Below are positions 1 through 64,000 of a DNA stretch of 64,000 nt, piece after piece. The notes below the pieces were generated by a model that worked only from the letters and a program-made list of their open reading frames with translations, was not told the origin of the DNA and did no database searches. The stretch spans positions 49,774 through 113,773 of the forward strand of contig CACHSZ010000001.1 of NCBI GenBank assembly GCA_902582755.1. Reading direction: 5' to 3'. Position numbers and translations under genes: made by a program. How positions within the stretch are numbered: position 1 is the first letter of the stretch; the number at the start of each line of letters is the position of its first letter. The stretch comes from an uncultured Alphaproteobacteria bacterium (GTDB lineage Bacteria; Pseudomonadota; Alphaproteobacteria; HIMB59; GCA-002718135).

Positions 1-406
1 CATTAAGTGAAAGTGTCCAAAATAATAATAAAAAAAGATCAGTACTAATTATAAAAGATGAAAAAGAAACAGCAGGTATAAATAAAAAAACTAAACTACC
101 CGCAAATGAATCTTTTTTATTTAGTCCAGAGTTAATTAACAGATTATAAATACTCCAAGCAATCAATAAATAAATAAACGATGGGAGAAGCTTTAATGAA
201 ACAAAACTACTACCCAAGATTTCTGTATAAACTCTTATTATCCATGACAAAAAAGGAGGTTTCGAAAAATAACCAAAGTTAATATCTTTAGACCATAACC
301 AATATTGTGCTTCATCACCAAATAAATTAAAAGTAGTAAAATTTAAGGCAACTATCTTTAATAAAACTAAAACAAGAACCGACGGCAGTAGAATTTTATT
401 TAACAT
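1..406 (-). CDS. ArnT/PMT-like GT-C glycosyltransferase, N-terminal part (cut by window start)
   Basis: This gene is not in the ORF track because it runs off the window. I translated the minus strand from the ATG at 406 and it stays open to base 1, giving 135 codons. The protein starts with a hydrophobic segment, then carries GDEAQYWLW and FSKPP around residues 30-50 and STDLFLLLFW near residue 125. Those motifs are typical of the PMT_2/ArnT (GT83-like) family, integral membrane enzymes that move a sugar from a polyprenyl-phosphate donor to lipid A, a glycan or a protein. The ATG lies inside the 3' end of the PAP2 gene, an 11-base overlap, so the two are probably translationally coupled. The substrate cannot be told. 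Confidence 0.85.
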   Translation of the reverse strand, partial: MLNKILLPSVLVLVLLKIVALNFTTFNLFGDEAQYWLWSKDINFGYFSKPPFLSWIIRVYTEILGSSFVSLKLLPSFIYLLIAWSIYNLLINSGLNKKDSFAGSLVFLFIPAVSFSSFIISTDLFLLLFWTLSLN

Positions 407-1730
407 AATATTTTTTATACAATTCAAATAAAATTATATTTAAAATAACGATAAAAAAACCAGCAAAAAAAATGTCACTTAAAAAATGACCGCCAGCCAT
501 TATTCTAATAGAACCAAGTACAAAACCAAAAAAAATGCTTCCATAGAGAAAAATTATTTTTTTTGTAATTAAATACAGAATTATAATTGAAAACCCAACA
601 GAGGCATCACCTGAAACAAAAGAGCAATTACTTCCACAAACATTAGTAATTTCATACCACGGAGAAAAATTTTCTTTTCCACCTAATTCTAAAATATCTT
701 TTGGTCTAGCTCTGCCCCATAAATTTTTAAGTATCAGATTTACAAAAATTAACACTCCAATAATTTGAGAACTCCACAACAAAATTATTTCCTTGATAGA
801 AAATCTATAATTAAAAAAAATTTTATCAATTTTAATGAAACGCCCAACTATTGGTAATATTAAAATATAAATAAGTATCAGTGGTAACAAAATATCTCGA
901 AACAATATTGAGGTTAAATCAAAACTTTGTAAAGCAAACTGTGAATCTCCATAATAAAACAAATCTGAAATATACAAATCTAAGGATGGGCCAGAAGTCA
1001 CAAATACACAACTAAAAAATAAAATTAGAATATAATAAAAAATCTCAGAATTTTTTTCAGGAATCAAATTTGATAATTTGTATTTATTATATTTATTTTC
1101 TATTAAATTATTTAAAACTTTAAATAATATTAAAGCTAAAATTGCTCCAGCAACAATATCTGTAAAAAAATGTGCGCTTACAATAACTCGACTAAAAGCA
1201 ACAATTGAAGCTAAAAAATAAAAAAAATATTTTAATTTTGGAAGAACTGAAACCAAAATAAAGCAAACGATAAATATTGTAGAAGAGTGTCCAGAGGGGA
1301 AAGAATGAAAATTTGACTCCAAAGTAAAATATTTAAAACTAAAAACGTCTTCGAAATCAGCATGATTTGGTCTGGGCCTTCCCACTACATGTTTTATAAT
1401 TTGAGTAATTATCCCAACTGTCAAAATATAAACAAAGGAACAAATAAAAAAATTAGAAAGGTTTTTTGTTGATTTAGTTTTTATGATTTTAAGTTTGTTG
1501 TTTATATAAAAAATAACAAAACCTATTATTGTAATAGAAAAATACCAAGATGAACTCCCAAGTTTTGTTATTTCTATAAAAAATTCTTTTAGAAAAAACC
1601 CATTTACCCAATCACTTAAGTTTATAAAATATTTATAAAAAAAAAGATCTAAATTAAAAGAAGCAAAAATACTTAGTGTAATTAATACTAAAATAAGTAA
1701 TTCAAATTTGATGTTTTTAAAAATACTCAT
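396..1730 (-). CDS. Tandem-domain PAP2 family membrane phosphatase
   Basis: This is a polytopic membrane protein of 444 residues with two PAP2 domains in one chain. Domain 1 has the full signature: K..GRPRP at 113-121, PSGHSS at 145-150 and SR-x5-H-x3-D at 180-191. Domain 2 repeats it with KNLWGRARP at 335-343 and SIR-x5-H-x3-D at 407-419. Its middle motif is SGDAS at 373-377, with Asp in place of the usual acid/base His. PAP2 enzymes dephosphorylate lipid phosphates such as undecaprenyl pyrophosphate or lipid A. Overlap with the downstream ArnT-like gene suggests lipid-linked sugar metabolism. Domain 1 looks catalytic; domain 2 may be altered or structural. It follows hslU by 29 bases. Confidence 0.88.
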   Translation of the reverse strand: MSIFKNIKFELLILVLITLSIFASFNLDLFFYKYFINLSDWVNGFFLKEFFIEITKLGSSSWYFSITIIGFVIFYINNKLKIIKTKSTKNLSNFFICSFVYILTVGIITQIIKHVVGRPRPNHADFEDVFSFKYFTLESNFHSFPSGHSSTIFIVCFILVSVLPKLKYFFYFLASIVAFSRVIVSAHFFTDIVAGAILALILFKVLNNLIENKYNKYKLSNLIPEKNSEIFYYILILFFSCVFVTSGPSLDLYISDLFYYGDSQFALQSFDLTSILFRDILLPLILIYILILPIVGRFIKIDKIFFNYRFSIKEIILLWSSQIIGVLIFVNLILKNLWGRARPKDILELGGKENFSPWYEITNVCGSNCSFVSGDASVGFSIIILYLITKKIIFLYGSIFFGFVLGSIRIMAGGHFLSDIFFAGFFIVILNIILFELYKKYYVK

Positions 1731-1759
1731 TTTACAACTATTAAAAAATTAAATGAGCT

Positions 1760-3073
1760 TTACAATATAAACTTTGATAAGTCCTGACTTTTAATAAGTT
1801 CTCCTAAGCTATTTTCAACATATTCTTTGTTAATTATTATTTCTGTAGGGCCTATATCTGACGCTGTATAACTAACCTCTTCAAGTAGTTTTTCCATCAC
1901 AGTATGGAGCCTTCTGGCGCCTATATTTTCTACGTTCTGATTTATCTCTGTAGATAGAGAGGCTATGGTATCAATTCCATCTTCTTCAAACTTCAAATCA
2001 ACCTTCTCTGTTCCAAGAAGTCCCTGATACTGCTTAATCAAGCTGTTTTGTGTTTCAGTAAGAATAAGCTTAAAATCTTTTTTACTAAGACTATCAAGCT
2101 CGACTCTAATTGGTAATCTACCTTGAAGTTCAGGAAGCATATCTGATGGTTTTGATAAATGAAATGCCCCGGATGCAATGAACAAAATATAATCTGTTTT
2201 TACTACACCATATTTTGTAGTAACCGCAGTTCCCTCAATAAGTGGTAATAAATCTCTTTGAACACCTTCTCTTGAAACATCTGCACCACTTCTATCAGCT
2301 CTTGAAGTAATTTTATCTATTTCATCAATAAAAACTATACCATTTTGCTCTACATCATCCAATGCTCTTGAGTTTATTTTATCTTTATCTAAAAGCTTAT
2401 CAGTTTCCTCGTTTAACAAATATGCATGAGAATCTTTGACACTCATTTTTTTCATTTTCTTTTGGTTGCCAAAACCTTTTCCAAACACATCACCTAAATT
2501 AATCATACCCATTTGAGAACCAGGCACACCAGGTATATCCATAGTTGGCAAACTGAAATTTGCATTAGCTGAAACTGGAATTTCAACTTCATTATCATTT
2601 AATTCACCTGACCTTAGTTTTTTCCTAAAATTATCTCGAGTAGCTGGCGTTGAGCTTTTAGAAACCAAAACATCTAAAATTCTTTCTTCTGCATTTTTTT
2701 CTGCTTTTGCCTTCACCTCTTGACCCATTTGTATTTTTGTTTTTGTAATACTAATTTCAACCAGGTCTCTTATTATTTGCTCAACATCTCTTCCAACATA
2801 TCCTACTTCTGTAAATTTAGTCGCCTCAACTTTTACAAAAGGTGCGTTTGCTAACTTAGCAAGTCTTCGTGAGATCTCTGTTTTGCCGCAACCTGTTGGA
2901 CCAACCATTAAAATATTTTTTGGTACAATTTCCTCTTTTAAAGAATCATCAAGTTGTTTTCTTCTCCATCTATTTCTTAAAGCAACTGCAACAGCTTTTT
3001 TTGCATTGTTCTGACCAATGATAAACTTATCTAATTCAGAAACAATTTCTCTTGGGCTAAAACTAGATTCCAT
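1760..3073 (-). CDS. hslU: ATP-dependent protease ATPase subunit HslU (ClpY)
   Basis: HslU is the AAA+ unfoldase that feeds substrates into the HslV peptidase in the cytoplasm. The Walker A motif GPTGCGKTE is near residue 58 and the Walker B motif [10 protein letters not shown] lies after the inserted I-domain. The C-terminal [15 protein letters not shown] stretch is also typical. The track starts the ORF at a TTG (3085) inside hslV. I prefer the ATG at 3073, one base after the hslV stop, because [11 protein letters not shown] begins as family members do. The result is 437 residues, the usual length. It is co-transcribed with hslV and probably under the same heat-shock promoter. Confidence 0.97.
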
Positions 3074-3074
3074 T

Positions 3075-3623
3075 CTACAGCTCAATAGTTTCTGAAATAA
3101 TATTATGGTTTGTATAAATACAAATATCTGCTGCTATATTAAGTGATTCTAAAGCAATTTCTTTTGCATTCATTTTTGTATTTTTCATCAATGCTTTAGC
3201 AGCACTATTTGCGTATGGGCCTCCGGAGCCTATAGCAAGTATGCCATCGTCAGATTCAATTACGTCACCAGTACCAGATAACAACAAACTTACATCCTTA
3301 TCAGCTACGATCATCATTGCTTCTAGTCTTCTTAGATATCTATCAGTTCTCCAATCTTTAGCTAATTCCACACAAGCTCTTTTAAGTTGGTTCTTATATT
3401 GATCTAACTTTCCCTCTAATCTTTCAAATAAAGCAAACGCATCTGCAGTTGATCCTGCAAAACCAGAGATAACAGTTTCATCGGCACCAAGCCTTCTAAT
3501 TTTTTTAACATTTGATTTCATTACGGTATTACCAAGACTAGCCTGACCATCACCCGCAATAACGACAAGATTATCTTTTCTAATTCCTACAATAGTTGTT
3601 GATTTAATAATGTTTTTTTCCAT
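3075..3623 (-). CDS. hslV: ATP-dependent protease peptidase subunit HslV (ClpQ)
   Basis: HslV is the threonine peptidase of the HslUV protease. After a short propeptide (MEKNIIKS) the mature chain starts TTIVGI, whose first Thr is the catalytic nucleophile. [19 protein letters not shown] and the [11 protein letters not shown] region are characteristic. At 182 residues it is full length. It is the first gene of the minus-strand run hslV-hslU-PAP2-glycosyltransferase and faces hisB. A good RpoH-type promoter sits only about 9 bases upstream of the ATG and no Shine-Dalgarno sequence is visible, so the mRNA may be essentially leaderless. Confidence 0.97.
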
Positions 3624-3632
3624 TCATTGATA

Positions 3633-3660
3633 AGATGGCTATTTAATTATTTTTATCAAG
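3633..3660 (-). promoter_or_regulatory. RpoH (sigma-32)-type promoter of hslVU
   Basis: On the minus strand CTTGATA (3660-3654) is followed after 14 bases by GCCATCT (3639-3633). This fits the heat-shock consensus CTTGAAA-N13/14-CCCATNT and resembles the dnaK and hsp20 promoters in this window. The -10 box ends about 9 bases before the hslV ATG. A 7-base dyad, TTGATAA/TTATCAA, overlaps the same region. Confidence 0.7.
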
Positions 3661-3704
3661 TAATTTACCTAGAATAAATCATATTTCACTGATATTAGGC
3701 AAAA

Positions 3705-4292
3705 ATGCGAAAAGGTAAAGTTGAGAGAAACACTAAAGAAACTAAGATTAGTTGTGAAATTAACTTAGATGGCACTGGTCAATCTAAAATTTCAACAAAA
3801 ATTGGTTTTTTTGATCATATGTTGGAATTATTATCTCATCACAGCTTGATAGATATAGATTTAAAATGTGAAGGAGATACCAATGTTGATCTTCACCATT
3901 CAGTTGAAGATACGGCTTACGCAATTGCTTTAGCTATAAACAAGGCATTAGATGATAAGAAGGGAATAAACAGATATGGCTTTTCATATGTTCCAATGGA
4001 TGAGTGTTTATCAAGGTGTGTTATTGATTTAAGTGGAAGGCCTGAACTAGTGTGGAATGTTAATCTTGGTTTGAAAAAAATTGGTGAAATGGACACAGAG
4101 TTATTTCATGAATTTTTTAAAGCCTTTTCAAATGAATCTAAATGTAATTTACATATCGAAAACTTGTATGGAAAAAACAATCACCATATTATCGAATCAT
4201 GCTTTAAAGCATTTGCTAAAAGTTTAAGATTTGCTGTTGAAATAGATAACAGAAGAAAAGATAACATACCATCATCAAAAGGCACTCTTTAA
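3705..4292 (+). CDS. hisB: Imidazoleglycerol-phosphate dehydratase
   Basis: This enzyme catalyses the Mn-dependent dehydration of imidazole glycerol phosphate in histidine synthesis. The metal-binding motifs FFDHML (35-40) and DLHHSVEDT (62-70), and their second-half counterpart [12 protein letters not shown], are intact. At 195 residues it is the monofunctional form, without the HisN phosphatase domain of enterobacteria. It opens the plus-strand his cluster, diverging from hslV across an 81-base spacer. Only six bases separate it from hisH. Confidence 0.97.
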
Positions 4293-4298
4293 TTTTTA

Positions 4299-4928
4299 AT
4301 GAAAAAAATCACTATTGTCGATTACGGCTCAGGCAATGTTTTGTCTGCACAAAAATCTTTTATTAAAATAGCAAAAGATAATAATATTGAGGTTGAAGTT
4401 TTAATTTCAAAAAAACTAAACGATGTAAAAAACTCAACCCACATTGTATTACCAGGCCAAGGAGCCTTTTCTACATGCATGAATGGTTTAAAAAAAACAG
4501 ATGGATTGATTGATGAGCTTTCTGAGTTTGCATTAATAAAAAAGAAACCATTTTTGGGGATATGTGTTGGCATGCAAATGTTAGCTAAGATGAGTGAAGA
4601 AAATGGAGATCATGAAGGCTTAGGTTGGATAGACGGCCAAATTAAATTATTGCCAGGAGATAATTTAAAACTTCCTCATATGGGATGGAACTTGGCAACA
4701 CCAACAAATTCGAAATACAATAACTTAATCTCAATTAAAAATGACTATTATTTCGTTCACTCATATTATTTCGATTGTACCAATAAGGACAATATTTTGG
4801 CAGAAACTAAGTATGGAACAAATTTTGCTTCAATAGTTGGAAAAGAAAATATATACGGCGTTCAGTTTCATCCTGAAAAAAGTTCCTCCCAAGGATTAAA
4901 CTTACTAAAAGAATTTATTGGAGTATGA
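4299..4928 (+). CDS. hisH: Imidazole glycerol phosphate synthase, glutaminase subunit HisH
   Basis: HisH is a class I glutamine amidotransferase that supplies ammonia to HisF. The catalytic Cys sits in GICVGMQML (Cys89) and the His-Glu pair in VQFHPEKS (His191, Glu193), so the triad is complete. At 209 residues it is of normal length. The TGA stop overlaps the ATG of the next gene (ATGA), which implies translational coupling to the GNAT gene that separates it from hisA. Confidence 0.97.
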   Translation: MKKITIVDYGSGNVLSAQKSFIKIAKDNNIEVEVLISKKLNDVKNSTHIVLPGQGAFSTCMNGLKKTDGLIDELSEFALIKKKPFLGICVGMQMLAKMSEENGDHEGLGWIDGQIKLLPGDNLKLPHMGWNLATPTNSKYNNLISIKNDYYFVHSYYFDCTNKDNILAETKYGTNFASIVGKENIYGVQFHPEKSSSQGLNLLKEFIGV

Positions 4929-5467
4929 ACATGTCTACACAACTAAAAGAAAAAATTAATATTTCAGTTGATAATATTGAAATACTTACAGATGTAGATT
5001 TAGCAGATCTTTGTAATATCACTGAACAAGCAATTAATGCTGGAGGAGGTTTTGGTTGGTTAAGAGTTCCTACAAGAGATATTTTAATAGATTACTGGAC
5101 AAAAAGAACCAATGATAAATATATTAAACTTATTGTTGGAAGACTAAATGGGGTTATAGCCGGAACCCTTCAACTTGCATATGAGGCACCTAATATTGAG
5201 TCTAGGAAAAATATTGCACGTATAAGAAGACAATTCGTTGCTCCATGGGCTCGAGGCTATGGTTTGGCTAAAACAATGATTGATCATACTGAACAAATTG
5301 CAAAAGAAGACAATATTAAATCTTTACAGTTAGCTGTAAGAGAAACCCAAGACGCAGCAATAAAACTATTTACTGGTAAAAATTATACAAAGTGGGGAGA
5401 AAACCCATATTATGCTTATATTAATGGTAGCTTTATTAAAGGTTATTATTACTATAAAAATCTCTAG
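4925..5467 (+). CDS. GNAT-family N-acetyltransferase inside the his operon
   Basis: This 180-residue protein has a GNAT fold. The acetyl-CoA motif is seen as QFVAPWARGYGLAKTM at 103-118 (R/QxxGxG type), followed by a helix and a strand running into TQDAAIKLFTGKNYTKWGENP, the usual end of GNAT domains. Its substrate is unknown. It is fused into the his operon by overlaps on both sides: ATGA with hisH and one base with hisA. Expression is therefore locked to histidine synthesis. Two in-frame ATGs (4925 and 4931) are possible starts; the first gives the coupling overlap. Confidence 0.85.
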   Translation: MNMSTQLKEKINISVDNIEILTDVDLADLCNITEQAINAGGGFGWLRVPTRDILIDYWTKRTNDKYIKLIVGRLNGVIAGTLQLAYEAPNIESRKNIARIRRQFVAPWARGYGLAKTMIDHTEQIAKEDNIKSLQLAVRETQDAAIKLFTGKNYTKWGENPYYAYINGSFIKGYYYYKNL

Positions 5468-6207
5468 TGCAAATTATACCAGCTATTGATTTAAAAGATA
5501 ATAAATGTGTTAGACTATCTAAAGGTAAAGATAACTCCAGCGTAATTTACAACGAAGATCCAGCAAAACAAGCAATCTACTTTGAACAAATTGGTTGTAA
5601 AAAATTACATCTGATAGACCTAGACGCTGCATTTGGTAGATCAAATGTTAATTTTGAAACAATAAAGAAAATTAGAAAATCAATTTCAATACCAATACAA
5701 TTAGGTGGTGGGGTTAGAAATTTAGATTTAGCAAAAAAATATTTTGAGGTTGGAATAAATAATCTGATCATAGGGTCAATGTCTGTTGAAAAACCAAATG
5801 AAGTAATAATTTTATCAAATCAGTATTCAGACAAAGTATATATATCATTAGATATTCTTGAAGATAGTGTAATGATAAAAGGGTGGGATGAAAATTCAGG
5901 AAAGAAAATACAAGATATCCTTGATATTTATACTAGTTCAAAAATTAAAGGATATATAATTACAGATATTCAAAATGATGGAATGTTAAAAGGTTTAAAT
6001 TTAGATTTTGTTAAAAATTTTCTAAAAAAAATTAACCTAATCAAGAATTTTAATAAAAAAATTATCATTGCGGGTGGTTTAACAAACTACTCTGATTTAA
6101 TAAATCTAAAAAAGCTTAGTCCAAAAAATATTGAAGGAATAATTTCAGGTAAATCTTTTTATGAAGGAAAGATTGATTTAGTAGAAGCGCAAAAAATTCT
6201 AAACTAA
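5467..6207 (+). CDS. hisA: Phosphoribosylformimino-AICAR phosphate isomerase HisA
   Basis: HisA is the beta/alpha-barrel isomerase acting before HisF/HisH. It starts [15 protein letters not shown] with the catalytic Asp8, keeps QLGGGVRN for phosphate binding, and has [11 protein letters not shown] with the second catalytic Asp in the C-terminal half. It has 246 residues. The start is GTG, sharing its first base with the TAG stop of the GNAT gene. It is followed by hisF after a single base. Confidence 0.96.
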
Positions 6208-6208
6208 A

Positions 6209-6964
6209 ATGGTAAAAACAAGAATTATCCCATGCTTAGATGTTAAAGATGGAAGAGTAGTAAAAGGAATAAATTTTTTAAATTTAATTGATGCAGGAGA
6301 CCCTGTCGAACAAGCAAAACATTATTCTGATAATGGAGCTGATGAAATATGCTTCTTAGATATTAGTGCATCACTAGAAAATAGAGATACTATGGTAAAT
6401 GTAGTCGAAAAGACAGCAAATGAAGTTTTTATTCCTTTAACAGTTGGCGGCGGTATTTCATCAATAGAAAATATACATGCACTACTTAAGGCTGGCGCTG
6501 ACAAAGTGTCTATAAATTCTGCAGCAATTAAAAATCCTAATATTATTAAAGAAGCCTCAGAGTATTTTGGAAATCAATGCATCGTTGTGGCTGTTGATGC
6601 CAAAAAATATAATAATGATTGGTTTGTTTATTCTCATGGTGGAACAAAAAAAACAGATTTACTAGCATTAAATTGGATTGAAAAAGTTCAAAATCTTGGT
6701 GCTGGTGAAATTCTTTTAACATCTATGGATAGAGATGGTACGAAATCAGGTTTTGATAATGATTTACTAAGTAAAGTATCAGAGTTTTTAAAGATACCAG
6801 TTATAGCTAGTGGAGGGGTTGGCACTTTAGATCATTTTTATGAAGGTGTAATTAAAGGCAAGGCTGATGCATTATTAGCAGCCTCAGTCTTTCATTTTAA
6901 TGAAATTAGCATTAAAGAAGTAAAGAAATACCTAAGGGGTAAGAATATAAATATAAGAGATTAA
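6209..6964 (+). CDS. hisF: Imidazole glycerol phosphate synthase cyclase subunit HisF
   Basis: HisF closes the imidazole ring using ammonia from HisH and releases AICAR. The motifs [16 protein letters not shown] (Asp11) and [12 protein letters not shown] (Asp130 region) carry the two catalytic aspartates. LTVGGGISS and [12 protein letters not shown] are the phosphate-binding loops. It has 251 residues, the normal length. It lies between hisA and hisE in a continuous run. Confidence 0.97.
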
Positions 6965-6969
6965 ACTTT

Positions 6970-7242
6970 ATGAAAATTGAGGACTTAAATGAAATTATAA
7001 ATGAAAGAGTAAAAACTGGAAAAAAAAGCTCATATACAAATAAGTTATTAAAGTTAGGTCCAAAAAAAATAGCTCAAAAGTTTGGGGAGGAGGCCTCCGA
7101 GTTAATAATTGATTTTTTAAAAGGTTCAAAAAAAAGAACAACCGAAGAAGCTGTAGATGTAATTTACCATCTCCTTGTATTACTGAAGTCAAAAAAAATT
7201 ACCATGAATGATATTCATAAAGAGTTAAATAAAAGAAGATAA
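6970..7242 (+). CDS. hisE: Phosphoribosyl-ATP pyrophosphatase HisE
   Basis: This is a small all-helical MazG-like enzyme of 90 residues that hydrolyses PR-ATP to PR-AMP. The acidic metal-binding signature is visible as FGEEASELIIDFLKG and TTEEAVDVIYHLLVLL. It is the stand-alone form; the partner activity HisI is encoded far away at about 31 kb. It follows hisF by five bases and precedes a HIT protein gene by five bases. Confidence 0.95.
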   Translation: MKIEDLNEIINERVKTGKKSSYTNKLLKLGPKKIAQKFGEEASELIIDFLKGSKKRTTEEAVDVIYHLLVLLKSKKITMNDIHKELNKRR

Positions 7243-7247
7243 TTACA

Positions 7248-7598
7248 ATGTATGATGAAAACAATATTTTTGCGAAAATTTTAAGAAAAGAAATTCCATG
7301 TGATAAAGTTTATGAAGATGAGTTCAGCCTATTTTTTAAAGACATCAATCCTCAAGCTAAAATTCATATTTTAGGGATTCCAAAGTTTCCATGCACTAGT
7401 TTTTCAGATTTTTTGAAGAATGCAGATAACGAAAGTATTTCATTTTTTTTTAAAAGTGTTCAGATTGTTATAAATCAACTAAATATAGAAGAAAGTGGGT
7501 ATAGATTAATTACAAACTCAGGTGAAGATGGTGGACAAGAAGTACCTCATTTTCACATTCATATCTTAGCTGGTGAAAAGATCGGAGCACTAAGGTAA
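7248..7598 (+). CDS. HIT-family (HinT-like) nucleotide-binding hydrolase
   Basis: This 116-residue histidine-triad protein has the active-site motif HFHIHIL at 101-107 (His-x-His-x-His). It starts with NNIFAKILRKEIPCDKVYED, as HinT proteins do. HinT enzymes hydrolyse nucleoside phosphoramidates and acyl-adenylates in the cytoplasm. It is the last gene of the his run. It ends one base from the end of the convergent lipoprotein gene, with no terminator hairpin visible between them. Confidence 0.93.
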   Translation: MYDENNIFAKILRKEIPCDKVYEDEFSLFFKDINPQAKIHILGIPKFPCTSFSDFLKNADNESISFFFKSVQIVINQLNIEESGYRLITNSGEDGGQEVPHFHIHILAGEKIGALR

Positions 7599-7599
7599 A

Positions 7600-8208
7600 C
7601 TAATCTTTTTCTTTAATTATAACGTAGTTTACAATCTCGCTTACACCTTTTATATTTTTTAGAGCACTTATCATATCAGATAAAAGATCTGGTCTGGAAG
7701 ATATACCTGCAACATAGATCTTACCTTGTATTGTTTCAAAGTTGAAAGTTACAGATTTTAAACCAACAACTTTTGCTGCTACTGCTCTTGCTTGAGTGTT
7801 AATCCATAAGTCACTTGCATAGTCTTTTAATGTAGATCTATTTCCAATCTCTACTTCATTAATAATCTCTTTAACTCCTTCAACTTCCCAAACTAATCGC
7901 ACAGCATCAATTCTTAGTTCTTGGTTTTCAACAAGTCCAGTTAACAATATCCTTCCCTCAAGAACACTTGTATTAATATTGACAAAAAGATTATCACCTG
8001 CGTTTAGAAATTTTGCTGCAATGTTTACTTTAATAGTAGCATCATCAATTACAACACCAAGCGATCTTTCTCCTTCCGCAACAACTAATGCGCCACTTCC
8101 ACCAGTTGCTAAAATATTTGTTGGTGAACATCCAAAATTTATAAATGCTAAGGTAAATAGAATTGAAGCTATTATAATATTTTTTATTTTTTTAGTTGCA
8201 GTAACCAC
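7600..8208 (-). CDS. BON-domain outer-membrane lipoprotein (DolP/YraP-like)
   Basis: The protein has 202 residues with a lipoprotein signal peptide: a basic start, a hydrophobic core and lipobox NFGC at Cys27. Two BON domains follow, at roughly 55-122 and 128-200 (LLTGLVENQELRIDA..VWEVEGVKEI and IYVAGISSRPDLLSDM). In enterobacteria the BON lipoprotein DolP supports outer-membrane integrity and lies near rsmI and lpoA, as here. The start is GTG at 8208, overlapping the end of rsmI by 25 bases. The function is inferred from domain and context. Confidence 0.87.
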   Translation of the reverse strand: MVTATKKIKNIIIASILFTLAFINFGCSPTNILATGGSGALVVAEGERSLGVVIDDATIKVNIAAKFLNAGDNLFVNINTSVLEGRILLTGLVENQELRIDAVRLVWEVEGVKEIINEVEIGNRSTLKDYASDLWINTQARAVAAKVVGLKSVTFNFETIQGKIYVAGISSRPDLLSDMISALKNIKGVSEIVNYVIIKEKD

Positions 8209-9035
8209 TTATAGATTTTATTTTTATTTATTCTGGTAAATTTATGTACTATTTCTACGATGTCGGTCAAAGAAAATTTTTTAGCCATTTTTTTTAACTC
8301 ATCTTTATACAAATTAATATCGTCAAAATGTTGATTTTTTAAAGTATCTCTATCAATAACCGCAACAAATTCACCTTTTATATTTTCTTTATTTTGTAGT
8401 ATATTTTTTTTTACCGTATTAGAATTCCCCCTAAAAACAAACTCATTTACTTTTGTAAGTTCTTTACAAATTGAAATTGCCCTATCTGGCATAATATTTT
8501 CTAAACAATCTAAAAAAACAATTAATTTATGACTTGAAACAAAAAATACGCATGTTCTTTTTTCCTGCAATATACTTTTGATAAGATCTTCTATCTTCTT
8601 TTTCGACTTTGGCACAAAACCAAAAAAAGCAAATTCTGACAACGGCATTCCTGATAGCTGTAAGCTAGATATAATTGACGATGGCCCAGGTATAGATGTA
8701 ACTCTAATGTTTTTCTCAATACAATGTTGTACTAAATTAAAGCCTGGATCAGAAATAAGCGGCGACCCCGCATCAGAAATTAGAACGCATTTTTTACTTT
8801 TCAACAAACTATCAATCTGATTTATAACTTTATGTTCATTATAATCATGTAAGGCTATTAATTTCTTTTTAATGCCTAATTTATTTAGTAATTTAAGTGA
8901 ATGTTTTGGATTTTCACAAATAATAACATCACATTCTCTAATAATATTTACGGCCCGAAAAGTTATGTCATCTAAATTACCAATAGGGGTTGCTACAATT
9001 GAAAGACCATTAATAATATTTTTCATTTTGTTCAT
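8184..9035 (-). CDS. rsmI: 16S rRNA (cytidine(1402)-2'-O)-methyltransferase RsmI
   Basis: RsmI methylates the ribose of C1402 in 16S rRNA with S-adenosylmethionine. The tetrapyrrole-methylase-type fold is recognised by LSIVATPIGNLDDITFRA at the N-terminus, VLISDAGSPLISDPG near residue 80 and TSIPGPSSIISSLQLSG. The track starts at 9095, but the extra residues are not family-like. I place the start at ATG 9035 (MNKMKNIINGL), with ATG 9026 as an alternative, giving 283 residues. Its 5' end is antisense to the start of the LpoA-like gene, and its 3' end overlaps the DolP-like gene. Confidence 0.94.
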   Translation of the reverse strand: MNKMKNIINGLSIVATPIGNLDDITFRAVNIIRECDVIICENPKHSLKLLNKLGIKKKLIALHDYNEHKVINQIDSLLKSKKCVLISDAGSPLISDPGFNLVQHCIEKNIRVTSIPGPSSIISSLQLSGMPLSEFAFFGFVPKSKKKIEDLIKSILQEKRTCVFFVSSHKLIVFLDCLENIMPDRAISICKELTKVNEFVFRGNSNTVKKNILQNKENIKGEFVAVIDRDTLKNQHFDDINLYKDELKKMAKKFSLTDIVEIVHKFTRINKNKIYKWLLQLKK

Positions 9036-10287
9036 ATTTATATTTATAATATCATGTACTCCAGTAAATTTATCTAAACAAGCTACAAAAACCACTAAAG
9101 AAAATACTAATTACGAAAAACCAGTTATTACTAAAAATAAAGAGATTGAGAATAAAGAGAATAAAAAAAATACAGATGATAACAGTATAAAAAATGTTGA
9201 ATTAAATAAAACAGTAATTGCTTTATTCGCTAAAGATGATGATACTAAAATAACTAAGCAATTCTTAAATACTTTTAGTTTAGCAATATATAACTTAGAA
9301 GCAAAAGATATTAATTTACAGATAGAATTTTTTGAAACTGATAAAGATCTAAAAAATATTGTAGAAGCAAATCTGTCACCAGGGAGAGTATTTCTAGGGC
9401 CGATCCAATCAAAGTATACAAAAATATTAAACAATTATTGTAATTATAAAGTTGTTTTCTTTTCATTTTCCTCACAATCTTCTCTTGCAAAAGATTGTAT
9501 TTATTTATTGAATTTTTTCCCTAAAAATGAACTCTCACAACTTCTTTTGTATTTAAGTGATGGTGCTAAAGTAGCCCTGCTTTACCCTGAAAATGAATAT
9601 GGATATTTAATTAATAGTTTTATTGATAGTTTAATTTTTGAAAGTCCTGCTATTTTAGTTAATAGATCTTCATATAAAGACGATTTATCAAACGTAAGAG
9701 AATCAATAAAAGAATTAGGTAAATATGAGTTAAGAAAATATGAATTAAACAGACAAAAACAAATTTTATCTTCTAAAAAAGATGAAAAATCAAAAAAAAG
9801 ACTAAAAAAACTAGAAAAATTTAGAACAACGAGTGACTATGATTTTACACACATACTAATAGCTGATTATGGTTTGAATTTATTACAGGTCGCACCCCTT
9901 CTTCCTTATTACGACATAGATCCAAATATTGTTCAGTTTATGGGTACTGGAGTAATAGATGATAAAACTTTTTTTTATGAACCTTCATTGCAAGGAGCGA
10001 TATTTCCAGGAATCCCTGAAGCAAGACGAATAAACTTAATTAATGATTACATAGATATTTATGAGGAAGAATTTTTAAGAATATCAACATTACCCTACGA
10101 TTTAGTTGGTTTAATAAATTTCATTTATACAAAAGAATACAAACTTGGAGAAGTGATAAAATTACTAAACAATCCAAATAAAAGATTCTATGGTGTTGAT
10201 GGAAATTTTTATTTTAAAAATAATGTAATTGAAAGAGATCTCGACATATTAAAAATAAATAATGGTAATTCTTTTTTAATTAATTAG
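8965..10287 (+). CDS. LpoA/LppC-like penicillin-binding-protein activator lipoprotein
   Basis: The first in-frame ATG ahead of the lipoprotein signal is at 8965. It gives 440 residues with a long hydrophobic signal and lipobox IISC (Cys31), then a Lys/Asn/Glu-rich linker. A periplasmic-binding-protein-like domain follows (VIALFAKDDD, RVFLGPIQSKY, VVFFSFSSQSS, VALLYPENEYGY). This pattern matches the LppC/LpoA family (COG3107), outer-membrane lipoproteins that activate PBP1A-type peptidoglycan synthases. A Lys-rich helical insertion lies near the middle. It diverges from rsmI, an arrangement common in alphaproteobacteria. The start overlaps rsmI antisense by about 70 bases. The track start at 8872 is too early. 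Confidence 0.82.
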   Translation: MSSKLPIGVATIERPLIIFFILFIFIFIISCTPVNLSKQATKTTKENTNYEKPVITKNKEIENKENKKNTDDNSIKNVELNKTVIALFAKDDDTKITKQFLNTFSLAIYNLEAKDINLQIEFFETDKDLKNIVEANLSPGRVFLGPIQSKYTKILNNYCNYKVVFFSFSSQSSLAKDCIYLLNFFPKNELSQLLLYLSDGAKVALLYPENEYGYLINSFIDSLIFESPAILVNRSSYKDDLSNVRESIKELGKYELRKYELNRQKQILSSKKDEKSKKRLKKLEKFRTTSDYDFTHILIADYGLNLLQVAPLLPYYDIDPNIVQFMGTGVIDDKTFFYEPSLQGAIFPGIPEARRINLINDYIDIYEEEFLRISTLPYDLVGLINFIYTKEYKLGEVIKLLNNPNKRFYGVDGNFYFKNNVIERDLDILKINNGNSFLIN

Positions 10288-10861
10288 CTAAAAAATTAAT
10301 TAATTTTGTTACAGCTATAGACCTATGGCTAATTTCATTTTTTTCTTTTGTACTTAATTCAGCTAATGTTTTATTATAATGTTGAGGAATAAATATTGGA
10401 TCATAACCAAAACCAAACCTTCCTTTGATTTGACCTGAAATTTTTCCATTAATCTTTCCATTAAATATAATATTTTGATTGTTATTAATTGTTAAACTAA
10501 TTGAAGTTTTAAAGTAGGCATTTTTTTTGCCATTTTTTTTAATACTTTTAATAATACTATTAAAACACACTTCTTTTTTTTTAAAATCATTTAAAAATCT
10601 TTTCGAATAAACACCAGGTTTCCAATTTAGGCTTTCTATACATATACCTGAGTCATCTGCAAAACAAGGTATGCCAGTTTTATTATATCCATAGTCTGAC
10701 TTTATTTTAGCATTTTCCTCAAACGTTTGACCACTTTCCGCAGGCTCATCACTTATGCCTACATCGGTTAATGATAAAAGCTGCAAATTAAATTTGTCAA
10801 AAATTTTTTTAATTTCAATTATTTTATTTTTATTATTCGAAAAAAATAATAATCGCCCCAA
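10280..10861 (-). CDS. rdgB: XTP/dITP (non-canonical purine NTP) pyrophosphatase
   Basis: This house-cleaning enzyme of the Ham1 family hydrolyses dITP and XTP. SNNKNKIIEIKKIF at the N-terminus, AESGQTFEENAKIKS and CFADDSGICIESLNWKPGVYS are the nucleotide and metal signatures. GRFGFGYDPIF is also typical. It has 193 residues. The start is TTG, one base after the rph stop, consistent with co-transcription. Its 3' end overlaps the convergent LpoA-like gene by eight bases. The hemW gene that often follows rdgB in alphaproteobacteria is not here. Confidence 0.95.
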   Translation of the reverse strand: MGRLLFFSNNKNKIIEIKKIFDKFNLQLLSLTDVGISDEPAESGQTFEENAKIKSDYGYNKTGIPCFADDSGICIESLNWKPGVYSKRFLNDFKKKEVCFNSIIKSIKKNGKKNAYFKTSISLTINNNQNIIFNGKINGKISGQIKGRFGFGYDPIFIPQHYNKTLAELSTKEKNEISHRSIAVTKLINFLAN

Positions 10862-10862
10862 T

Positions 10863-11573
10863 TTATTTCAAAGCCTCTTTTTGTTTTAAGATTATTTCTT
10901 TAATTCCTATTTTTGCCAACTTAAACATTTCTTCAAATTGGCCTTCATTAAAAAAAAACTCTTCACCTGTTACTTGAATTTCAGATATTTCATCTGAGTC
11001 ACAAATTACAAAATTTGCATCTACTTGTGCCTCTGAATCTTCATTATAATCTAAGTCCAATACCGCTTTATTTTCTACTATCCCTGTTGATACTGCTCCA
11101 ATAAAATTTTTTATAATTGGTTTTTGCAGATTGTAATTATTTTTTAATTTCTCTATTGCTAAATATAAAGAAATAAAACCTCCGCTTATTGAGGCAGTCC
11201 TTGTTCCACCATCAGCCTGGATAACATCACAATCTATTTTTATTTGGCGCTCTCCAAGATTTGTAAGATCCACAATTGATCTTAAGCTACGCCCAATTAA
11301 TCTTTGTATTTCTTGCGTTCTACCCGACTGCTTTCCTTTTGCAGCCTCTCTGTCCATTCTTGTATTTGTTGATCTTGGTAGCATGCCATATTCCGCTGTA
11401 ACCCAACCCTTACCAGTGTTCTTTAACCAGTGAGGAACTTTTTCATCAATTGTTGCAAGACAAAGGACATGTGTATTTCCAAATTTTACTAAACATGAAC
11501 CATCAGCGTGAATATTTACGTTTTTCTCAAATGAAATTTCACGCATTTGATTGAAGGACCTATCTTTTCTCAT
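10863..11573 (-). CDS. rph: Ribonuclease PH
   Basis: RNase PH is a phosphorolytic 3'-5' exoribonuclease that trims tRNA 3' ends. The signatures [46 protein letters not shown] and [15 protein letters not shown] are intact. It has 236 residues, the normal length. It is transcribed away from hrcA with a 47-base divergent spacer and leads the rph-rdgB pair, a gene order widely conserved in alphaproteobacteria. Confidence 0.97.
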
Positions 11574-11620
11574 ATAAATTTAATAATAGTAGATAAATAT
11601 TATTTTTAAATAAAATTCTT

Positions 11621-12667
11621 ATGTCTGATAATGTATATGCACAAATTAATGATAGATCGAAATTAATTTTCAAAAAATTAGTTGAGTCATATCTGAAAAC
11701 TGGGTCTCCAGCAGGATCAGAAACAATTATGAAGATGGGAGGCTTAAATCTTTCCTCAGCATCAATTAGATCCATTTTATCAAATTTACAAAAAGAAGGG
11801 CTTCTTTATGCTCCGCATAGATCAGCTGGCAGAATGCCTACTGAAAAAGGTATGAGGTTTTTTGTAGACGGTCTTTTAGAATTTGGAAGAATTTCAAAAA
11901 TTGAAAAAGAAAATATTAAACAGCAATGTTTAACCAAAGGTAAATCTTATGAGGAGGCTCTTGATGTTGCATCTAAAGCTATCTCAGGACTATCAAGTTA
12001 TGCTGGAATAGTTATTGCACCAAAGTTTCAAAAAAACTTAAGGCATGTTGAGTTTATAAGATTAAACAGTAGTCAATTAATGCTTATTCTTGCTTATGAG
12101 AATGGAGAAGTAGAAAATCGAATCATTGAAGATAATGGAAAATATAATAGTTCATTACTTATCCAGGCTTCTAATTATCTTACATCAAAATTTACTAATA
12201 AAAATATTTCACAAATTAAAAAGTTAATTCAAATTGAAATAAAAAATACCCAAAACGAATTAGAATTAATTTCTTCAAAATTAATTCAACAAGGTATTAT
12301 TGAAACTCAGCCAAATAGCAAAAATCCCTATATTTTTTTACATGGCCAATCAAATTTACTCAAAGATGAAATAGTTTCAAAAGATTTAGATCAAATTCGG
12401 AATCTCTTTGATGACATTGAGAAAAAATCTAGTTTTGTAGATATATTAGAAACTGCAGGAAAGGCGAAAGGGGTTCAGATTTTTATTGGATCTAAAAATT
12501 TTTTATTTAAACACTCTGGTCTTTCTATGGTAATGGCCCCATATAAAAATAATGATCAAGAAATTATAGGAGCTATAGGTGTAGTTGGGCCAACAAGACT
12601 AAACTACTCCAAAATAGTTCCTCTTGTTGATTATACATCAAAAATTATTGGAAAGGTGATTGATTAA
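11621..12667 (+). CDS. hrcA: Heat-inducible transcription repressor HrcA
   Basis: HrcA is the repressor that binds CIRCE operators and is folded by GroEL. It has an N-terminal winged helix (GSPAGSETIMKMGGLNLSSASIR near 27-49), the linker HRSAGRMPTEKGMRFFVDGL, and a GAF-like C-terminal domain ending in IGAIGVVGPTRLNYSKIVPLVDYTS. It has 348 residues. The TAATG overlap couples it to grpE. I could not find a CIRCE sequence (TTAGCACTC-N9-GAGTGCTAA) upstream of hrcA, grpE or dnaK, so its target is probably elsewhere, for example groESL. Confidence 0.95.
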   Translation: MSDNVYAQINDRSKLIFKKLVESYLKTGSPAGSETIMKMGGLNLSSASIRSILSNLQKEGLLYAPHRSAGRMPTEKGMRFFVDGLLEFGRISKIEKENIKQQCLTKGKSYEEALDVASKAISGLSSYAGIVIAPKFQKNLRHVEFIRLNSSQLMLILAYENGEVENRIIEDNGKYNSSLLIQASNYLTSKFTNKNISQIKKLIQIEIKNTQNELELISSKLIQQGIIETQPNSKNPYIFLHGQSNLLKDEIVSKDLDQIRNLFDDIEKKSSFVDILETAGKAKGVQIFIGSKNFLFKHSGLSMVMAPYKNNDQEIIGAIGVVGPTRLNYSKIVPLVDYTSKIIGKVID

Positions 12668-13338
12668 TGGTTGAAAAAAAAGAAGAAGATAACCAACAAG
12701 AAGAAATTAAAGAACCAAATTCTGAGAATATTGACAACGAAGAAGATAATAATGATAGTCAAGAAAACACAGATACAGAAGAGATAAGTGAAGATGAAAA
12801 TACAGAAGAAGATAGTCTAGAAAAGGAAATTGAAACACTTAAAGAAGAGAAAATTCGACTACTCGCTGAAATGGAAAATCTTAGAAAAAGATTTGAACGA
12901 GAAAAAGTTGAAACGATAAAGTTTGGTAGTGTAAATTTAGCAAGAGATATTCTATCGCCAGGAGATAATTTAGAAAGAGCGCTAGATGCTTTACCAGATG
13001 ATGAAAATCATCCAGAAAGTATAAAAAATCTTATCGATGGTTTAAAAATGGTGCTTAAAGAATACAAAAGTACTCTTGAAAAACATGGAGTCAAAAAAAT
13101 TGAAACTTTAAATCAAAAATTTGATCATAATTTTCATCAGGCAATGATGGAAGTTGAAAATAATGATGTGGAAGAAGGAACGGTAGTTCAGGAAGTCCAA
13201 TCTGGCTATACAATGCATGATCGATTACTAAGAGCAGCAATGGTTGGAGTATCCAAAAAACCAGTCGCTACAAAAGAAGAACCTGCAGAAGAAAAAGAAG
13301 AAGACAATTTTGAAAATGAGAGTAAAGAAAAGTCATAA
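12667..13338 (+). CDS. grpE: Nucleotide exchange factor GrpE
   Basis: GrpE releases ADP from DnaK. The first 55 residues are an extremely acidic Glu/Asp/Asn-rich tail. A long coiled coil follows (EIETLKEEKIRLLAEMENLRKRFERE), then the beta domain with NFHQAMMEVENNDVEEGTVVQEVQSGY, the family signature. Another acidic tail ends the 223-residue chain. The start overlaps the hrcA stop. The acidic tails exceed those of E. coli GrpE and may be lineage-specific. Confidence 0.95.
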   Translation: MVEKKEEDNQQEEIKEPNSENIDNEEDNNDSQENTDTEEISEDENTEEDSLEKEIETLKEEKIRLLAEMENLRKRFEREKVETIKFGSVNLARDILSPGDNLERALDALPDDENHPESIKNLIDGLKMVLKEYKSTLEKHGVKKIETLNQKFDHNFHQAMMEVENNDVEEGTVVQEVQSGYTMHDRLLRAAMVGVSKKPVATKEEPAEEKEEDNFENESKEKS

Positions 13339-13383
13339 AAAGCCCTAAATTACTTGTTTTTTTTAATATAAATCATGAAGATC

Positions 13384-13411
13384 CTTGTATTTTAAAACTT
13401 TTTTCCCATAT
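13384..13411 (+). promoter_or_regulatory. RpoH (sigma-32)-type promoter of dnaK
   Basis: CTTGTAT (13384-13390), a 14-base spacer and CCCATAT (13405-13411) match the heat-shock consensus closely. The expected start near 13418 gives a leader of about 45 bases. The leader holds a small hairpin, CCAAT-GTTG-ATTGG (13421-13434), and a Shine-Dalgarno-like AAAGAGGA before the dnaK ATG. Confidence 0.75.
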
Positions 13412-13463
13412 CTAATGTAGCCAATGTTGATTGGTAAATAATTAAGTAAAGAGGATAAAAAAT

Positions 13464-15386
13464 ATGGCAAAAGTAATTGGTATTGATTTAGGTACTACAA
13501 ACTCCTGCGTTGCAGTAATGGACGGTAAGGAAGCAAAAGTAATTGAAAACTCAGAAGGTGGAAGAACAACACCGTCAATGGTAGCATTCAGTGACACAAA
13601 AGAAAAACTTGTTGGACAATCAGCTAAAAGACAAGCAGTAACTAATTCTGAAAATACTTTATTTGCCATAAAAAGATTAATCGGAAGAACATTTGAGGAT
13701 GAAGCCGTTAAGTCTGACAGCGGACTAGTACCTTATAAAATAGTAAAAGGTGATAACGGTGATGCTTGGGTAGAAGCACGTGGAGATAAATATAGTCCAA
13801 GTCAAATTAGTGCATTTATTTTACAAAAAATGAAAGAGACAGCAGAGTCTTATTTAGGAGATACTGTTACACAAGCAGTTATAACAGTTCCCGCATATTT
13901 TAATGATGCTCAAAGACAAGCAACAAAAGATGCTGGAAAAATAGCTGGACTAGAAGTTTTAAGAATTATTAACGAGCCTACTGCTGCAGCGTTAGCATAT
14001 GGTTTAGATAAAAAGAAAACAGGTACAGTTGCTGTTTACGATCTTGGTGGAGGTACATTTGATATTTCTATCTTAGAAATTGGTGATGGTGTTTTTGAGG
14101 TTAAGTCAACAAACGGTGATACTCATCTTGGCGGTGAAGATTTTGATCTTAAAATTATTGATTACCTTGCTGACGAATTCAAAAAAGATAATGGTATTGA
14201 TTTACGCTCAGATAAACTTGCTCTTCAACGTTTGAAAGAGGCTGCTGAGAAAGCAAAAATTGAATTATCAAGTTCAACTGAAACAGAAGTTAACTTGCCA
14301 TTCATTACTGCTGATCAATCTGGCCCTAAACATTTAACGATTAAGTTATCGAGAGCAAAACTTGAAGCTATCGTAGGCGAACTTTTAAACCAAAGTTTAA
14401 AACCTTGCGAAATGGCACTCAAAGATGCTGGTTTACAAGCTGCTGAAATCGATGATGTTATTTTAGTTGGTGGTATGACAAGAATGCCTAAAGTAACAGA
14501 GATAGTAAAAAACTTCTTTGGTAAAGAGCCTAATAAAGGTGTTAACCCCGATGAGGTTGTTGCATCTGGTGCTGCTATTCAAGCAGGTGTATTACAAGGT
14601 GATGTCAAAGATGTATTATTACTTGATGTTACACCTTTATCACTTGGTATTGAAACACTTGGCGGTGTATTCACAAAACTAATTGATAAAAACACAACTA
14701 TCCCAACAAAGAAGAGCCAGGTATTTTCTACAGCTGAAGATAATCAGAGTGCAGTAACAATTAGAGTATTTCAAGGTGAAAGAGAAATGGCTGCTGATAA
14801 CAAATTACTGGGTCAGTTTGATTTAGTAGGTATTCCACCTGCTGCAAGAGGAATGCCTCAAATTGAAGTAACTTTTGATATTGATGCAAATGGTATTGTA
14901 AACGTTTCGGCTAAAGACAAATCAACTGGTAAAGAACAACAAATCAAGATCCAGGCTTCTGGTGGATTATCAGATGAAGAGATTGAAAAAATGGTAAAAG
15001 AAGCAGAAGAAAATGCCGAAGCTGACAAAAAGAAAAGAGAAGCTGTTGATACGAGAAACCATGCTGATAGTTTAATTAATGAAACTGAAAAGAACTTAAA
15101 AGAGCACGGAGATAAAATTCCTGAAGCTGATAGAAATAAAATCACAGAAGATATTGAAGAGCTTAAGAAAGTTAAAGACGGTGAGGATTTAGAAGCTATA
15201 AAATCTAAAACTGAAGCACTTGTTCAATCATCTCTTAAAATGGGTGAAGCAATTTATAAACAAAACCCACAAGGTACTGGACCTCAACCTGATCCATCTG
15301 GTGCTGAACCATCAGCTGATAATACAAAAGATGAAAAGGTTGTAGATGCAGAATTTGAAGAAGTAGACGAAGATAAAAAAGATTAA
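13464..15386 (+). CDS. dnaK: Chaperone DnaK (Hsp70)
   Basis: DnaK is the cytoplasmic Hsp70 ATPase working with DnaJ and GrpE. It begins [40 protein letters not shown] and [12 protein letters not shown] are the other nucleotide-binding signatures. The linker [19 protein letters not shown] leads to the substrate domain, and the chain ends in an acidic tail ([13 protein letters not shown]). It has 640 residues, full length. It sits between grpE and dnaJ with its own RpoH-like promoter in the 125-base spacer. Confidence 0.99.
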
Positions 15387-15414
15387 CGCTCCATAATTTT
15401 TATAAGGAGGAGAT

Positions 15415-16548
15415 GTGGCTGATAAAGATTTCTATGAGATACTAGGTGTTCAACGAAATGCTAGTGAAGATGAAATAAAAAAAGCTTATAGAAAACAAGC
15501 CATGAAATACCATCCTGATCGCAACAAGGATGACAAAACAGCTGAAAGAAAATTCAAAGAAGCAGCTGCTGCTTACGAAGTTCTAAAAGATTCAGAAAAA
15601 AGATCAGCTTATGATCAATATGGACATGACGCTTTCAAACAAGGTGGAATGGGTGGAGCTCAAGGTTTTGGAGATTTTGCAGGTGGCTTTTCTGATATCT
15701 TTGAAGAGTTCTTTGGTGGGGGTTTTGGAGGACAATCATCAAGAAGACGAGGACCTCAAAGAGGAAGTGATCTTCGTTATAATATGTCCGTTTCACTATT
15801 CGAAGCTTTCACTGGAAAGAAACCACAAATAAGAATTCCTACATACGTTGGCTGTGATGCTTGTGCAGCAACTGGAAGTGCAGATAAATCTGGACCAAGT
15901 ACTTGTTCCACTTGTGGTGGTGCAGGAAAAGTTCGATCTCAACAAGGATTCTTTTCAATTGAAAGACCATGTCCTACATGTGGTGGAGAAGGTTCAAGTA
16001 TAAAAAATCCATGTCTTAAATGTTCAGGAACAGGGAATATAAAAAAGCAAAAAACAATTTCTGTTACTATTCCTGCTGGTGTTGATACAGGTACAAGAAT
16101 TCGAATAGCCGGTGAAGGTGAACCTGGTGAAAGAGGTGCTGGAAATGGGGATCTATATATTTTTGTTGAAGTTCAAAAGGACAAACTCTTTGAAAGAGAA
16201 GAAGAAAATTTATTTTGTGAAATACCAATTTCAATCACTACTGCTATTTTAGGTGGTGAAATAGAGGTTCCAACCATTGAAGGAAAAAAAGCTAGACTTA
16301 ATATTCCAGCAGGAACTCAATCTGAGACACAATTTAGACTTCGCGGCAAAGGAATGAGTATACTTCGACAAAGTAGAAGGGGTGATATGTATGTGCAAGC
16401 AAACGTTGAAATACCAGTCAACCTAAATAGCAAACAAAAAGATATTTTGAGAGAGTTTGAAAATGAAGGTGGGACATCAAAAAAACATAGCCCAAAATCG
16501 CAAGGTTTTTTCTCAAAATTAAAAGAAGTCTGGGAAGATTTAACTTAA
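15415..16548 (+). CDS. dnaJ: Chaperone DnaJ (Hsp40, type I)
   Basis: DnaJ delivers clients to DnaK and stimulates its ATPase. The J domain carries the HPD motif in [10 protein letters not shown] (about 32-41). A Gly/Phe-rich linker ([12 protein letters not shown]) and four CxxC zinc motifs follow ([32 protein letters not shown]), so it is a class I DnaJ. It has 377 residues. The start is GTG at 15415, right after a strong AAGGAGGAG ribosome site. It lies 28 bases after dnaK. Confidence 0.98.
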
Positions 16549-16589
16549 TTTCTTTTCAACTTACAATCACCAAAGTATAAGAAGTTTTT

Positions 16590-17393
16590 ATGGCAAAAAT
16601 TAAAATAGCAGTTGCAGGTTGTCTTGGCCGAATGGGTCAGGAAATATCGAAACAAATTTTACAAAATAAAAATTTAGAATTTGTCGGTGGTTTTGAACAC
16701 AAAAAACATAAAGATATAAACAAACCTTTAAACAAAGTTTCAAGTATACACTCTACAAAATTAGTTACAGCTAATGCAGCTCAGTTAATCAAAGAAGCAA
16801 ATGTCATCATTGATTTTACAACACCTGAGTCTACTTTAGATAATCTTAAGATCGCCTCCGCAAATAAAACAGCAGTTGTTATTGGCACAACCGGAATGAC
16901 GGATGTACAAAAAAAGAAAGTAAAAAGTTATTCTAAAAAAATACCTATACTCATGTCTTCTAATATGAGTTTGGGCGTTAACTTATTATTTAACTTAGTA
17001 AAACAAACAGCATCAGCTTTAAAAGATACTGATTATGATATTGAAATTGCTGAGACTCATCATAAACATAAAAAAGATGCACCTTCTGGAACTGCATTAT
17101 CTCTGGGTGAATACGCAGCTGAGGGAAGAAAAACTAAATTAAATAAATCAAAAGTTTTAGATCGTACAAAAAAACTATCATCTAGAAAAAAAGGTGACAT
17201 CGGCTTTTCTGTTACAAGAGGTGGTGAAATTGCAGGTGAACATACAGTAAGTTTTATTGGTACCAATGATAGAGTTGATCTAGTTCATAAAGCTAATAAT
17301 CGATCAATTTTTGTAGATGGAGCCATCGAAGCTGCAATCTTTATTTCTAAAAAGAAAAAAGGTCTTTTCAATATGAATGATTTGTTATTTTAA
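16590..17393 (+). CDS. dapB: 4-hydroxy-tetrahydrodipicolinate reductase
   Basis: DapB is the NAD(P)H-dependent reductase of lysine and diaminopimelate synthesis. The Rossmann motif VAGCLGRMGQE is at the N-terminus. VIGTTGMTD follows, and ETHHKHKKDAPSGTAL holds the catalytic His and Lys. It has 267 residues. It follows dnaJ by 41 bases, as in several alphaproteobacteria. Its last bases overlap the convergent DUF2244 gene by four. Confidence 0.97.
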   Translation: MAKIKIAVAGCLGRMGQEISKQILQNKNLEFVGGFEHKKHKDINKPLNKVSSIHSTKLVTANAAQLIKEANVIIDFTTPESTLDNLKIASANKTAVVIGTTGMTDVQKKKVKSYSKKIPILMSSNMSLGVNLLFNLVKQTASALKDTDYDIEIAETHHKHKKDAPSGTALSLGEYAAEGRKTKLNKSKVLDRTKKLSSRKKGDIGFSVTRGGEIAGEHTVSFIGTNDRVDLVHKANNRSIFVDGAIEAAIFISKKKKGLFNMNDLLF

Positions 17394-17836
17394 TAATAAC
17401 TTAATTGTCTTTTAATTCTTAAGTACAAACTTTCCTTTAAATCAGCATGCAAGAAAGTTGCAACTTCAGTTTCTTTATCTGATTCTCTTATTGATAACTT
17501 GGAAGTGTTTTTAAATTTTGTAAAAAAAACTTTGGACCAATAAGTGCTGAATTTAGATGAATGTAAAAGTTTATCACCTTTATATTTCTTTATAGATATC
17601 TCTTTTTGATCAATATTAATTTCATCCTTAATATTTTTCTCTTTGAAATATAAACGGATTAAATAAAAAATAACTAAGTATTCAAGTCCAAGAAATATAG
17701 ATACAGGCCAAGCACCTTGTATAATTAGAAAAATAGAGAACAATGAAATCCAACTAATAAATATAATTCCTAAAATTAAGAAGACTGATTTAGAACAGCT
17801 TTGATAAGGTCTTATATTTTCATTTAGTGAATTCAT
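17390..17836 (-). CDS. DUF2244 family membrane protein
   Basis: This 148-residue protein has two membrane segments at about 18-40 and 43-63, joined by the characteristic GAWPVSIFLGLEYLVIF stretch of DUF2244. A cytoplasmic beta-rich tail follows (EISIKKYKGDKLL). The family is common in alphaproteobacteria and has no established function. It stands alone, convergent with dapB. Its start faces the pyruvate carboxylase gene across a 212-base spacer, the longest in the window. Confidence 0.82.
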   Translation of the reverse strand: MNSLNENIRPYQSCSKSVFLILGIIFISWISLFSIFLIIQGAWPVSIFLGLEYLVIFYLIRLYFKEKNIKDEINIDQKEISIKKYKGDKLLHSSKFSTYWSKVFFTKFKNTSKLSIRESDKETEVATFLHADLKESLYLRIKRQLSYY

Positions 17837-17953
17837 AATTTGACATTAATATAAAATAACCTTTCTGATAAAGGGACATATGTGCACAGATATTAAATCG
17901 ATAATTTACAGTTTACTATCAATTTATAATTGCTTCCAAATCCTAAAAAATGG

Positions 17954-17990
17954 CTAAATTCCTTTGATCTCTTGCTAATTTAGTAAGGAA
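17954..17990 (+). repeat. Two interlocked inverted repeats in the pyc leader
   Basis: CTAAATT (17954-17960) can pair with AATTTAG (17977-17983), while TTCCTT (17959-17964) can pair with AAGGAA (17985-17990). The arms alternate, so the two stems are mutually exclusive or form a pseudoknot. They lie about 60 bases upstream of the pyc ATG. The rest of the 212-base spacer (17837-18048) shows only AT-rich sequence. The match to any known riboswitch is not apparent. Confidence 0.35.
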
Positions 17991-18048
17991 CATATAGATG
18001 CATCCCCGAAAAAATATTAAGTAATAATCCTTATTTAATGGTGGCTTG

Positions 18049-21000
18049 ATGAAAAAAATTAGTAAAATTTTAGCAGCAAACAGAAGTGAAATTGCTATTC
18101 GAATTTTTAGAGCTGCCGAAGAGTCTGGCATTAAAACAGCTGCTATTTATTCTAAAGAAGATCGTTTTGCTATTCACCGATTTAAAACAGATGAAAGCTA
18201 TTTAGTAGGTGAAGGCAAAGGTCCAATTCAAGCATATTTGGACATTGACTCGATTATTAAAATTGCTAAAGATGCAAAGGTTGATGCTATCCATCCAGGT
18301 TATGGATTTTTATCTGAGAGTCCTGAACTAGCTGAGCAGTGTGAAAAAAATGACATAACATTTATTGGTCCTAGTAAAGAAATACTAAAAAGATTTGGAA
18401 ATAAAACAGAAGCTAAAAAAGTTGCAGAAGAAGCAAAGGTAGGCACCGTTCCGTCTGTTCTTGTAACAAATGAAAATTTAAAAAGTGTTGAAAAAGAAGT
18501 TGAGAAAATTGGTTACCCAGTAATTGTCAAAGCTAGTTGGGGTGGTGGTGGTCGAGGAATGCGCGTTGTTAGATCAAGCAGCGAGTTAATAGATCAAATT
18601 ACAACTGCTCAAAGTGAGTCACTTAAAGCTTTTGGAAAAGATGAAGTATTTATAGAAAAATTTTTAGAAGATGCGGCTCATATAGAAGTACAAATTCTAG
18701 GTGATACTCATGGAAATATTATACATCTTTTTGAAAGAGATTGTTCTCTTCAAAGAAGGCATCAAAAGATTATAGAAAGAGCGCCTGCACATTTTCTTGA
18801 AAATAAAACTCGAGAAGAAATTTGTAACGCTGCAATTAAAATTGCAAAACAAGTTAAATACTTTGGCGCAGGCACTGTGGAATTTTTGTTTGATAAAAAG
18901 TCTGGTGAATTTTATTTCATTGAGGTTAACCCAAGAATTCAAGTTGAGCATACCGTAACTGAAGAAGTAACAGGTATTGATATTGTAAAAGCCCAAATTA
19001 AAATTGCAGAAGGTGAAAAAATTGGTAGTCACCCAGCACTTCCTAAACAAGAAGATATTCATCTAAACGGATTTGCTATTCAATGTAGAGTTACTACCGA
19101 AGATCCGCTTAATAATTTTATGCCCGATTATGGAAAGATAATGACTTACCGTTCGGCAGCTGGTTTTGGAGTGAGGCTAGATGCAGCAAATGCATCTGCT
19201 GGTTCTATCATTACACCGTATTATGATTCTTTACTTGTAAAAGTAACAACTTGGGCAAAGCATCAAGAAGACTGCATTAAAAGAATGGATAGGGCTTTGC
19301 GAGAATTTAGAATTAGAGGTGTTAAAACAAATTTAGTATTTCTTGAGTCTCTTATAAATAACAAAGATTTCCTTGAAGGAAATTACAATACAAATTTTGT
19401 TGATACTAAAAAAGAGCTCTATGCTTACAATCCTCAAAAAGATAGAGCATCTAAAATTGTATCTTATCTTGGAAATATAATTGTGAATGGACACAATGAT
19501 ATATCTGGAAGATTCAGTAGTAATAAGACTGTAGAAGTTCAAATTCCTATTTCAAATATTAAAAGTGAAAAAAATAATTTTGTAGAGGATCTACAAACTT
19601 TAGGTCCAGAAAAATTTGCAAAAAAAATAAAAGAAACACCCTACACGTTAATTACTGACACTACGATGCGTGATGCTCATCAATCACTTCTTGCTACAAG
19701 AATGAGAACTGATGATCTTGTTAATATTGCTGAATATTATAGTGAAAATCTAAGCAACTTATTCTCATTAGAATGTTGGGGAGGCGCAACGTTTGATACA
19801 TCGATGCGTTTTTTAAAAGAGGATCCTTGGGATAGATTAGCAAGATTAAACAAAAGGGCGCCTAACCTTCTTAAACAAATGCTCTTTAGAGGATCTAATG
19901 CTGTTGGATATAAAAATTATCCAGATAATGTTGTTAGACATTTCATTCAACAATCAGCCCAAGCTGGAATTGATGTATTCCGAGTTTTTGACTCATTAAA
20001 CCTAATTAATAATATGCGTGTTGCAATTGATGAAGTACGCAATCAAAATAAAATTTGTGAAGGAACTATCTGTTATACAAATGATGTAACTGATACAAAT
20101 GAGAAAAAATATACATTAAAATATTACATTGATCTTGTTAGAGATTTAGAAAAAGCAGGTGCACATATCATCGCTATTAAAGATATGGCAGGATTAGCAA
20201 AACCTAATGCTATAAAAAAATTAGTTAACGAAATAAAACAAACAACTGATCTCCCAATTCATTTTCATACTCACGATACATCTGGTACTTCATCAGCTTC
20301 AGTTCTAGCTGCTATAGAAGAAAAGGTAGATATCGTGGATCTTGCAATTGACTCGATGAGTGGATTAACATCACAACCTGCACTTGGATCAATCGTATCT
20401 ATAATGAAACAAAATCATCAAGACCCAAAACTTGATGAAGAGGCTATAAGAACACTATCTTTATATTGGGAACAAGTTCGTCAAAATTATCATGCATTTG
20501 AAACCGATTTCAAAGGTGGTAGCTCTGATGTGTATCTTCACCAAATGCCTGGTGGTCAGTTTACAAATTTAAAAGAACAAGCGAGATCATTGGGAATTAC
20601 AACTGATAAGTGGGGAATGGTTGCTAATAAATATGCAGAGGTAAACCAACTTTTTGGTGATATTGTTAAAGTTACACCTTCTTCTAAAATTGTAGGTGAT
20701 ATGGCGCTCTATATGATCGCTAATGATTTATCCAAAGAAGATGTTTTAGACCCAAAAAAAGAAATTTCTTTTCCTGCTTCAGTCATTGAATTTTTTAAAG
20801 GGGAGATTGGTATACCTCAAGGAGGCTTTCCAAAAGAACTACAAAAGAAAGTTCTTGGCGATACTAAACCTTTAACAAAAAGACCTGGGGAAATTTTAGA
20901 ACCAGTTGATTTAGATAAAGAAGCCAAAAATTTAGAAGATGAAATAGGAATGAAAATTAATCAAACACATCTAGCGTCTTACTTAATGTATCCAAAAGTT

Positions 21001-21489
21001 TTTAAAGATTATGTCGATCACTTTAAGGAGTTTAGTGATACATCAATTCTTTCAACAGAATTATTTTTTTATGGTCCTCAACAAGATAAAGAATACACGA
21101 TAGAAATTGATAAAGGAAAAAACCTTATCTTAAGATATTTAGCGAAAAGTGAAGTTAATAGTAATGGAAAGTGCTCCGTGTTTTTTGAAATTAACGGACA
21201 ACCAAGAACAATAGATATAGAAAATAAAGAATTTTCAAAAAATATTACTCAAAGAGCTAAAGCAGATGATAATAATTTGGATCATGTTGGATCTCCTTTG
21301 CCAGGCCAAGTTGCTAAAATATTTGTTCAATCAGGTAGTAAGGTGATTAAAGGTGATAAGTTACTAGTGATCGAGGCTATGAAAATGGAAACTACAATAA
21401 ACGCTGATAAAAGTGGAACAATAAAATCAATTAATGTTGCATCAGGTGATAATGTGGAAACCAAAGATTTGCTTGTTGAAATTAGCTAG
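18049..21489 (+). CDS. pyc: Pyruvate carboxylase
   Basis: This single-chain biotin enzyme makes oxaloacetate from pyruvate and bicarbonate. The domains in order are: biotin carboxylase (KILAANRSEIAIRIFRA; ATP-grasp KASWGGGGRGMRVV near 160; EVNPRIQVEHTVTE near 300), carboxyltransferase (TDTTMRDAHQSLLATRMRT near 535; metal-binding HFHTHDTSG near 740), the allosteric/tetramerisation region, and a biotinyl domain with AMKMET near the C-terminus. It has 1146 residues, full length. I chose ATG 18049 rather than the TTG of the track one codon earlier. It is monocistronic and converges on a lipoprotein gene with an eight-base overlap. Confidence 0.97.
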   Translation: MKKISKILAANRSEIAIRIFRAAEESGIKTAAIYSKEDRFAIHRFKTDESYLVGEGKGPIQAYLDIDSIIKIAKDAKVDAIHPGYGFLSESPELAEQCEKNDITFIGPSKEILKRFGNKTEAKKVAEEAKVGTVPSVLVTNENLKSVEKEVEKIGYPVIVKASWGGGGRGMRVVRSSSELIDQITTAQSESLKAFGKDEVFIEKFLEDAAHIEVQILGDTHGNIIHLFERDCSLQRRHQKIIERAPAHFLENKTREEICNAAIKIAKQVKYFGAGTVEFLFDKKSGEFYFIEVNPRIQVEHTVTEEVTGIDIVKAQIKIAEGEKIGSHPALPKQEDIHLNGFAIQCRVTTEDPLNNFMPDYGKIMTYRSAAGFGVRLDAANASAGSIITPYYDSLLVKVTTWAKHQEDCIKRMDRALREFRIRGVKTNLVFLESLINNKDFLEGNYNTNFVDTKKELYAYNPQKDRASKIVSYLGNIIVNGHNDISGRFSSNKTVEVQIPISNIKSEKNNFVEDLQTLGPEKFAKKIKETPYTLITDTTMRDAHQSLLATRMRTDDLVNIAEYYSENLSNLFSLECWGGATFDTSMRFLKEDPWDRLARLNKRAPNLLKQMLFRGSNAVGYKNYPDNVVRHFIQQSAQAGIDVFRVFDSLNLINNMRVAIDEVRNQNKICEGTICYTNDVTDTNEKKYTLKYYIDLVRDLEKAGAHIIAIKDMAGLAKPNAIKKLVNEIKQTTDLPIHFHTHDTSGTSSASVLAAIEEKVDIVDLAIDSMSGLTSQPALGSIVSIMKQNHQDPKLDEEAIRTLSLYWEQVRQNYHAFETDFKGGSSDVYLHQMPGGQFTNLKEQARSLGITTDKWGMVANKYAEVNQLFGDIVKVTPSSKIVGDMALYMIANDLSKEDVLDPKKEISFPASVIEFFKGEIGIPQGGFPKELQKKVLGDTKPLTKRPGEILEPVDLDKEAKNLEDEIGMKINQTHLASYLMYPKVFKDYVDHFKEFSDTSILSTELFFYGPQQDKEYTIEIDKGKNLILRYLAKSEVNSNGKCSVFFEINGQPRTIDIENKEFSKNITQRAKADDNNLDHVGSPLPGQVAKIFVQSGSKVIKGDKLLVIEAMKMETTINADKSGTIKSINVASGDNVETKDLLVEIS

Positions 21490-21967
21490 TAAAGTCGTAT
21501 TCTTTATAACATTCTTCTATCGAGTTTTTTGTATTTATAAGCTCTCCTAAAGAGTCTCGAAATTCAAAATATTCTACTCTCTTAATATTTGAGTTTATAT
21601 TAAAGAAGATAAACAACCTACATGAACTACTATCATATCGCATCATATGCACCGAGCCATCAGATCGTGCTAAATCAGGCTGTCCTAGTTTTTGTTTGAT
21701 CTCAGCAAGTTGTTTTCCCATGAAATTTATTTCTGCGATTTTTTGCTGCTCCTTAACTATAGTTTTTTCCTCTTCTTTTTCTTCAGTGATAATTTGTTGT
21801 TCTTCAACAATAGTTTTATCTTCAATAATTTCTGGTTCTTTTTTTATAATAGTTTCTTCAACTTTATCTTTTACTACCGCCCCAACTTTAACGACTTCTC
21901 TTCCAACTTCAATAGTCGTACAGCTAGATAAAAACACTAATGTTAAAAAATAAATTGATAACCGCAT
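21482..21967 (-). CDS. Uncharacterised lipoprotein with Glu/Lys repeat linker
   Basis: The protein has 161 residues with signal peptide and lipobox LSSC at Cys16. It has a charged low-complexity linker at about 40-78 holding a near-duplicate (KTIVEEQQ then KTIVKEQQ). The C-terminal domain of about 80 residues contains LGQPDLARSDGSVHMMRYDS and CRLFIFF. That last part resembles a poorly described alphaproteobacterial lipoprotein family with an LGxPxxxRxDG motif; I assign no function. It diverges from upp (35 bases) and overlaps the 3' end of pyc by eight bases. Confidence 0.75.
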   Translation of the reverse strand: MRLSIYFLTLVFLSSCTTIEVGREVVKVGAVVKDKVEETIIKKEPEIIEDKTIVEEQQIITEEKEEEKTIVKEQQKIAEINFMGKQLAEIKQKLGQPDLARSDGSVHMMRYDSSSCRLFIFFNINSNIKRVEYFEFRDSLGELINTKNSIEECYKEYDFTS

Positions 21968-22002
21968 TGCTCTTAGTGGGATTTCTATATATGTAATCGC
22001 AT

Positions 22003-22623
22003 ATGATTACAGTAATTAAATCACCATTCGTTCAATACAAATTAACAATTTTACGAAATAAAAAAACATCAAATACTGTTTTTAGACAAACTATGAATGA
22101 AATAAGCTACCTCATTGCTTCTGATGTTCTTCAATACGTTCCATTTAAAAAACAAACAATTGAAACACCTCTAAAAAAAATGAGTGGTACAGCCTTGGGT
22201 CAACCCATAATTTTGGTCCCAATTTTACGTGCCGGCCTAGGATTACTGGAGGGCTTTGCAAAATTTTTACCCGAAGCTGAAAAAGGTCACATAGGTTTAT
22301 ACCGTGATGAACAAACTTATGAGCCTGTAGAATACCTCTTTAAACTTCCAAGAGTTAAAAATAAAAAAGTGTTAATTCTAGACCCAATGTTGGCCACAGG
22401 TAATTCTTCAATTGCTGCAATCAATTTAATAAAAAATAAAGGCGTTAATATTAAAGATATATTTTTGGTATCTTTGCTAGCTGCTCCTGAGGGTATAAAA
22501 AATATCCAAAAAAAGCAAAAAGGCATTCATATATTTACATGTAATATCGATGCAAAGTTGAATAAAAATAAGTTCATTGTACCGGGCTTAGGTGACGCAG
22601 GCGATAGGTACATGGGTACTTGA
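22003..22623 (+). CDS. upp: Uracil phosphoribosyltransferase
   Basis: Upp converts uracil and PRPP to UMP in pyrimidine salvage. The PRPP-binding loop is LILDPMLATGNSS near residue 125. VPILRAGLGLLEG and the C-terminal VPGLGDAGDRYMGT are family signatures. It has 206 residues. It lies just ahead of the BMP-type ABC importer operon, in keeping with salvage of imported nucleosides and bases. Confidence 0.96.
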   Translation: MITVIKSPFVQYKLTILRNKKTSNTVFRQTMNEISYLIASDVLQYVPFKKQTIETPLKKMSGTALGQPIILVPILRAGLGLLEGFAKFLPEAEKGHIGLYRDEQTYEPVEYLFKLPRVKNKKVLILDPMLATGNSSIAAINLIKNKGVNIKDIFLVSLLAAPEGIKNIQKKQKGIHIFTCNIDAKLNKNKFIVPGLGDAGDRYMGT

Positions 22624-22657
22624 AGTTATCCATAAAAAATCCTATTATTTATCCATA

Positions 22658-22707
22658 ATCTCATTTTTTAATGCATTTTTTTATCAAGAAAATGTTATCA
22701 ATGAGAT
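22658..22707 (+). repeat. Inverted repeat in the leader of the BMP transporter operon
   Basis: ATCTCATT (22658-22665) and AATGAGAT (22700-22707) are perfect 8-base arms separated by 34 AT-rich bases, just upstream of the binding-protein gene. The spacer also holds the self-complementary AAATGCATTT-like core. It could be an RNA hairpin or a pair of operator half-sites. A strong AAGGGGGAT ribosome site follows. Confidence 0.4.
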
Positions 22708-22740
22708 ATCTATAATTCATATTTAAGGGGGATTTTTGGT

Positions 22741-23718
22741 ATGAAGAAAATTTTAAGTATTTTTACAGTTTCTTTCGCTCTTGTCTTCTCTTCAAGTGCG
22801 TTTGCAAACAAAATTGGAGTTGTATATGACTCAGGAGGAAAGTTCGATAAATCATTTAACGAACTAGCTTACGAAAGCGCATTAAGAGTTCAAAATGAAC
22901 TTGGTTGGGACATGGTTGAATTTGAAGCTTCAAATAACACTCAAATTGAACAAGGTATGCGTAAGATAGCAGATAGAGGTGCATCACTAATCGTAGCAAT
23001 GGGATTTGCGCAAGCAGATGCAGTTGCAGCAGTTGCTCCAGATTATCCGGATACAAACTTTGTTGCAGTTGATGTTTGTTGGGTGGATGATCCAGCTAGC
23101 AACATTTATCAAGCTTGTTATAAGGAACACGAAGGTTCATTCCTAGTGGGTATGATTGCGGCTATGGCATCTGAAAGTGGAACAATTGGATTTGTTGGAG
23201 GAATGGATATTCCTCTAATTAGAAAGTTCCAAGGAGGCTATGAGCAAGGTGCTCAATATGTTAATCCTAACATTACAGTTTTAGCTAATATGACTGGAAC
23301 AACACCAGAAGCATGGAACAACCCAACTAAAGGTGCTGAGTTAACAAAAGCACAAATTGATGGTGGTGCAGATGTTGTTTATCAAGCAGCGGGCGGAACA
23401 GGTATTGGTGTTCTTCAAGCAGCAGCTGATGCAGGCATTATGGGTATCGGTGTTGACACAAACCAAAACTGGATGCACCCAGGTAACATGCTTACTTCTA
23501 TGTTAAAGCGTTTGGACTTAACAATTTTTGAACAAGCGCAAAAGACAGAAGCTGGTACTTTCGAATCAGGAATTCACATTCTTGGTTTAGCAGAAGGCAT
23601 GGTTGGTTATGCTACTGAAGACGGAATGGTAACTTCTGAAATGGCATCAGCTGTAGAAGCAGCAGCAGCAGAAATTGTGAGTGGCTCTATGGAAGTAGCT
23701 GACTGGTCACAAGAGTAA
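22741..23718 (+). CDS. BMP-family ABC substrate-binding protein (probable nucleoside binder)
   Basis: This periplasmic protein of 325 residues has a Sec signal peptide ending SSAFA (residue about 22). The mature chain starts NKIGVVYDSGGKFDKSFNE, the hallmark of the Med/BMP family (PF02608, PnrA/BmpD). GTIGFVGGMDIPLIRKFQGGY is also characteristic. Family members with known ligands bind purine nucleosides. It heads the operon binding protein-ATPase-permease-permease. With upp just upstream and other salvage genes in the window, nucleoside uptake is the best inference. Confidence 0.93.
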   Translation: MKKILSIFTVSFALVFSSSAFANKIGVVYDSGGKFDKSFNELAYESALRVQNELGWDMVEFEASNNTQIEQGMRKIADRGASLIVAMGFAQADAVAAVAPDYPDTNFVAVDVCWVDDPASNIYQACYKEHEGSFLVGMIAAMASESGTIGFVGGMDIPLIRKFQGGYEQGAQYVNPNITVLANMTGTTPEAWNNPTKGAELTKAQIDGGADVVYQAAGGTGIGVLQAAADAGIMGIGVDTNQNWMHPGNMLTSMLKRLDLTIFEQAQKTEAGTFESGIHILGLAEGMVGYATEDGMVTSEMASAVEAAAAEIVSGSMEVADWSQE

Positions 23719-23765
23719 TAGAATTATTTTAAATATCAGGTGAGACCTAAGATCTAAACAATTTT

Positions 23766-25286
23766 ATGGTCTCACCTATCCTAGAACTAACAAACATAAA
23801 TAAATCTTTTGGCCACGTTCATGCCAACAAGAATATAAATCTTACAATTAATAAAGGTACAATCCACGGAATAATTGGAGAAAACGGCGCAGGTAAATCA
23901 ACGTTAATGAGCATCGTTTTTGGCCTCTATCAAGCTAACTCAGGAACAATAAAAGTAAATGGTAAAGAAATAAATCTTAGATCACCAAAAGATTCAATTA
24001 TAAATGGCATTGGTATGGTGCACCAACATTTTATGTTGGTAGAAAATTTTACAGTTTTAGAAAATATTATTCTAGGATTTGAAGGCGAACTCGTATTTGG
24101 AAAAAATTTAGAAAAAGCAAAAAAAGATTTAAAAGATTTATGTGAAACATATAAATTAAACATTGATCTTAACTCTACCATTTCTGATTTATCAGTTGGT
24201 TTCCGTCAAAGAGTTGAAATTTTAAAGTCACTTTATAGAGGTGCAGAAATTCTTATACTTGATGAACCAACAGGCGTTTTAACACCTCAAGAAGTTGATG
24301 AACTTTTTAAAATTTTGCGGTCATTAAAAGAAGAAGGCAAAACAATAGTTCTAATAACACACAAATTAATTGAAATAATGGATTTAACAAGTGAAGTTTC
24401 TGTAATGCGCCAGGGTGAAATGGTGGGCCATACCAAAACTAAAAATACAAGCAAAGAACAATTGGCCGAAATGATGGTTGGTAGAAGTGTATTACTAAGA
24501 CTTGATAAATCTGAAGTAAAAGCAGGAGAGGTTTTATTTAGTGTTAAGAATCTTACAGTTAAAGATGATCTAGATGTAACTAGAGTAAAGAGTGTTGATT
24601 TAGAAATTCGATCAGGAGAAATATTAGGCTTAGCGGGTGTTACTGGAAACGGACAAACAGAATTATTAGAAGCGCTTTCTGGTATAAGAAAAGTTGAGTC
24701 TGGAGAAATATATTTAGAAGGAAAAAAAGTATCGGATAGTCAAAATTTCTTGGACCCAAGAGAGTTAAAAGATAAGGGGCTGGCTCATGTTCCTGAGGAT
24801 AGACAGAGGATGGGTCTAGTTACAGATTTTAAAGCCTATGAAAATTTAATTTTTGGTTACCACGATCAGCAACCTTTTTCAAAGTTATCAGTTTTAAATC
24901 ATAGAGATATTATTTCTCATTCTCAGAAAATAATGGAAGAGTATGATGTAAGGCCTCAATCACCAAACTTAATTACATCCAATTTTTCTGGAGGTAATCA
25001 ACAAAAGATAATTTTAAGTAGAGAACTAAATGAAAATCCAAAAGTATTATTAGTTGGTCAGCCAACAAGAGGTGTAGACATTGGTGCAATTGAATTTATT
25101 CATCAAAGATTGATAGATATGAGAGACAGAGGGGCAGCAATACTTTTGGTATCTGTTGAATTAGACGAAGTGCTTTCATTGTCGGATAGAATTGTTGTAA
25201 TGTTTGATGGAAAGATTGTAGGTGAAAAAGATAATAAAAATGTAACCGACCGTGAGTTAGGTTTGTTGATGGCAGGAGTAGTGTAA
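23766..25286 (+). CDS. Duplicated ABC ATPase of the BMP nucleoside importer
   Basis: The 506-residue protein contains two ABC domains. Domain 1 has Walker A GENGAGKSTLM near 40, an LSVGFRQR signature and Walker B LILDEPTGVL. Domain 2 has the degenerate P-loop GVTGNGQTELL near 295 and FSGGNQQKIILSREL. This layout is that of sugar/nucleoside-type importers (RbsA, NupA/YufO). ATG 23766 lies 47 bases after the binding-protein gene. The TAATG stop overlaps the first permease gene. Confidence 0.95.
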   Translation: MVSPILELTNINKSFGHVHANKNINLTINKGTIHGIIGENGAGKSTLMSIVFGLYQANSGTIKVNGKEINLRSPKDSIINGIGMVHQHFMLVENFTVLENIILGFEGELVFGKNLEKAKKDLKDLCETYKLNIDLNSTISDLSVGFRQRVEILKSLYRGAEILILDEPTGVLTPQEVDELFKILRSLKEEGKTIVLITHKLIEIMDLTSEVSVMRQGEMVGHTKTKNTSKEQLAEMMVGRSVLLRLDKSEVKAGEVLFSVKNLTVKDDLDVTRVKSVDLEIRSGEILGLAGVTGNGQTELLEALSGIRKVESGEIYLEGKKVSDSQNFLDPRELKDKGLAHVPEDRQRMGLVTDFKAYENLIFGYHDQQPFSKLSVLNHRDIISHSQKIMEEYDVRPQSPNLITSNFSGGNQQKIILSRELNENPKVLLVGQPTRGVDIGAIEFIHQRLIDMRDRGAAILLVSVELDEVLSLSDRIVVMFDGKIVGEKDNKNVTDRELGLLMAGVV

Positions 25287-26401
25287 TGGCGCCAGTTGAT
25301 AAATCCAAAGTACCTTGGTGGGTTTCAAATCTTATTGTTCCACTTGTAAATTTAACTTTAGCATTACTTGTTTCGGGCCTGTTTATATTCATCGCAGGAG
25401 AAAATCCCTATGAAGCAGTAAGATTAATCATTTATGGTTCTTTTGGTTATATTGAAGGTTTTGCGTATACACTTTACTACACTACAAATTTTGTATTTAC
25501 TGGTTTGGCATTTGCTGTCGCATTTCATTGTAGGCTTTTCAATATAGGCGGAGAAGGCCAAGCCTATATTGGTGGACTTGGCGTTTTCTTAGTTGCGATA
25601 AATTTTAGTTTTTTACCTGTGCCAATAGTGTGGTTATTATCTATTGCCGGCGCTGTTGTTTTTGGTGCAGCTTGGGCATTTATACCTGCATATCTTCAGG
25701 CAACTAGAGGTAGTCACGTAGTAATTACCACCATCATGTTTAATTTTATAGCAGCATCATTAATGGTATTCTTATTAGTAGATGTAATAAGAGACACGTC
25801 ACAAATGGGACCACATACTGTTGCTTTACCGAAAGAACAATGGTTTCCAAGTTTTAAAGATTTTGCTGGTCTGTTTGGAATTAAAATAAGATATTCTCCA
25901 TTAAACATTTCTTTTTTACTAGCAATTGCAGCTTCAGTTTTTGTATGGTTCTTAGTTTGGAAAACAAGATGGGGTTATGAAATGAGGGCTGTGGGGCACA
26001 ATACGCAAGCAGCAATTTATGCCGGCATTTCTCCATATAAAAATATAATCATAGCAATGTGTATTTCTGGAGGCTTGGCGGGTTTACTAGGTGTTAATGA
26101 AATATTAGGGGTTCACCATAAAATAGTGGCAGGATTTCCTGCTGGTTATGGTTTCACTGGAATTGCAGTTGCATTAATGGGAAGAAATCATCCAATAGGA
26201 ATTTTCCCAGCTGCATTTTTATTTGGTATATTATACCAAGGAGGTTCTGAAGTTACTTTTGATATGCCAAACATAACTAGATATATGTTTGTTGCTGTTC
26301 AGGGAGTGATTATTTTATTCAGTGGAGCTTTAGAAAATTTATTCAGACCACAAATTGAAAGCTTCTTTGTCAATAGACTAAACATAAAGGCGAGTGCATA
26401 A
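25286..26401 (+). CDS. ABC permease 1 of the BMP nucleoside importer
   Basis: This 371-residue inner-membrane protein of the BPD_transp_2 family has about ten hydrophobic segments. It carries CRLFNIGGEGQAYIGGLG near 90-107 and GFPAGYGFTGIAVALMGRNHP near 283-303, both typical of the YufP/NupB branch. It pairs with the following permease as a heterodimer. The ATG overlaps the ATPase stop, and its own stop overlaps the next ATG (TAATG), so all membrane components are translationally coupled. Confidence 0.94.
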   Translation: MAPVDKSKVPWWVSNLIVPLVNLTLALLVSGLFIFIAGENPYEAVRLIIYGSFGYIEGFAYTLYYTTNFVFTGLAFAVAFHCRLFNIGGEGQAYIGGLGVFLVAINFSFLPVPIVWLLSIAGAVVFGAAWAFIPAYLQATRGSHVVITTIMFNFIAASLMVFLLVDVIRDTSQMGPHTVALPKEQWFPSFKDFAGLFGIKIRYSPLNISFLLAIAASVFVWFLVWKTRWGYEMRAVGHNTQAAIYAGISPYKNIIIAMCISGGLAGLLGVNEILGVHHKIVAGFPAGYGFTGIAVALMGRNHPIGIFPAAFLFGILYQGGSEVTFDMPNITRYMFVAVQGVIILFSGALENLFRPQIESFFVNRLNIKASA

Positions 26402-27372
26402 TGGAATTTTTATCTGACATTGCTTCTTTGATTAATTCTACTTTAAGAATTTCAACGCCTTTAGTTTTTGCCGCGATGGCTGGAATATTTGCAGAACGAT
26501 CAGGTGTTATTGATTTTAGTTTAGAGGGAAAAATGCTTATGGCTGCTTTTGTTGCAGCAGTAGGTTCTTATTTTTTAGGTAATCCTTGGTTAGGTTTATT
26601 GCTAGCAATTATCGCATGTATAAGTTTATCTATGTTACATGGTTTTGCATCTGTTACATATAAAGGCGATCAAGTCGTATCCTGTGTTGCAATCAATATT
26701 TTAATAATTGGTTTAACCACAGCATTAGCAGCGGCTTGGTTTGGACAAGCAGGTCTAACACCAACGCTTAACGAGGATCAGCGTTTTTTAGAAGTTAACC
26801 TCCCTTTTGCTGAGAGTTTAAGAGATGTACCAATAATAGGAACAATTTATAGTGATATATTAAGTGGACATTATATTTTTGTTTATCTAGCTTATCTTTC
26901 AGTCCCCTTAGTGTTTTGGGTTGTTTTTAAGACTAGTTTCGGACTAAGACTAAGAGCAGTAGGAGAAAATCCAAGTGCTGTTGATACAGCTGGTATTAAT
27001 GTTTTTGCGATGAGATATAAAGCGCTAGCAATCAATGGTGTTTTAATTGCTTTTGCAGGCGCACACCTATCAACAGCAGTTAATGCAAATTTCTTTAGAG
27101 AAATGTCAGCGGGAAGAGGATACTTAGCTTTAGCAGCAATGATCTTTGGAAAGTGGCATCCTAAAACTGCACTAGTTGCTTGTTTACTTTTTGGATTTAC
27201 TGATGCTCTTCAAATTAGATTGCAGGGAGTAGAATTACCTGCGATAGGTGAAATACCAGTACAGTTAATACAAGCAATACCATATGTATTAACAGTTGTT
27301 TTACTTGCGGGTTTTGTCGGTAAAGCGATTGCTCCAAATGCTATTGGACAACCTTACATTAAAGAAAGATAA
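26401..27372 (+). CDS. ABC permease 2 of the BMP nucleoside importer
   Basis: This 323-residue inner-membrane permease belongs to the YufQ/NupC branch of BPD_transp_2. FAERSGVIDFSLEGKMLMAA near 31-50, LRLRAVGENPSAVDTAGINV near 190 and GRGYLALAAMIFGKWHP near 236 are family motifs. It is the last gene of the importer operon. I see no terminator hairpin in the 54 bases that follow before the NTF2-like gene. Confidence 0.94.
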   Translation: MEFLSDIASLINSTLRISTPLVFAAMAGIFAERSGVIDFSLEGKMLMAAFVAAVGSYFLGNPWLGLLLAIIACISLSMLHGFASVTYKGDQVVSCVAINILIIGLTTALAAAWFGQAGLTPTLNEDQRFLEVNLPFAESLRDVPIIGTIYSDILSGHYIFVYLAYLSVPLVFWVVFKTSFGLRLRAVGENPSAVDTAGINVFAMRYKALAINGVLIAFAGAHLSTAVNANFFREMSAGRGYLALAAMIFGKWHPKTALVACLLFGFTDALQIRLQGVELPAIGEIPVQLIQAIPYVLTVVLLAGFVGKAIAPNAIGQPYIKER

Positions 27373-27426
27373 TTAAATACTTATTTTAAAAAAATTCCTA
27401 TATACTTTATTTTACTAGGAGAAAAT

Positions 27427-27747
27427 ATGTCAATACTAGAAAAATACATGAAGGTTTTTAATGAAAAAGATGAAGCAGGAATGAACGAAATTATCCATGA
27501 TGATTTCAAATTTACAATGCATTCTAGCGGTAATGTTTTATCAAAGTCCGATGTAATAGGCTGGGCTATGAGTGACGACATTAATGATGATAGGTCTAGA
27601 ATTGTATATGAAAATGACGAGATTGGGATACATCACTCTTTCGTTACTTTTAAAGATGGCAACACACAAGCTGTGATGGCAGTATACAAATATAAAGATG
27701 GCAAAATAATTTCATTAGAAACTGGGGCAACCAATATGCCAAAATAA
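27427..27747 (+). CDS. NTF2/SnoaL-like small protein
   Basis: This 106-residue protein has an NTF2-like pattern: an N-terminal helix pair (ILEKYMKVFNEKDEAGMNEII), HDDFKFTMHSSG, and alternating strands ending YKDGKIISLETGATNMP. No catalytic residues can be named. A good ribosome site (AGGAGAAAAT) and a possible -10 (TATACT) precede it, so it may have its own promoter. It converges on katG across a bidirectional terminator. Confidence 0.75.
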   Translation: MSILEKYMKVFNEKDEAGMNEIIHDDFKFTMHSSGNVLSKSDVIGWAMSDDINDDRSRIVYENDEIGIHHSFVTFKDGNTQAVMAVYKYKDGKIISLETGATNMPK

Positions 27748-27748
27748 A

Positions 27749-27775
27749 AAAAGTGGAACTCTAAGTTCCACTTTT
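27749..27775. terminator. Bidirectional Rho-independent terminator between NTF2-like gene and katG
   Basis: AAAAGTGGAACT-CTA-AGTTCCACTTTT is a perfect 12-base-pair stem with a 3-base loop. It has an A tract on one side and a T tract on the other, so it can end transcripts from both strands. Confidence 0.93.
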
Positions 27776-27794
27776 AAATTAATTTAAATTATTT

Positions 27795-29930
<2,136 letters not shown>

Positions 29931-29990
29931 TTAGAACCTCCGTTATTTAATACTAATATATAAAGAATTTAAATTAAAGAAAAGTGAAAA

Positions 29991-30395
29991 CTATAACTCA
30001 ATTCTGAAATTTTCAGGTCGCCACGTCGCAGGTGCAAGTTCAAAATCGTCAAAATCAAAAGCAGGTGCGACAGTGCATCCAATTAAACTGAAAGCACCAG
30101 AAGATCTCATAGCAAACCATGTGTTTGCTGTGACAGTGTAAATATAATTATGATCTGACCCCAAAGAAAAAACTTCATAATTTATCCCATCATTTGATGT
30201 GAAAACTTCTAGAGGATCTCCAGAATAAAAATGTAATATTTCATTTTTAGTTAATCGATGCCAATGTGATTTTTCATCCTTTTTTAGCAAGTAATAAATT
30301 TGACTAACATTTTCGTTCTTAAAATTTTCAACATAATGTCCTCCTTCAGGATGACTTATCATATTGAGTTTTTTTATTAAATTATCTGCTTCCAC
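29991..30395 (-). CDS. DUF985 cupin-fold protein
   Basis: The 134-residue protein has the complete DUF985 pattern: HPEGGHYVENF at the N-terminus, IYYLLKKDEKSHWHRLTKNEILHFYSG in the middle and LIGCTVAPAFDFDDFELA near the end. Histidines in SHWHR suggest metal binding in a jelly-roll. The function is not established. It starts one base from the end of ribA and is the last gene of the cysS-thrS-hemB-hisI-ribA run. Confidence 0.88.
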   Translation of the reverse strand: MEADNLIKKLNMISHPEGGHYVENFKNENVSQIYYLLKKDEKSHWHRLTKNEILHFYSGDPLEVFTSNDGINYEVFSLGSDHNYIYTVTANTWFAMRSSGAFSLIGCTVAPAFDFDDFELAPATWRPENFRIEL

Positions 30396-30986
30396 TTAGA
30401 TAAAATGACCAAGTTTGTTTTTCTTAGTTGAGATATATTTTTCATTATACTTATTGGTGTCTGAGAAAATAGGAATTCTTTGATTTACTTTGATACCCAT
30501 ATCTTCAAGCGCTTTTATTTTTTTTGGATTATTAGTCATCAAATCTAATTTTTTGATTGCTAAATATTTTACCATTCCAGCAATATTTTCATATGTTCTC
30601 TCATCATCTTTGAAACCCAATTGATGATTAGCTTCAACGGTATCTAGTCCCTTATCTTGTAAACTATATGCTTTAATTTTGTTTGAAAGACCAATGCCTC
30701 TTCCTTCTTGTTGAAGATAAAAAATAACCCCTCTTCCGTTTTGAGCAATTTGTTTTAATGATTCAGTTAGTTGGAATCTACAATCACATCTCATACTAAA
30801 AAAAGATTCCCCTGTAATACACTGCGAATGAATTCTTGATAAAACTGGCTCATTGGTAAGCAAGTCACCCATACATATTGCTAAATGATCTTTAGATTCA
30901 TTTTCATCTGTAAAGGCATGTACAGTGAACTCCCCCATGTCTGTGGGAAGTTTACTAGTCTCAATAAACTTTAATTTGTCTGACAT
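30396..30986 (-). CDS. ribA: GTP cyclohydrolase II
   Basis: RibA opens GTP to start riboflavin synthesis. The zinc ligands are in SQCITGESFFSMRCDC (Cys56, Cys67, Cys69). IFYLQQEGRGIGLSNKIKAY carries the catalytic region, and DLMTNNPKKIKAL the GTP contacts. At 196 residues it is the stand-alone enzyme, not fused to RibB. Its ATG shares a base with the hisI stop. Confidence 0.95.
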   Translation of the reverse strand: MSDKLKFIETSKLPTDMGEFTVHAFTDENESKDHLAICMGDLLTNEPVLSRIHSQCITGESFFSMRCDCRFQLTESLKQIAQNGRGVIFYLQQEGRGIGLSNKIKAYSLQDKGLDTVEANHQLGFKDDERTYENIAGMVKYLAIKKLDLMTNNPKKIKALEDMGIKVNQRIPIFSDTNKYNEKYISTKKNKLGHFI

Positions 30987-31459
30987 TATAGTTTAGTAGG
31001 ATTTGGTGCACCTTTATATACTTCTTCAGGATCAAAAACTTTTTCTTTCTCTTCAAATTTAAGAACAACTTTAGAGCTAGAATTATCCAATGGAATACTT
31101 CTATAAAAACATGATCTATATCCTACATGACAGCTAGCACCACCTTTGACATCAACCCTTAACCAAACACAATCTTGATCATCATCAATTCTTATTTCTT
31201 TTATCTTCTGGGTTAATCCACTTGTTTTACCCTTATGCCAAAGTGTATTTCTACTTCTTGAAAAATAAACAGCTTCGCCCAAACTTATAGTTTTTTTAAA
31301 AGCTTCTTCATTCATATATCCTTGCATCAGTAGTTCACCAGATGAAAAATCTGTTGTTACAACTGGTATCAGCCCATTTGAGTCAAATTTTGGAGCAAGC
31401 TCATTTGACTCCTCAACTTGTTCTATAGATTTCCTTTTTTCAAATTGAATGTTATTCAT
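30986..31459 (-). CDS. hisI: Phosphoribosyl-AMP cyclohydrolase HisI
   Basis: HisI hydrolyses the purine ring of PR-AMP, the third step of histidine synthesis. [28 protein letters not shown] and [15 protein letters not shown] carry the substrate and zinc contacts; the cysteines are near 97, 110 and 117. It has 157 residues, with an N-terminal extension of about 20. It is separated from the his cluster at 4-7 kb and sits between hemB (8-base overlap) and ribA. Confidence 0.96.
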
Positions 31460-32453
31460 TTTTTAATTTTTCAGCAGCTTCTAATGCAAAGTAAGTTAGT
31501 ATACCATTTGCCCCAGCTCTTTTAAAAGATAAAAGAGATTCCATTATAACTTTTTCATTGAGCCAACCTTTATTAATTGATTCTTTTATCATCGAATATT
31601 CACCAGATACTTGGTAGGCAAAAGTTGGAACTTTAAATTCTGATTTTATTCTAGAAATAATATCAAGATAGGGCATACCAGGCTTAACCATTACCATATC
31701 TGCACCTTCACTTATATCTAATCCAACTTCTCTAATAGCTTCATCACTGTTTGATGGATCCATTTGATATGTTAATTTACCATCTTTACCTAAATTAGAA
31801 CCAGAGCCTATAGCATCTCTAAAAGGACCGTAAAAACCTGAAGCATATTTTGCAGCGTAAGAAAGTATAAGGGTATCTCTTAAATTATTTGAATCTAATG
31901 CACTTCTTATTCTTCCCACTCTTCCATCCATCATATCCGACGGGGCGATTACATCACAACCAGCATTCGCTTGGATTAGAGCTTGTTGTTCCAAAAGCTC
32001 CAAAGTTTTATCATTATCAATTTTATCATTTATAACTAAACCATCATGCCCGTGATCAGTAAATGGATCTAATGCAACATCACATACAATGCCAATATTT
32101 GGAAAATCTTTTTTGATACTTTTAATTGATCTGCACACCAAATTGTTTTCATCTATAGCTAAACTTCCCTCAGAGTTTTTTAGACCACTTTCAATTTGAG
32201 GAAAGATTGCAATAGCAGGAATTTTAAGTTTAACAGCTTTTTCTACTTCACTTAAAAGTTTATCAATAGAGTATCTGCTTACACCAGGCATCGAATTAAT
32301 AGGATCATCAACCTTGTTTCCCTCGCATACAAATAGAGGCAAGATTAAATCATTAATACTAAGTGTATTTTCAGCAACTAAACGACGAGAAAATTCTTTC
32401 ATTCTATTACGTCTAAGTCTTGTACTTGGAAACTTGCCTTGCATATTATTCAT
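31452..32453 (-). CDS. hemB: Delta-aminolevulinic acid dehydratase (porphobilinogen synthase)
   Basis: HemB condenses two ALA molecules in haem synthesis. The metal region reads [15 protein letters not shown], with Ala/Asp/Asp where zinc enzymes have three Cys. It is therefore the Mg-type enzyme, usual in alphaproteobacteria. The Schiff-base lysines are in [10 protein letters not shown] and the preceding [16 protein letters not shown] region. It has 333 residues, or 330 if ATG 32444 is used. It overlaps hisI and follows thrS by three bases. Confidence 0.96.
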
Positions 32454-32456
32454 TTT

Positions 32457-34382
32457 TTATTCTATTGGTGATTTTGCTTCTTTAGATAAGCTAGTAACAA
32501 TATCTTCTAATTTAAAGGTCTTTGTTTCAGAGGATCCAATTCTTCTAACAGATACTGTTTTATCTTCAGCTTCTTTTTTTCCAACAGCGATAATTGCTGG
32601 CACCTTGCTATTACTGTGTTCACGTATTTTATAACCAATTTTTTCATTACGCGTATCTATTTCAGCTCTAATTCCTTTTGATACTAATGCTTTTTGTACC
32701 TCATAAGCATACTCATCTGTATCAGATGTAATTGTAGCAACTACTGCTTGCAATGGTGAAAGCCAAAACGGAAGATGGCCTGCATAATGTTCAATTAGAA
32801 TGCCAGTGAATCTCTCTAAGGAACCAAATAGAGCTCTATGCAACATGACTGGTATTTTTTTATTACCATCTTCTCCAATATAAGTGGCTCCCAATCTTCC
32901 AGGTAAATTTAAATCTACTTGCAGTGTACCGCATTGCCAGTCTCTGCCAATTGCATCACGTAAAACAAACTCTAATTTTGGACCGTAAAATGCACCTTCT
33001 CCTGGGTTGAGTGTATACTCAAGACCTGTTGCTTCCATGGCTTGCATTAATGCAGCCTCAGCTTTATCCCAAATAGCATCATCCCCTACGCGTTTTTCAG
33101 GACGGTCAGAAAATTTAATTCTAACATTATCGAAACCAAAGTCCTTATAGATACTAAGTATCAAATCACATACCGTTTTACTCTCTTGTGTAATTTGATC
33201 TTCTGTGCAAAATATATGTGCATCATCTTGTGTGAATGCTCTCACCCTCATTAATCCATGAAGAGCACCTGATGGTTCATAACGATGTACTTTTCCGAAT
33301 TCAGATAATAGAAATGGTAAGTCTCTATAACTTTTTAATCCTTGTTTAAAAATTTCTACAGCACCAGGGCAATTCATTGGTTTGATAGCATAAATTTTAT
33401 CGTCTTTTGCTTCAGTTCTAAACATCATGTCACTAAATTTGTCCCAGTGACCAGACGTTTCCCATAGAGACTTATCCATCATATCTGGCGTATTAGTTTC
33501 TACGTAACCTGCCTTGTCTTGTCTGTTTCGCATATAATTTATTAGCGACTGGAATAATTTCCAACCCTTAGGATGCCAAAATACCGCTCCAGGAGCCTCT
33601 TCCTGAAAATGAAATAAATCCATTTCTCTTCCTAGTTTTCGGTGATCTCTTTTTTCTGCTTCTTCAATTTGTAAAAGGTGTTGTTCAAGATCCTTTTCTG
33701 TTGCCCAGGCCGTTCCATAAATTCTTGTTAGCATTGTATTAGATGAATCACCTCGCCAGTAAGCGCCAGCAACTTTCATTAATTTAAATGCTTTACCAAT
33801 TTGTTTTGTTGAAACCATATGAGGACCTCGGCACAAGTCTAACCAATCACCTTGTTTGTAAATACTAATTTCCTCATTATCAGGCAGATCATTAATTAGT
33901 TCAACTTTATAGTCTTCACCTTTGTCTTTAAAATATTTTATCGATTCCTCTTTAGACCACACTTCTCTTATGAAATTTTTATTTCTTTGAATGATATCGT
34001 GCATCTTCTTTTCAATTTTTGGAAGATCTGCAACAGTAAAAGGTTCATCTCTTGCAAAATCATAATAAAAACCATTTTCAATTGCTGGACCAATTGTAAC
34101 TTGTGTTCCAGGGAATAATTCCTGGACAGCTTCTGCCATTACATGAGCACAATCATGTCGTATTAATTCAAGTGCTTCCTCGCTATCTCTTTTTAAAATC
34201 GCTACAGATGCATCACCATTAATAGGTAAACTAATATCTTTTATCTCATTATTAATTTTTATAGCGACTGATTCTTTGGCAAGAGATTTAGAAATTTGCG
34301 TTGCCAATTCAAGACCACTGATGCCTTTATCAACTTCTTTTTTATTTCCATCTGGAAACGTAATTATTATCTTTTCACTCAT
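32457..34382 (-). CDS. thrS: Threonyl-tRNA synthetase
   Basis: This is a class II synthetase of 641 residues. The TGS domain comes first ([16 protein letters not shown]). The editing domain holds [18 protein letters not shown]. The catalytic core has motif 2 ([27 protein letters not shown]) and the zinc Cys in [16 protein letters not shown]-terminal anticodon-binding domain completes the chain. ATGA overlaps with cysS upstream, so the two synthetases are coupled. Confidence 0.98.
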
Positions 34383-35761
34383 CTAGATTTCCGCCAAATC
34401 GTTCCTTTATCAGTATCTTCTATTTCTATGCCTTTATCTTTTAATGTGTCCCTAATAGTATCTGCCAAATTAAAATTTTTACTGCGTCTAGCTTCATTAC
34501 GTTCATTTATCAACCTTTCAATTTCTTCAGCATTTTCAGTATCTTTTTGATTATAGCCTAACCAATTTCCTGGATCATCTTCAAGAATACCTAATATTTT
34601 ACCGGCAGAAAGAAGATTTTTTTTGATTTCTTTTTTTCTTTCATCAGATGCAGATGAAGCATCATTTGCTTCTTCATTAAGTTTTGCAATGACTTTAGGT
34701 GTATTCAAATCATCTAAAAATGATTCCATTATAGAATTAGAAGGTAAGTTAGAATCTATTTCAACTTCTGACAGCTCTAATAGAACTCTATAAAGTCGAT
34801 CTATCATTTTGCTATTTTGTTCAATGATTTCTTCTGTCCAGTTCAATGGCTGTTTGTAATGAGCTGACAACAATGTTAATCGCAAAACCTCTCCCTTGTA
34901 TTTTTTATTGAGATCATGAACGAGTCTAATATTGCCAATTGACTTTGACATTTTTTCTCCCTCAACATTAACAAATCCATTATGAAACCAATAAGTTGCA
35001 AAATCTTTAGGATCTTTATTTTCAGATATAGAACAAGTTTGTGCTATTTCATTTTCATGATGCGGAAACACCAAGTCAATACCACCGCTATGGATATCAA
35101 AAGGAAGACCTAATGATTTTTCTGACATAACGGAGCACTCTAAATGCCATCCTGGTCTTCCAAATCCCCAAGGTGAATCCCAACCAGGTAAGGGTGAGGG
35201 AGATGGTTTCCATAAAATAAAATCTGCTGGATCTTTTTTGAACGGTGCTACTTCAACACGGCTTCCAGCTATTTGTTCATCTCTATTTCTTTTTGAAAGA
35301 ATTCCATAATTATCAAAACTTGGCACATGAAATAAAACATGCCCCTCTTTTTCATAAGCTTTATTTTCATCAATTAATTTTTTTATTAACTCGATCATTT
35401 CTTTAATATGATCAGTCGCCCTTGGTTGAATATCTGGAAGATTAACGCCAAGTGCACTCATGTCATTATTGTAAATCTCTGTATATTTATTTGTGATAAC
35501 ACTTATGTCCTCACCTGTTTCTTTAGAAGCTTCTATAATCTTGTCATCAATATCAGTGATATTAGACACATAGGTCACTTGTTTAAATTGTGTTTTTAAT
35601 ACACGGACTAATAAATCATTTACAACTGCCATACGCGCATTACCTATGTGTGCAAAATTGTAAACAGTTGGACCGCAAGCATATATTCTTACATGATCTG
35701 GATTAACTGGTTTAAAAAATTCTTTTTTACCACTTAATGTGTTTTGTAACTGTAATGACAT
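34379..35761 (-). CDS. cysS: Cysteinyl-tRNA synthetase
   Basis: This is a class I synthetase of 460 residues. [19 protein letters not shown] carries the first zinc Cys and the HIGH-like motif. [13 protein letters not shown] and [18 protein letters not shown] give further zinc ligands, and KMSKSIGN is the KMSKS loop. The track begins at a TTG (35764); I prefer the ATG one codon later. It follows the DUF2141 gene by 11 bases and overlaps thrS by ATGA. Confidence 0.98.
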
Positions 35762-35772
35762 CAATATAATTT

Positions 35773-36195
35773 TTAATAATTAAGTTCTATTACCACGGGT
35801 TCGCCATGAACTAAAATGATTGCGGCTTTTTCAAATGACGGAGGACCTTTTGGTTGATAATTATTACTAAAGGCAAAACCTTCTTTTGGTCTCCAGAATA
35901 ATCCAGTCTTTAATTTTCCATCTGAATCTTCATCGTGATAGGCAACAATTGCTATTTTTCCTTCATGGATCTTACTCAAAGGAACTATAACCTCACCCTT
36001 TTGAACTCTTTTTCTAACGCTCTCAATTGCTAATTCTTCATCCAAAAAGCTCTTTTTTGAGTCATATATCTTAACATCAATGTAACCATCACCATGTTCT
36101 ACATTTGGAAAAATGATAGTTCCATGTGCAAAAAGACCTAAAGACCATGTGACTGTTAAGCAAAAAAAGAATATTTTAGTAAAAAAACTTTTCAT
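35773..36195 (-). CDS. Secreted DUF2141 protein
   Basis: The protein has 140 residues with a clear signal peptide (MKSFFTKIFFFCLTVTWSLGLFA). The mature part has the DUF2141 pattern: GYIDVKIYDSKKSF, IAIVAYHDEDSDGKLKTGLF and FAFSNNYQPKGPPSFEKA. The role of this periplasmic beta-sandwich family is not known. It is the first gene of the minus-strand cysS-thrS-hemB run and faces pabB across only 28 bases. Confidence 0.85.
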   Translation of the reverse strand: MKSFFTKIFFFCLTVTWSLGLFAHGTIIFPNVEHGDGYIDVKIYDSKKSFLDEELAIESVRKRVQKGEVIVPLSKIHEGKIAIVAYHDEDSDGKLKTGLFWRPKEGFAFSNNYQPKGPPSFEKAAIILVHGEPVVIELNY

Positions 36196-36207
36196 ATAAG
36201 TATCCTA

Positions 36208-36215
36208 ATTATAAT
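36208..36215. promoter_or_regulatory. Palindromic -10 element shared by divergent DUF2141 and pabB genes
   Basis: ATTATAAT reads the same on both strands and provides a perfect TATAAT in each direction within the 28-base spacer. On the plus strand it ends nine bases before the GTG of pabB, which predicts a leaderless or nearly leaderless pabB mRNA. Confidence 0.5.
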
Positions 36216-36223
36216 AGAATCAA

Positions 36224-37429
36224 GTGCTGAACAATAAAGAATATCTAAATAGACTATATCAATCAGATAAACCTCTTATAATTTATAAAACTGATAAGGG
36301 TTATGACATCTATACTGATTTTTCTAGAAGAATTATTATTAATAAAAAAAATCTAAAATATTTTCTTAATATCCAATCAAAATCAAAAAAATCTAAGATT
36401 GAAGAATTGAATTGTTACGTTGGTTTCTTTGGTTATAAACTTCTTTGTGAAAATATAGGAATAAAGTTTCCAAAACAGCGATCTAAAAATTTTCATAGCG
36501 GTGTATTTTACAAGCCACAAACCAAAATTAGTATTGGTAAAAAAATAATAATCAAAAGCATTAAACCCAATTTTAGAAAAATAAGTACAAATACAAAAAA
36601 ATATTTACAGTTAAATAAAAAGTTTAATCTCAATTTATCTTTAAAGCAGTACTCTAAGATATTTAATGATTTCTCTAAAAATATTAAACAGGGAAAAACT
36701 TATCAAATTAAAATAGCTCAAACATATTCGAAAAAAGGCAATATCAATTCTATTGATCTTTTTTGGAAGTTAATGAAAATGAATGAATCACCTGAAAGTT
36801 TTCTTATAAGGGAAAAAGACTATAATATCATAAGTTGTTCACCAGAGACACTCATATTGAAAAAAGATAACACAATTAGAACAAAACCTATTGCTGGAAC
36901 ATTAAGAAAAACAAAGCAGTTAAATAAAAATAAAGCTCTCACATTCTTTAGAAGAAGTGAAAAAGAAACTAAAGAACATAATATGATTGTTGATATGGAA
37001 AGAAATGATCTGTCTAAAATTTGTAAAACTGGATCTGTAAAAATAGATAAACTAAAAAAAGTCGAGGAATATCGAGATCTTTTTCATTACGTTACGACAA
37101 TAAAGGGAGTTATAAAAAATAAAATGAGTAACCATGATATAATTTCTTCTTTAATGCCAGGTGGTTCAGTCATTGGTTGTCCAAAAATTAGTACTATTCA
37201 ACTTCTAAATAGAAAAGAAAAATTTGACAGAAATATTTATACAGGCAGTTTTGGAATTATACATTCAAATGGTGATATGCGATTTAACATAATGATTAGA
37301 ACACTACTTAATTTTAAAAATAATATCGAATTATCAGTTGCTAGTGGTGTGATCTTAGGCAGTACCGCAAAAAAAGAATATAATGAAAATTATATTAAAG
37401 CTAAATCACTTTTAGATCTATTTAACTAA
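36224..37429 (+). CDS. pabB: Chorismate-utilising synthase component I, probable PabB
   Basis: The 401-residue protein has the chorismate-binding domain: SPETLILKK, IRTKPIAGTLRK, EHNMIVDMERNDLSKIC, MPGGSVIGCPKISTIQLL and YTGSFGIIHSNGDMRFNIMIRT. The motif reads PIAGT, as in anthranilate synthase TrpE, whereas E. coli PabB has PIKGT with an active-site Lys. The chain is shorter than TrpE. The following pabA, pabC-like and fol genes argue for 4-amino-4-deoxychorismate synthesis. The start is GTG with no ribosome site. A dual role with tryptophan synthesis cannot be excluded. Confidence 0.82.
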   Translation: MLNNKEYLNRLYQSDKPLIIYKTDKGYDIYTDFSRRIIINKKNLKYFLNIQSKSKKSKIEELNCYVGFFGYKLLCENIGIKFPKQRSKNFHSGVFYKPQTKISIGKKIIIKSIKPNFRKISTNTKKYLQLNKKFNLNLSLKQYSKIFNDFSKNIKQGKTYQIKIAQTYSKKGNINSIDLFWKLMKMNESPESFLIREKDYNIISCSPETLILKKDNTIRTKPIAGTLRKTKQLNKNKALTFFRRSEKETKEHNMIVDMERNDLSKICKTGSVKIDKLKKVEEYRDLFHYVTTIKGVIKNKMSNHDIISSLMPGGSVIGCPKISTIQLLNRKEKFDRNIYTGSFGIIHSNGDMRFNIMIRTLLNFKNNIELSVASGVILGSTAKKEYNENYIKAKSLLDLFN

Positions 37430-37986
37430 TGATTTATCTTATTGATCACGAAGATTCATTCACATACAATTTAGCTCATCTACTAGATAGTATTGAGCCA
37501 ACATTTGTTTCAAATTATTATGAAATAGATCAAACAAAACTAGAAAAATCTTCGACCATTGTTCTTTCGCCAGGCCCTGGTGAACCAAAAGATTATCCAT
37601 TAACAACTAAGATTTATAATAAATATAAAGGAAAGAAAAAAATATTAGGAATATGTTTAGGTTTCCAACAAATAGTTTTTTGTGAAGGAGCTAAAATAGT
37701 TCAACAAAAAAATATTCTTCATGGTTATCAGAGTCATATTAAAGTTACTAACGATAAATCAATTTTTAAAAAAAATTTTAATTTTTTAGGAGGTCGATAT
37801 CATTCCTTAAAAATGGCTGAACCATTTGTTTCTCAATCAATGATAATTACAATGCGTTGTGTAAAAACAAATGTAGCAATGGCGGTTGAAGATGATATTA
37901 ATAAAGTCTATGGATTACAGTTTCACCCAGATTCATTTTTAACTCCAAATGGAAAATATCTTATTAAAAAAATCCTTTCACACTAA
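37429..37986 (+). CDS. pabA: Aminodeoxychorismate/anthranilate synthase glutaminase component
   Basis: This class I glutamine amidotransferase has 185 residues. DHEDSFTYNLAHLL at the N-terminus, VLSPGPGEPKDYP (oxyanion region), GICLGFQQI with the nucleophilic Cys and LQFHPDSFLTP with the catalytic His are clear. The triad Glu of the usual HPES is Asp here. It starts on the TAATG overlap with pabB and is itself overlapped by the aminotransferase gene. Confidence 0.88.
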   Translation: MIYLIDHEDSFTYNLAHLLDSIEPTFVSNYYEIDQTKLEKSSTIVLSPGPGEPKDYPLTTKIYNKYKGKKKILGICLGFQQIVFCEGAKIVQQKNILHGYQSHIKVTNDKSIFKKNFNFLGGRYHSLKMAEPFVSQSMIITMRCVKTNVAMAVEDDINKVYGLQFHPDSFLTPNGKYLIKKILSH

Positions 37987-38704
37987 GAATTTTAAATTAC
38001 TTAAGTTCAATTCTCTTTGGGGATACAAGGGCATCTTTACAACCATTAGACTATTTGGCAAAGAGCCAAATTTTATCTTAGTTGATCAGCATTTAAAAAA
38101 ACTAAATAAAGATTTAAGATACTTTGGCATTGATATTAAAATTTCAAAAAATCTTTTAACCAATTTTTTAAATAAATATTCTAAAATTAAAAATTACGAC
38201 CACCTATTAAGAATTGCAGTCACAAAAAAAATAATCTCATTATCTGTACGTAAACGAAAAAAAGATCATAAGTATTTTACTGCAAAATTTTTTAGATTCC
38301 AACGGGCTTTACCTAACTTCAAAAACTTACAGTACAAAAAAATAATTTCTTTACAAAAAAAAATTAATTTACAAAAAGAAGAGATTCTTTTTTATTTTAA
38401 CAATAAAATTTTAGAGGGCTCTACGACCAATTTAATTTTTGTAAACAGTAATAAATTATTCATTCCAAAAAATTACTATTATTATGGAATTACTCTAGAA
38501 TACTTAATTAAAAATCTACCTTATAAAATTCATAGAACAGATATTAATATTTCTAGTCTACATCAATTTAGTGAAATACTTTTAGTTGGTTCTGGTAAAG
38601 GTGTGGTTAGTATTTCTTTTATTAAACAATTTAATTGGTATAGATCTTCAATGAAAATTTATAATTTGTTATCAAAAAAATATGCAAAAATATTATTGAA
38701 ATGA
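37949..38704 (+). CDS. pabC: Class IV PLP enzyme, probable 4-amino-4-deoxychorismate lyase
   Basis: This 251-residue fold-type IV PLP protein has GIFTTIRLFGKEPNF with the start-of-domain pattern and a PLP Lys in the LQYKKIISLQ segment. ILEGSTTNLIFV holds the Glu that contacts the cofactor, and SEILLVGSGKGVV follows in the C-terminal half. The position between pabA and folP makes ADC lyase (PabC) the likely role. D-amino-acid or branched-chain aminotransferases share the fold. The ATG overlaps pabA by 38 bases, and the stop overlaps folP (ATGA). Confidence 0.75.
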   Translation: MENILLKKSFHTKNFKLLKFNSLWGYKGIFTTIRLFGKEPNFILVDQHLKKLNKDLRYFGIDIKISKNLLTNFLNKYSKIKNYDHLLRIAVTKKIISLSVRKRKKDHKYFTAKFFRFQRALPNFKNLQYKKIISLQKKINLQKEEILFYFNNKILEGSTTNLIFVNSNKLFIPKNYYYYGITLEYLIKNLPYKIHRTDINISSLHQFSEILLVGSGKGVVSISFIKQFNWYRSSMKIYNLLSKKYAKILLK

Positions 38705-39519
38705 AATTAGGAAATTATAATTTTAAACTATCTAGTCCAACGGTAATGGGAATATGTAATGTTACTCCCGACTCTTTTAGTGATGGTGGAAAGAGCTTTA
38801 AAAGTTCAGATGCACTAAAAAATATCAAAGAAATGATAAAAAATGGAGCAAGTATTATTGATATTGGAGCAGAAAGTACAAGACCTGGCTCAGATCCATT
38901 AACACACAAAGAAGAAGTTAAAAGATTAGACCCGATATTAAAAAAATTGCCAAAAAATAAATTTGTCATATCAGTTGATACTAATAAAATTGAAACACAA
39001 GAATATGCATTAAATATGGGAGCACATATTATAAATGATGTATTCGGTGGTTCTGAAGATTTATTCTTTTTAACTAAAAAATTTAAAACTGGTTTAATTT
39101 TAATGCACACACCTGCACCACCCAAAACGATGCAAAAGAAAATACACTCATATAATAATATTGTACAAGATATTAAAAAAATATTTCTTCAGAAAATTAA
39201 ACAATTAGAAAAAATAAAAATTCCTTCATCCAAAGTATGGTTTGACCCAGGTATTGGTTTTGGTAAAAATTTAAAACAGAATATAGAAATCATGCAAAAA
39301 ATTAATCAGTTTAAGTTTAAGGGATATGGATTATTATTAGGATCATCTAGAAAAAGCTGGATCAGCTTCATAGATAAAAGTGAAACAAATCAAAGATTGG
39401 GAGGTTCTATCGCTTCTGCATTATATTGTTATCAAAAGGGAGTTGATATATTTAGAGTTCACGACATAAAAGAAACGTCTCAATCATTAAAAATTTTTGA
39501 AAAACTATGTTCAAAGTAG
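38701..39519 (+). CDS. folP: Dihydropteroate synthase
   Basis: FolP joins p-aminobenzoate to the pterin pyrophosphate in folate synthesis. VMGICNVTPDSFSDGGKSF at the N-terminus, IDIGAESTRPGSDP, HIINDVFGG, FDPGIGFGKNLKQN and LLGSSRKSWI are all characteristic. It has 272 residues. The ATG overlaps the pabC-like stop, and its end overlaps folB by 13 bases. Confidence 0.97.
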   Translation: MKLGNYNFKLSSPTVMGICNVTPDSFSDGGKSFKSSDALKNIKEMIKNGASIIDIGAESTRPGSDPLTHKEEVKRLDPILKKLPKNKFVISVDTNKIETQEYALNMGAHIINDVFGGSEDLFFLTKKFKTGLILMHTPAPPKTMQKKIHSYNNIVQDIKKIFLQKIKQLEKIKIPSSKVWFDPGIGFGKNLKQNIEIMQKINQFKFKGYGLLLGSSRKSWISFIDKSETNQRLGGSIASALYCYQKGVDIFRVHDIKETSQSLKIFEKLCSK

Positions 39520-39851
39520 AAATTAAAAACTTATCCATCAGTGCAAATATAGGTATCACTGCTCAAGAGAGAAAGAAAAAACAGTTGTTAAAGGTAACAT
39601 TAGAATTTAGTTATCCTGTTAAAAACTCAATAGATTTAAACAATATAAATAATGTTAAGGATTATTCATCTATTACAAAATATTTAAAAACTTTCATAAA
39701 GGAATCTCAATCACATACTCTTGAGCATTTAATAATAAAAACATCCAATGCTCTTGAAAAAAAATTTAAAATAAAAAAAGTTAAAATTACAATTAATAAA
39801 ACAGCTGTAGCAAAAAAATATGGAGCTGAATCTCTAAGTGTATCAAACTGA
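39507..39851 (+). CDS. folB: Dihydroneopterin aldolase
   Basis: This is a 114-residue T-fold enzyme. IGITAQERKKKQLLKVTLEF carries the conserved Glu of the pterin pocket. VKDYSSITKYLKTFI is present, then SHTLEHLIIKTSNALEKKF and the catalytic Lys near KKVKITINKTA. It cleaves dihydroneopterin to 6-hydroxymethyl-dihydropterin. It overlaps both folP and folK in the same operon. Confidence 0.93.
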   Translation: MFKVEIKNLSISANIGITAQERKKKQLLKVTLEFSYPVKNSIDLNNINNVKDYSSITKYLKTFIKESQSHTLEHLIIKTSNALEKKFKIKKVKITINKTAVAKKYGAESLSVSN

Positions 39852-40338
39852 AACAATAATCGCACTTGGCTCAAATCTAGGTAATGCTATATTTAATTTA
39901 CGCTGTGCCGTTAGAGAATTAGAAAATATTGGTAATATAAAAAAATTTGCAAATATTTATATTTCTTCTCCTTATGGATACAAATCGCAAAGTAATTTTT
40001 TTAATACTGCAATAAAACTATTAACCAACCAGCAACCATTAGAATTAATAAATAATATTTATGAAATTGAAAAAAAATTAAAAAAAAATAAAAAAATTAT
40101 CAATGGTCCAAGAAACATTGATTTGGATATTATTTTTTTTGGCAAACAAATATTTAATAAAAAAAATTTAATAATACCTCACCCAAGAGCAGCTGAAAGA
40201 GACTTTGTGTTATATCCAGTACTAGATATTGATCCATTTTTCAGACATCCGCTTGAAAAAAAATCAATAAAAGTCTTATCGAAAGAGTTGCAAAATAAAT
40301 ATATTATTAAACGATTATCCTACCGAAATTTGATTTAA
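39838..40338 (+). CDS. folK: 2-amino-4-hydroxy-6-hydroxymethyldihydropteridine pyrophosphokinase
   Basis: FolK pyrophosphorylates the pterin for FolP. IIALGSNLGNAIFNLRCAVREL is the N-terminal signature. GPRNIDLDIIFFG carries the metal-binding Asp pair, and IPHPRAAERDFVLYPVLDID is the C-terminal one. It has 166 residues. The start is GTG within folB (14-base overlap). The end runs 24 bases into the convergent TrpF-like gene. Confidence 0.96.
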   Translation: MYQTETIIALGSNLGNAIFNLRCAVRELENIGNIKKFANIYISSPYGYKSQSNFFNTAIKLLTNQQPLELINNIYEIEKKLKKNKKIINGPRNIDLDIIFFGKQIFNKKNLIIPHPRAAERDFVLYPVLDIDPFFRHPLEKKSIKVLSKELQNKYIIKRLSYRNLI

Positions 40339-40965
40339 AAAATCTTTGAGTTTTGATTTAGAAATTAAATTTCTCTGATTTTTCAAGCTTCTAGAAATAT
40401 CTAATCCAAAAGGTGTTATTTGTTTTAGAATGTTGGAAACATTTTTTTTGTCTATACCGCCACCAATATAAACTGGAATATTTTTACTTTTTATAAACTG
40501 TATTTGTTTAATACTTTTTCTCAATGAATACTTTTTAATACTCTTTTTCCTATAAACATTCATATCAAAATAAATAACATCAACAATTTTTCTAATTGAT
40601 TCAATGTATTTTTTATCAAAATTTTCTGGATTAATTGCAATCCCAATTTTTAATCTTCTAAATATTTTTTTTATTTTTAATAAATCTTTTTTGGGAAAAT
40701 GATATGAACATGAAATTGTCTTTGGCTTTGTAAAATCTATTTGCTCTATTAGCTTGTCTAAAGATACATACCGAGTCAGAAGTACTGATTCTATCTTATA
40801 ATTTTTACATTCTTTAATTAATGATTGTATTTTTTTATCACTAACTGTGTTTGGTCCATTTAAATTTTTACTTGCAAAACCCAATGATTTTATTTTATTT
40901 TTATGTGCCACTTCAACAGATTTCATATTTGTTATTCCACAAATTTTTAGAGGTATATTTTTCAT
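40315..40965 (-). CDS. Divergent phosphoribosylanthranilate isomerase (TrpF-like)
   Basis: The 216-residue barrel protein starts PLKICGITNMKSVEVA, the TrpF signature with its catalytic Cys. It has VYIGGGIDKKNVSNIL and FGLDISRSLKN, matching the usual GGL..ENV and GVDVSSG blocks only in part. The QLHG motif and the Gly-rich GGTG loop of standard TrpF are not visible. LDISRSL replaces the normal DxSSGVE phosphate site. It may be a fast-evolving TrpF or a paralogue with another substrate. It stands alone between the fol operon and the DUF1800 gene. Confidence 0.7.
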   Translation of the reverse strand: MKNIPLKICGITNMKSVEVAHKNKIKSLGFASKNLNGPNTVSDKKIQSLIKECKNYKIESVLLTRYVSLDKLIEQIDFTKPKTISCSYHFPKKDLLKIKKIFRRLKIGIAINPENFDKKYIESIRKIVDVIYFDMNVYRKKSIKKYSLRKSIKQIQFIKSKNIPVYIGGGIDKKNVSNILKQITPFGLDISRSLKNQRNLISKSKLKDFLNQISVG

Positions 40966-41016
40966 TAAATTTTATTTTAAAAATTATAAATATATGTAAA
41001 CTATTTTTTTTTATAT

Positions 41017-42453
41017 ATGTCATTAAATTTTTATAGACGAGTAGCGTTTGGCCTGTCGCCAAATGAAAAACCAGATAAAGATCCTCTTAATTGGGCAATA
41101 AATCAATTAGATATCATACCTGATCTCTTGTGGCCTGGAACAATTCCAACAGAAAAAAATTTAAGAAAAAAATATGGTGAATGGGTGTACGGAGATAGAG
41201 AAGTTTTAAGAAAAAAATTTAAAAATGATAAACATGCGTATAGAAAAGCAAAAGATGAATTAAGAATAAAAACTGGTGAAAGATATTTTGAATTAAATGA
41301 ACATGCTATTCGTCATTTTCAAACAAAATATTCCAAACAACCTGTTTTCGAGCGTTTCTGGCTTTTTTGGGGAAATCATTTTGCAATAAGTGAAAAAGAT
41401 TTTCTAGCAGAGTTTAGTACTGGACCTTATCAACGTGAAATTATTAGACCAAACATGGTTAAAACTTTTGAAGAGATGGTTCAGTCAGTAACGACTTCAT
41501 GGTGTATGATTCATCACCTTGATAATTCAGAATCTTTTGGCCCCAATTCTAAAAAAGGAATGGAGTGGGGAGAGACTATAAACGAAAATCATGCAAGAGA
41601 ATTATTAGAGTTACATACAGTTTCTCCTAATGCTGGATATACTCAGGAAGATGTTATTCAGTTAGCCTATATTATGACAGGTTGGGCGCACAAATGGGAT
41701 AGAAAAAATTTAGAAACCGGCGATATATGGTTTGATCAAGAAATGCATCAAAAAGGAGATAAAATAGTTTTAGGAGTTAAATACAAAAACGATGCAAAAA
41801 GAGAACTTGCAAAAGTAATTCATGATTTAGCAACACACCCAATCTGTATCAAATTTGTCTCAACAAAATTATGTAGGCATTTTATTACAGATGAGCCAAC
41901 AGATGAAATGATAAACCCAGTAATAGAAGCATGGAAAAAATCCAATGGAAACTTAATTGAAATTCACAAAGCAGTTATAACGCAAGCTTATAAATATAAT
42001 GAGATTACACATAAATTTCATCCACCTGAAATATGGTTAATGCAATTATCTAGAATGTTTGATTTAAATATTCCGCTTTCTTTTGAAAAAATGAATTATA
42101 CTTTTAAGTCAAAGCCAAATAATAGACAAAGACAATTATCATGGATACTTAGAGAAATAGGTCATTCACCTTATCGTGCCAAACAACCTAACGGTTGGAG
42201 TGATTTGGAGGTAGATTGGGTATCACCAGAATTATTATTACGCCGCTTTTGGTTTTCTTCAGTTGAACTTCCAATTCTTGTTAAATCTGGAAACAGATCC
42301 CATAATTTTATTTTAGCTTGTCTTAAAAATAATTTCGAAGATCATGAAAATATGGCATCACTTATTGAAAATTTTAGATTTGGAACATCAAATTATGATT
42401 TAGGGCAAAAGTATGGAGTTATTTGTAATTTGCCAGGAGTATTAAAAATATGA
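41017..42453 (+). CDS. DUF1800 family protein
   Basis: This 478-residue protein has the DUF1800 hallmarks: YRRVAFGLSP at the start, FWLFWGNHFAIS near 117, NENHARELLELHTVSPNAGYTQEDV near 188, YIMTGW, and KLCRHFITDEPTDEMI near 287. No signal peptide is visible, unlike many members. DUF1800 and DUF1501 proteins are commonly encoded as pairs and are thought to act at the envelope, but no reaction is established. The stop overlaps the DUF1501 start. Confidence 0.9.
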   Translation: MSLNFYRRVAFGLSPNEKPDKDPLNWAINQLDIIPDLLWPGTIPTEKNLRKKYGEWVYGDREVLRKKFKNDKHAYRKAKDELRIKTGERYFELNEHAIRHFQTKYSKQPVFERFWLFWGNHFAISEKDFLAEFSTGPYQREIIRPNMVKTFEEMVQSVTTSWCMIHHLDNSESFGPNSKKGMEWGETINENHARELLELHTVSPNAGYTQEDVIQLAYIMTGWAHKWDRKNLETGDIWFDQEMHQKGDKIVLGVKYKNDAKRELAKVIHDLATHPICIKFVSTKLCRHFITDEPTDEMINPVIEAWKKSNGNLIEIHKAVITQAYKYNEITHKFHPPEIWLMQLSRMFDLNIPLSFEKMNYTFKSKPNNRQRQLSWILREIGHSPYRAKQPNGWSDLEVDWVSPELLLRRFWFSSVELPILVKSGNRSHNFILACLKNNFEDHENMASLIENFRFGTSNYDLGQKYGVICNLPGVLKI

Positions 42454-43601
42454 ACTGCACAAGAAGAAATTTTTTAATTGGAGGATCAACAACATTATTT
42501 CTTTCTGGATATTTTCCAAAAATAAGTTTTGCTTCAATGCAGAAAAAAAATCTAATTATTATATCACTTCGCGGGGGAATGGATGGTTTAACAGCTGTTC
42601 CTGTTATTGGAGATAAACGTCTAAAAAAATTGAGAAAAAAACTTATTCTGGAAGACGTTCTTAATTTGAACAGTGACTTTGGTCTTCACCCTAAATTAGA
42701 AATTTTCCATAAACTCTGGCAAAAAAATCAAGCGGCATTTGTTCATGCAACAAATATTCCTTACACAGGCAGATCACATTTTGATGGGCAAAATTTAATG
42801 GAAACCGGAGCACACATTCCATATAAAGAAAAAACAGGATGGCTTGGTAGGGGATTACTGGCGTCAAATATTATAGGAAAAGGTCTGGCAATATCTTTAC
42901 CAATGCCACTTTTATTAAGAGGTGTGCCACAGAATAATAATTTCTTCCCATCACCAGATTTTGTTGAAACAAAGTTAATAGATCAAATTTATAATGAATT
43001 TAAGGGTGAGCATAACGAGCTAATTAAATCTACACTTGATACAATTAGACAAAGACCATTGTCTATGCAAATAGCTACTGACTCTGATGATAGAAAAAAA
43101 CTTGCTCTTGAAGCTGCTAAACAATTAAAAGATCAAAGTGGTCCTCGAGTTGCTGTATTTGATTTAGATGGTTTTGATACCCATGCTGCTCAAGGAGGTG
43201 TTGATGGAGCGCATGCTGATGAACTAGAAGAAGTAAATAAAATTGTTACTATTTTACATGAAAATCTTGGCCAAGCGTTTGATAATACACTAATTCTTAC
43301 TCTGACTGAATTTGGCCGAACTATAAAACAAAATGGGGGCTATGGAACTGAGCATGGATATGGAAGTGCAATACTAATGGCTGGAGGCTTGTTAAAAAAA
43401 TCTCAAGTTTATACAGATTGGCCTGGACTAAAAAAGAAAGAATTGTTTGAGGGAAGAGATCTAAATTCGACTATTGATTCCAGGGCTGTTTATAATTCTG
43501 CAATGTCAATTTGTTTTAATCAAGATCCAGAATTTTTACGTAAAGAAGTTTTTTGGGGAGACGAACTTCCTGATTTGTCTCAAGAATTGTTTAAGATTTA
43601 G
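42450..43601 (+). CDS. DUF1501 family protein with Tat signal
   Basis: The protein has 383 residues with a twin-arginine signal (TRRNFLIGGSTTLFLSG) at the N-terminus. The exported part is a sulfatase/phosphatase-like domain: LRGGMDGLTAVPVIGD near 40, SHFDGQNLMETG, FDLDGFDTHAAQGG near 229 and LTEFGRTIKQNGGYGTEHGYGS near 280. It is translationally coupled to the DUF1800 gene by an ATGA-type overlap. Export of a folded, metal-bound protein to the periplasm is likely; the activity is unknown. Confidence 0.9.
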   Translation: MNCTRRNFLIGGSTTLFLSGYFPKISFASMQKKNLIIISLRGGMDGLTAVPVIGDKRLKKLRKKLILEDVLNLNSDFGLHPKLEIFHKLWQKNQAAFVHATNIPYTGRSHFDGQNLMETGAHIPYKEKTGWLGRGLLASNIIGKGLAISLPMPLLLRGVPQNNNFFPSPDFVETKLIDQIYNEFKGEHNELIKSTLDTIRQRPLSMQIATDSDDRKKLALEAAKQLKDQSGPRVAVFDLDGFDTHAAQGGVDGAHADELEEVNKIVTILHENLGQAFDNTLILTLTEFGRTIKQNGGYGTEHGYGSAILMAGGLLKKSQVYTDWPGLKKKELFEGRDLNSTIDSRAVYNSAMSICFNQDPEFLRKEVFWGDELPDLSQELFKI

Positions 43602-43627
43602 AAATAAATAATTTTTTTAGTAATTTC

Positions 43628-44044
43628 ATGTTAAACAAGAATATGGTTTCAGAAAATTTTGATAATTTATTCAAGGCTGCAAAAAAAGTTAGAGAGCAAG
43701 CTCATGTGCCTTATTCAAATTTTAAAGTAGGAGCAGCATTTCTAACAGAAGATAGTAAAATTATTACTGGTTGTAATGTTGAAAATGCTGCCTATCCTCA
43801 ATCCCAGTGTGCCGAAGCAACTGCAATTGGAAATATGATATCTAATGGAAACAAAAAAATTTTAGAAGTTGTGGTTATAGGTTCAGGTGAATTATTATGC
43901 TCACCTTGTGGTGGTTGTAGACAGAGGTTAAGAGAATTTGCTACTTTAGATACTAAGATTCATATGTGTAACGAAAATGGTCATATGAAAACATCTACAC
44001 TCGAAGAATTACTTCCTGATTCTTTTGGCCCAGAGAATCTTTAA
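43628..44044 (+). CDS. cdd: Cytidine deaminase
   Basis: Cdd deaminates cytidine and deoxycytidine to uridine forms. The protein has 138 residues. VPYSNFKVGAAF is the substrate motif, QCAEATAI carries the zinc Cys and catalytic Glu, and SPCGGCRQRLREF carries the other two zinc Cys. It opens the cdd-punA-deoA nucleoside breakdown operon. The first ATG (43628) is used here; ATG 43643 is an alternative. Confidence 0.96.
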   Translation: MLNKNMVSENFDNLFKAAKKVREQAHVPYSNFKVGAAFLTEDSKIITGCNVENAAYPQSQCAEATAIGNMISNGNKKILEVVVIGSGELLCSPCGGCRQRLREFATLDTKIHMCNENGHMKTSTLEELLPDSFGPENL

Positions 44045-44874
44045 TGCTACCTTCGGCCAAAAAATTTTTAGAAATTACTAGTAATACTTCACCAGACATT
44101 GCTGTAATTTTAGGAAGCGGACTAACTAATTTTTTTGAAGAAAAAGATATTCAGGAATCAATTTCATATGAACAATTATCAGATTTTCCACAGCCAACTG
44201 TCAAAGGTCACGCAGGTAAATTAGTTTTAGGAAAAATAAATACTTTAAATGTTGTTTGTATGTATGGAAGATCACATATTTATGAGGGGCATAATCCTCA
44301 AAGTTTAGCTTCACCCATAAGAGTATTAAAGGACATTGGGTGCAAGTTATTAGTTGTTACAAATGCAGCAGGTAGTTTAGATGAAGCTATGCCGGCTGGC
44401 AGTCTAATGGCAATTAAAGATCATATTAACTGGAGTGGTTTCAATCCACTTATTGGACCCAATGCTGAAGAGTATGGCCCTCGTTTTCATGATATGAGTG
44501 ATGGGTATCACAAGTTTTACAGAGATCAGTTAATACAAGTCGCTAAAAAAATAGATCAAAAAATTTATGAAGGTATCTATTGTATGTACTCAGGACCAAA
44601 TTTTGAAACACCTGCTGAAATCAATGCCTTAAAAGTAATAGGTGGAAATGCAGTTGGAATGTCTACAGTACCAGAAGTTTTAGTTGCTAATCATTGCGGA
44701 CTTCCTGTTATTGGCATCAGTGTAATTACCAACTTAGCTGCTGGTATGAATAAAACAAAATTAAGTCATCAAGAAACTTTAGAGAATGCAAGTTTAGCAG
44801 AGAACAATGTTTTAAATTTAATTAAACAATTTATACAAGAAGTTCAATTCGATGATACCTCAAGAGATAATTAG
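44044..44874 (+). CDS. punA: Purine nucleoside phosphorylase (PNP class I, trimeric type)
   Basis: The enzyme splits purine nucleosides with phosphate to base and ribose-1-phosphate. AVILGSGLTNF, GHAGKLVLGK, YGRSHIYEGHNPQ, VTNAAGSLDE and SGPNFETPAEI are the trimeric-PNP signatures, with VGMSTVPEVLVA closing the site. It has 276 residues. The ATG overlaps the cdd stop (TAATG), and the gene is overlapped by deoA by 23 bases. Confidence 0.95.
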   Translation: MLPSAKKFLEITSNTSPDIAVILGSGLTNFFEEKDIQESISYEQLSDFPQPTVKGHAGKLVLGKINTLNVVCMYGRSHIYEGHNPQSLASPIRVLKDIGCKLLVVTNAAGSLDEAMPAGSLMAIKDHINWSGFNPLIGPNAEEYGPRFHDMSDGYHKFYRDQLIQVAKKIDQKIYEGIYCMYSGPNFETPAEINALKVIGGNAVGMSTVPEVLVANHCGLPVIGISVITNLAAGMNKTKLSHQETLENASLAENNVLNLIKQFIQEVQFDDTSRDN

Positions 44875-46162
44875 AAAAAAAAGAGATAACCAAGATCTGT
44901 CAAAAGAAGATATCAATTTTTTTGTAGACGGTTTAACCAATGGATCTTTTTCAGATGCGCAAATTGCAGCAATGAGCATGGCAATATTTTCAAATGGAAT
45001 GACTCCTGAAGAAACTGTTTGTTTAACTGAAGCGATGACGAACTCAGGCGATACACTAAATTGGTCTGAGATTGTAGACTCTGAGTTGGTATGTGATAAG
45101 CACTCAACTGGTGGTGTTGGAGACAAGACGAGCGTTATATTAGCACCAATACTTGCAGCCTGTGGACTGTATGTGCCTATGATTTCAGGTAGAGGTTTGG
45201 GTCATACCGGTGGTACTCTAGATAAATTTGACTCAATACCTGGGTACAATACAAAGCCTGATTTAGAAACTTTTAAAAAAGTTGTAAAAGACGTTGGTTG
45301 TGCAATTATTGGTCAAACCTCTAACTTAGCACCAGCTGATAAAAAATTATATTCTATAAGAGATATTGTAGGTACAGTAGAATCTTTACCTTTAATAACA
45401 TCATCTATTCTTTCAAAAAAAATTGCAAGCGGTCTTTCATCTTTAGTACTTGATGTAAAAGTTGGTAATGGATCTTTTAATAGTACTATTGATATAGCAA
45501 GAGATTTATCCAACTCCTTAGTAAGAGTCGCTAAAGGAGCAGGTTTACATTGCGAAGCTATATTAACAGATATGAATCAGGTCCTAGGTAAAAGTGCTGG
45601 CCATACACTAGAGATATTAGAATGCATAAAATATATTAAAAATGATTTTAAAGATCATCGATTAGAGAAGATCACTAATGAATTAATATCTTCGCTATTA
45701 GTAAACATTTATAAAATTTCGAAAGAAGAAGCTTATAATAAAATTAATAAGGTTATTAATAATGGACTAGCTGCAGAAAAATTTGAAATGATGGTTGCAG
45801 CCTTGGGTGGACCAAAAAATATTTTATCTTCATATGAAAAAGATTTAATAAATACTTCCGTTCGAAAAGATGTATTTTCTAGTGAACAAGGCTGGATAGA
45901 AAAAATTTATACCAGAGAATTAGGCCTTATACTTATTGAACTTGGAGGTGGAAGAAAACAGGTTACCGATAAAATAAATTATGGAGTTGGATATGATAAT
46001 GTTCTCAATATAGGAGATGAAGTAAATTCCTCAACTCCTCTGTTAAGTTTATATTCAAGTAAAAATATAGATGATAATATAATAAATAAAATAAAAGGCT
46101 GTTTCATTATTTCAGATAAAAAAACTCAAAAACTATCTGAAATATTTGAAACCATAAGTTAA
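44852..46162 (+). CDS. deoA: Thymidine phosphorylase
   Basis: DeoA phosphorolyses thymidine and deoxyuridine. LVCDKHSTGGVGDKTSVILAP near 80-100 is the phosphate-binding signature. MISGRGLGHTGGTLDKFDSIPG and SLVLDVKVGNGSF are further family motifs. It has 436 residues, as in the E. coli enzyme. A pyrimidine-nucleoside phosphorylase with wider range is possible. The start lies within punA and the stop overlaps the methyltransferase ATG (TAATG). Confidence 0.95.
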   Translation: MIPQEIIRKKRDNQDLSKEDINFFVDGLTNGSFSDAQIAAMSMAIFSNGMTPEETVCLTEAMTNSGDTLNWSEIVDSELVCDKHSTGGVGDKTSVILAPILAACGLYVPMISGRGLGHTGGTLDKFDSIPGYNTKPDLETFKKVVKDVGCAIIGQTSNLAPADKKLYSIRDIVGTVESLPLITSSILSKKIASGLSSLVLDVKVGNGSFNSTIDIARDLSNSLVRVAKGAGLHCEAILTDMNQVLGKSAGHTLEILECIKYIKNDFKDHRLEKITNELISSLLVNIYKISKEEAYNKINKVINNGLAAEKFEMMVAALGGPKNILSSYEKDLINTSVRKDVFSSEQGWIEKIYTRELGLILIELGGGRKQVTDKINYGVGYDNVLNIGDEVNSSTPLLSLYSSKNIDDNIINKIKGCFIISDKKTQKLSEIFETIS

Positions 46163-46818
46163 TGAGCACTCAAACTGAAATTAATGAAGCACTTGTGCAA
46201 TACTTACAAAGCGTAGGTTACCGAGAAGATAAAATAATTACTGAACTAGAAAATGAAACTTTAAAACTTGGTAGTGTTTCCCAAATGCAGATTGCAAAAG
46301 AACAAGGTCAGTTTTTAGAAATGATAACTAAAATTTCTAATGCTAAAAACTGTTTAGAAATTGGTAGGTTTACAGGGATGAGCACTTTGTTTTTGGCTAG
46401 AGGTCTACCTGAGTTAGGAAAAGTTGTAACTGTCGATAATTCAGATGAATTTTTATCCTTAGCAAAAAAATATTGGGAATTAGATAATATGAGCTCAAAA
46501 ATTGAATCGATTATTGGAGACGGTGTTGAGGTAATGCAAAGCATGATAGACCGTCAACAAAGTTATGATTTAATTTTTATAGATGCTGATAAAAATAATT
46601 ATCCAAATTATTACGAACTGTCGCTAAACTTATTAATTTCTAATGGAATAATAATTATTGATAATATGCTTTGGCACGGTGATGTGGCAGATGAAACTAA
46701 ACAAGACTCTCAAACAAAAACTATCCGTGATTTAAATTTAAAAATACAAAATGACACAAGGGTGGAATTCTCACTTCTGCCATTATCTGATGGATTGTCG
46801 TTTATAAGAAAAAAATAA
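46162..46818 (+). CDS. Class I SAM-dependent O-methyltransferase (COMT-like)
   Basis: The 218-residue Methyltransf_3 protein has a SAM-binding motif CLEIGRFTGMSTLFLA near 65. VVTVDNSDEFL follows, then YDLIFIDADKNNYPNYYEL with metal-binding Asp near 135, and IIIIDNMLWHGDVAD near 165. Family members methylate catechols and similar small molecules, and the substrate is unknown here. It is coupled to deoA by overlap. It ends six bases before the hsp20 heat-shock promoter. Confidence 0.9.
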   Translation: MSTQTEINEALVQYLQSVGYREDKIITELENETLKLGSVSQMQIAKEQGQFLEMITKISNAKNCLEIGRFTGMSTLFLARGLPELGKVVTVDNSDEFLSLAKKYWELDNMSSKIESIIGDGVEVMQSMIDRQQSYDLIFIDADKNNYPNYYELSLNLLISNGIIIIDNMLWHGDVADETKQDSQTKTIRDLNLKIQNDTRVEFSLLPLSDGLSFIRKK

Positions 46819-46824
46819 CAAAGA

Positions 46825-46856
46825 CTTGAATTAAACACAATCATCCCCACATTATA
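46825..46856 (+). promoter_or_regulatory. RpoH (sigma-32)-type promoter of hsp20
   Basis: CTTGAAT (46825-46831), a 13-base spacer and CCCCACA (46845-46851) match the heat-shock consensus. The predicted start near 46860 gives a 5' leader of about 55 bases. CCCACA can also pair with TGTGGG at 46873-46878, but only if transcription starts upstream of the -10 box. Confidence 0.72.
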
Positions 46857-46891
46857 TTTGTCTGTATGCCATTGTGGGTGCGGGCGAAATA

Positions 46892-46914
46892 AACTTGCTT
46901 AATAAAGGAGTTAT
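46892..46914 (+). promoter_or_regulatory. ROSE-like RNA thermometer hairpin masking the hsp20 ribosome site
   Basis: CTTGCTT (46894-46900), loop AATA and AAGGAG (46905-46910) fold so that TTGCT faces AGGAG. The pairs are U-A, U-A, C-G, a G-G opposition, U-A and U-G, with two more A-U pairs below a mismatch. A UYGCU segment opposed to the Shine-Dalgarno with a G-G pair is the hallmark of ROSE elements before alphaproteobacterial small heat-shock genes. The prediction is mine; no folding energy was computed. Confidence 0.55.
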
Positions 46915-46915
46915 T

Positions 46916-47353
46916 ATGACTAGAAACCTATCCGTTTGGAATTCTCTAAGACCATTCTCTGTTGGATTTGATTCAATTTTTGATGAATTTGATAGAATGT
47001 TGGAGTCTACGGAACGATACAATACAAATTATCCACCTTACAATATTCATAGAGTTGATGAGCATAACTATAAAATTGAAGTTGCTCTTGCTGGATATAG
47101 TAAAGAGGATATTGAGATTGAATTAAAAGAAAACAACCTAACTGTTAGAAATAAACCTAAAGAAAAAGTGGTTAATGAAAATGGTAATGGTGTAATTCAT
47201 AAAGGAATCTCAACAAGACAGTTTGAAAGGTCGTTCACAATTTCAGAAGACATCAAAGTTAAAGATGCTGAGCTGAAAAATGGACTTTTAGCAATTGATT
47301 TGGAGAGAATTATTCCAGAAGAAAAAAAAGCTAGACTAATTTCAATAAAGTAG
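46916..47353 (+). CDS. Hsp20/IbpA-type small heat-shock protein
   Basis: This ATP-independent holdase has 145 residues. The start is placed at ATG 46916, right after AAGGAG. The track start at 46874 would read through the leader and ribosome site. The alpha-crystallin domain spans about 35-135: YNIHRVDEHNYKIEVALAGYSKEDIEIELK, then FERSFTISEDIKVKDAELKNGLLAIDLER. The N-terminus (RNLSVWNSLRPFSVGFDSIFDEFDRML) resembles IbpA. A terminator follows. Confidence 0.94.
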   Translation: MTRNLSVWNSLRPFSVGFDSIFDEFDRMLESTERYNTNYPPYNIHRVDEHNYKIEVALAGYSKEDIEIELKENNLTVRNKPKEKVVNENGNGVIHKGISTRQFERSFTISEDIKVKDAELKNGLLAIDLERIIPEEKKARLISIK

Positions 47354-47362
47354 TTTTGGATA

Positions 47363-47390
47363 GGGGCCCAAAGTGGCCCCAACATTTTTA
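47363..47390 (+). terminator. Rho-independent terminator of hsp20
   Basis: GGGGCC (47363-47368), loop CAAAGT and GGCCCC (47375-47380) form an all-GC stem, followed by AACATTTTT. It begins nine bases after the hsp20 stop codon. The stem stands out in this AT-rich genome. Confidence 0.85.
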
Positions 47391-47418
47391 ACTTTAAATT
47401 TAGAATAAATCTAATTTT

Positions 47419-47531
47419 ATGAATTTTAACAACACTGATATTAAAAAAAAATTCATATAGATCTACATTCGTATTCTGATAATTTTTAATAAGATTCTTA
47501 ATCATAGAACGTGGAGATATTTATTATCTCC
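47419..47531 (+). repeat. Two AT-rich hairpins in the fbpA leader region
   Basis: ATGAATTTT (47419-47427) pairs with AAAATTCAT (47448-47456). Nearer the gene, GGAGATA (47513-47519), loop TTTAT and TATCTCC (47525-47531) form a tight 7-base-pair stem, followed by ten A and the ribosome site of the iron-binding protein gene. The second stem could be a leader structure or an operator dyad. It is not a terminator for the plus strand because A rather than T follows. Confidence 0.45.
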
Positions 47532-47550
47532 AAAAAAAAAAGAAGGTTAT

Positions 47551-48564
47551 ATGAAAATTATTTTTAGATTACTATTGATACTAATTGCATCTACCATTTC
47601 ACTAAACTTATTTGCCAAAGAGGTTAATGTTTATTCTTACAGGCAGCCAATTTTAATAGATCCTTTCTTTGAGGAATTTACAAAATTGACTGGCATAAAG
47701 GTAAATGTTTTACATGCAAAAAAAGGATTGCTAGAAAGAGTTTTAGCTGAAGGTGAAGATACACCTGCTGACTTAGTATTAACAGTTGATATAGCAAGGT
47801 TAAACCAATTTGTTGAAAAGGATATTTTGCAATCAATTAACTCAGATATTTTGAATATGAATATTCCAAATCATTTAAGAGACAGTAATAATAAATGGTT
47901 TGCACTTTCAAAGAGAGCTAGAATTGTTGCAATATCAAAAGAAAGAGTATCTCCAGACTCAATTAAAAGAATAGAAGATTTATCTGATCCAAAATGGAAA
48001 GATAAAATTTGTACAAGACCTGGCAGCCATGACTACAATAGATCACTTTTAGCTTCAATAATTGCTGCAAATGGAGAAGCTATAGCTGAAGAATGGGCAG
48101 CAGGCATCGTTGCAAATTTAGCACGAAAACCTGAAGGTAATGATAGAGCTCAAGCAAAAGCAATTTATGAAGGTGTTTGTGACATTGCTGTAATGAATAC
48201 CTATTATTTTGGAAAAATGAAATTTAATGAAAAGAATCCAGAACAAAAAGAATGGGCTAACTCAATAGAGTTAGTTTTTACTAACCAAGAAGACAGAGGT
48301 AATCACATAAATGTTGCTGGTGGAGGTGTAATTAAGTATTCTAAAAATAAAGACAACGCGATCGCACTACTTGAATTTTTGACTCAACCAAAAGCTCAAG
48401 TCCTCTACAGTTCTATAAACTATGAATATCCGGTTAATCCAGATATGCAATTAACTGATGAGTTAAAATCATGGGGTGAATTTAAAGAAGATAAACTGCC
48501 TGTTGAAAAACTAGCAGAACTTGCTCCCATAGCTCAGAAAATCATTGATAGAGTAGGCTGGTAA
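47551..48564 (+). CDS. Iron(III) ABC transporter substrate-binding protein (FbpA/FutA-like)
   Basis: This 337-residue periplasmic protein has a signal peptide ending LNLFA (about residue 22). EVNVYSYRQPILIDPFFEEFTKLTGIKVNV starts the mature chain as in ferric-binding proteins. CTRPGSHDYNRSLLAS, MNTYYFGKM (tyrosines that bind Fe in this family) and HINVAGGGVIKYSKN follow. It is followed by its permease gene 17 bases later. The ATPase gene is convergent on the other strand. Confidence 0.93.
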   Translation: MKIIFRLLLILIASTISLNLFAKEVNVYSYRQPILIDPFFEEFTKLTGIKVNVLHAKKGLLERVLAEGEDTPADLVLTVDIARLNQFVEKDILQSINSDILNMNIPNHLRDSNNKWFALSKRARIVAISKERVSPDSIKRIEDLSDPKWKDKICTRPGSHDYNRSLLASIIAANGEAIAEEWAAGIVANLARKPEGNDRAQAKAIYEGVCDIAVMNTYYFGKMKFNEKNPEQKEWANSIELVFTNQEDRGNHINVAGGGVIKYSKNKDNAIALLEFLTQPKAQVLYSSINYEYPVNPDMQLTDELKSWGEFKEDKLPVEKLAELAPIAQKIIDRVGW

Positions 48565-48581
48565 ATTATAGGTTAACTGTT

Positions 48582-50177
48582 TTGATAAATTTTAATTTAT
48601 GGTCTAATTCTGTGGCGATAATTGCTTTAGTAATTATCGCCCCTATTTTTTCAATATTTTATTACGCGATCTTAGGTGATACATCACTATGGCCACATCT
48701 ATTTTCTACTGTATTGCCCAGATATCTTACCAATACAATAATTCTAATGTTTGGTGTTGGAGGATTAAGTTTAGTCTTTGGTTTGACTACTGCTTGGATA
48801 GTGACAAGATATAATTTTTTTGGGAAAAAATTTTTTGAATGGATGTTATTATTACCAGCTGCTGTCCCAGCTTATATTATTGCCTATACTTATACCGACT
48901 TTTTTGAATATGCTGGTCCTCTTCAATCATTGCTAAGAGACATATTTGGTTGGACGAGCACGAAAGATTATTGGTTTCCAAATGTTCGATCAATGGGAGG
49001 TGCAATTTTGGTAATGTCTTCTGTATTGTATCCATACGTATATTTAATGACTAGAGCATCATTTATAACGACACCTATATCTTTTTTTCAAACTAGTTCT
49101 ATTTACGGAAGGAATTCCTTCTTCAATGTCGCTATTCCATTTGGTCGTCCAGGTATAATTGCTGGCTTGGCCTTAGTACTAATGGAAACAATTTCTGATT
49201 TTGGGACAGTTGATTATTTTGCAATTGAAACATTAACCTTAGGCGTATTTAATGTTTGGCTAGGGATGAATAGTCTATCTGGCGCATCACAGATTTCTAG
49301 TATTTTATTTATGATTGTTATAGTACTTTTAACTTTAGAGTATTTGGGTAGGCGTAGCAGAAAATTTCATGAAAAATATAGTGGTGCATCTTACACACCA
49401 ACCCAAACAGTTTCTGGTGTTAAAAATTCTTTATTGTTTTTAATTTGCCTAATACCTTTAAGTCTTGGCTTTATAATACCTGTTTCAATTTTATTGAATT
49501 TTGTAATTAAAGGTTATTCCATAATAAATTTTATTGAAATTTTTCAAATAACACTTTCAAGCATATCCTTAGCATTTATTTCTTCATCATTCATTATGTT
49601 GCTCTCCTTATTAATGATTATAGTTGGAGCATATAAATCAAATAATTTCCAAAAAATTTTAATATTTTTTGCTTCTTCTGGTTATGCTTTTCCAGGAACA
49701 ATACTTGCTGTTGGAATAGTGGTATTTGTTGGGTGGCTTAATGATTTAATTTATTTTCGTATGAGTTATGCTGTTGGCGGATTTATAATTTTATTATTTG
49801 CGTATAGTATAAGATTTTTAGCTGTCGGTAATGGAGCCATTACATCAGGTATTTCAAGAATTCATCCAAACTTATTAGATGCATCAAGAACAATGGGTGT
49901 TAGTTTTTTCAAAAGTATAAGAAAAATTATATTACCCTTGCTGTATACAAATTTATTAGTTGGAGGAATATTAGTTTTTGTAGATATCTTAAAAGAACTT
50001 CCAATAACACTTTTATTAAGACCATTTAATTTTGAGACATTAGCAACCTATGTTTATCAATATGCCTCTGATGAAATGTTGGAAGAGTCAGCATTTGCAG
50101 CTCTAATTATCGTTATTGCTGGATTAGGACCGGTAATTTTTCTTAACAGAACAATTACTAAATCAATAAAAAACTAA
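48582..50177 (+). CDS. Iron(III) ABC transporter permease (FbpB-like, fused double permease)
   Basis: The 531-residue inner-membrane protein has two homologous permease halves, as usual for FbpB/SfuB. Each half ends with an EAA-type loop: SIYGRNSFFNVAIPFGRPG near 173 and SRTMGVSFFKSIRKIILPL near 429. About 12 membrane segments are seen. The start is TTG at 48582, before INFNLWSNSVAIIALVI. The stop lies three bases from the stop of the convergent ATPase gene. Confidence 0.92.
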   Translation: MINFNLWSNSVAIIALVIIAPIFSIFYYAILGDTSLWPHLFSTVLPRYLTNTIILMFGVGGLSLVFGLTTAWIVTRYNFFGKKFFEWMLLLPAAVPAYIIAYTYTDFFEYAGPLQSLLRDIFGWTSTKDYWFPNVRSMGGAILVMSSVLYPYVYLMTRASFITTPISFFQTSSIYGRNSFFNVAIPFGRPGIIAGLALVLMETISDFGTVDYFAIETLTLGVFNVWLGMNSLSGASQISSILFMIVIVLLTLEYLGRRSRKFHEKYSGASYTPTQTVSGVKNSLLFLICLIPLSLGFIIPVSILLNFVIKGYSIINFIEIFQITLSSISLAFISSSFIMLLSLLMIIVGAYKSNNFQKILIFFASSGYAFPGTILAVGIVVFVGWLNDLIYFRMSYAVGGFIILLFAYSIRFLAVGNGAITSGISRIHPNLLDASRTMGVSFFKSIRKIILPLLYTNLLVGGILVFVDILKELPITLLLRPFNFETLATYVYQYASDEMLEESAFAALIIVIAGLGPVIFLNRTITKSIKN

Positions 50178-50180
50178 AAC

Positions 50181-51227
50181 TTAATTCTTAAATATGTACG
50201 CCTGATCATTATCAATTTCTATCTCTACTGCAGACGATTGTTTTGGATTAAAGTCAGCAGGCATGTGGCTATGAACATGAACAATTTCATTATTATTATC
50301 TAGCACAGATAAATGGACAAAACTAAATGACCCCATTAATTTTGATGCCATAACGGTTCCCTTAATTCCATTAACTGGTGTTGGTTGTTTGTTGAGTTTT
50401 ATACCTTGAGGTCTTATGTGTACTACAACTTTTTCACCTTCTAAATTTCCAGGTGTTTTAATTTTCCCAACCGGTGTGTATATGTGAGATTCTTTAACAA
50501 CACCTTCAAATTTATTTGTTTCACCAAAAAAACCTGTAACATATGAATTTTTTGGATTGTTATAGAGATCATTCGGAGTTCCTGACTGTACAATCGAACC
50601 TGATTTATCAAAAATATTTATATGATTTGAGATAAACATTGCTTCGAAAGGATCATGAGTGACTATAATTACAGACACATTTGATTTTTGTAATAGATGC
50701 AGCGTATCATCTCTCACCTCTTCTCGAAGGCTTAAATCTAAACTTGAAAAAGGCTCATCTAATAAAAGTAAATCAGGTTGTGAAATTATAGATCGTGCAA
50801 GTGCAACTCTTTGTTGTTCACCACCACTTAACTCGTGTGGGTATTTATCTAGTGAATTAGGTAATTTTATTAATTCAATAATTTCATCAACATTATTAGA
50901 TGAATTTTTAGCATTAGTTGGAAATCTCAAATTTTCTTTTACTGTCAAATGTGGGAATAAAGCGTAATCTTGAAATAAAAAACCAATTTTTCTTTTTTCT
51001 GTAGGTAAGTGTTTTGCAGTACTACTTACTTCTTCACCATTAATAATAATTTTACCTGACTGTACTTTTTCAAGACCTGCTATGAGCTTTAATAAAGTAG
51101 TTTTTCCACTACCTGACGGTCCCAAAATACAAGAGATACTATCTTTATTGAGATTAAAATTAATATTATTTAAAATTTTTTTATTATTAATCGAATGAGT
51201 AAGATCTTTAACTTCAACAGCAATCAT
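50181..51227 (-). CDS. Iron(III)-type ABC transporter ATPase (FbpC/PotA-like)
   Basis: The 348-residue ATPase has Walker A GPSGSGKTTLLKL near 34-46, Q-loop FLFQDYALFPHL, signature LSGGEQQRVALARS near 136 and Walker B LLLLDEPFSSLD. A C-terminal TOBE-like domain (VVVHIRPQGIKL) follows. This is the FbpC/PotA class. The best partner is the convergent fbpAB-like pair, which lacks an ATPase gene of its own. Its strand means it is transcribed from a separate promoter. Confidence 0.88.
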   Translation of the reverse strand: MIAVEVKDLTHSINNKKILNNINFNLNKDSISCILGPSGSGKTTLLKLIAGLEKVQSGKIIINGEEVSSTAKHLPTEKRKIGFLFQDYALFPHLTVKENLRFPTNAKNSSNNVDEIIELIKLPNSLDKYPHELSGGEQQRVALARSIISQPDLLLLDEPFSSLDLSLREEVRDDTLHLLQKSNVSVIIVTHDPFEAMFISNHINIFDKSGSIVQSGTPNDLYNNPKNSYVTGFFGETNKFEGVVKESHIYTPVGKIKTPGNLEGEKVVVHIRPQGIKLNKQPTPVNGIKGTVMASKLMGSFSFVHLSVLDNNNEIVHVHSHMPADFNPKQSSAVEIEIDNDQAYIFKN

Positions 51228-51248
51228 AAAATACCTATTACACTAAAA

Positions 51249-52160
51249 TTAAACTTGGGGAAATTTATCTAAAATTTCACTTTCCCATTCAAGAAACTTT
51301 TTTGATCTATTATCAGGACTTGGATGTGATCCCATAAATTCAGGTACCCTCCCTTCTTGACCTGCCATCATTCTTTGCCATAATTTAGCAGGTTCTTTAA
51401 TATTAAATCCAGCAAGATTCATAAATCCCATGCCTAAATAATCGGCTTCACTTTCCATCTTTCTACTAAATGGAAGAAAAATACCATACTTTACAACGGA
51501 GTTGTAAACATTACCTCCTACATTTCCTACTCTAAAAGATTTATTTAAAAGTTCAGCGTATTTACTTCGCGATATTCCAATTGTTGCCATTTGCATCATA
51601 GATGCTTGGGTTAATTTTTCAACAGTGTGTCTAGCAAATGCATGCGCAATTTCATGGCCCATCACTGCAGCAATCCCGTCATCATTTTTACAAACAGGAA
51701 GTATACCAGTGTAGAAAGCAATTTTTCCACCAGGCATACACCATGCATTTTTTGTTTCAGACTCAATTAAAGCAAATTGCCAATTAAAATTTTCTACAGG
51801 ATTTTTTTCACGCTTATTAAGATAAAATGTATCTAGAGAGGTATAAATTTCTTTTCCAATTTCTTCAATTTTTTTAGATTCATCTGTGTTATCTAATAAA
51901 ATTTTATCTTCTTTAGCTTTTGATAAAAATTTTGAATATGTTTTCTCAACTTCTTGATTTAAAGATCTTTCATTGGGATAAATTTTTGGAGTACCAAGAA
52001 CACCACCTCCCATTAAAATTATAGGTAGATTGCTATCATATAAATTTAACTGACTTCGATTAGTTAATGGTACTTGTGTACAAGAAGGTAAAATCATCGA
52101 ACCACATAAAGAGCAACTTGCGCCAAAAACAAAGCTTCTTCTGTTTATTCTTGCTTCCAT
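51249..52160 (-). CDS. M48-family metalloprotease lipoprotein
   Basis: The 303-residue protein has a signal that combines a twin-arginine motif (NRRSFVFG) with a lipobox (LPSC, Cys27). The zinc motif is HEIAHAFARH in AAVMGHEIAHAFARHTVEKL near 168. ESEADYLGMGFM supplies the third ligand. Family relatives (LoiP, BepA-like) work in outer-membrane protein quality control. The start diverges from the adenosine deaminase gene by 29 bases. Confidence 0.92.
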   Translation of the reverse strand: MEARINRRSFVFGASCSLCGSMILPSCTQVPLTNRSQLNLYDSNLPIILMGGGVLGTPKIYPNERSLNQEVEKTYSKFLSKAKEDKILLDNTDESKKIEEIGKEIYTSLDTFYLNKREKNPVENFNWQFALIESETKNAWCMPGGKIAFYTGILPVCKNDDGIAAVMGHEIAHAFARHTVEKLTQASMMQMATIGISRSKYAELLNKSFRVGNVGGNVYNSVVKYGIFLPFSRKMESEADYLGMGFMNLAGFNIKEPAKLWQRMMAGQEGRVPEFMGSHPSPDNRSKKFLEWESEILDKFPQV

Positions 52161-52189
52161 ATTATTATTATATAGGTAATTTTATTTAT

Positions 52190-53170
52190 ATGAATATTTT
52201 TAATTCAGTTAAAAAAGCAGAAATTCATGTTCATTTAGAGGCAACCATTACGCCAGATTTATGTAAGAAATTTGCCAAACGTAATAATTATGAAATACCT
52301 GAAGAAATGTTTGGCTCAAAGTACGCATACCAATGGGATGATTTTTATGATTTTATAAAAAAATATGACATCGTTACTTCTGTCATACATACGCCAGAAG
52401 ATTATTTTGAATTAACGTATGAATATTTAAAAGATTGTGCGGCTAACAATGTTCTTTATGTCGAAGCAATGATTTCCTCAACTCATGCTAAAGAAAAAGG
52501 GATGACCTATCATTCTTTTATTGAAGGAGTCTATGAAGCTTCAAAAAAAGCTGAAGAAGATTTTGGTATTGTTTCACGTTACATAATGAATGGGATCAGA
52601 CATTTAGGACCAGAGTCAGTACAAGGAACTGCAGAGGAAGTTTTAAATAATCCTCATCCTTGTTTAGTTGGTTTTGGTTTAGCTGGGGATGAATTGCATT
52701 TTCCTCCAAACTTATTTGTTGCAACATTTGATATGTTAAAAAAAGAAAATTTTCCAATTACGGTTCATGCAGGTGAATGGGATGGTCCTGTAAACATAAG
52801 AAATGCTATTAACCTTCTGCATCCAACAAGATTAGGTCACGGAGTTCGATCAATAGAGGATCCTGATTTAGTAAAAGAAATAATTGAGAAAGATATTATT
52901 CTAGAAACTTGTCCAACAAGTAATATTGCAACTAAAATTTACAAAGATTATGCAGATCATCCTGTGAAAACATTATTTGATCAAGGAGTAAAAGTAACAG
53001 TCAATTCGGATGACCCTCCTTTTTTTAATGCTACGATAAACGGTGAATACAAAGTTATGGAAGATTTAGGTTTAAATGAAAAAGAACTAACCTCCCTTAC
53101 TCATAACGCAATTAAATATTCTTTTTGTGATGAAAAAAATAAAAATAAATTATTAGCTAAATTAAACTAG
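52190..53170 (+). CDS. add: Adenosine deaminase family protein
   Basis: This metal-dependent deaminase has 326 residues. AEIHVHLEATITPDL gives the HxH metal ligands (His13, His15). FPITVHAGEWDGP supplies the third His and the catalytic Glu. RLGHGVRS and VTVNSDDPPFF complete the site. The track begins at 52067 inside the M48 gene on the other strand; the real start is ATG 52190. Adenosine to inosine is the likely reaction, though some relatives act on adenine. The end overlaps the adenosine-kinase-like gene by 14 bases. Confidence 0.9.
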   Translation: MNIFNSVKKAEIHVHLEATITPDLCKKFAKRNNYEIPEEMFGSKYAYQWDDFYDFIKKYDIVTSVIHTPEDYFELTYEYLKDCAANNVLYVEAMISSTHAKEKGMTYHSFIEGVYEASKKAEEDFGIVSRYIMNGIRHLGPESVQGTAEEVLNNPHPCLVGFGLAGDELHFPPNLFVATFDMLKKENFPITVHAGEWDGPVNIRNAINLLHPTRLGHGVRSIEDPDLVKEIIEKDIILETCPTSNIATKIYKDYADHPVKTLFDQGVKVTVNSDDPPFFNATINGEYKVMEDLGLNEKELTSLTHNAIKYSFCDEKNKNKLLAKLN

Positions 53171-54131
53171 ATAATTTTACTAAAGGTCTTGCACCATAAT
53201 GTGAAATAATTTCTGCGGAAGCAATTGATGCGTAATTACCACATTCATCCATTGCTTTACCTTTAGAGTAACCAAATAAAAAACCAGCTGCAAATAAATC
53301 TCCAGCTCCTGTTGTATCTACAACTTTTTCTACTTTTTTTGCTTCAACTTCAGTGATGTTATTACCAGAAACAATAACTGATCCACTACTTCCTTTAGTA
53401 ATAGCAGCAATTATATTTAATGATTTTGCATATTCTAGACCTTCTTCAAAACTTTCTGTTTGTGCCATTGCTTTGATTTCATCTTCGTTAGCAAAAAGAA
53501 TATCAACATTCTCAGTTATTAATTCTTTAAAAGAATCTCTGTGTCTATCAACACAAAAAAGATCAGATAAAGTAAATGCAATTTTTTGATTATCAGCTTT
53601 GCAAATATCCACCATTTTCTTCATAGCTTTTTTTGCATTCTCATTGTCCCACAAGTAGCCTTCCAAATATGCTATCTTATGATTTTTAATATCATCCTCT
53701 TTTATATCTTCAGGTCCTATTAGTGTACCAGCGCCAAGAAAAGTACACATTGTTCTTGTTCCATCTTCTTCAACAAAAATTGTACAACATCCAGTTGAAA
53801 TATCAGGAGATGTAAATCCCAATGGAAATTTTAATCCTTCCCGGATCATATCTTTTTGAAGGTATACTCCAATTTCATCATTTTTAATTTTTCCAATAAA
53901 ACTTCCATTGCCGCCAAAAGAGGTAATACCAAACATGGAGTTACCAAGGGAACCTCCGCCTGCCATTTCTCTGATGGAATAACTTTCATGCAAATTATTT
54001 TTCAAATTTTCATCAATAAGATTCATAGAATCTCTATTAATTTCATGTTTTTCAATTTCACTTTGATTGGAAGGAATTATGGCATCTACCATAGCATTTC
54101 CAATTCCAACTACATCTAATTTATCACTCAT
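53157..54131 (-). CDS. PfkB-family kinase, probable adenosine kinase
   Basis: The 324-residue ribokinase-fold protein has VVGIGNAMVDAII at the start, EMAGGGSLGNSMFGI near 55, GYLWDNENAKKAMKKM and ALTLSD-like FTLSDLFCVDRHRD. The catalytic DTTGAGDLFAAGFLFGYS is near 276. The SLSD/CVDRHR segment and MNLID near the N-terminus match alphaproteobacterial adenosine kinases. It lies opposite the adenosine deaminase gene, so two routes for adenosine sit side by side. It overlaps the following EamA gene by ATGA. Confidence 0.85.
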   Translation of the reverse strand: MSDKLDVVGIGNAMVDAIIPSNQSEIEKHEINRDSMNLIDENLKNNLHESYSIREMAGGGSLGNSMFGITSFGGNGSFIGKIKNDEIGVYLQKDMIREGLKFPLGFTSPDISTGCCTIFVEEDGTRTMCTFLGAGTLIGPEDIKEDDIKNHKIAYLEGYLWDNENAKKAMKKMVDICKADNQKIAFTLSDLFCVDRHRDSFKELITENVDILFANEDEIKAMAQTESFEEGLEYAKSLNIIAAITKGSSGSVIVSGNNITEVEAKKVEKVVDTTGAGDLFAAGFLFGYSKGKAMDECGNYASIASAEIISHYGARPLVKLSSLI

Positions 54132-55012
54132 TTTTGTTTAATTATTATAGGTACTAATTGTACTATAATGACTCCAACAAATATTGCAAGGCATCCAAGT
54201 ATTTTTTGTGTGTCTAAAATTTGATTTAAAAGTATCCAACCTGCTATTGCAGCAAAGACTGACTCCATTGATAAAATGATAGCAGCAGGAGCAGGATTAG
54301 CTTTATGTTGAGCAATAATTTGAAGTGTATACCCAATGCCAGCAGAAAAAATACCTGTATATAAAATTTCAAACCATTCAATTTGCATATTTGACAGCTT
54401 TGGTTCCTCCCACATAAAAGCTAAGATCATAGATAAAATAAAAACAATAAAGTACTGAATACTTCCAAATAAAAAAGGACTGTTAAGTTCTTTCATAAAA
54501 ATATCGATACAAATAATATGTAAGGCAAAAAATAAAGCAGCAATAAACAAGAGTGAATCTGATTGTTGAATTTCAACTGATTGATTAGAGGACAAAAGAT
54601 ATGATCCATACAAACAAAGTAAAATAGCAATCCAGATAATCCAGTGTACCTGTTTTTTAATTATGAATCTTGAAATTATACCAACAAAGGGAACGTAAAG
54701 AGTGCTAAGAAAAGCAGCATTTGATATTAATGATTTTTGTAAAGCGTATTGTTGAAGACCCATACCACCAAAAAGAAAAAAACCTGTAGCTAAACAAAGA
54801 TAAACTTTTTTTCTATCACTTAATATTTTAACAATATTTTGTTGTTCTAGATAAATCGCAAATGGAATTACTGTTAAAAAAGCAAAAAGGAATCTTCCAA
54901 AGCTAAAAGTAAAAGGACCTATGGCTCCCATTCCAGTAGTTTGGCTGACAAAAGCTGTTCCCCATATAAGTGAGGCAATTAACATGAGTATGTTAGCTCT
55001 TGTATGACTCAT
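54128..55012 (-). CDS. EamA/DMT-superfamily transporter
   Basis: The 294-residue inner-membrane protein has ten hydrophobic segments and two EamA repeats. ANILMLIASLIWGTAFVSQTTG opens the first and PAPAAIILSMESVFAAIAGW closes the second. Both are typical of drug/metabolite exporters. The substrate is unknown. The stop overlaps the ATG of the adenosine-kinase-like gene (ATGA), suggesting a two-gene unit. Confidence 0.88.
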   Translation of the reverse strand: MSHTRANILMLIASLIWGTAFVSQTTGMGAIGPFTFSFGRFLFAFLTVIPFAIYLEQQNIVKILSDRKKVYLCLATGFFLFGGMGLQQYALQKSLISNAAFLSTLYVPFVGIISRFIIKKQVHWIIWIAILLCLYGSYLLSSNQSVEIQQSDSLLFIAALFFALHIICIDIFMKELNSPFLFGSIQYFIVFILSMILAFMWEEPKLSNMQIEWFEILYTGIFSAGIGYTLQIIAQHKANPAPAAIILSMESVFAAIAGWILLNQILDTQKILGCLAIFVGVIIVQLVPIIIKQK

Positions 55013-55031
55013 AAAAATATTTGATTATATT

Positions 55032-56822
55032 TTATTGTTTATCTTTATTAATCCACCAAGACTCAATTACAATTCCGTAAAGTGGAATTTTGTCTGGGTA
55101 TTCAAAAAAATCCCAATAAGCAATTCTGTCTTTGTTGCTATGATAAAGAGGAACAACATAGTGACCCCATAACAATACTCTATCAAGTGCGTGGATCGCC
55201 GTTGTTAATTCTTCTCTATTTGTTGCACTAATTAGTTTTTCAATTAATGCATCAACTGCTGGACTATTGATACCAGGATAATTTCTGCTTCCATCTTTTT
55301 GACCAACTTCTGATCCCCAATAAAATTGTTGCTCATTTCCTGGGCTTAAACTGACACCCCAATATCTTTTAATCATATCAAAATCATAACTTAACAAACG
55401 TTCTTGATACTGTGATGAATCAACAGTTCTTACATCCATTGTAATGCCAAGTTTTTTTAAATTACTTTGATAGGCTAAGGCAATTTTCTCATCAGATGGA
55501 CTGACAATCAAGAACTCAAACTTGAATTCTTTTCCATCTTTTACCAGTTTTCCATTTTCAACAAACCATCCCTCTTTTTCAAGTATTTCTTTTGCTTTCA
55601 ATAAATTTTTACGGTCATTACCACTTCCATCCGTAATAGGTGGCGTAAATGATTCCGTAAATACCTCTGCTGGAATTTCATCTTTCCATACATTCAGTAA
55701 TTCTAACTCATTTTTTGACGGTAAGCCTGAAGAGGCTAATGGTGAATTATCAAAATAACTATCTGTTCTCACATAAGCATTTTGATATATTGTTTTATTA
55801 ATCCATTCATGATCATAGGCATAACTTAAAGCAAGTCTTACATTTCTATTATTAAATATGTCACGTCTTGTATTCATCACAAGACCATTCATTCCAACAG
55901 GTCTATCGTTATTCATTTCTGTCAGTATTACCTCTCCATTCTGAACAGCTTTGAAATCATATTCTGATAACCAACGTTTAACATTGTACTCTCTTCTAAA
56001 GTCGTATTCACCAACCTTAAATGCTTCAACTAAGACATTTGAGTCTTTGTAATAATCATAAACAATTGTATCAAAATTATAGAGACCTTTATTTACTGGT
56101 AAATCTTTTGCCCAATAATTTTCAACGCGTTTGTATTTTATTTGACGGCCTGGATCGAGACTATCAACTTGGTATGGACCACTGCCTAGAGGGATATCTA
56201 AAAATGTTTTTGTAACATCAAGATTTTCATAAAACTTTTTTGGAATGATAGGAAGAAATCCCGCAATAATAAGAGGCAATTCTTTATCTTCATTATTTTC
56301 AAAAATCATTTTTATTCCATCATTTCCAATCAATTGAGTTTCAACAACTTTGCCATATGTTTTTTTCTGATTTGGAGTACCTTTTGTTTGAAATGTTTCT
56401 AGACTAAACAATACATCATCGCGTGTTATTGGTGAGCCATCATGAAAGGTTGCATTTGCATTTAAATAAAAAGTTATAGATGATCTATCTTCAGGCAATT
56501 CTACTTTTTCAGCTATTAAACCATAGAGAGAGAATGCTTCATCCCATACTCTTCTCATTAACGTATCATTAACATACCCAAGTCCAGCAGCTTTAGAACC
56601 TTTAAATGCTACTCTATTAAGATTATCAAAAGAACCATATGATCCAAATTTTACCGTTCCACCTTTAGGTGCATTTGGGTTTACATAATCTAGATTTTCA
56701 AAATCACTGGCATACTTTGGTGTTCCATGCATTGCAATACCGTGAACTTTTTCACTGTACGCATGTTTGTTAAGTGCAATTATTGAAGTTAAAATGGCAA
56801 ATGCGATTAGAAATTTTTTCAT
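55032..56822 (-). CDS. Peptide-type ABC substrate-binding protein (YejA-like)
   Basis: This periplasmic family 5 binding protein (SBP_bac_5) has 596 residues. The signal peptide ends NKHAYS, then EKVHGIAMHGTPKYASDF and NPNAPKGGTVKFGSYGSFDNLN match YejA. FHDGSPITRDDVLFSLET, GSGPYQVDSLDPGRQIKY and FYWGSEVGQKDGSRNYPGI are also family blocks. No YejB, YejE or YejF genes lie next to it, so the permease and ATPase must be elsewhere or shared. It diverges from the cytochrome gene by 69 bases. Confidence 0.92.
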   Translation of the reverse strand: MKKFLIAFAILTSIIALNKHAYSEKVHGIAMHGTPKYASDFENLDYVNPNAPKGGTVKFGSYGSFDNLNRVAFKGSKAAGLGYVNDTLMRRVWDEAFSLYGLIAEKVELPEDRSSITFYLNANATFHDGSPITRDDVLFSLETFQTKGTPNQKKTYGKVVETQLIGNDGIKMIFENNEDKELPLIIAGFLPIIPKKFYENLDVTKTFLDIPLGSGPYQVDSLDPGRQIKYKRVENYWAKDLPVNKGLYNFDTIVYDYYKDSNVLVEAFKVGEYDFRREYNVKRWLSEYDFKAVQNGEVILTEMNNDRPVGMNGLVMNTRRDIFNNRNVRLALSYAYDHEWINKTIYQNAYVRTDSYFDNSPLASSGLPSKNELELLNVWKDEIPAEVFTESFTPPITDGSGNDRKNLLKAKEILEKEGWFVENGKLVKDGKEFKFEFLIVSPSDEKIALAYQSNLKKLGITMDVRTVDSSQYQERLLSYDFDMIKRYWGVSLSPGNEQQFYWGSEVGQKDGSRNYPGINSPAVDALIEKLISATNREELTTAIHALDRVLLWGHYVVPLYHSNKDRIAYWDFFEYPDKIPLYGIVIESWWINKDKQ

Positions 56823-56891
56823 AGATATATCCTATCAAAAAAAAAGACAGATTTGTAATGAAATATAAATTTAAAAAATTATATAAATAGA

Positions 56892-57299
56892 ATGCAAACC
56901 CTTAAATTAATTTCGGTACTTATAATATTATGTATTGGACATAGTATTCATGCAGCAGAAGTTGATATTTTTAAAGGTATGAAACTATATGCTGAAAATT
57001 GTGCAGGGTGTCATATGGGTAATTTAGCAGGTCATGAAGAGTGGGATAAATCGTTAGATGAAGATGGCCATAGAAGAGCACCTCCCCTTAATGGCACTGG
57101 GCATACTTGGCACCACTCTCCTGCACAATTATTTCATGTCATTAAATATGGTTTTAAAAAATCAAATCCTGATTATGAAGGTAAAATGCTTGGTAATGAT
57201 GCGTTATCAGATGACGATGTTTGGTCTATTCTTGAATTTATCAAAAGTACATGGCCAGAAAAAATACTAAATAAATATAACTCCCATTTTAAAAGCTAA
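56892..57299 (+). CDS. Periplasmic c-type cytochrome
   Basis: The 135-residue protein has a signal peptide (to about HAA, residue 22) and a single haem site ENCAGCHMGN (CxxCH at 37-41). A likely distal Met is in GKMLGNDALSDDDVWSILEFI, as in class I cytochromes c. It carries electrons in the periplasm. It lies just upstream of msrPQ on the same strand, separated by a hairpin, so it may be linked to that system or read alone. Confidence 0.9.
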   Translation: MQTLKLISVLIILCIGHSIHAAEVDIFKGMKLYAENCAGCHMGNLAGHEEWDKSLDEDGHRRAPPLNGTGHTWHHSPAQLFHVIKYGFKKSNPDYEGKMLGNDALSDDDVWSILEFIKSTWPEKILNKYNSHFKS

Positions 57300-57303
57300 G
57301 ATT

Positions 57304-57331
57304 ATTGAAGCAAATCTTCAATTTTAATATT
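57304..57331 (+). terminator. Weak hairpin/terminator between cytochrome c and msrP
   Basis: ATTGAAG (57304-57310), loop CAAAT and CTTCAAT (57316-57322) form a 7-base-pair stem followed by TTTAATATTT. The low GC content makes it a partial terminator at best. Confidence 0.45.
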
Positions 57332-57350
57332 TAAGATATATATTATTATT

Positions 57351-58268
57351 ATGAAAATTTTAGGATCTGAAATCACACCCTATAAGACATATTTAAATAG
57401 ACGTAAGTTTATAAAGGGGTCTTTAGCTAGCGCCATACTAGCAACGGTTACCTCATCAGCATTTGCAAACCACGATAGTGATCTTTCAATTTATACTAAA
57501 AATCTAAATGAAAACGACAAACTTAATTCTTACGAAGAAATCACAACGTACAATAATTTTTATGAGTTTGGGACTCATAAAAAACATCCCCATTTAAATT
57601 CTGGAAATTTTAAACCTAGGCCATGGACAATAAAAATAGATGGTCTTGTGAAAAAGCCTCAAACATTTGACTTAGAAAAAATTTTATCAAATGTAACAAT
57701 AGAAGATAGGGTTTATAGATTAAGATGTGTTGAAGCATGGTCCATGGTTATTCCTTGGCAAGGTTTTCAGTTATCTGAACTTATAAAAATGGCCGAACCT
57801 TTAAGTTCAGCAAAGTATGTTCAATTTGTAACTGTCTTCAGACCTGAAGAAATGCCAGGTCAGCAAAAGAGAACAATTATTTGGCCATATAGAGAAGGGC
57901 TTCGAATGGATGAAGCAATGAATCCTCTAACAATATTAGCAACTGGATTGTATGGCCATGAAATGCCTAATCAAAATGGTGCACCCATAAGATTAGTTGT
58001 TCCATGGAAGTATGGTTTCAAATCAATTAAATCAATTGTGGAAATTAGATTTTTAGATACTCAACCTGAAACATCCTGGGAAACTTTAGCTCCTTGGGAA
58101 TATGGTTTTTATGCCAATGTTAATCCTAACGTAAACCATCCAAGATGGAGTCAAGGAACAGAAAGACGAATTGGAGAGTTTAAAAGAAGAGAAACACTAA
58201 TGTTTAATGGCTATGAAAAAGAAGTAGCACATCTCTATAAAGATTTAGATTTGACTAAATTTTATTAA
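57351..58268 (+). CDS. msrP: Methionine sulfoxide reductase catalytic subunit MsrP (YedY)
   Basis: MsrP is the periplasmic molybdopterin enzyme that reduces oxidised methionines in exported proteins. A Tat signal (NRRKFIKGSLASAIL, residues 16-30) is followed by PWTIKIDGLVKKPQTF, and VYRLRCVEAWSMVIPWQGF carries the Mo-binding Cys126. WPYREGLRMDEA and GAPIRLVVPWKYGFKSIKSI are other hallmarks. It has 305 residues. It is followed three bases later by the membrane subunit msrQ. Confidence 0.97.
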   Translation: MKILGSEITPYKTYLNRRKFIKGSLASAILATVTSSAFANHDSDLSIYTKNLNENDKLNSYEEITTYNNFYEFGTHKKHPHLNSGNFKPRPWTIKIDGLVKKPQTFDLEKILSNVTIEDRVYRLRCVEAWSMVIPWQGFQLSELIKMAEPLSSAKYVQFVTVFRPEEMPGQQKRTIIWPYREGLRMDEAMNPLTILATGLYGHEMPNQNGAPIRLVVPWKYGFKSIKSIVEIRFLDTQPETSWETLAPWEYGFYANVNPNVNHPRWSQGTERRIGEFKRRETLMFNGYEKEVAHLYKDLDLTKFY

Positions 58269-58271
58269 TGA

Positions 58272-58877
58272 ATGTTTTCAACAAGAAATTTTAATCGCAG
58301 TAAACCTGTTTTATTTATTTTAATTCTATTTCCTAGTCTACTCTGGGCTTACCAATTTGTTACTGGTAATCTTGGAGTAAATCCAATTGAAAAACTAATG
58401 GATGAGTTAGGTCTAATGGCACTTAGATTAATAATAATAACTCTTATGATTACTACTCTATCAAATATTAAACCTTTAAAATCGATAGTTGTATTACGAA
58501 GAATGATTGGACTTTTTGCTTTCTATTATGTTTGTTTGCATTTCTCCACTTACATTGTTTTAGATCATTTTTTAGATATGAAATTTATCATACAAGATAT
58601 TATAAAAAGACCATTTATAACTTTTGGTTTTATAAGTTTTCTTTTTTTAATCCCGCTCGCTAGCACTTCAACAAACAATATGATTAAACGATTAGGTTTT
58701 AAATTATGGAAGAAAATTCATTATTTAATTTACCCAGTAGCCATTCTGGCTAGTATGCATTTTTATGTTTTAGTTCGTGCTGATAAAACTGAACCAGTCA
58801 TTTATATGGGAATAATTATCCTCTTGTTACTTCACAGAATATTTAAAAGACTTACTCGTCCTCAGTTGGCTCAGTAA
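58272..58877 (+). CDS. msrQ: Haem membrane subunit MsrQ (YedZ)
   Basis: MsrQ passes electrons from the respiratory chain to MsrP. The 201-residue protein has about six membrane segments. His residues in YYVCLHFSTYI and the KLWKKIHYLIYPVAILASMHFYVL block are haem ligands of the ferric-reductase-like domain. The start at ATG 58272 is used; the ATG at 58268 leads to a quick stop. Its 3' end overlaps the convergent MFS gene by 26 bases. Confidence 0.95.
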   Translation: MFSTRNFNRSKPVLFILILFPSLLWAYQFVTGNLGVNPIEKLMDELGLMALRLIIITLMITTLSNIKPLKSIVVLRRMIGLFAFYYVCLHFSTYIVLDHFLDMKFIIQDIIKRPFITFGFISFLFLIPLASTSTNNMIKRLGFKLWKKIHYLIYPVAILASMHFYVLVRADKTEPVIYMGIIILLLLHRIFKRLTRPQLAQ

Positions 58878-60090
58878 CGGGGTTCATTTCCATCCCGGCA
58901 GGACTAATATTTCGTGGTAAAGGATTATATTGTGATTCAAGATCACGTGGTTTAGTTCTTTGTGTCATTCTATACAAACCAAACAGTCCTAGTAGTCCGT
59001 GTATTAAAAATAAATAGATGTAAAAACCTACCGCTCCCAAAATTTCCATGAATCCAGAAACAAACAAAGGTCCGATAATTGATCCAATACCAATAAGTAT
59101 ACCAAAGGTTGCACTTGCTGATACTATCTCATTAGGTTGTAAGAAGTCATTTGTATGAGCAACTGTAAGTGAATACATTGGTAAACATGCAACTGAAAAA
59201 AGACCGGTAAAAATTAAGAACAATGTTAGTGGCATAAAGTTTGCAAAAACAAAAAATAAACTCAAACCTGAAGCCATAAAGGAAACAGCAATAAGAATAA
59301 CACGTCTATCAATTCTATCTGACAAATATCCAATAGGCCATTGGGATAAGGCGCCAGCTGATGTTATAATCATCATATACAGAGAAATTTCAAATAAGCT
59401 TAAATTAATAGATGATGCATAAATTGCACCGTACCCAAAAACTGCACTATGCGATAAACCAGTTGCTAACGCACCAACAAAACCTAAAGGTGAAACAGTA
59501 TAAAATTCTCTTAAAGAAAAATATTTTGGACTTTCTGTATTAGGTTGTTCTGTTGAAGAGAGAAGAATAGGAAGAAGCGCGAATGATAATAAGATTGATA
59601 CTAAAATAAATAAATCAACTTTAGCTGGATCACTTAAATTTAATAAAAATTGCCCTGCTCCAACAAATACAAATGTAAAAATCATATAGATAGAAAGTAA
59701 TTGTCCACGAGTTTCGTTAGTTGATTTTTCATTTAACCAACTTTCCATTATTACATATATACCTGCAAGACTCATGCCTGTTAAAATACGAATAAACATC
59801 CATGAATACGGATGAACAAATACTGAGTGTAATAATATAGCGATAGAAGCAAGCGATGCTAAAGCAGCAAAAACTCTTATGTGACCAACACGTTGTAAAA
59901 AAATGGGAATTGTTAACGCACCAGTTAAGTATCCTACGTAATAACCAGCTATAATAAGTCCTGATGCAAAAAAACTAAAACCTTCTAAAACAGAACGAAC
60001 ACCGATAAGTGTTCCTTGTAAACCATGACCAAGACTAATTAAAGCAAAGCCAAAAAAAAGGGCCCAAGTGTTTTGTAGTACCTTAAACAT
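58852..60090 (-). CDS. MFS transporter (YcaD-like)
   Basis: The 412-residue protein has 12 hydrophobic segments. FFGFALISLGHGLQGTLIGVR at the start, YVGYLTGALTIPIFLQRVGHIR as the MFS loop 2-3 signature, FIRILTGMSLAGIYVIMESWLNE near 110 and GYLSDRIDRRVILI near 255 resemble the YcaD branch. A soluble tail with TKPRDLESQYNPLP ends the chain. The substrate is unknown. It begins 22 bases after the stop of the upstream TIGR02300 gene. Confidence 0.88.
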   Translation of the reverse strand: MFKVLQNTWALFFGFALISLGHGLQGTLIGVRSVLEGFSFFASGLIIAGYYVGYLTGALTIPIFLQRVGHIRVFAALASLASIAILLHSVFVHPYSWMFIRILTGMSLAGIYVIMESWLNEKSTNETRGQLLSIYMIFTFVFVGAGQFLLNLSDPAKVDLFILVSILLSFALLPILLSSTEQPNTESPKYFSLREFYTVSPLGFVGALATGLSHSAVFGYGAIYASSINLSLFEISLYMMIITSAGALSQWPIGYLSDRIDRRVILIAVSFMASGLSLFFVFANFMPLTLFLIFTGLFSVACLPMYSLTVAHTNDFLQPNEIVSASATFGILIGIGSIIGPLFVSGFMEILGAVGFYIYLFLIHGLLGLFGLYRMTQRTKPRDLESQYNPLPRNISPAGMEMNPVTEPTEDE

Positions 60091-60112
60091 CTTCTAAATT
60101 TTTATTGAAATT

Positions 60113-60466
60113 TTAGTATTCTTCTTCGCCGTCTTCTTTAGGTTTAATACCTTCGGCTATTGGATCAATTTCTGTTTCATCTTCTAGTAAAACAGTATCA
60201 TCCTCAAGATTGTCTTCGTTGTTATCCAAATCCAGATTCTCGATATCAAGATCATCATCTTTTTCTTTTGGTTTTGGAGGGATAGGATTAGTTAAAGGAG
60301 CAGCATTAGTACTTCCAGGTTTTCTTCCACGTCTTGGTCTAGTCATGGTAGTAACTTCAATTTCTTTACCACACTCAGGACATTCCAGTTCCGTTCTTCC
60401 TAAGTCGTAGTATTGCTTACTACACATTGGACAAATTCTTTTTAAACCCCAAGATTCTTTGTACAT
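60113..60466 (-). CDS. TIGR02300 family zinc-ribbon-like acidic protein
   Basis: The 117-residue protein has an N-terminal zinc ribbon: ICPMCSKQYYDLGRTELECPECG (CxxC at 12-15 and 29-32). A basic patch, RPRRGRKPGS, and a long Asp/Glu-rich tail follow. This is the pattern of TIGR02300, a family largely restricted to alphaproteobacteria with no known role. It starts two bases after the stop of the small CHCC zinc-finger gene, so the two form a tight pair. Confidence 0.9.
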   Translation of the reverse strand: MYKESWGLKRICPMCSKQYYDLGRTELECPECGKEIEVTTMTRPRRGRKPGSTNAAPLTNPIPPKPKEKDDDLDIENLDLDNNEDNLEDDTVLLEDETEIDPIAEGIKPKEDGEEEY

Positions 60467-60468
60467 TT

Positions 60469-60639
60469 CTACTCTTCTTTTTTTATAAATATTTTACCGC
60501 AATAACCACAAACAATTTTGTTCTCATTATTAAAGGTATAATAAACTGCGGGATGTCCTAAACCATCTTCACCACCATCGCAAGAGATAGTTTCGGTTTT
60601 TGGATCTACTTCCACAATATCCTTAGTCATAAAAGTCAT
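60469..60639 (-). CDS. NDUFS6-like zf-CHCC zinc-finger protein (56 aa, missed by the ORF track)
   Basis: I found this gene by translating the 208-base gap on the minus strand. It reads from ATG 60639 to TAG at 60471-60469 without interruption. The protein contains ISCDGGEDGLGHPAVYY and KIVCGYCGKIFIKK: Cys20, His29, Cys44 and Cys47 form the CHCC zinc site of the PF10276 family. Relatives match the NDUFS6 accessory subunit of complex I, present in alphaproteobacteria and mitochondria. ATG 60630 is an alternative start. It is followed two bases later by the TIGR02300 gene. Confidence 0.88.
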   Translation of the reverse strand: MTFMTKDIVEVDPKTETISCDGGEDGLGHPAVYYTFNNENKIVCGYCGKIFIKKEE

Positions 60640-60674
60640 ATAAAATTTTCGTGCAAAAAGTCTATATTTTTTCC

Positions 60675-61523
60675 TTATAGAATTTGAAAATAAACAACCG
60701 AAATACCACTCACTATTAGAATAGAAGGTATTATTCGAGATTTTGCATTCTTCTCAAATAAAAAAAACATTCCAATAATTGCTGCAAACACAATGCTTAT
60801 TTCTCTAATACTAGAGACATAAGCTATTTCTATAAATTGCATACTCCAAACAACAATTGCGTAACTACTTGTTGCAAATACACCAGCAGCAATCCCAGAT
60901 CTAAAAGTGTACGTTTCTCTTTTTCGTAAACCATCTTTCGAGATCAAACCAATAATTAGTACAGGTATTCCATTAAGTGTGAAGAGCCAGTAAATATAGG
61001 AAAAACCATTTTCAGAAAGTCTAACCCCGACCCCGTCAACTAAAGTGTAAGCAGTAATTAGAATAGCCGTTGATATTGCGAGAGCAAAACCTCTGAAGTT
61101 AAAAGATAAATTTTTAGAATAAGAAATTAAAAATAAACCAATACAAACAATTAATATTCCAACAAAACCAGCAACACTAATATCAGAACTTAAAAATAAA
61201 ATACTAATGATCGCTACAAACAAACATGAACTTCCTCTAGAAATTGGATATATGTAAGAGAGATCACCGTACCTATATGAGTAGATAACATTTAGTCTGT
61301 AGAAGACATGAATGATTACGGTTGCTATTAAAAAATACCAAACCTCTAAAGTTGGGAATGGAACAGTAAATGTTAAAGGTAAAAAAATAGTAACTTCCAA
61401 GACAGACGTTATACCCATTAATGATAAAGGGTTCTTGCTTGATTTTATTATAGCACTCCAAACTGCATGACATAGAGCAGAAACAAGAATTAAGATAAAA
61501 ATAAAATTTACTGACAATGTCAT
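60675..61523 (-). CDS. EamA/DMT-superfamily transporter
   Basis: The 282-residue membrane protein has ten hydrophobic segments and two EamA repeats. ALCHAVWSAIIKSSKNPL is near the start, IYPISRGSSCLFVAIISILFL in the first repeat and YVSSIREISIVFAAIIGMFFL in the second. The ISRG and SIREIS blocks occur in a subgroup of EamA transporters often annotated only as DMT family. The substrate is unknown. It is 14 bases from the sugar permease gene upstream and 35 from the zinc-finger gene downstream, and may be in the same transcript. Confidence 0.87.
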   Translation of the reverse strand: MTLSVNFIFILILVSALCHAVWSAIIKSSKNPLSLMGITSVLEVTIFLPLTFTVPFPTLEVWYFLIATVIIHVFYRLNVIYSYRYGDLSYIYPISRGSSCLFVAIISILFLSSDISVAGFVGILIVCIGLFLISYSKNLSFNFRGFALAISTAILITAYTLVDGVGVRLSENGFSYIYWLFTLNGIPVLIIGLISKDGLRKRETYTFRSGIAAGVFATSSYAIVVWSMQFIEIAYVSSIREISIVFAAIIGMFFLFEKNAKSRIIPSILIVSGISVVYFQIL

Positions 61524-61537
61524 CAGTAGATAAGAAT

Positions 61538-62431
61538 TTACTTCATGCCTGTCAAAGTAATTCCTTCAATAAATCGTTTTTGTGCGATTATAAAAGCAAC
61601 AATAAGAGGAACAGTTACAGTAACTATTGAAGCCATCATAGGACCAAATTCGTCACTATCAATCCCACCTCTGAATTCTCTTATACCAAGTGGTGGAGTA
61701 AAGAGATCTCTATTTCCTGTTATTACCATACGAGGCCAGAAATAATCATTCCAATGTGCAACAACTGAGAATATTGCAAAAGCAAGTAACGCTGGTATTG
61801 CAGTTGGAAGCATTACTTTCCATACGATTGCGTACTCTCCCATGCCATCCATCCTGGCGGCATCAATTAATTCATCTGGAACAGTCATAAAGAATTGCCG
61901 CATTAAAAAGATTCCAAACACCGATATGGTCCAGGGGAGTATTAAGGCGGAATAAGTGTCAACTAATCCTGCCTGGGCCAACATAACATATAATGGAAGT
62001 GCAATTCCGTGAACAGGAATGAGCAAGCAAAATAAAACCATCGAGAAAACAAATTCTCGTCCATAAAACCGTAACTTGGCAAGTGCATATGCGCACGGTA
62101 ATGCGACTAAAACCTGAATAATGAAGATTGATAAAGTAACAATGACACCATTCATTAAGTATCTAGGAATAGGGGCTTTTTCAAATGCAAACCAATAGTT
62201 GTATTGATATGGCTTCATTGTACATGTTTCTTCTGAATAACCAGTTTTAACACATACGGGAAACGTTTGAGTTTCTTGCGCACCAATAAGACCACCAGAA
62301 ATTGATTGGATTTCTTGCTGAGATTTTAATGACATAGAAACCATCATATAAAAAGGAAGCATCACTACAATAGCACCAATAATTAAGATTGCATGTTTCC
62401 AACCTTCCCCAATATATTGTTTAGCTTCCAT
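61538..62431 (-). CDS. Sugar/glycerol-phosphate-type ABC permease (UgpE/MalG-like)
   Basis: The 297-residue inner-membrane permease has six segments. The EAA loop is DELIDAARMDGMGEYAIVWKVMLP near 195. VALPCAYALAKLRFYGREFVF and HWNDYFWPRMVITGNRDLFTPPLG match UgpE-type permeases. The first periplasmic loop is about 30 residues longer than usual and holds two cysteines (Cys60 and Cys70). The ATG overlaps the stop of the UgpA-like gene by one base. Confidence 0.92.
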   Translation of the reverse strand: MEAKQYIGEGWKHAILIIGAIVVMLPFYMMVSMSLKSQQEIQSISGGLIGAQETQTFPVCVKTGYSEETCTMKPYQYNYWFAFEKAPIPRYLMNGVIVTLSIFIIQVLVALPCAYALAKLRFYGREFVFSMVLFCLLIPVHGIALPLYVMLAQAGLVDTYSALILPWTISVFGIFLMRQFFMTVPDELIDAARMDGMGEYAIVWKVMLPTAIPALLAFAIFSVVAHWNDYFWPRMVITGNRDLFTPPLGIREFRGGIDSDEFGPMMASIVTVTVPLIVAFIIAQKRFIEGITLTGMK

Positions 62432-63387
62432 TAATAATGAACCCTCTTCTCAATGACATATCTTTGGAAAAACGTTAACACAAGAATAAATCCAATAAAG
62501 ACAACAGTGATTGCTGCACCGATACTTGTTAAGTTTTGTTGAATAGCTTTTTCAAAAATTGCATACATCATGACATACGTTGTTTTTGATGGACCACCTT
62601 TGGTCAGTATTTCGATTGTATCAAATACCTGAAATGTTCTAATGGTAGTAATAGTCACAACAAACAACGTTGTTGGACCAAGCATTGGCCATGTAACAAG
62701 TTTAAATTGTTCCCATGTAGATTTAGCCCCATCCATTTCTGCTGCTTGGTATAACTCTCTCGGTATACTTGTTAAGCCAGCTAAATATAAAACCATGTTA
62801 AAACCAAAAGCCTGCCAAATTCCGATGAAACATACTGTCCAAATCGCTGTATTTTTTTGTTTTAACCAATATGGAAAATCCATGTTGTTTGCACATGCTA
62901 CAGCATACCAGCTTTCTTGTGAGTCTACCCACGGCAACCAATGAAAACCAAGAATGAATTCCCTAACTCCTCCACACCCATTTGCTAAAAAACTATTTAC
63001 AATTCCTAATGTTGGATGAAGAGTAAATTCCCATGCAATTGCCATTGCAAGAAGAGTTGCCATAACTGGAAGAAAGAAAATTGTTTTATATATATCAGCG
63101 CCAAACCTTAGTGAATTTAAGAGCATTGCAGCACATAATCCAAGTACAACAGAAATTGGAACGACAACAATAACATACGTCGCTGTGGCCCAAATCATTT
63201 TGACATATGTTTTTCTATTGAACATCTTGTCATAATTTTCTAGTCCAACCCACTCGAATGTTTTGTTTCCTAAATTATAGTCAGTAAAAGAAATTCCTCC
63301 TGCAAGAAAAAGAGGAAAAATTAAAATAATTATCATCAGTATGATTGCTGGAGCAATAAACCATATGTGAGCTTTTGAATTATGCAT
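62431..63387 (-). CDS. Sugar/glycerol-phosphate-type ABC permease (UgpA/MalF-like)
   Basis: The 318-residue permease starts IWFIAPAIILMIIILIFPLFLAGGISFTDYN, typical of UgpA. The EAA loop is ELYQAAEMDGAKSTWEQFKLVTWP near 210. NSLRFGADIYKTIFFLPVMATLLAMAIAWEFTLHP is another family block. The periplasmic loop after that block is enlarged (about 135-180) with Cys138 and Cys165. It overlaps the ATPase gene by eight bases and pairs with the UgpE-like permease. Confidence 0.92.
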   Translation of the reverse strand: MHNSKAHIWFIAPAIILMIIILIFPLFLAGGISFTDYNLGNKTFEWVGLENYDKMFNRKTYVKMIWATATYVIVVVPISVVLGLCAAMLLNSLRFGADIYKTIFFLPVMATLLAMAIAWEFTLHPTLGIVNSFLANGCGGVREFILGFHWLPWVDSQESWYAVACANNMDFPYWLKQKNTAIWTVCFIGIWQAFGFNMVLYLAGLTSIPRELYQAAEMDGAKSTWEQFKLVTWPMLGPTTLFVVTITTIRTFQVFDTIEILTKGGPSKTTYVMMYAIFEKAIQQNLTSIGAAITVVFIGFILVLTFFQRYVIEKRVHY

Positions 63388-64000
63388 TAGTAAATTGAAC
63401 CCTCATTCCTGCTTGATTAAATAGTAATGCTTTATCTGAAACTCTTTTTATATTTACACTTGAACCGTTTGAAATTTGGTGAGTAAATTGTGGTAAGCCC
63501 CTTACAATTATTTTATTTGAACCGTCTTCAATATTTACATGAAAGAAAATATCTGAACCTAAATTTTCTCTATATGCAACTGTTCCACTAAATGTATTTT
63601 CATTACTTTCATTTGTAATTTCTAAATGTTCTGGTCGAATACCAATATGTAAATCTGTATTACTTTCAGAACTTTTTCTTTTTAAACTAACGTTGAGAAA
63701 ACTTACTGTCCCACTTGAGTCCGAAGTTCCTTTAAATATATTTATTTTTGGACTTCCAACAAACTGAGCTACACTTAATGAGGAAGGATTATCATATACT
63801 TCTTGAGGTGTATCTAGTTGTAATAAATTTCCATCAATCATAACTGCCATTCTAGAAGACATAGTTAACGCTTCTGCTTGATCATGTGTTACGTACACAA
63901 AAGTAGTTTTAAGTGAATTATGAAGTTCAGATAGTTCAGATCGCATGTGAACTCTCAAAGCTGCATCTAAATTTGAAAGAGGCTCATCCATTAAAAAGGC
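63380..64000 (-). CDS. Sugar ABC transporter ATPase (UgpC/MsmK-like), C-terminal part cut by window end
   Basis: The reading frame stays open to base 64000, where it begins AFLMDEPLSNLDAALR. That is Walker B and the D-loop, so the Walker A and signature motifs lie outside the window. The H-loop FVYVTHDQAEALTMS follows, then a TOBE domain (LHIGIRPEHLEI). This is the MalK/UgpC class. The visible part is 206 codons plus the stop. The track start at 63991 is an internal Met. With the two permeases it forms an ATPase-permease-permease order; the binding protein is not in view. Confidence 0.92.
   Translation of the reverse strand, partial: AFLMDEPLSNLDAALRVHMRSELSELHNSLKTTFVYVTHDQAEALTMSSRMAVMIDGNLLQLDTPQEVYDNPSSLSVAQFVGSPKINIFKGTSDSSGTVSFLNVSLKRKSSESNTDLHIGIRPEHLEITNESNENTFSGTVAYRENLGSDIFFHVNIEDGSNKIIVRGLPQFTHQISNGSSVNIKRVSDKALLFNQAGMRVQFTNA

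Follow-up and report, generated by a model that had tools for sequence, protein, structure and literature searches.

Two-hairpin ROSE thermometers are known from Pseudomonas ibpA. The P. putida ibpA leader is a mapped 61–62-nt ROSE element of two hairpins; hairpin I does not melt, hairpin II alone is enough for thermoregulation, mutants with the bulged G of the thermosensing hairpin deleted are locked closed, and the role of the 5′ hairpin in ROSE elements is stated as incompletely understood (PMC3669281). The founding member, B. japonicum ROSE1 (NMR structure 2GIO, PMC11342760), also has a Shine–Dalgarno (SD) hairpin with a UYGCU strand and an extra G, but by description is set apart by four hairpins and a longer leader. 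ROSE-like thermometers have further been shown before ABC-transporter genes (PMC11342760).

The hsp20 leader studied here lies in a 64,000-nt stretch of DNA (the window) from a 1.43-Mb, 35-contig genome, and joins this already known two-hairpin type, as in Pseudomonas ibpA. We consider it very probably a ROSE-type RNA thermometer of two hairpins that governs how an IbpA-type small heat-shock protein (sHSP) is translated; the original prediction of a ROSE-like candidate before hsp20 is borne out by the fold, a match to Rfam ROSE_3 and comparative evidence. Shared with Pseudomonas ibpA are a sigma-32 promoter, a leader of ~60 nt, a stable 5′ hairpin, an sHSP gene, an SD hairpin that is short and combines U(U/C)GCU with a bulged G, and a start codon outside the stem (PMC3669281). 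The window leader differs in its SD hairpin, which is AT-rich and less stable (−2.6 kcal/mol at 37 °C versus −4.1 to −7.6; PMC3669281) and in length: originally put at ~55 nt and among the smallest of its type, it is predicted at ~57 nt, close to that figure and slightly below the 61–62 nt of P. putida (PMC3669281).

The gene begins with an ATG at 46916, directly downstream of the leader, and is flanked by an ORF ending at 46818 on one side and by a terminator-like inverted repeat (47363–47380) with T-rich DNA on the other. This likely terminator suggests a monocistronic transcript. The features of the transcription unit are:

46825..46830, + strand: −35 element CTTGAA of a sigma-32 (RpoH)-type promoter, read from the sequence and conserved in genus leaders
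46845..46852, + strand: −10 element CCCCACAT, 14 nt after the −35 element, with one mismatch to the sigma-32 consensus CNCCATAT (PMC3669281)
46916..47353, + strand: hsp20, encoding an IbpA-type small heat-shock protein of 145 aa (Pfam HSP20, 6e-16; NCBIfam IbpA the best match; aligned with E. coli IbpA/IbpB)
47363..47389, + strand: likely intrinsic terminator GGGGCC-CAAAGT-GGCCCC, then T-rich DNA, read from the sequence; a similar inverted repeat lies 3′ of hsp20 in homologous loci

The sigma-32 consensus is CTTGAA-N13-18-CNCCATAT (PMC3669281). CTTGAA-N11-17-CCCCA occurs once in the whole 1.43-Mb genome, at the hsp20 promoter, and the sigma-32-type promoter remains recognisable across genus leaders. 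One RpoH-like sigma gene is found in the genome (263 bits, under the equivalog cut-off), plus a longer sigma-70 frame. The claim of a heat-shock promoter before hsp20 thus agrees with the elements found, their conservation with the leader and the presence of an RpoH-like gene, and the promoter is probably RpoH dependent. By analogy, transcription would start at about 46858–46860, which gives the leader length of ~57 nt.

Within the leader, we distinguish two hairpins and the ribosome-binding sequence:

46860..46885, + strand: hairpin I, a stable 5′ hairpin with an AUGCC/GGGU core and G46868 bulged (fold; covariation in the genus, across alphaproteobacteria and phages)
46893..46911, + strand: hairpin II, the candidate thermosensing hairpin, ACUUGCUU-AAUA-AAGGAGU, with G46897 bulged (fold; genus conservation; changes in divergent leaders; ROSE_3 match)
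46906..46910, + strand: Shine–Dalgarno sequence AGGAG, sequestered in predicted hairpin II (sequence, fold)

This two-hairpin structure is the minimum-free-energy fold of 46860–46930 at 37 °C and leaves the start codon free. The predicted hairpin II pairs A46893–U46911, C46894–G46910, U46895–A46909 and U46896–G46908, then, beyond the unpaired G46897, the inner C46898–G46907, U46899–A46906 and U46900–A46905 around the AAUA loop, so that UUGCU (46895–46899) lies opposite AGGA (46906–46909) in the 3′-most hairpin. The pairing of UUGCU with the SD was correctly anticipated; of the central G–G opposition proposed with it, the bulged G is seen, a G–G pair itself being invisible to the tools used. 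The stem had been placed six bases from the ATG, which needs correction: 4 nt separate the stem, and 5 nt the SD, from the start codon. Hairpins I and II have a local motif in common (a Y–G pair, the bulged G at 46868 or 46897 and a C–G pair), and the hairpin I version (YGC/GG with its bulged G) is retained in divergent leaders.

We dropped folding energy as support, given a z-score of −0.59 against shuffles that is not significant (57 of 200 shuffles fold as well), and dropped SD occlusion too, several other SD-bearing leaders within the window (the control) being predicted equally closed. As the energy of the leader is ordinary for its composition, the structure rests on comparison.

The best RNA family for the leader is Rfam RF02523 ROSE_3 (46860–46921, 27.9 bits, E 0.0017 for 0.9 kb against all of Rfam), to which both hairpins and the AUGCC/GGGU core align end to end; genome-wide, the hsp20 leader is its single match in 1.43 Mb (E 6.3e-4). 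The Rfam comparison proposed with the original prediction therefore finds ROSE_3 as best family and falls short on curation: 27.9 bits lies under the gathering cut-off of 43, and the leader is accordingly best filed as a ROSE-like thermometer rather than as a curated RF02523 member. Characteristics of the class seen here are the position before an sHSP gene, U(U/C)GCU imperfectly paired to the SD in the 3′-most hairpin, the bulged G and, of the two to four hairpins that define the class, two, both backed by comparison. A FourU thermometer was ruled out: the anti-SD strand is CUUGCUU, without four consecutive U. E. coli ibpA (ROSE_2, RF01832) likewise has a UCGCU/AGGAG hairpin with a bulged G before an IbpA gene, and scores a weak 17.5 bits with our model R1; its leader is longer and reaches 100 bits to ROSE_2, whereas the window has no ROSE_2 match. 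Over 289 alphaproteobacterial genomes, ROSE_3 gives six matches at E ≤ 0.01, none above the cut-off and one near hsp20. This is too insensitive for comparison across alphaproteobacteria, so we used our own models, R1 and R2.

Within the genus, we aligned 49 distinct hsp20 leaders; most relatives of the gene at 85–100% identity belong to single-cell or metagenome genomes. In hairpin I, 32 cells are doubly changed; shuffles give 16.1, none of 500 reaching 32, and sliding the partner strand gives at most 10. The compensated variants of hairpin I include GC/GU/AU, CG/UA/UG and UG/GU/AU/GC/UA. Both strands of hairpin II are invariant except for the loop-closing pair, with 99.4% of cells paired over the 49 leaders, while linker and loop vary in sequence and length. 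The original prediction was to be abandoned should homologues keep AGGAG and lose UUGCU; both strands stand in all 49. Hairpin I (46860–46885), not singled out at that stage, carries most of the covariation. A sister family of the same order (L026–L031, including a one-contig 1.41-Mb genome) has the SD hairpin UUAACGCUUAAGGAGGUUAA, in which the same bulged G sits in a re-paired stem and the anti-SD strand ACGCU lies opposite AGGAGGUUA. Its hsp20 leader is longer, with apparently one extra hairpin, and our models score it weakly.

Model R1, built from genus leaders only, was run on alphaproteobacterial hsp20 loci, IMG/VR contigs and named phages. In 43 divergent sources it finds exactly one match each, at the hsp20 leader, although these sources were picked after a first look and 43/43 is no unbiased count. 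Across their leaders, pairing holds in 93% of cells and double changes occur in 14 of the 19 pairs. Doubly changed cells number 168, against 53.7 in shuffled and at most 35 in slid controls, which lessen but do not remove the bias towards structure of an alignment fitted to the model. One alignment (A3) takes in one off-target row (L213:2463). The inner C–G and U–A pairs of hairpin II are fixed and its outer pairs covary; the wobble U–G becomes C–G (strand UCGCU, seen in some relatives and phages) in nine of the 43, and the bulged G is kept while the surrounding pairs change. Hairpin I has one fixed C–G pair, with double changes in 11 of its 12 pairs. Compensatory changes, which the original prediction proposed to look for in related genomes, are thus present both in genus hairpin I and in the divergent leaders, and the comparative evidence for the element is far beyond chance.

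Model R2 matches 31 of the 289 alphaproteobacterial genomes at E ≤ 0.05; some of these genomes (L201–L203), like the window, belonged to its training set. Among the 30 matches with a readable locus, 22 precede hsp20, five rpoH, one dnaK and two other genes. The putative copies directly before rpoH (sigma-32) come from five alphaproteobacterial genomes of three families (L228, L232, L233, L237 and L238), at about 1501–1580 on the strand of the match; the identity of rpoH was checked by N-terminus for three, L228 included, and by similar sequence for the other two, and one dnaK N-terminus was checked. No such thermometer was found in the organism's own rpoH leader. A related leader also lies before dnaK in L204 and L235, from one alphaproteobacterial family with genomes of 0.8–1.0 Mb, and has the anti-SD strand UUUGCCU.

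The element also appears on the genomes of many marine and freshwater phages. R2 matches 77 of 80 IMG/VR hsp20 loci (L118–L197) at E ≤ 0.0012; almost every match lies immediately 5′ of hsp20, and several of these clusters (for example, L168, L174, L178 and L184) stood outside its training. Because IMG/VR contigs may contain host DNA, we read named phage records (L206–L217). The element lies on hsp20 in Pelagibacter phages Mosig, HTVC008M, HTVC115P and HTVC103P, in Synechococcus phages S-MS29, syn9, Sf-FR1, ACG-2014b and S-H9-1, and in Methylophilales phage Melnitz-3, phage C48C1 and marine virus AG-345-P14. Two hairpins are visible by eye in the named-phage leaders (HTVC008M and ACG-2014b score weakly with R1 and better with R2), and in most T4-like phages hsp20 is found close to genes for the sliding clamp, the clamp loader or DNA polymerase. 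When R1 is used to align phage leaders alone, 83 cells are doubly changed, against 25.9 in shuffles. Campylobacter phage A11a (L218, MG065691.1), an UNVERIFIED record with E. coli ibpA and its leader, probably represents contamination and was left out of all counts.

Of 42 leaders from phages or viruses, 26 have a motif resembling TATAAATA, with no more than one mismatch, immediately next to hairpin I; random windows give 1.3 and shuffled segments 3.9. TATAAATA is known as the T4-type late promoter; in phages, then, the heat-shock promoter appears to have been exchanged and the leader kept. Phage use of ROSE thermometers appears, provisionally, undescribed: a literature search for cyanophages and RNA thermometers, with most subscription journals outside its reach, returned nothing relevant, a paper on phage sHSPs makes no mention of upstream regulation (PMC3827213), and the phage RNA thermometers named are those of lambda cIII, SPbeta blyA and a sigma-70 gene (PMC11182007, PMC4166951).

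How would such a leader act? At normal growth temperature the UUGCU strand of hairpin II would hold the SD, the bulged G46897 and the U–G pair keeping the hairpin weak enough to open on modest warming. A rise of some degrees would weaken hairpin II and free the SD, for which the 30S subunit could compete; hairpin I would remain closed and may aid folding or mRNA stability. With RpoH increasing transcription, both transcription and translation would respond to heat. The original prediction was also to be given up should predicted melting fall far from physiological temperatures. The probability that the SD is unpaired is predicted (ViennaRNA) to rise from 0.06 at 24 °C through 0.12 at 35 °C to 0.22 at 45 °C, a gradual opening without sharp melting; between 24 and 35 °C SD exposure changes only twofold, and the matter is beyond what nearest-neighbour energies in 1 M salt can settle. 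For hairpin II in isolation the predicted energies at 24 and 35 °C are −3.8 and −2.1 kcal/mol; without the bulged G they become −7.8 and −6.0, a stabilization that would parallel the closed G-deletion mutants of Pseudomonas ROSE (PMC3669281). The E. coli ibpA core, as a fragment cut for comparison, gives −6.5 and −4.9 kcal/mol. The marine hairpin is thus predicted to be ~2.7 kcal/mol weaker at each temperature, and its strength at 24 °C would be about that of the E. coli core slightly above 40 °C. This modelled difference is in line with the growth range of a relative, a cultured AEGEAN-169 strain whose optimum is 24 °C, with slow growth at 30 °C and none at 35 °C (PMC10308909).

Other readings of the leader draw on the same observations. 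It is unlikely that the leader serves mainly as an sHSP binding site in IbpA-type autorepression, with free sHSP blocking translation, aggregates titrating the sHSP away, and melting secondary or absent. E. coli IbpA does repress its own translation by binding its 5′ UTR thermometer, and for this the protein needs Arg93 and an aromatic residue at position 34 (PMC10474464), and by alignment the window sHSP has Tyr and Arg at the equivalents of Tyr34 and Arg93. Nearly all sHSPs behind the element, phages included, hold both residues: position 34 is Tyr or Phe in every aligned protein, and Arg93 has its equivalent in all non-E. coli rows but one, the Lys of phage protein L214 (E. coli IbpB, with Gln, lacks it). 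Hairpin I, moreover, is conserved though hairpin II alone suffices in Pseudomonas (PMC3669281). Arg93, however, is part of an alpha-crystallin stretch that is itself conserved, and its retention may have other causes; the sHSP–leader binding data found are from gammaproteobacteria only; and it is a thermometer that requires the anti-SD/SD pairing and the retained bulged G. The two residues are therefore compatible with autorepression rather than proof of it, and the two mechanisms are themselves compatible.

Less probable still, and in our view very unlikely, is that a 5′ stabilizer and a constitutively inhibitory SD hairpin stand side by side and regulation falls to RpoH alone. The folding predictions without sharp melting in the growth range, and the ability of a 5′ hairpin to stabilize mRNA (PMC3669281), speak for this; but a permanently closed SD needs no invariant bulged G, which is kept while neighbouring pairs change, and proven ROSE elements have exactly this layout. 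We give almost no credence to the inverted repeat at 46860–46885 as a DNA operator, or to the stretch as coding: the repeat abuts the promoter and the ORF listing holds an in-frame GTG extension (start 46874), yet hairpin I contains many U–G and G–U pairs, meaningful in RNA and not in a DNA palindrome, and short linker and loop indels among leaders break the reading frame. Both were rejected on these grounds. The ROSE-type thermometer remains our preferred reading with several points against it, namely the sub-cut-off ROSE_3 score, the non-significant energy z-score, the equally closed predicted SDs of some other window leaders and the gradual predicted opening.

A broader proposal is possible, though we hold it only tentatively and with some doubt: that the two-hairpin ROSE element is a mobile regulatory module, carried by phage hsp20 and some rpoH or dnaK genes, in which hairpin I, with its own conserved bulged G, would form a second functional site. 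It might, for example, dock the sHSP, so that the leader would read both temperature and free chaperone; docking at hairpin I is conjecture, and the phage, rpoH and dnaK copies are candidates recognized by sequence.

What began as one candidate becomes, by comparison, an element supported by covariation. Heat control of hsp20 at the level of translation would have been retained in a streamlined, abundant ocean lineage, probably the AEGEAN-169/HIMB59 ('SAR11 V') clade, and, with a relative that fails to grow at 35 °C, the thermometer would need to function near 24–33 °C. Of wider interest are the copies carried by phages, those before rpoH and dnaK, and the bulged G that hairpin I conserves.
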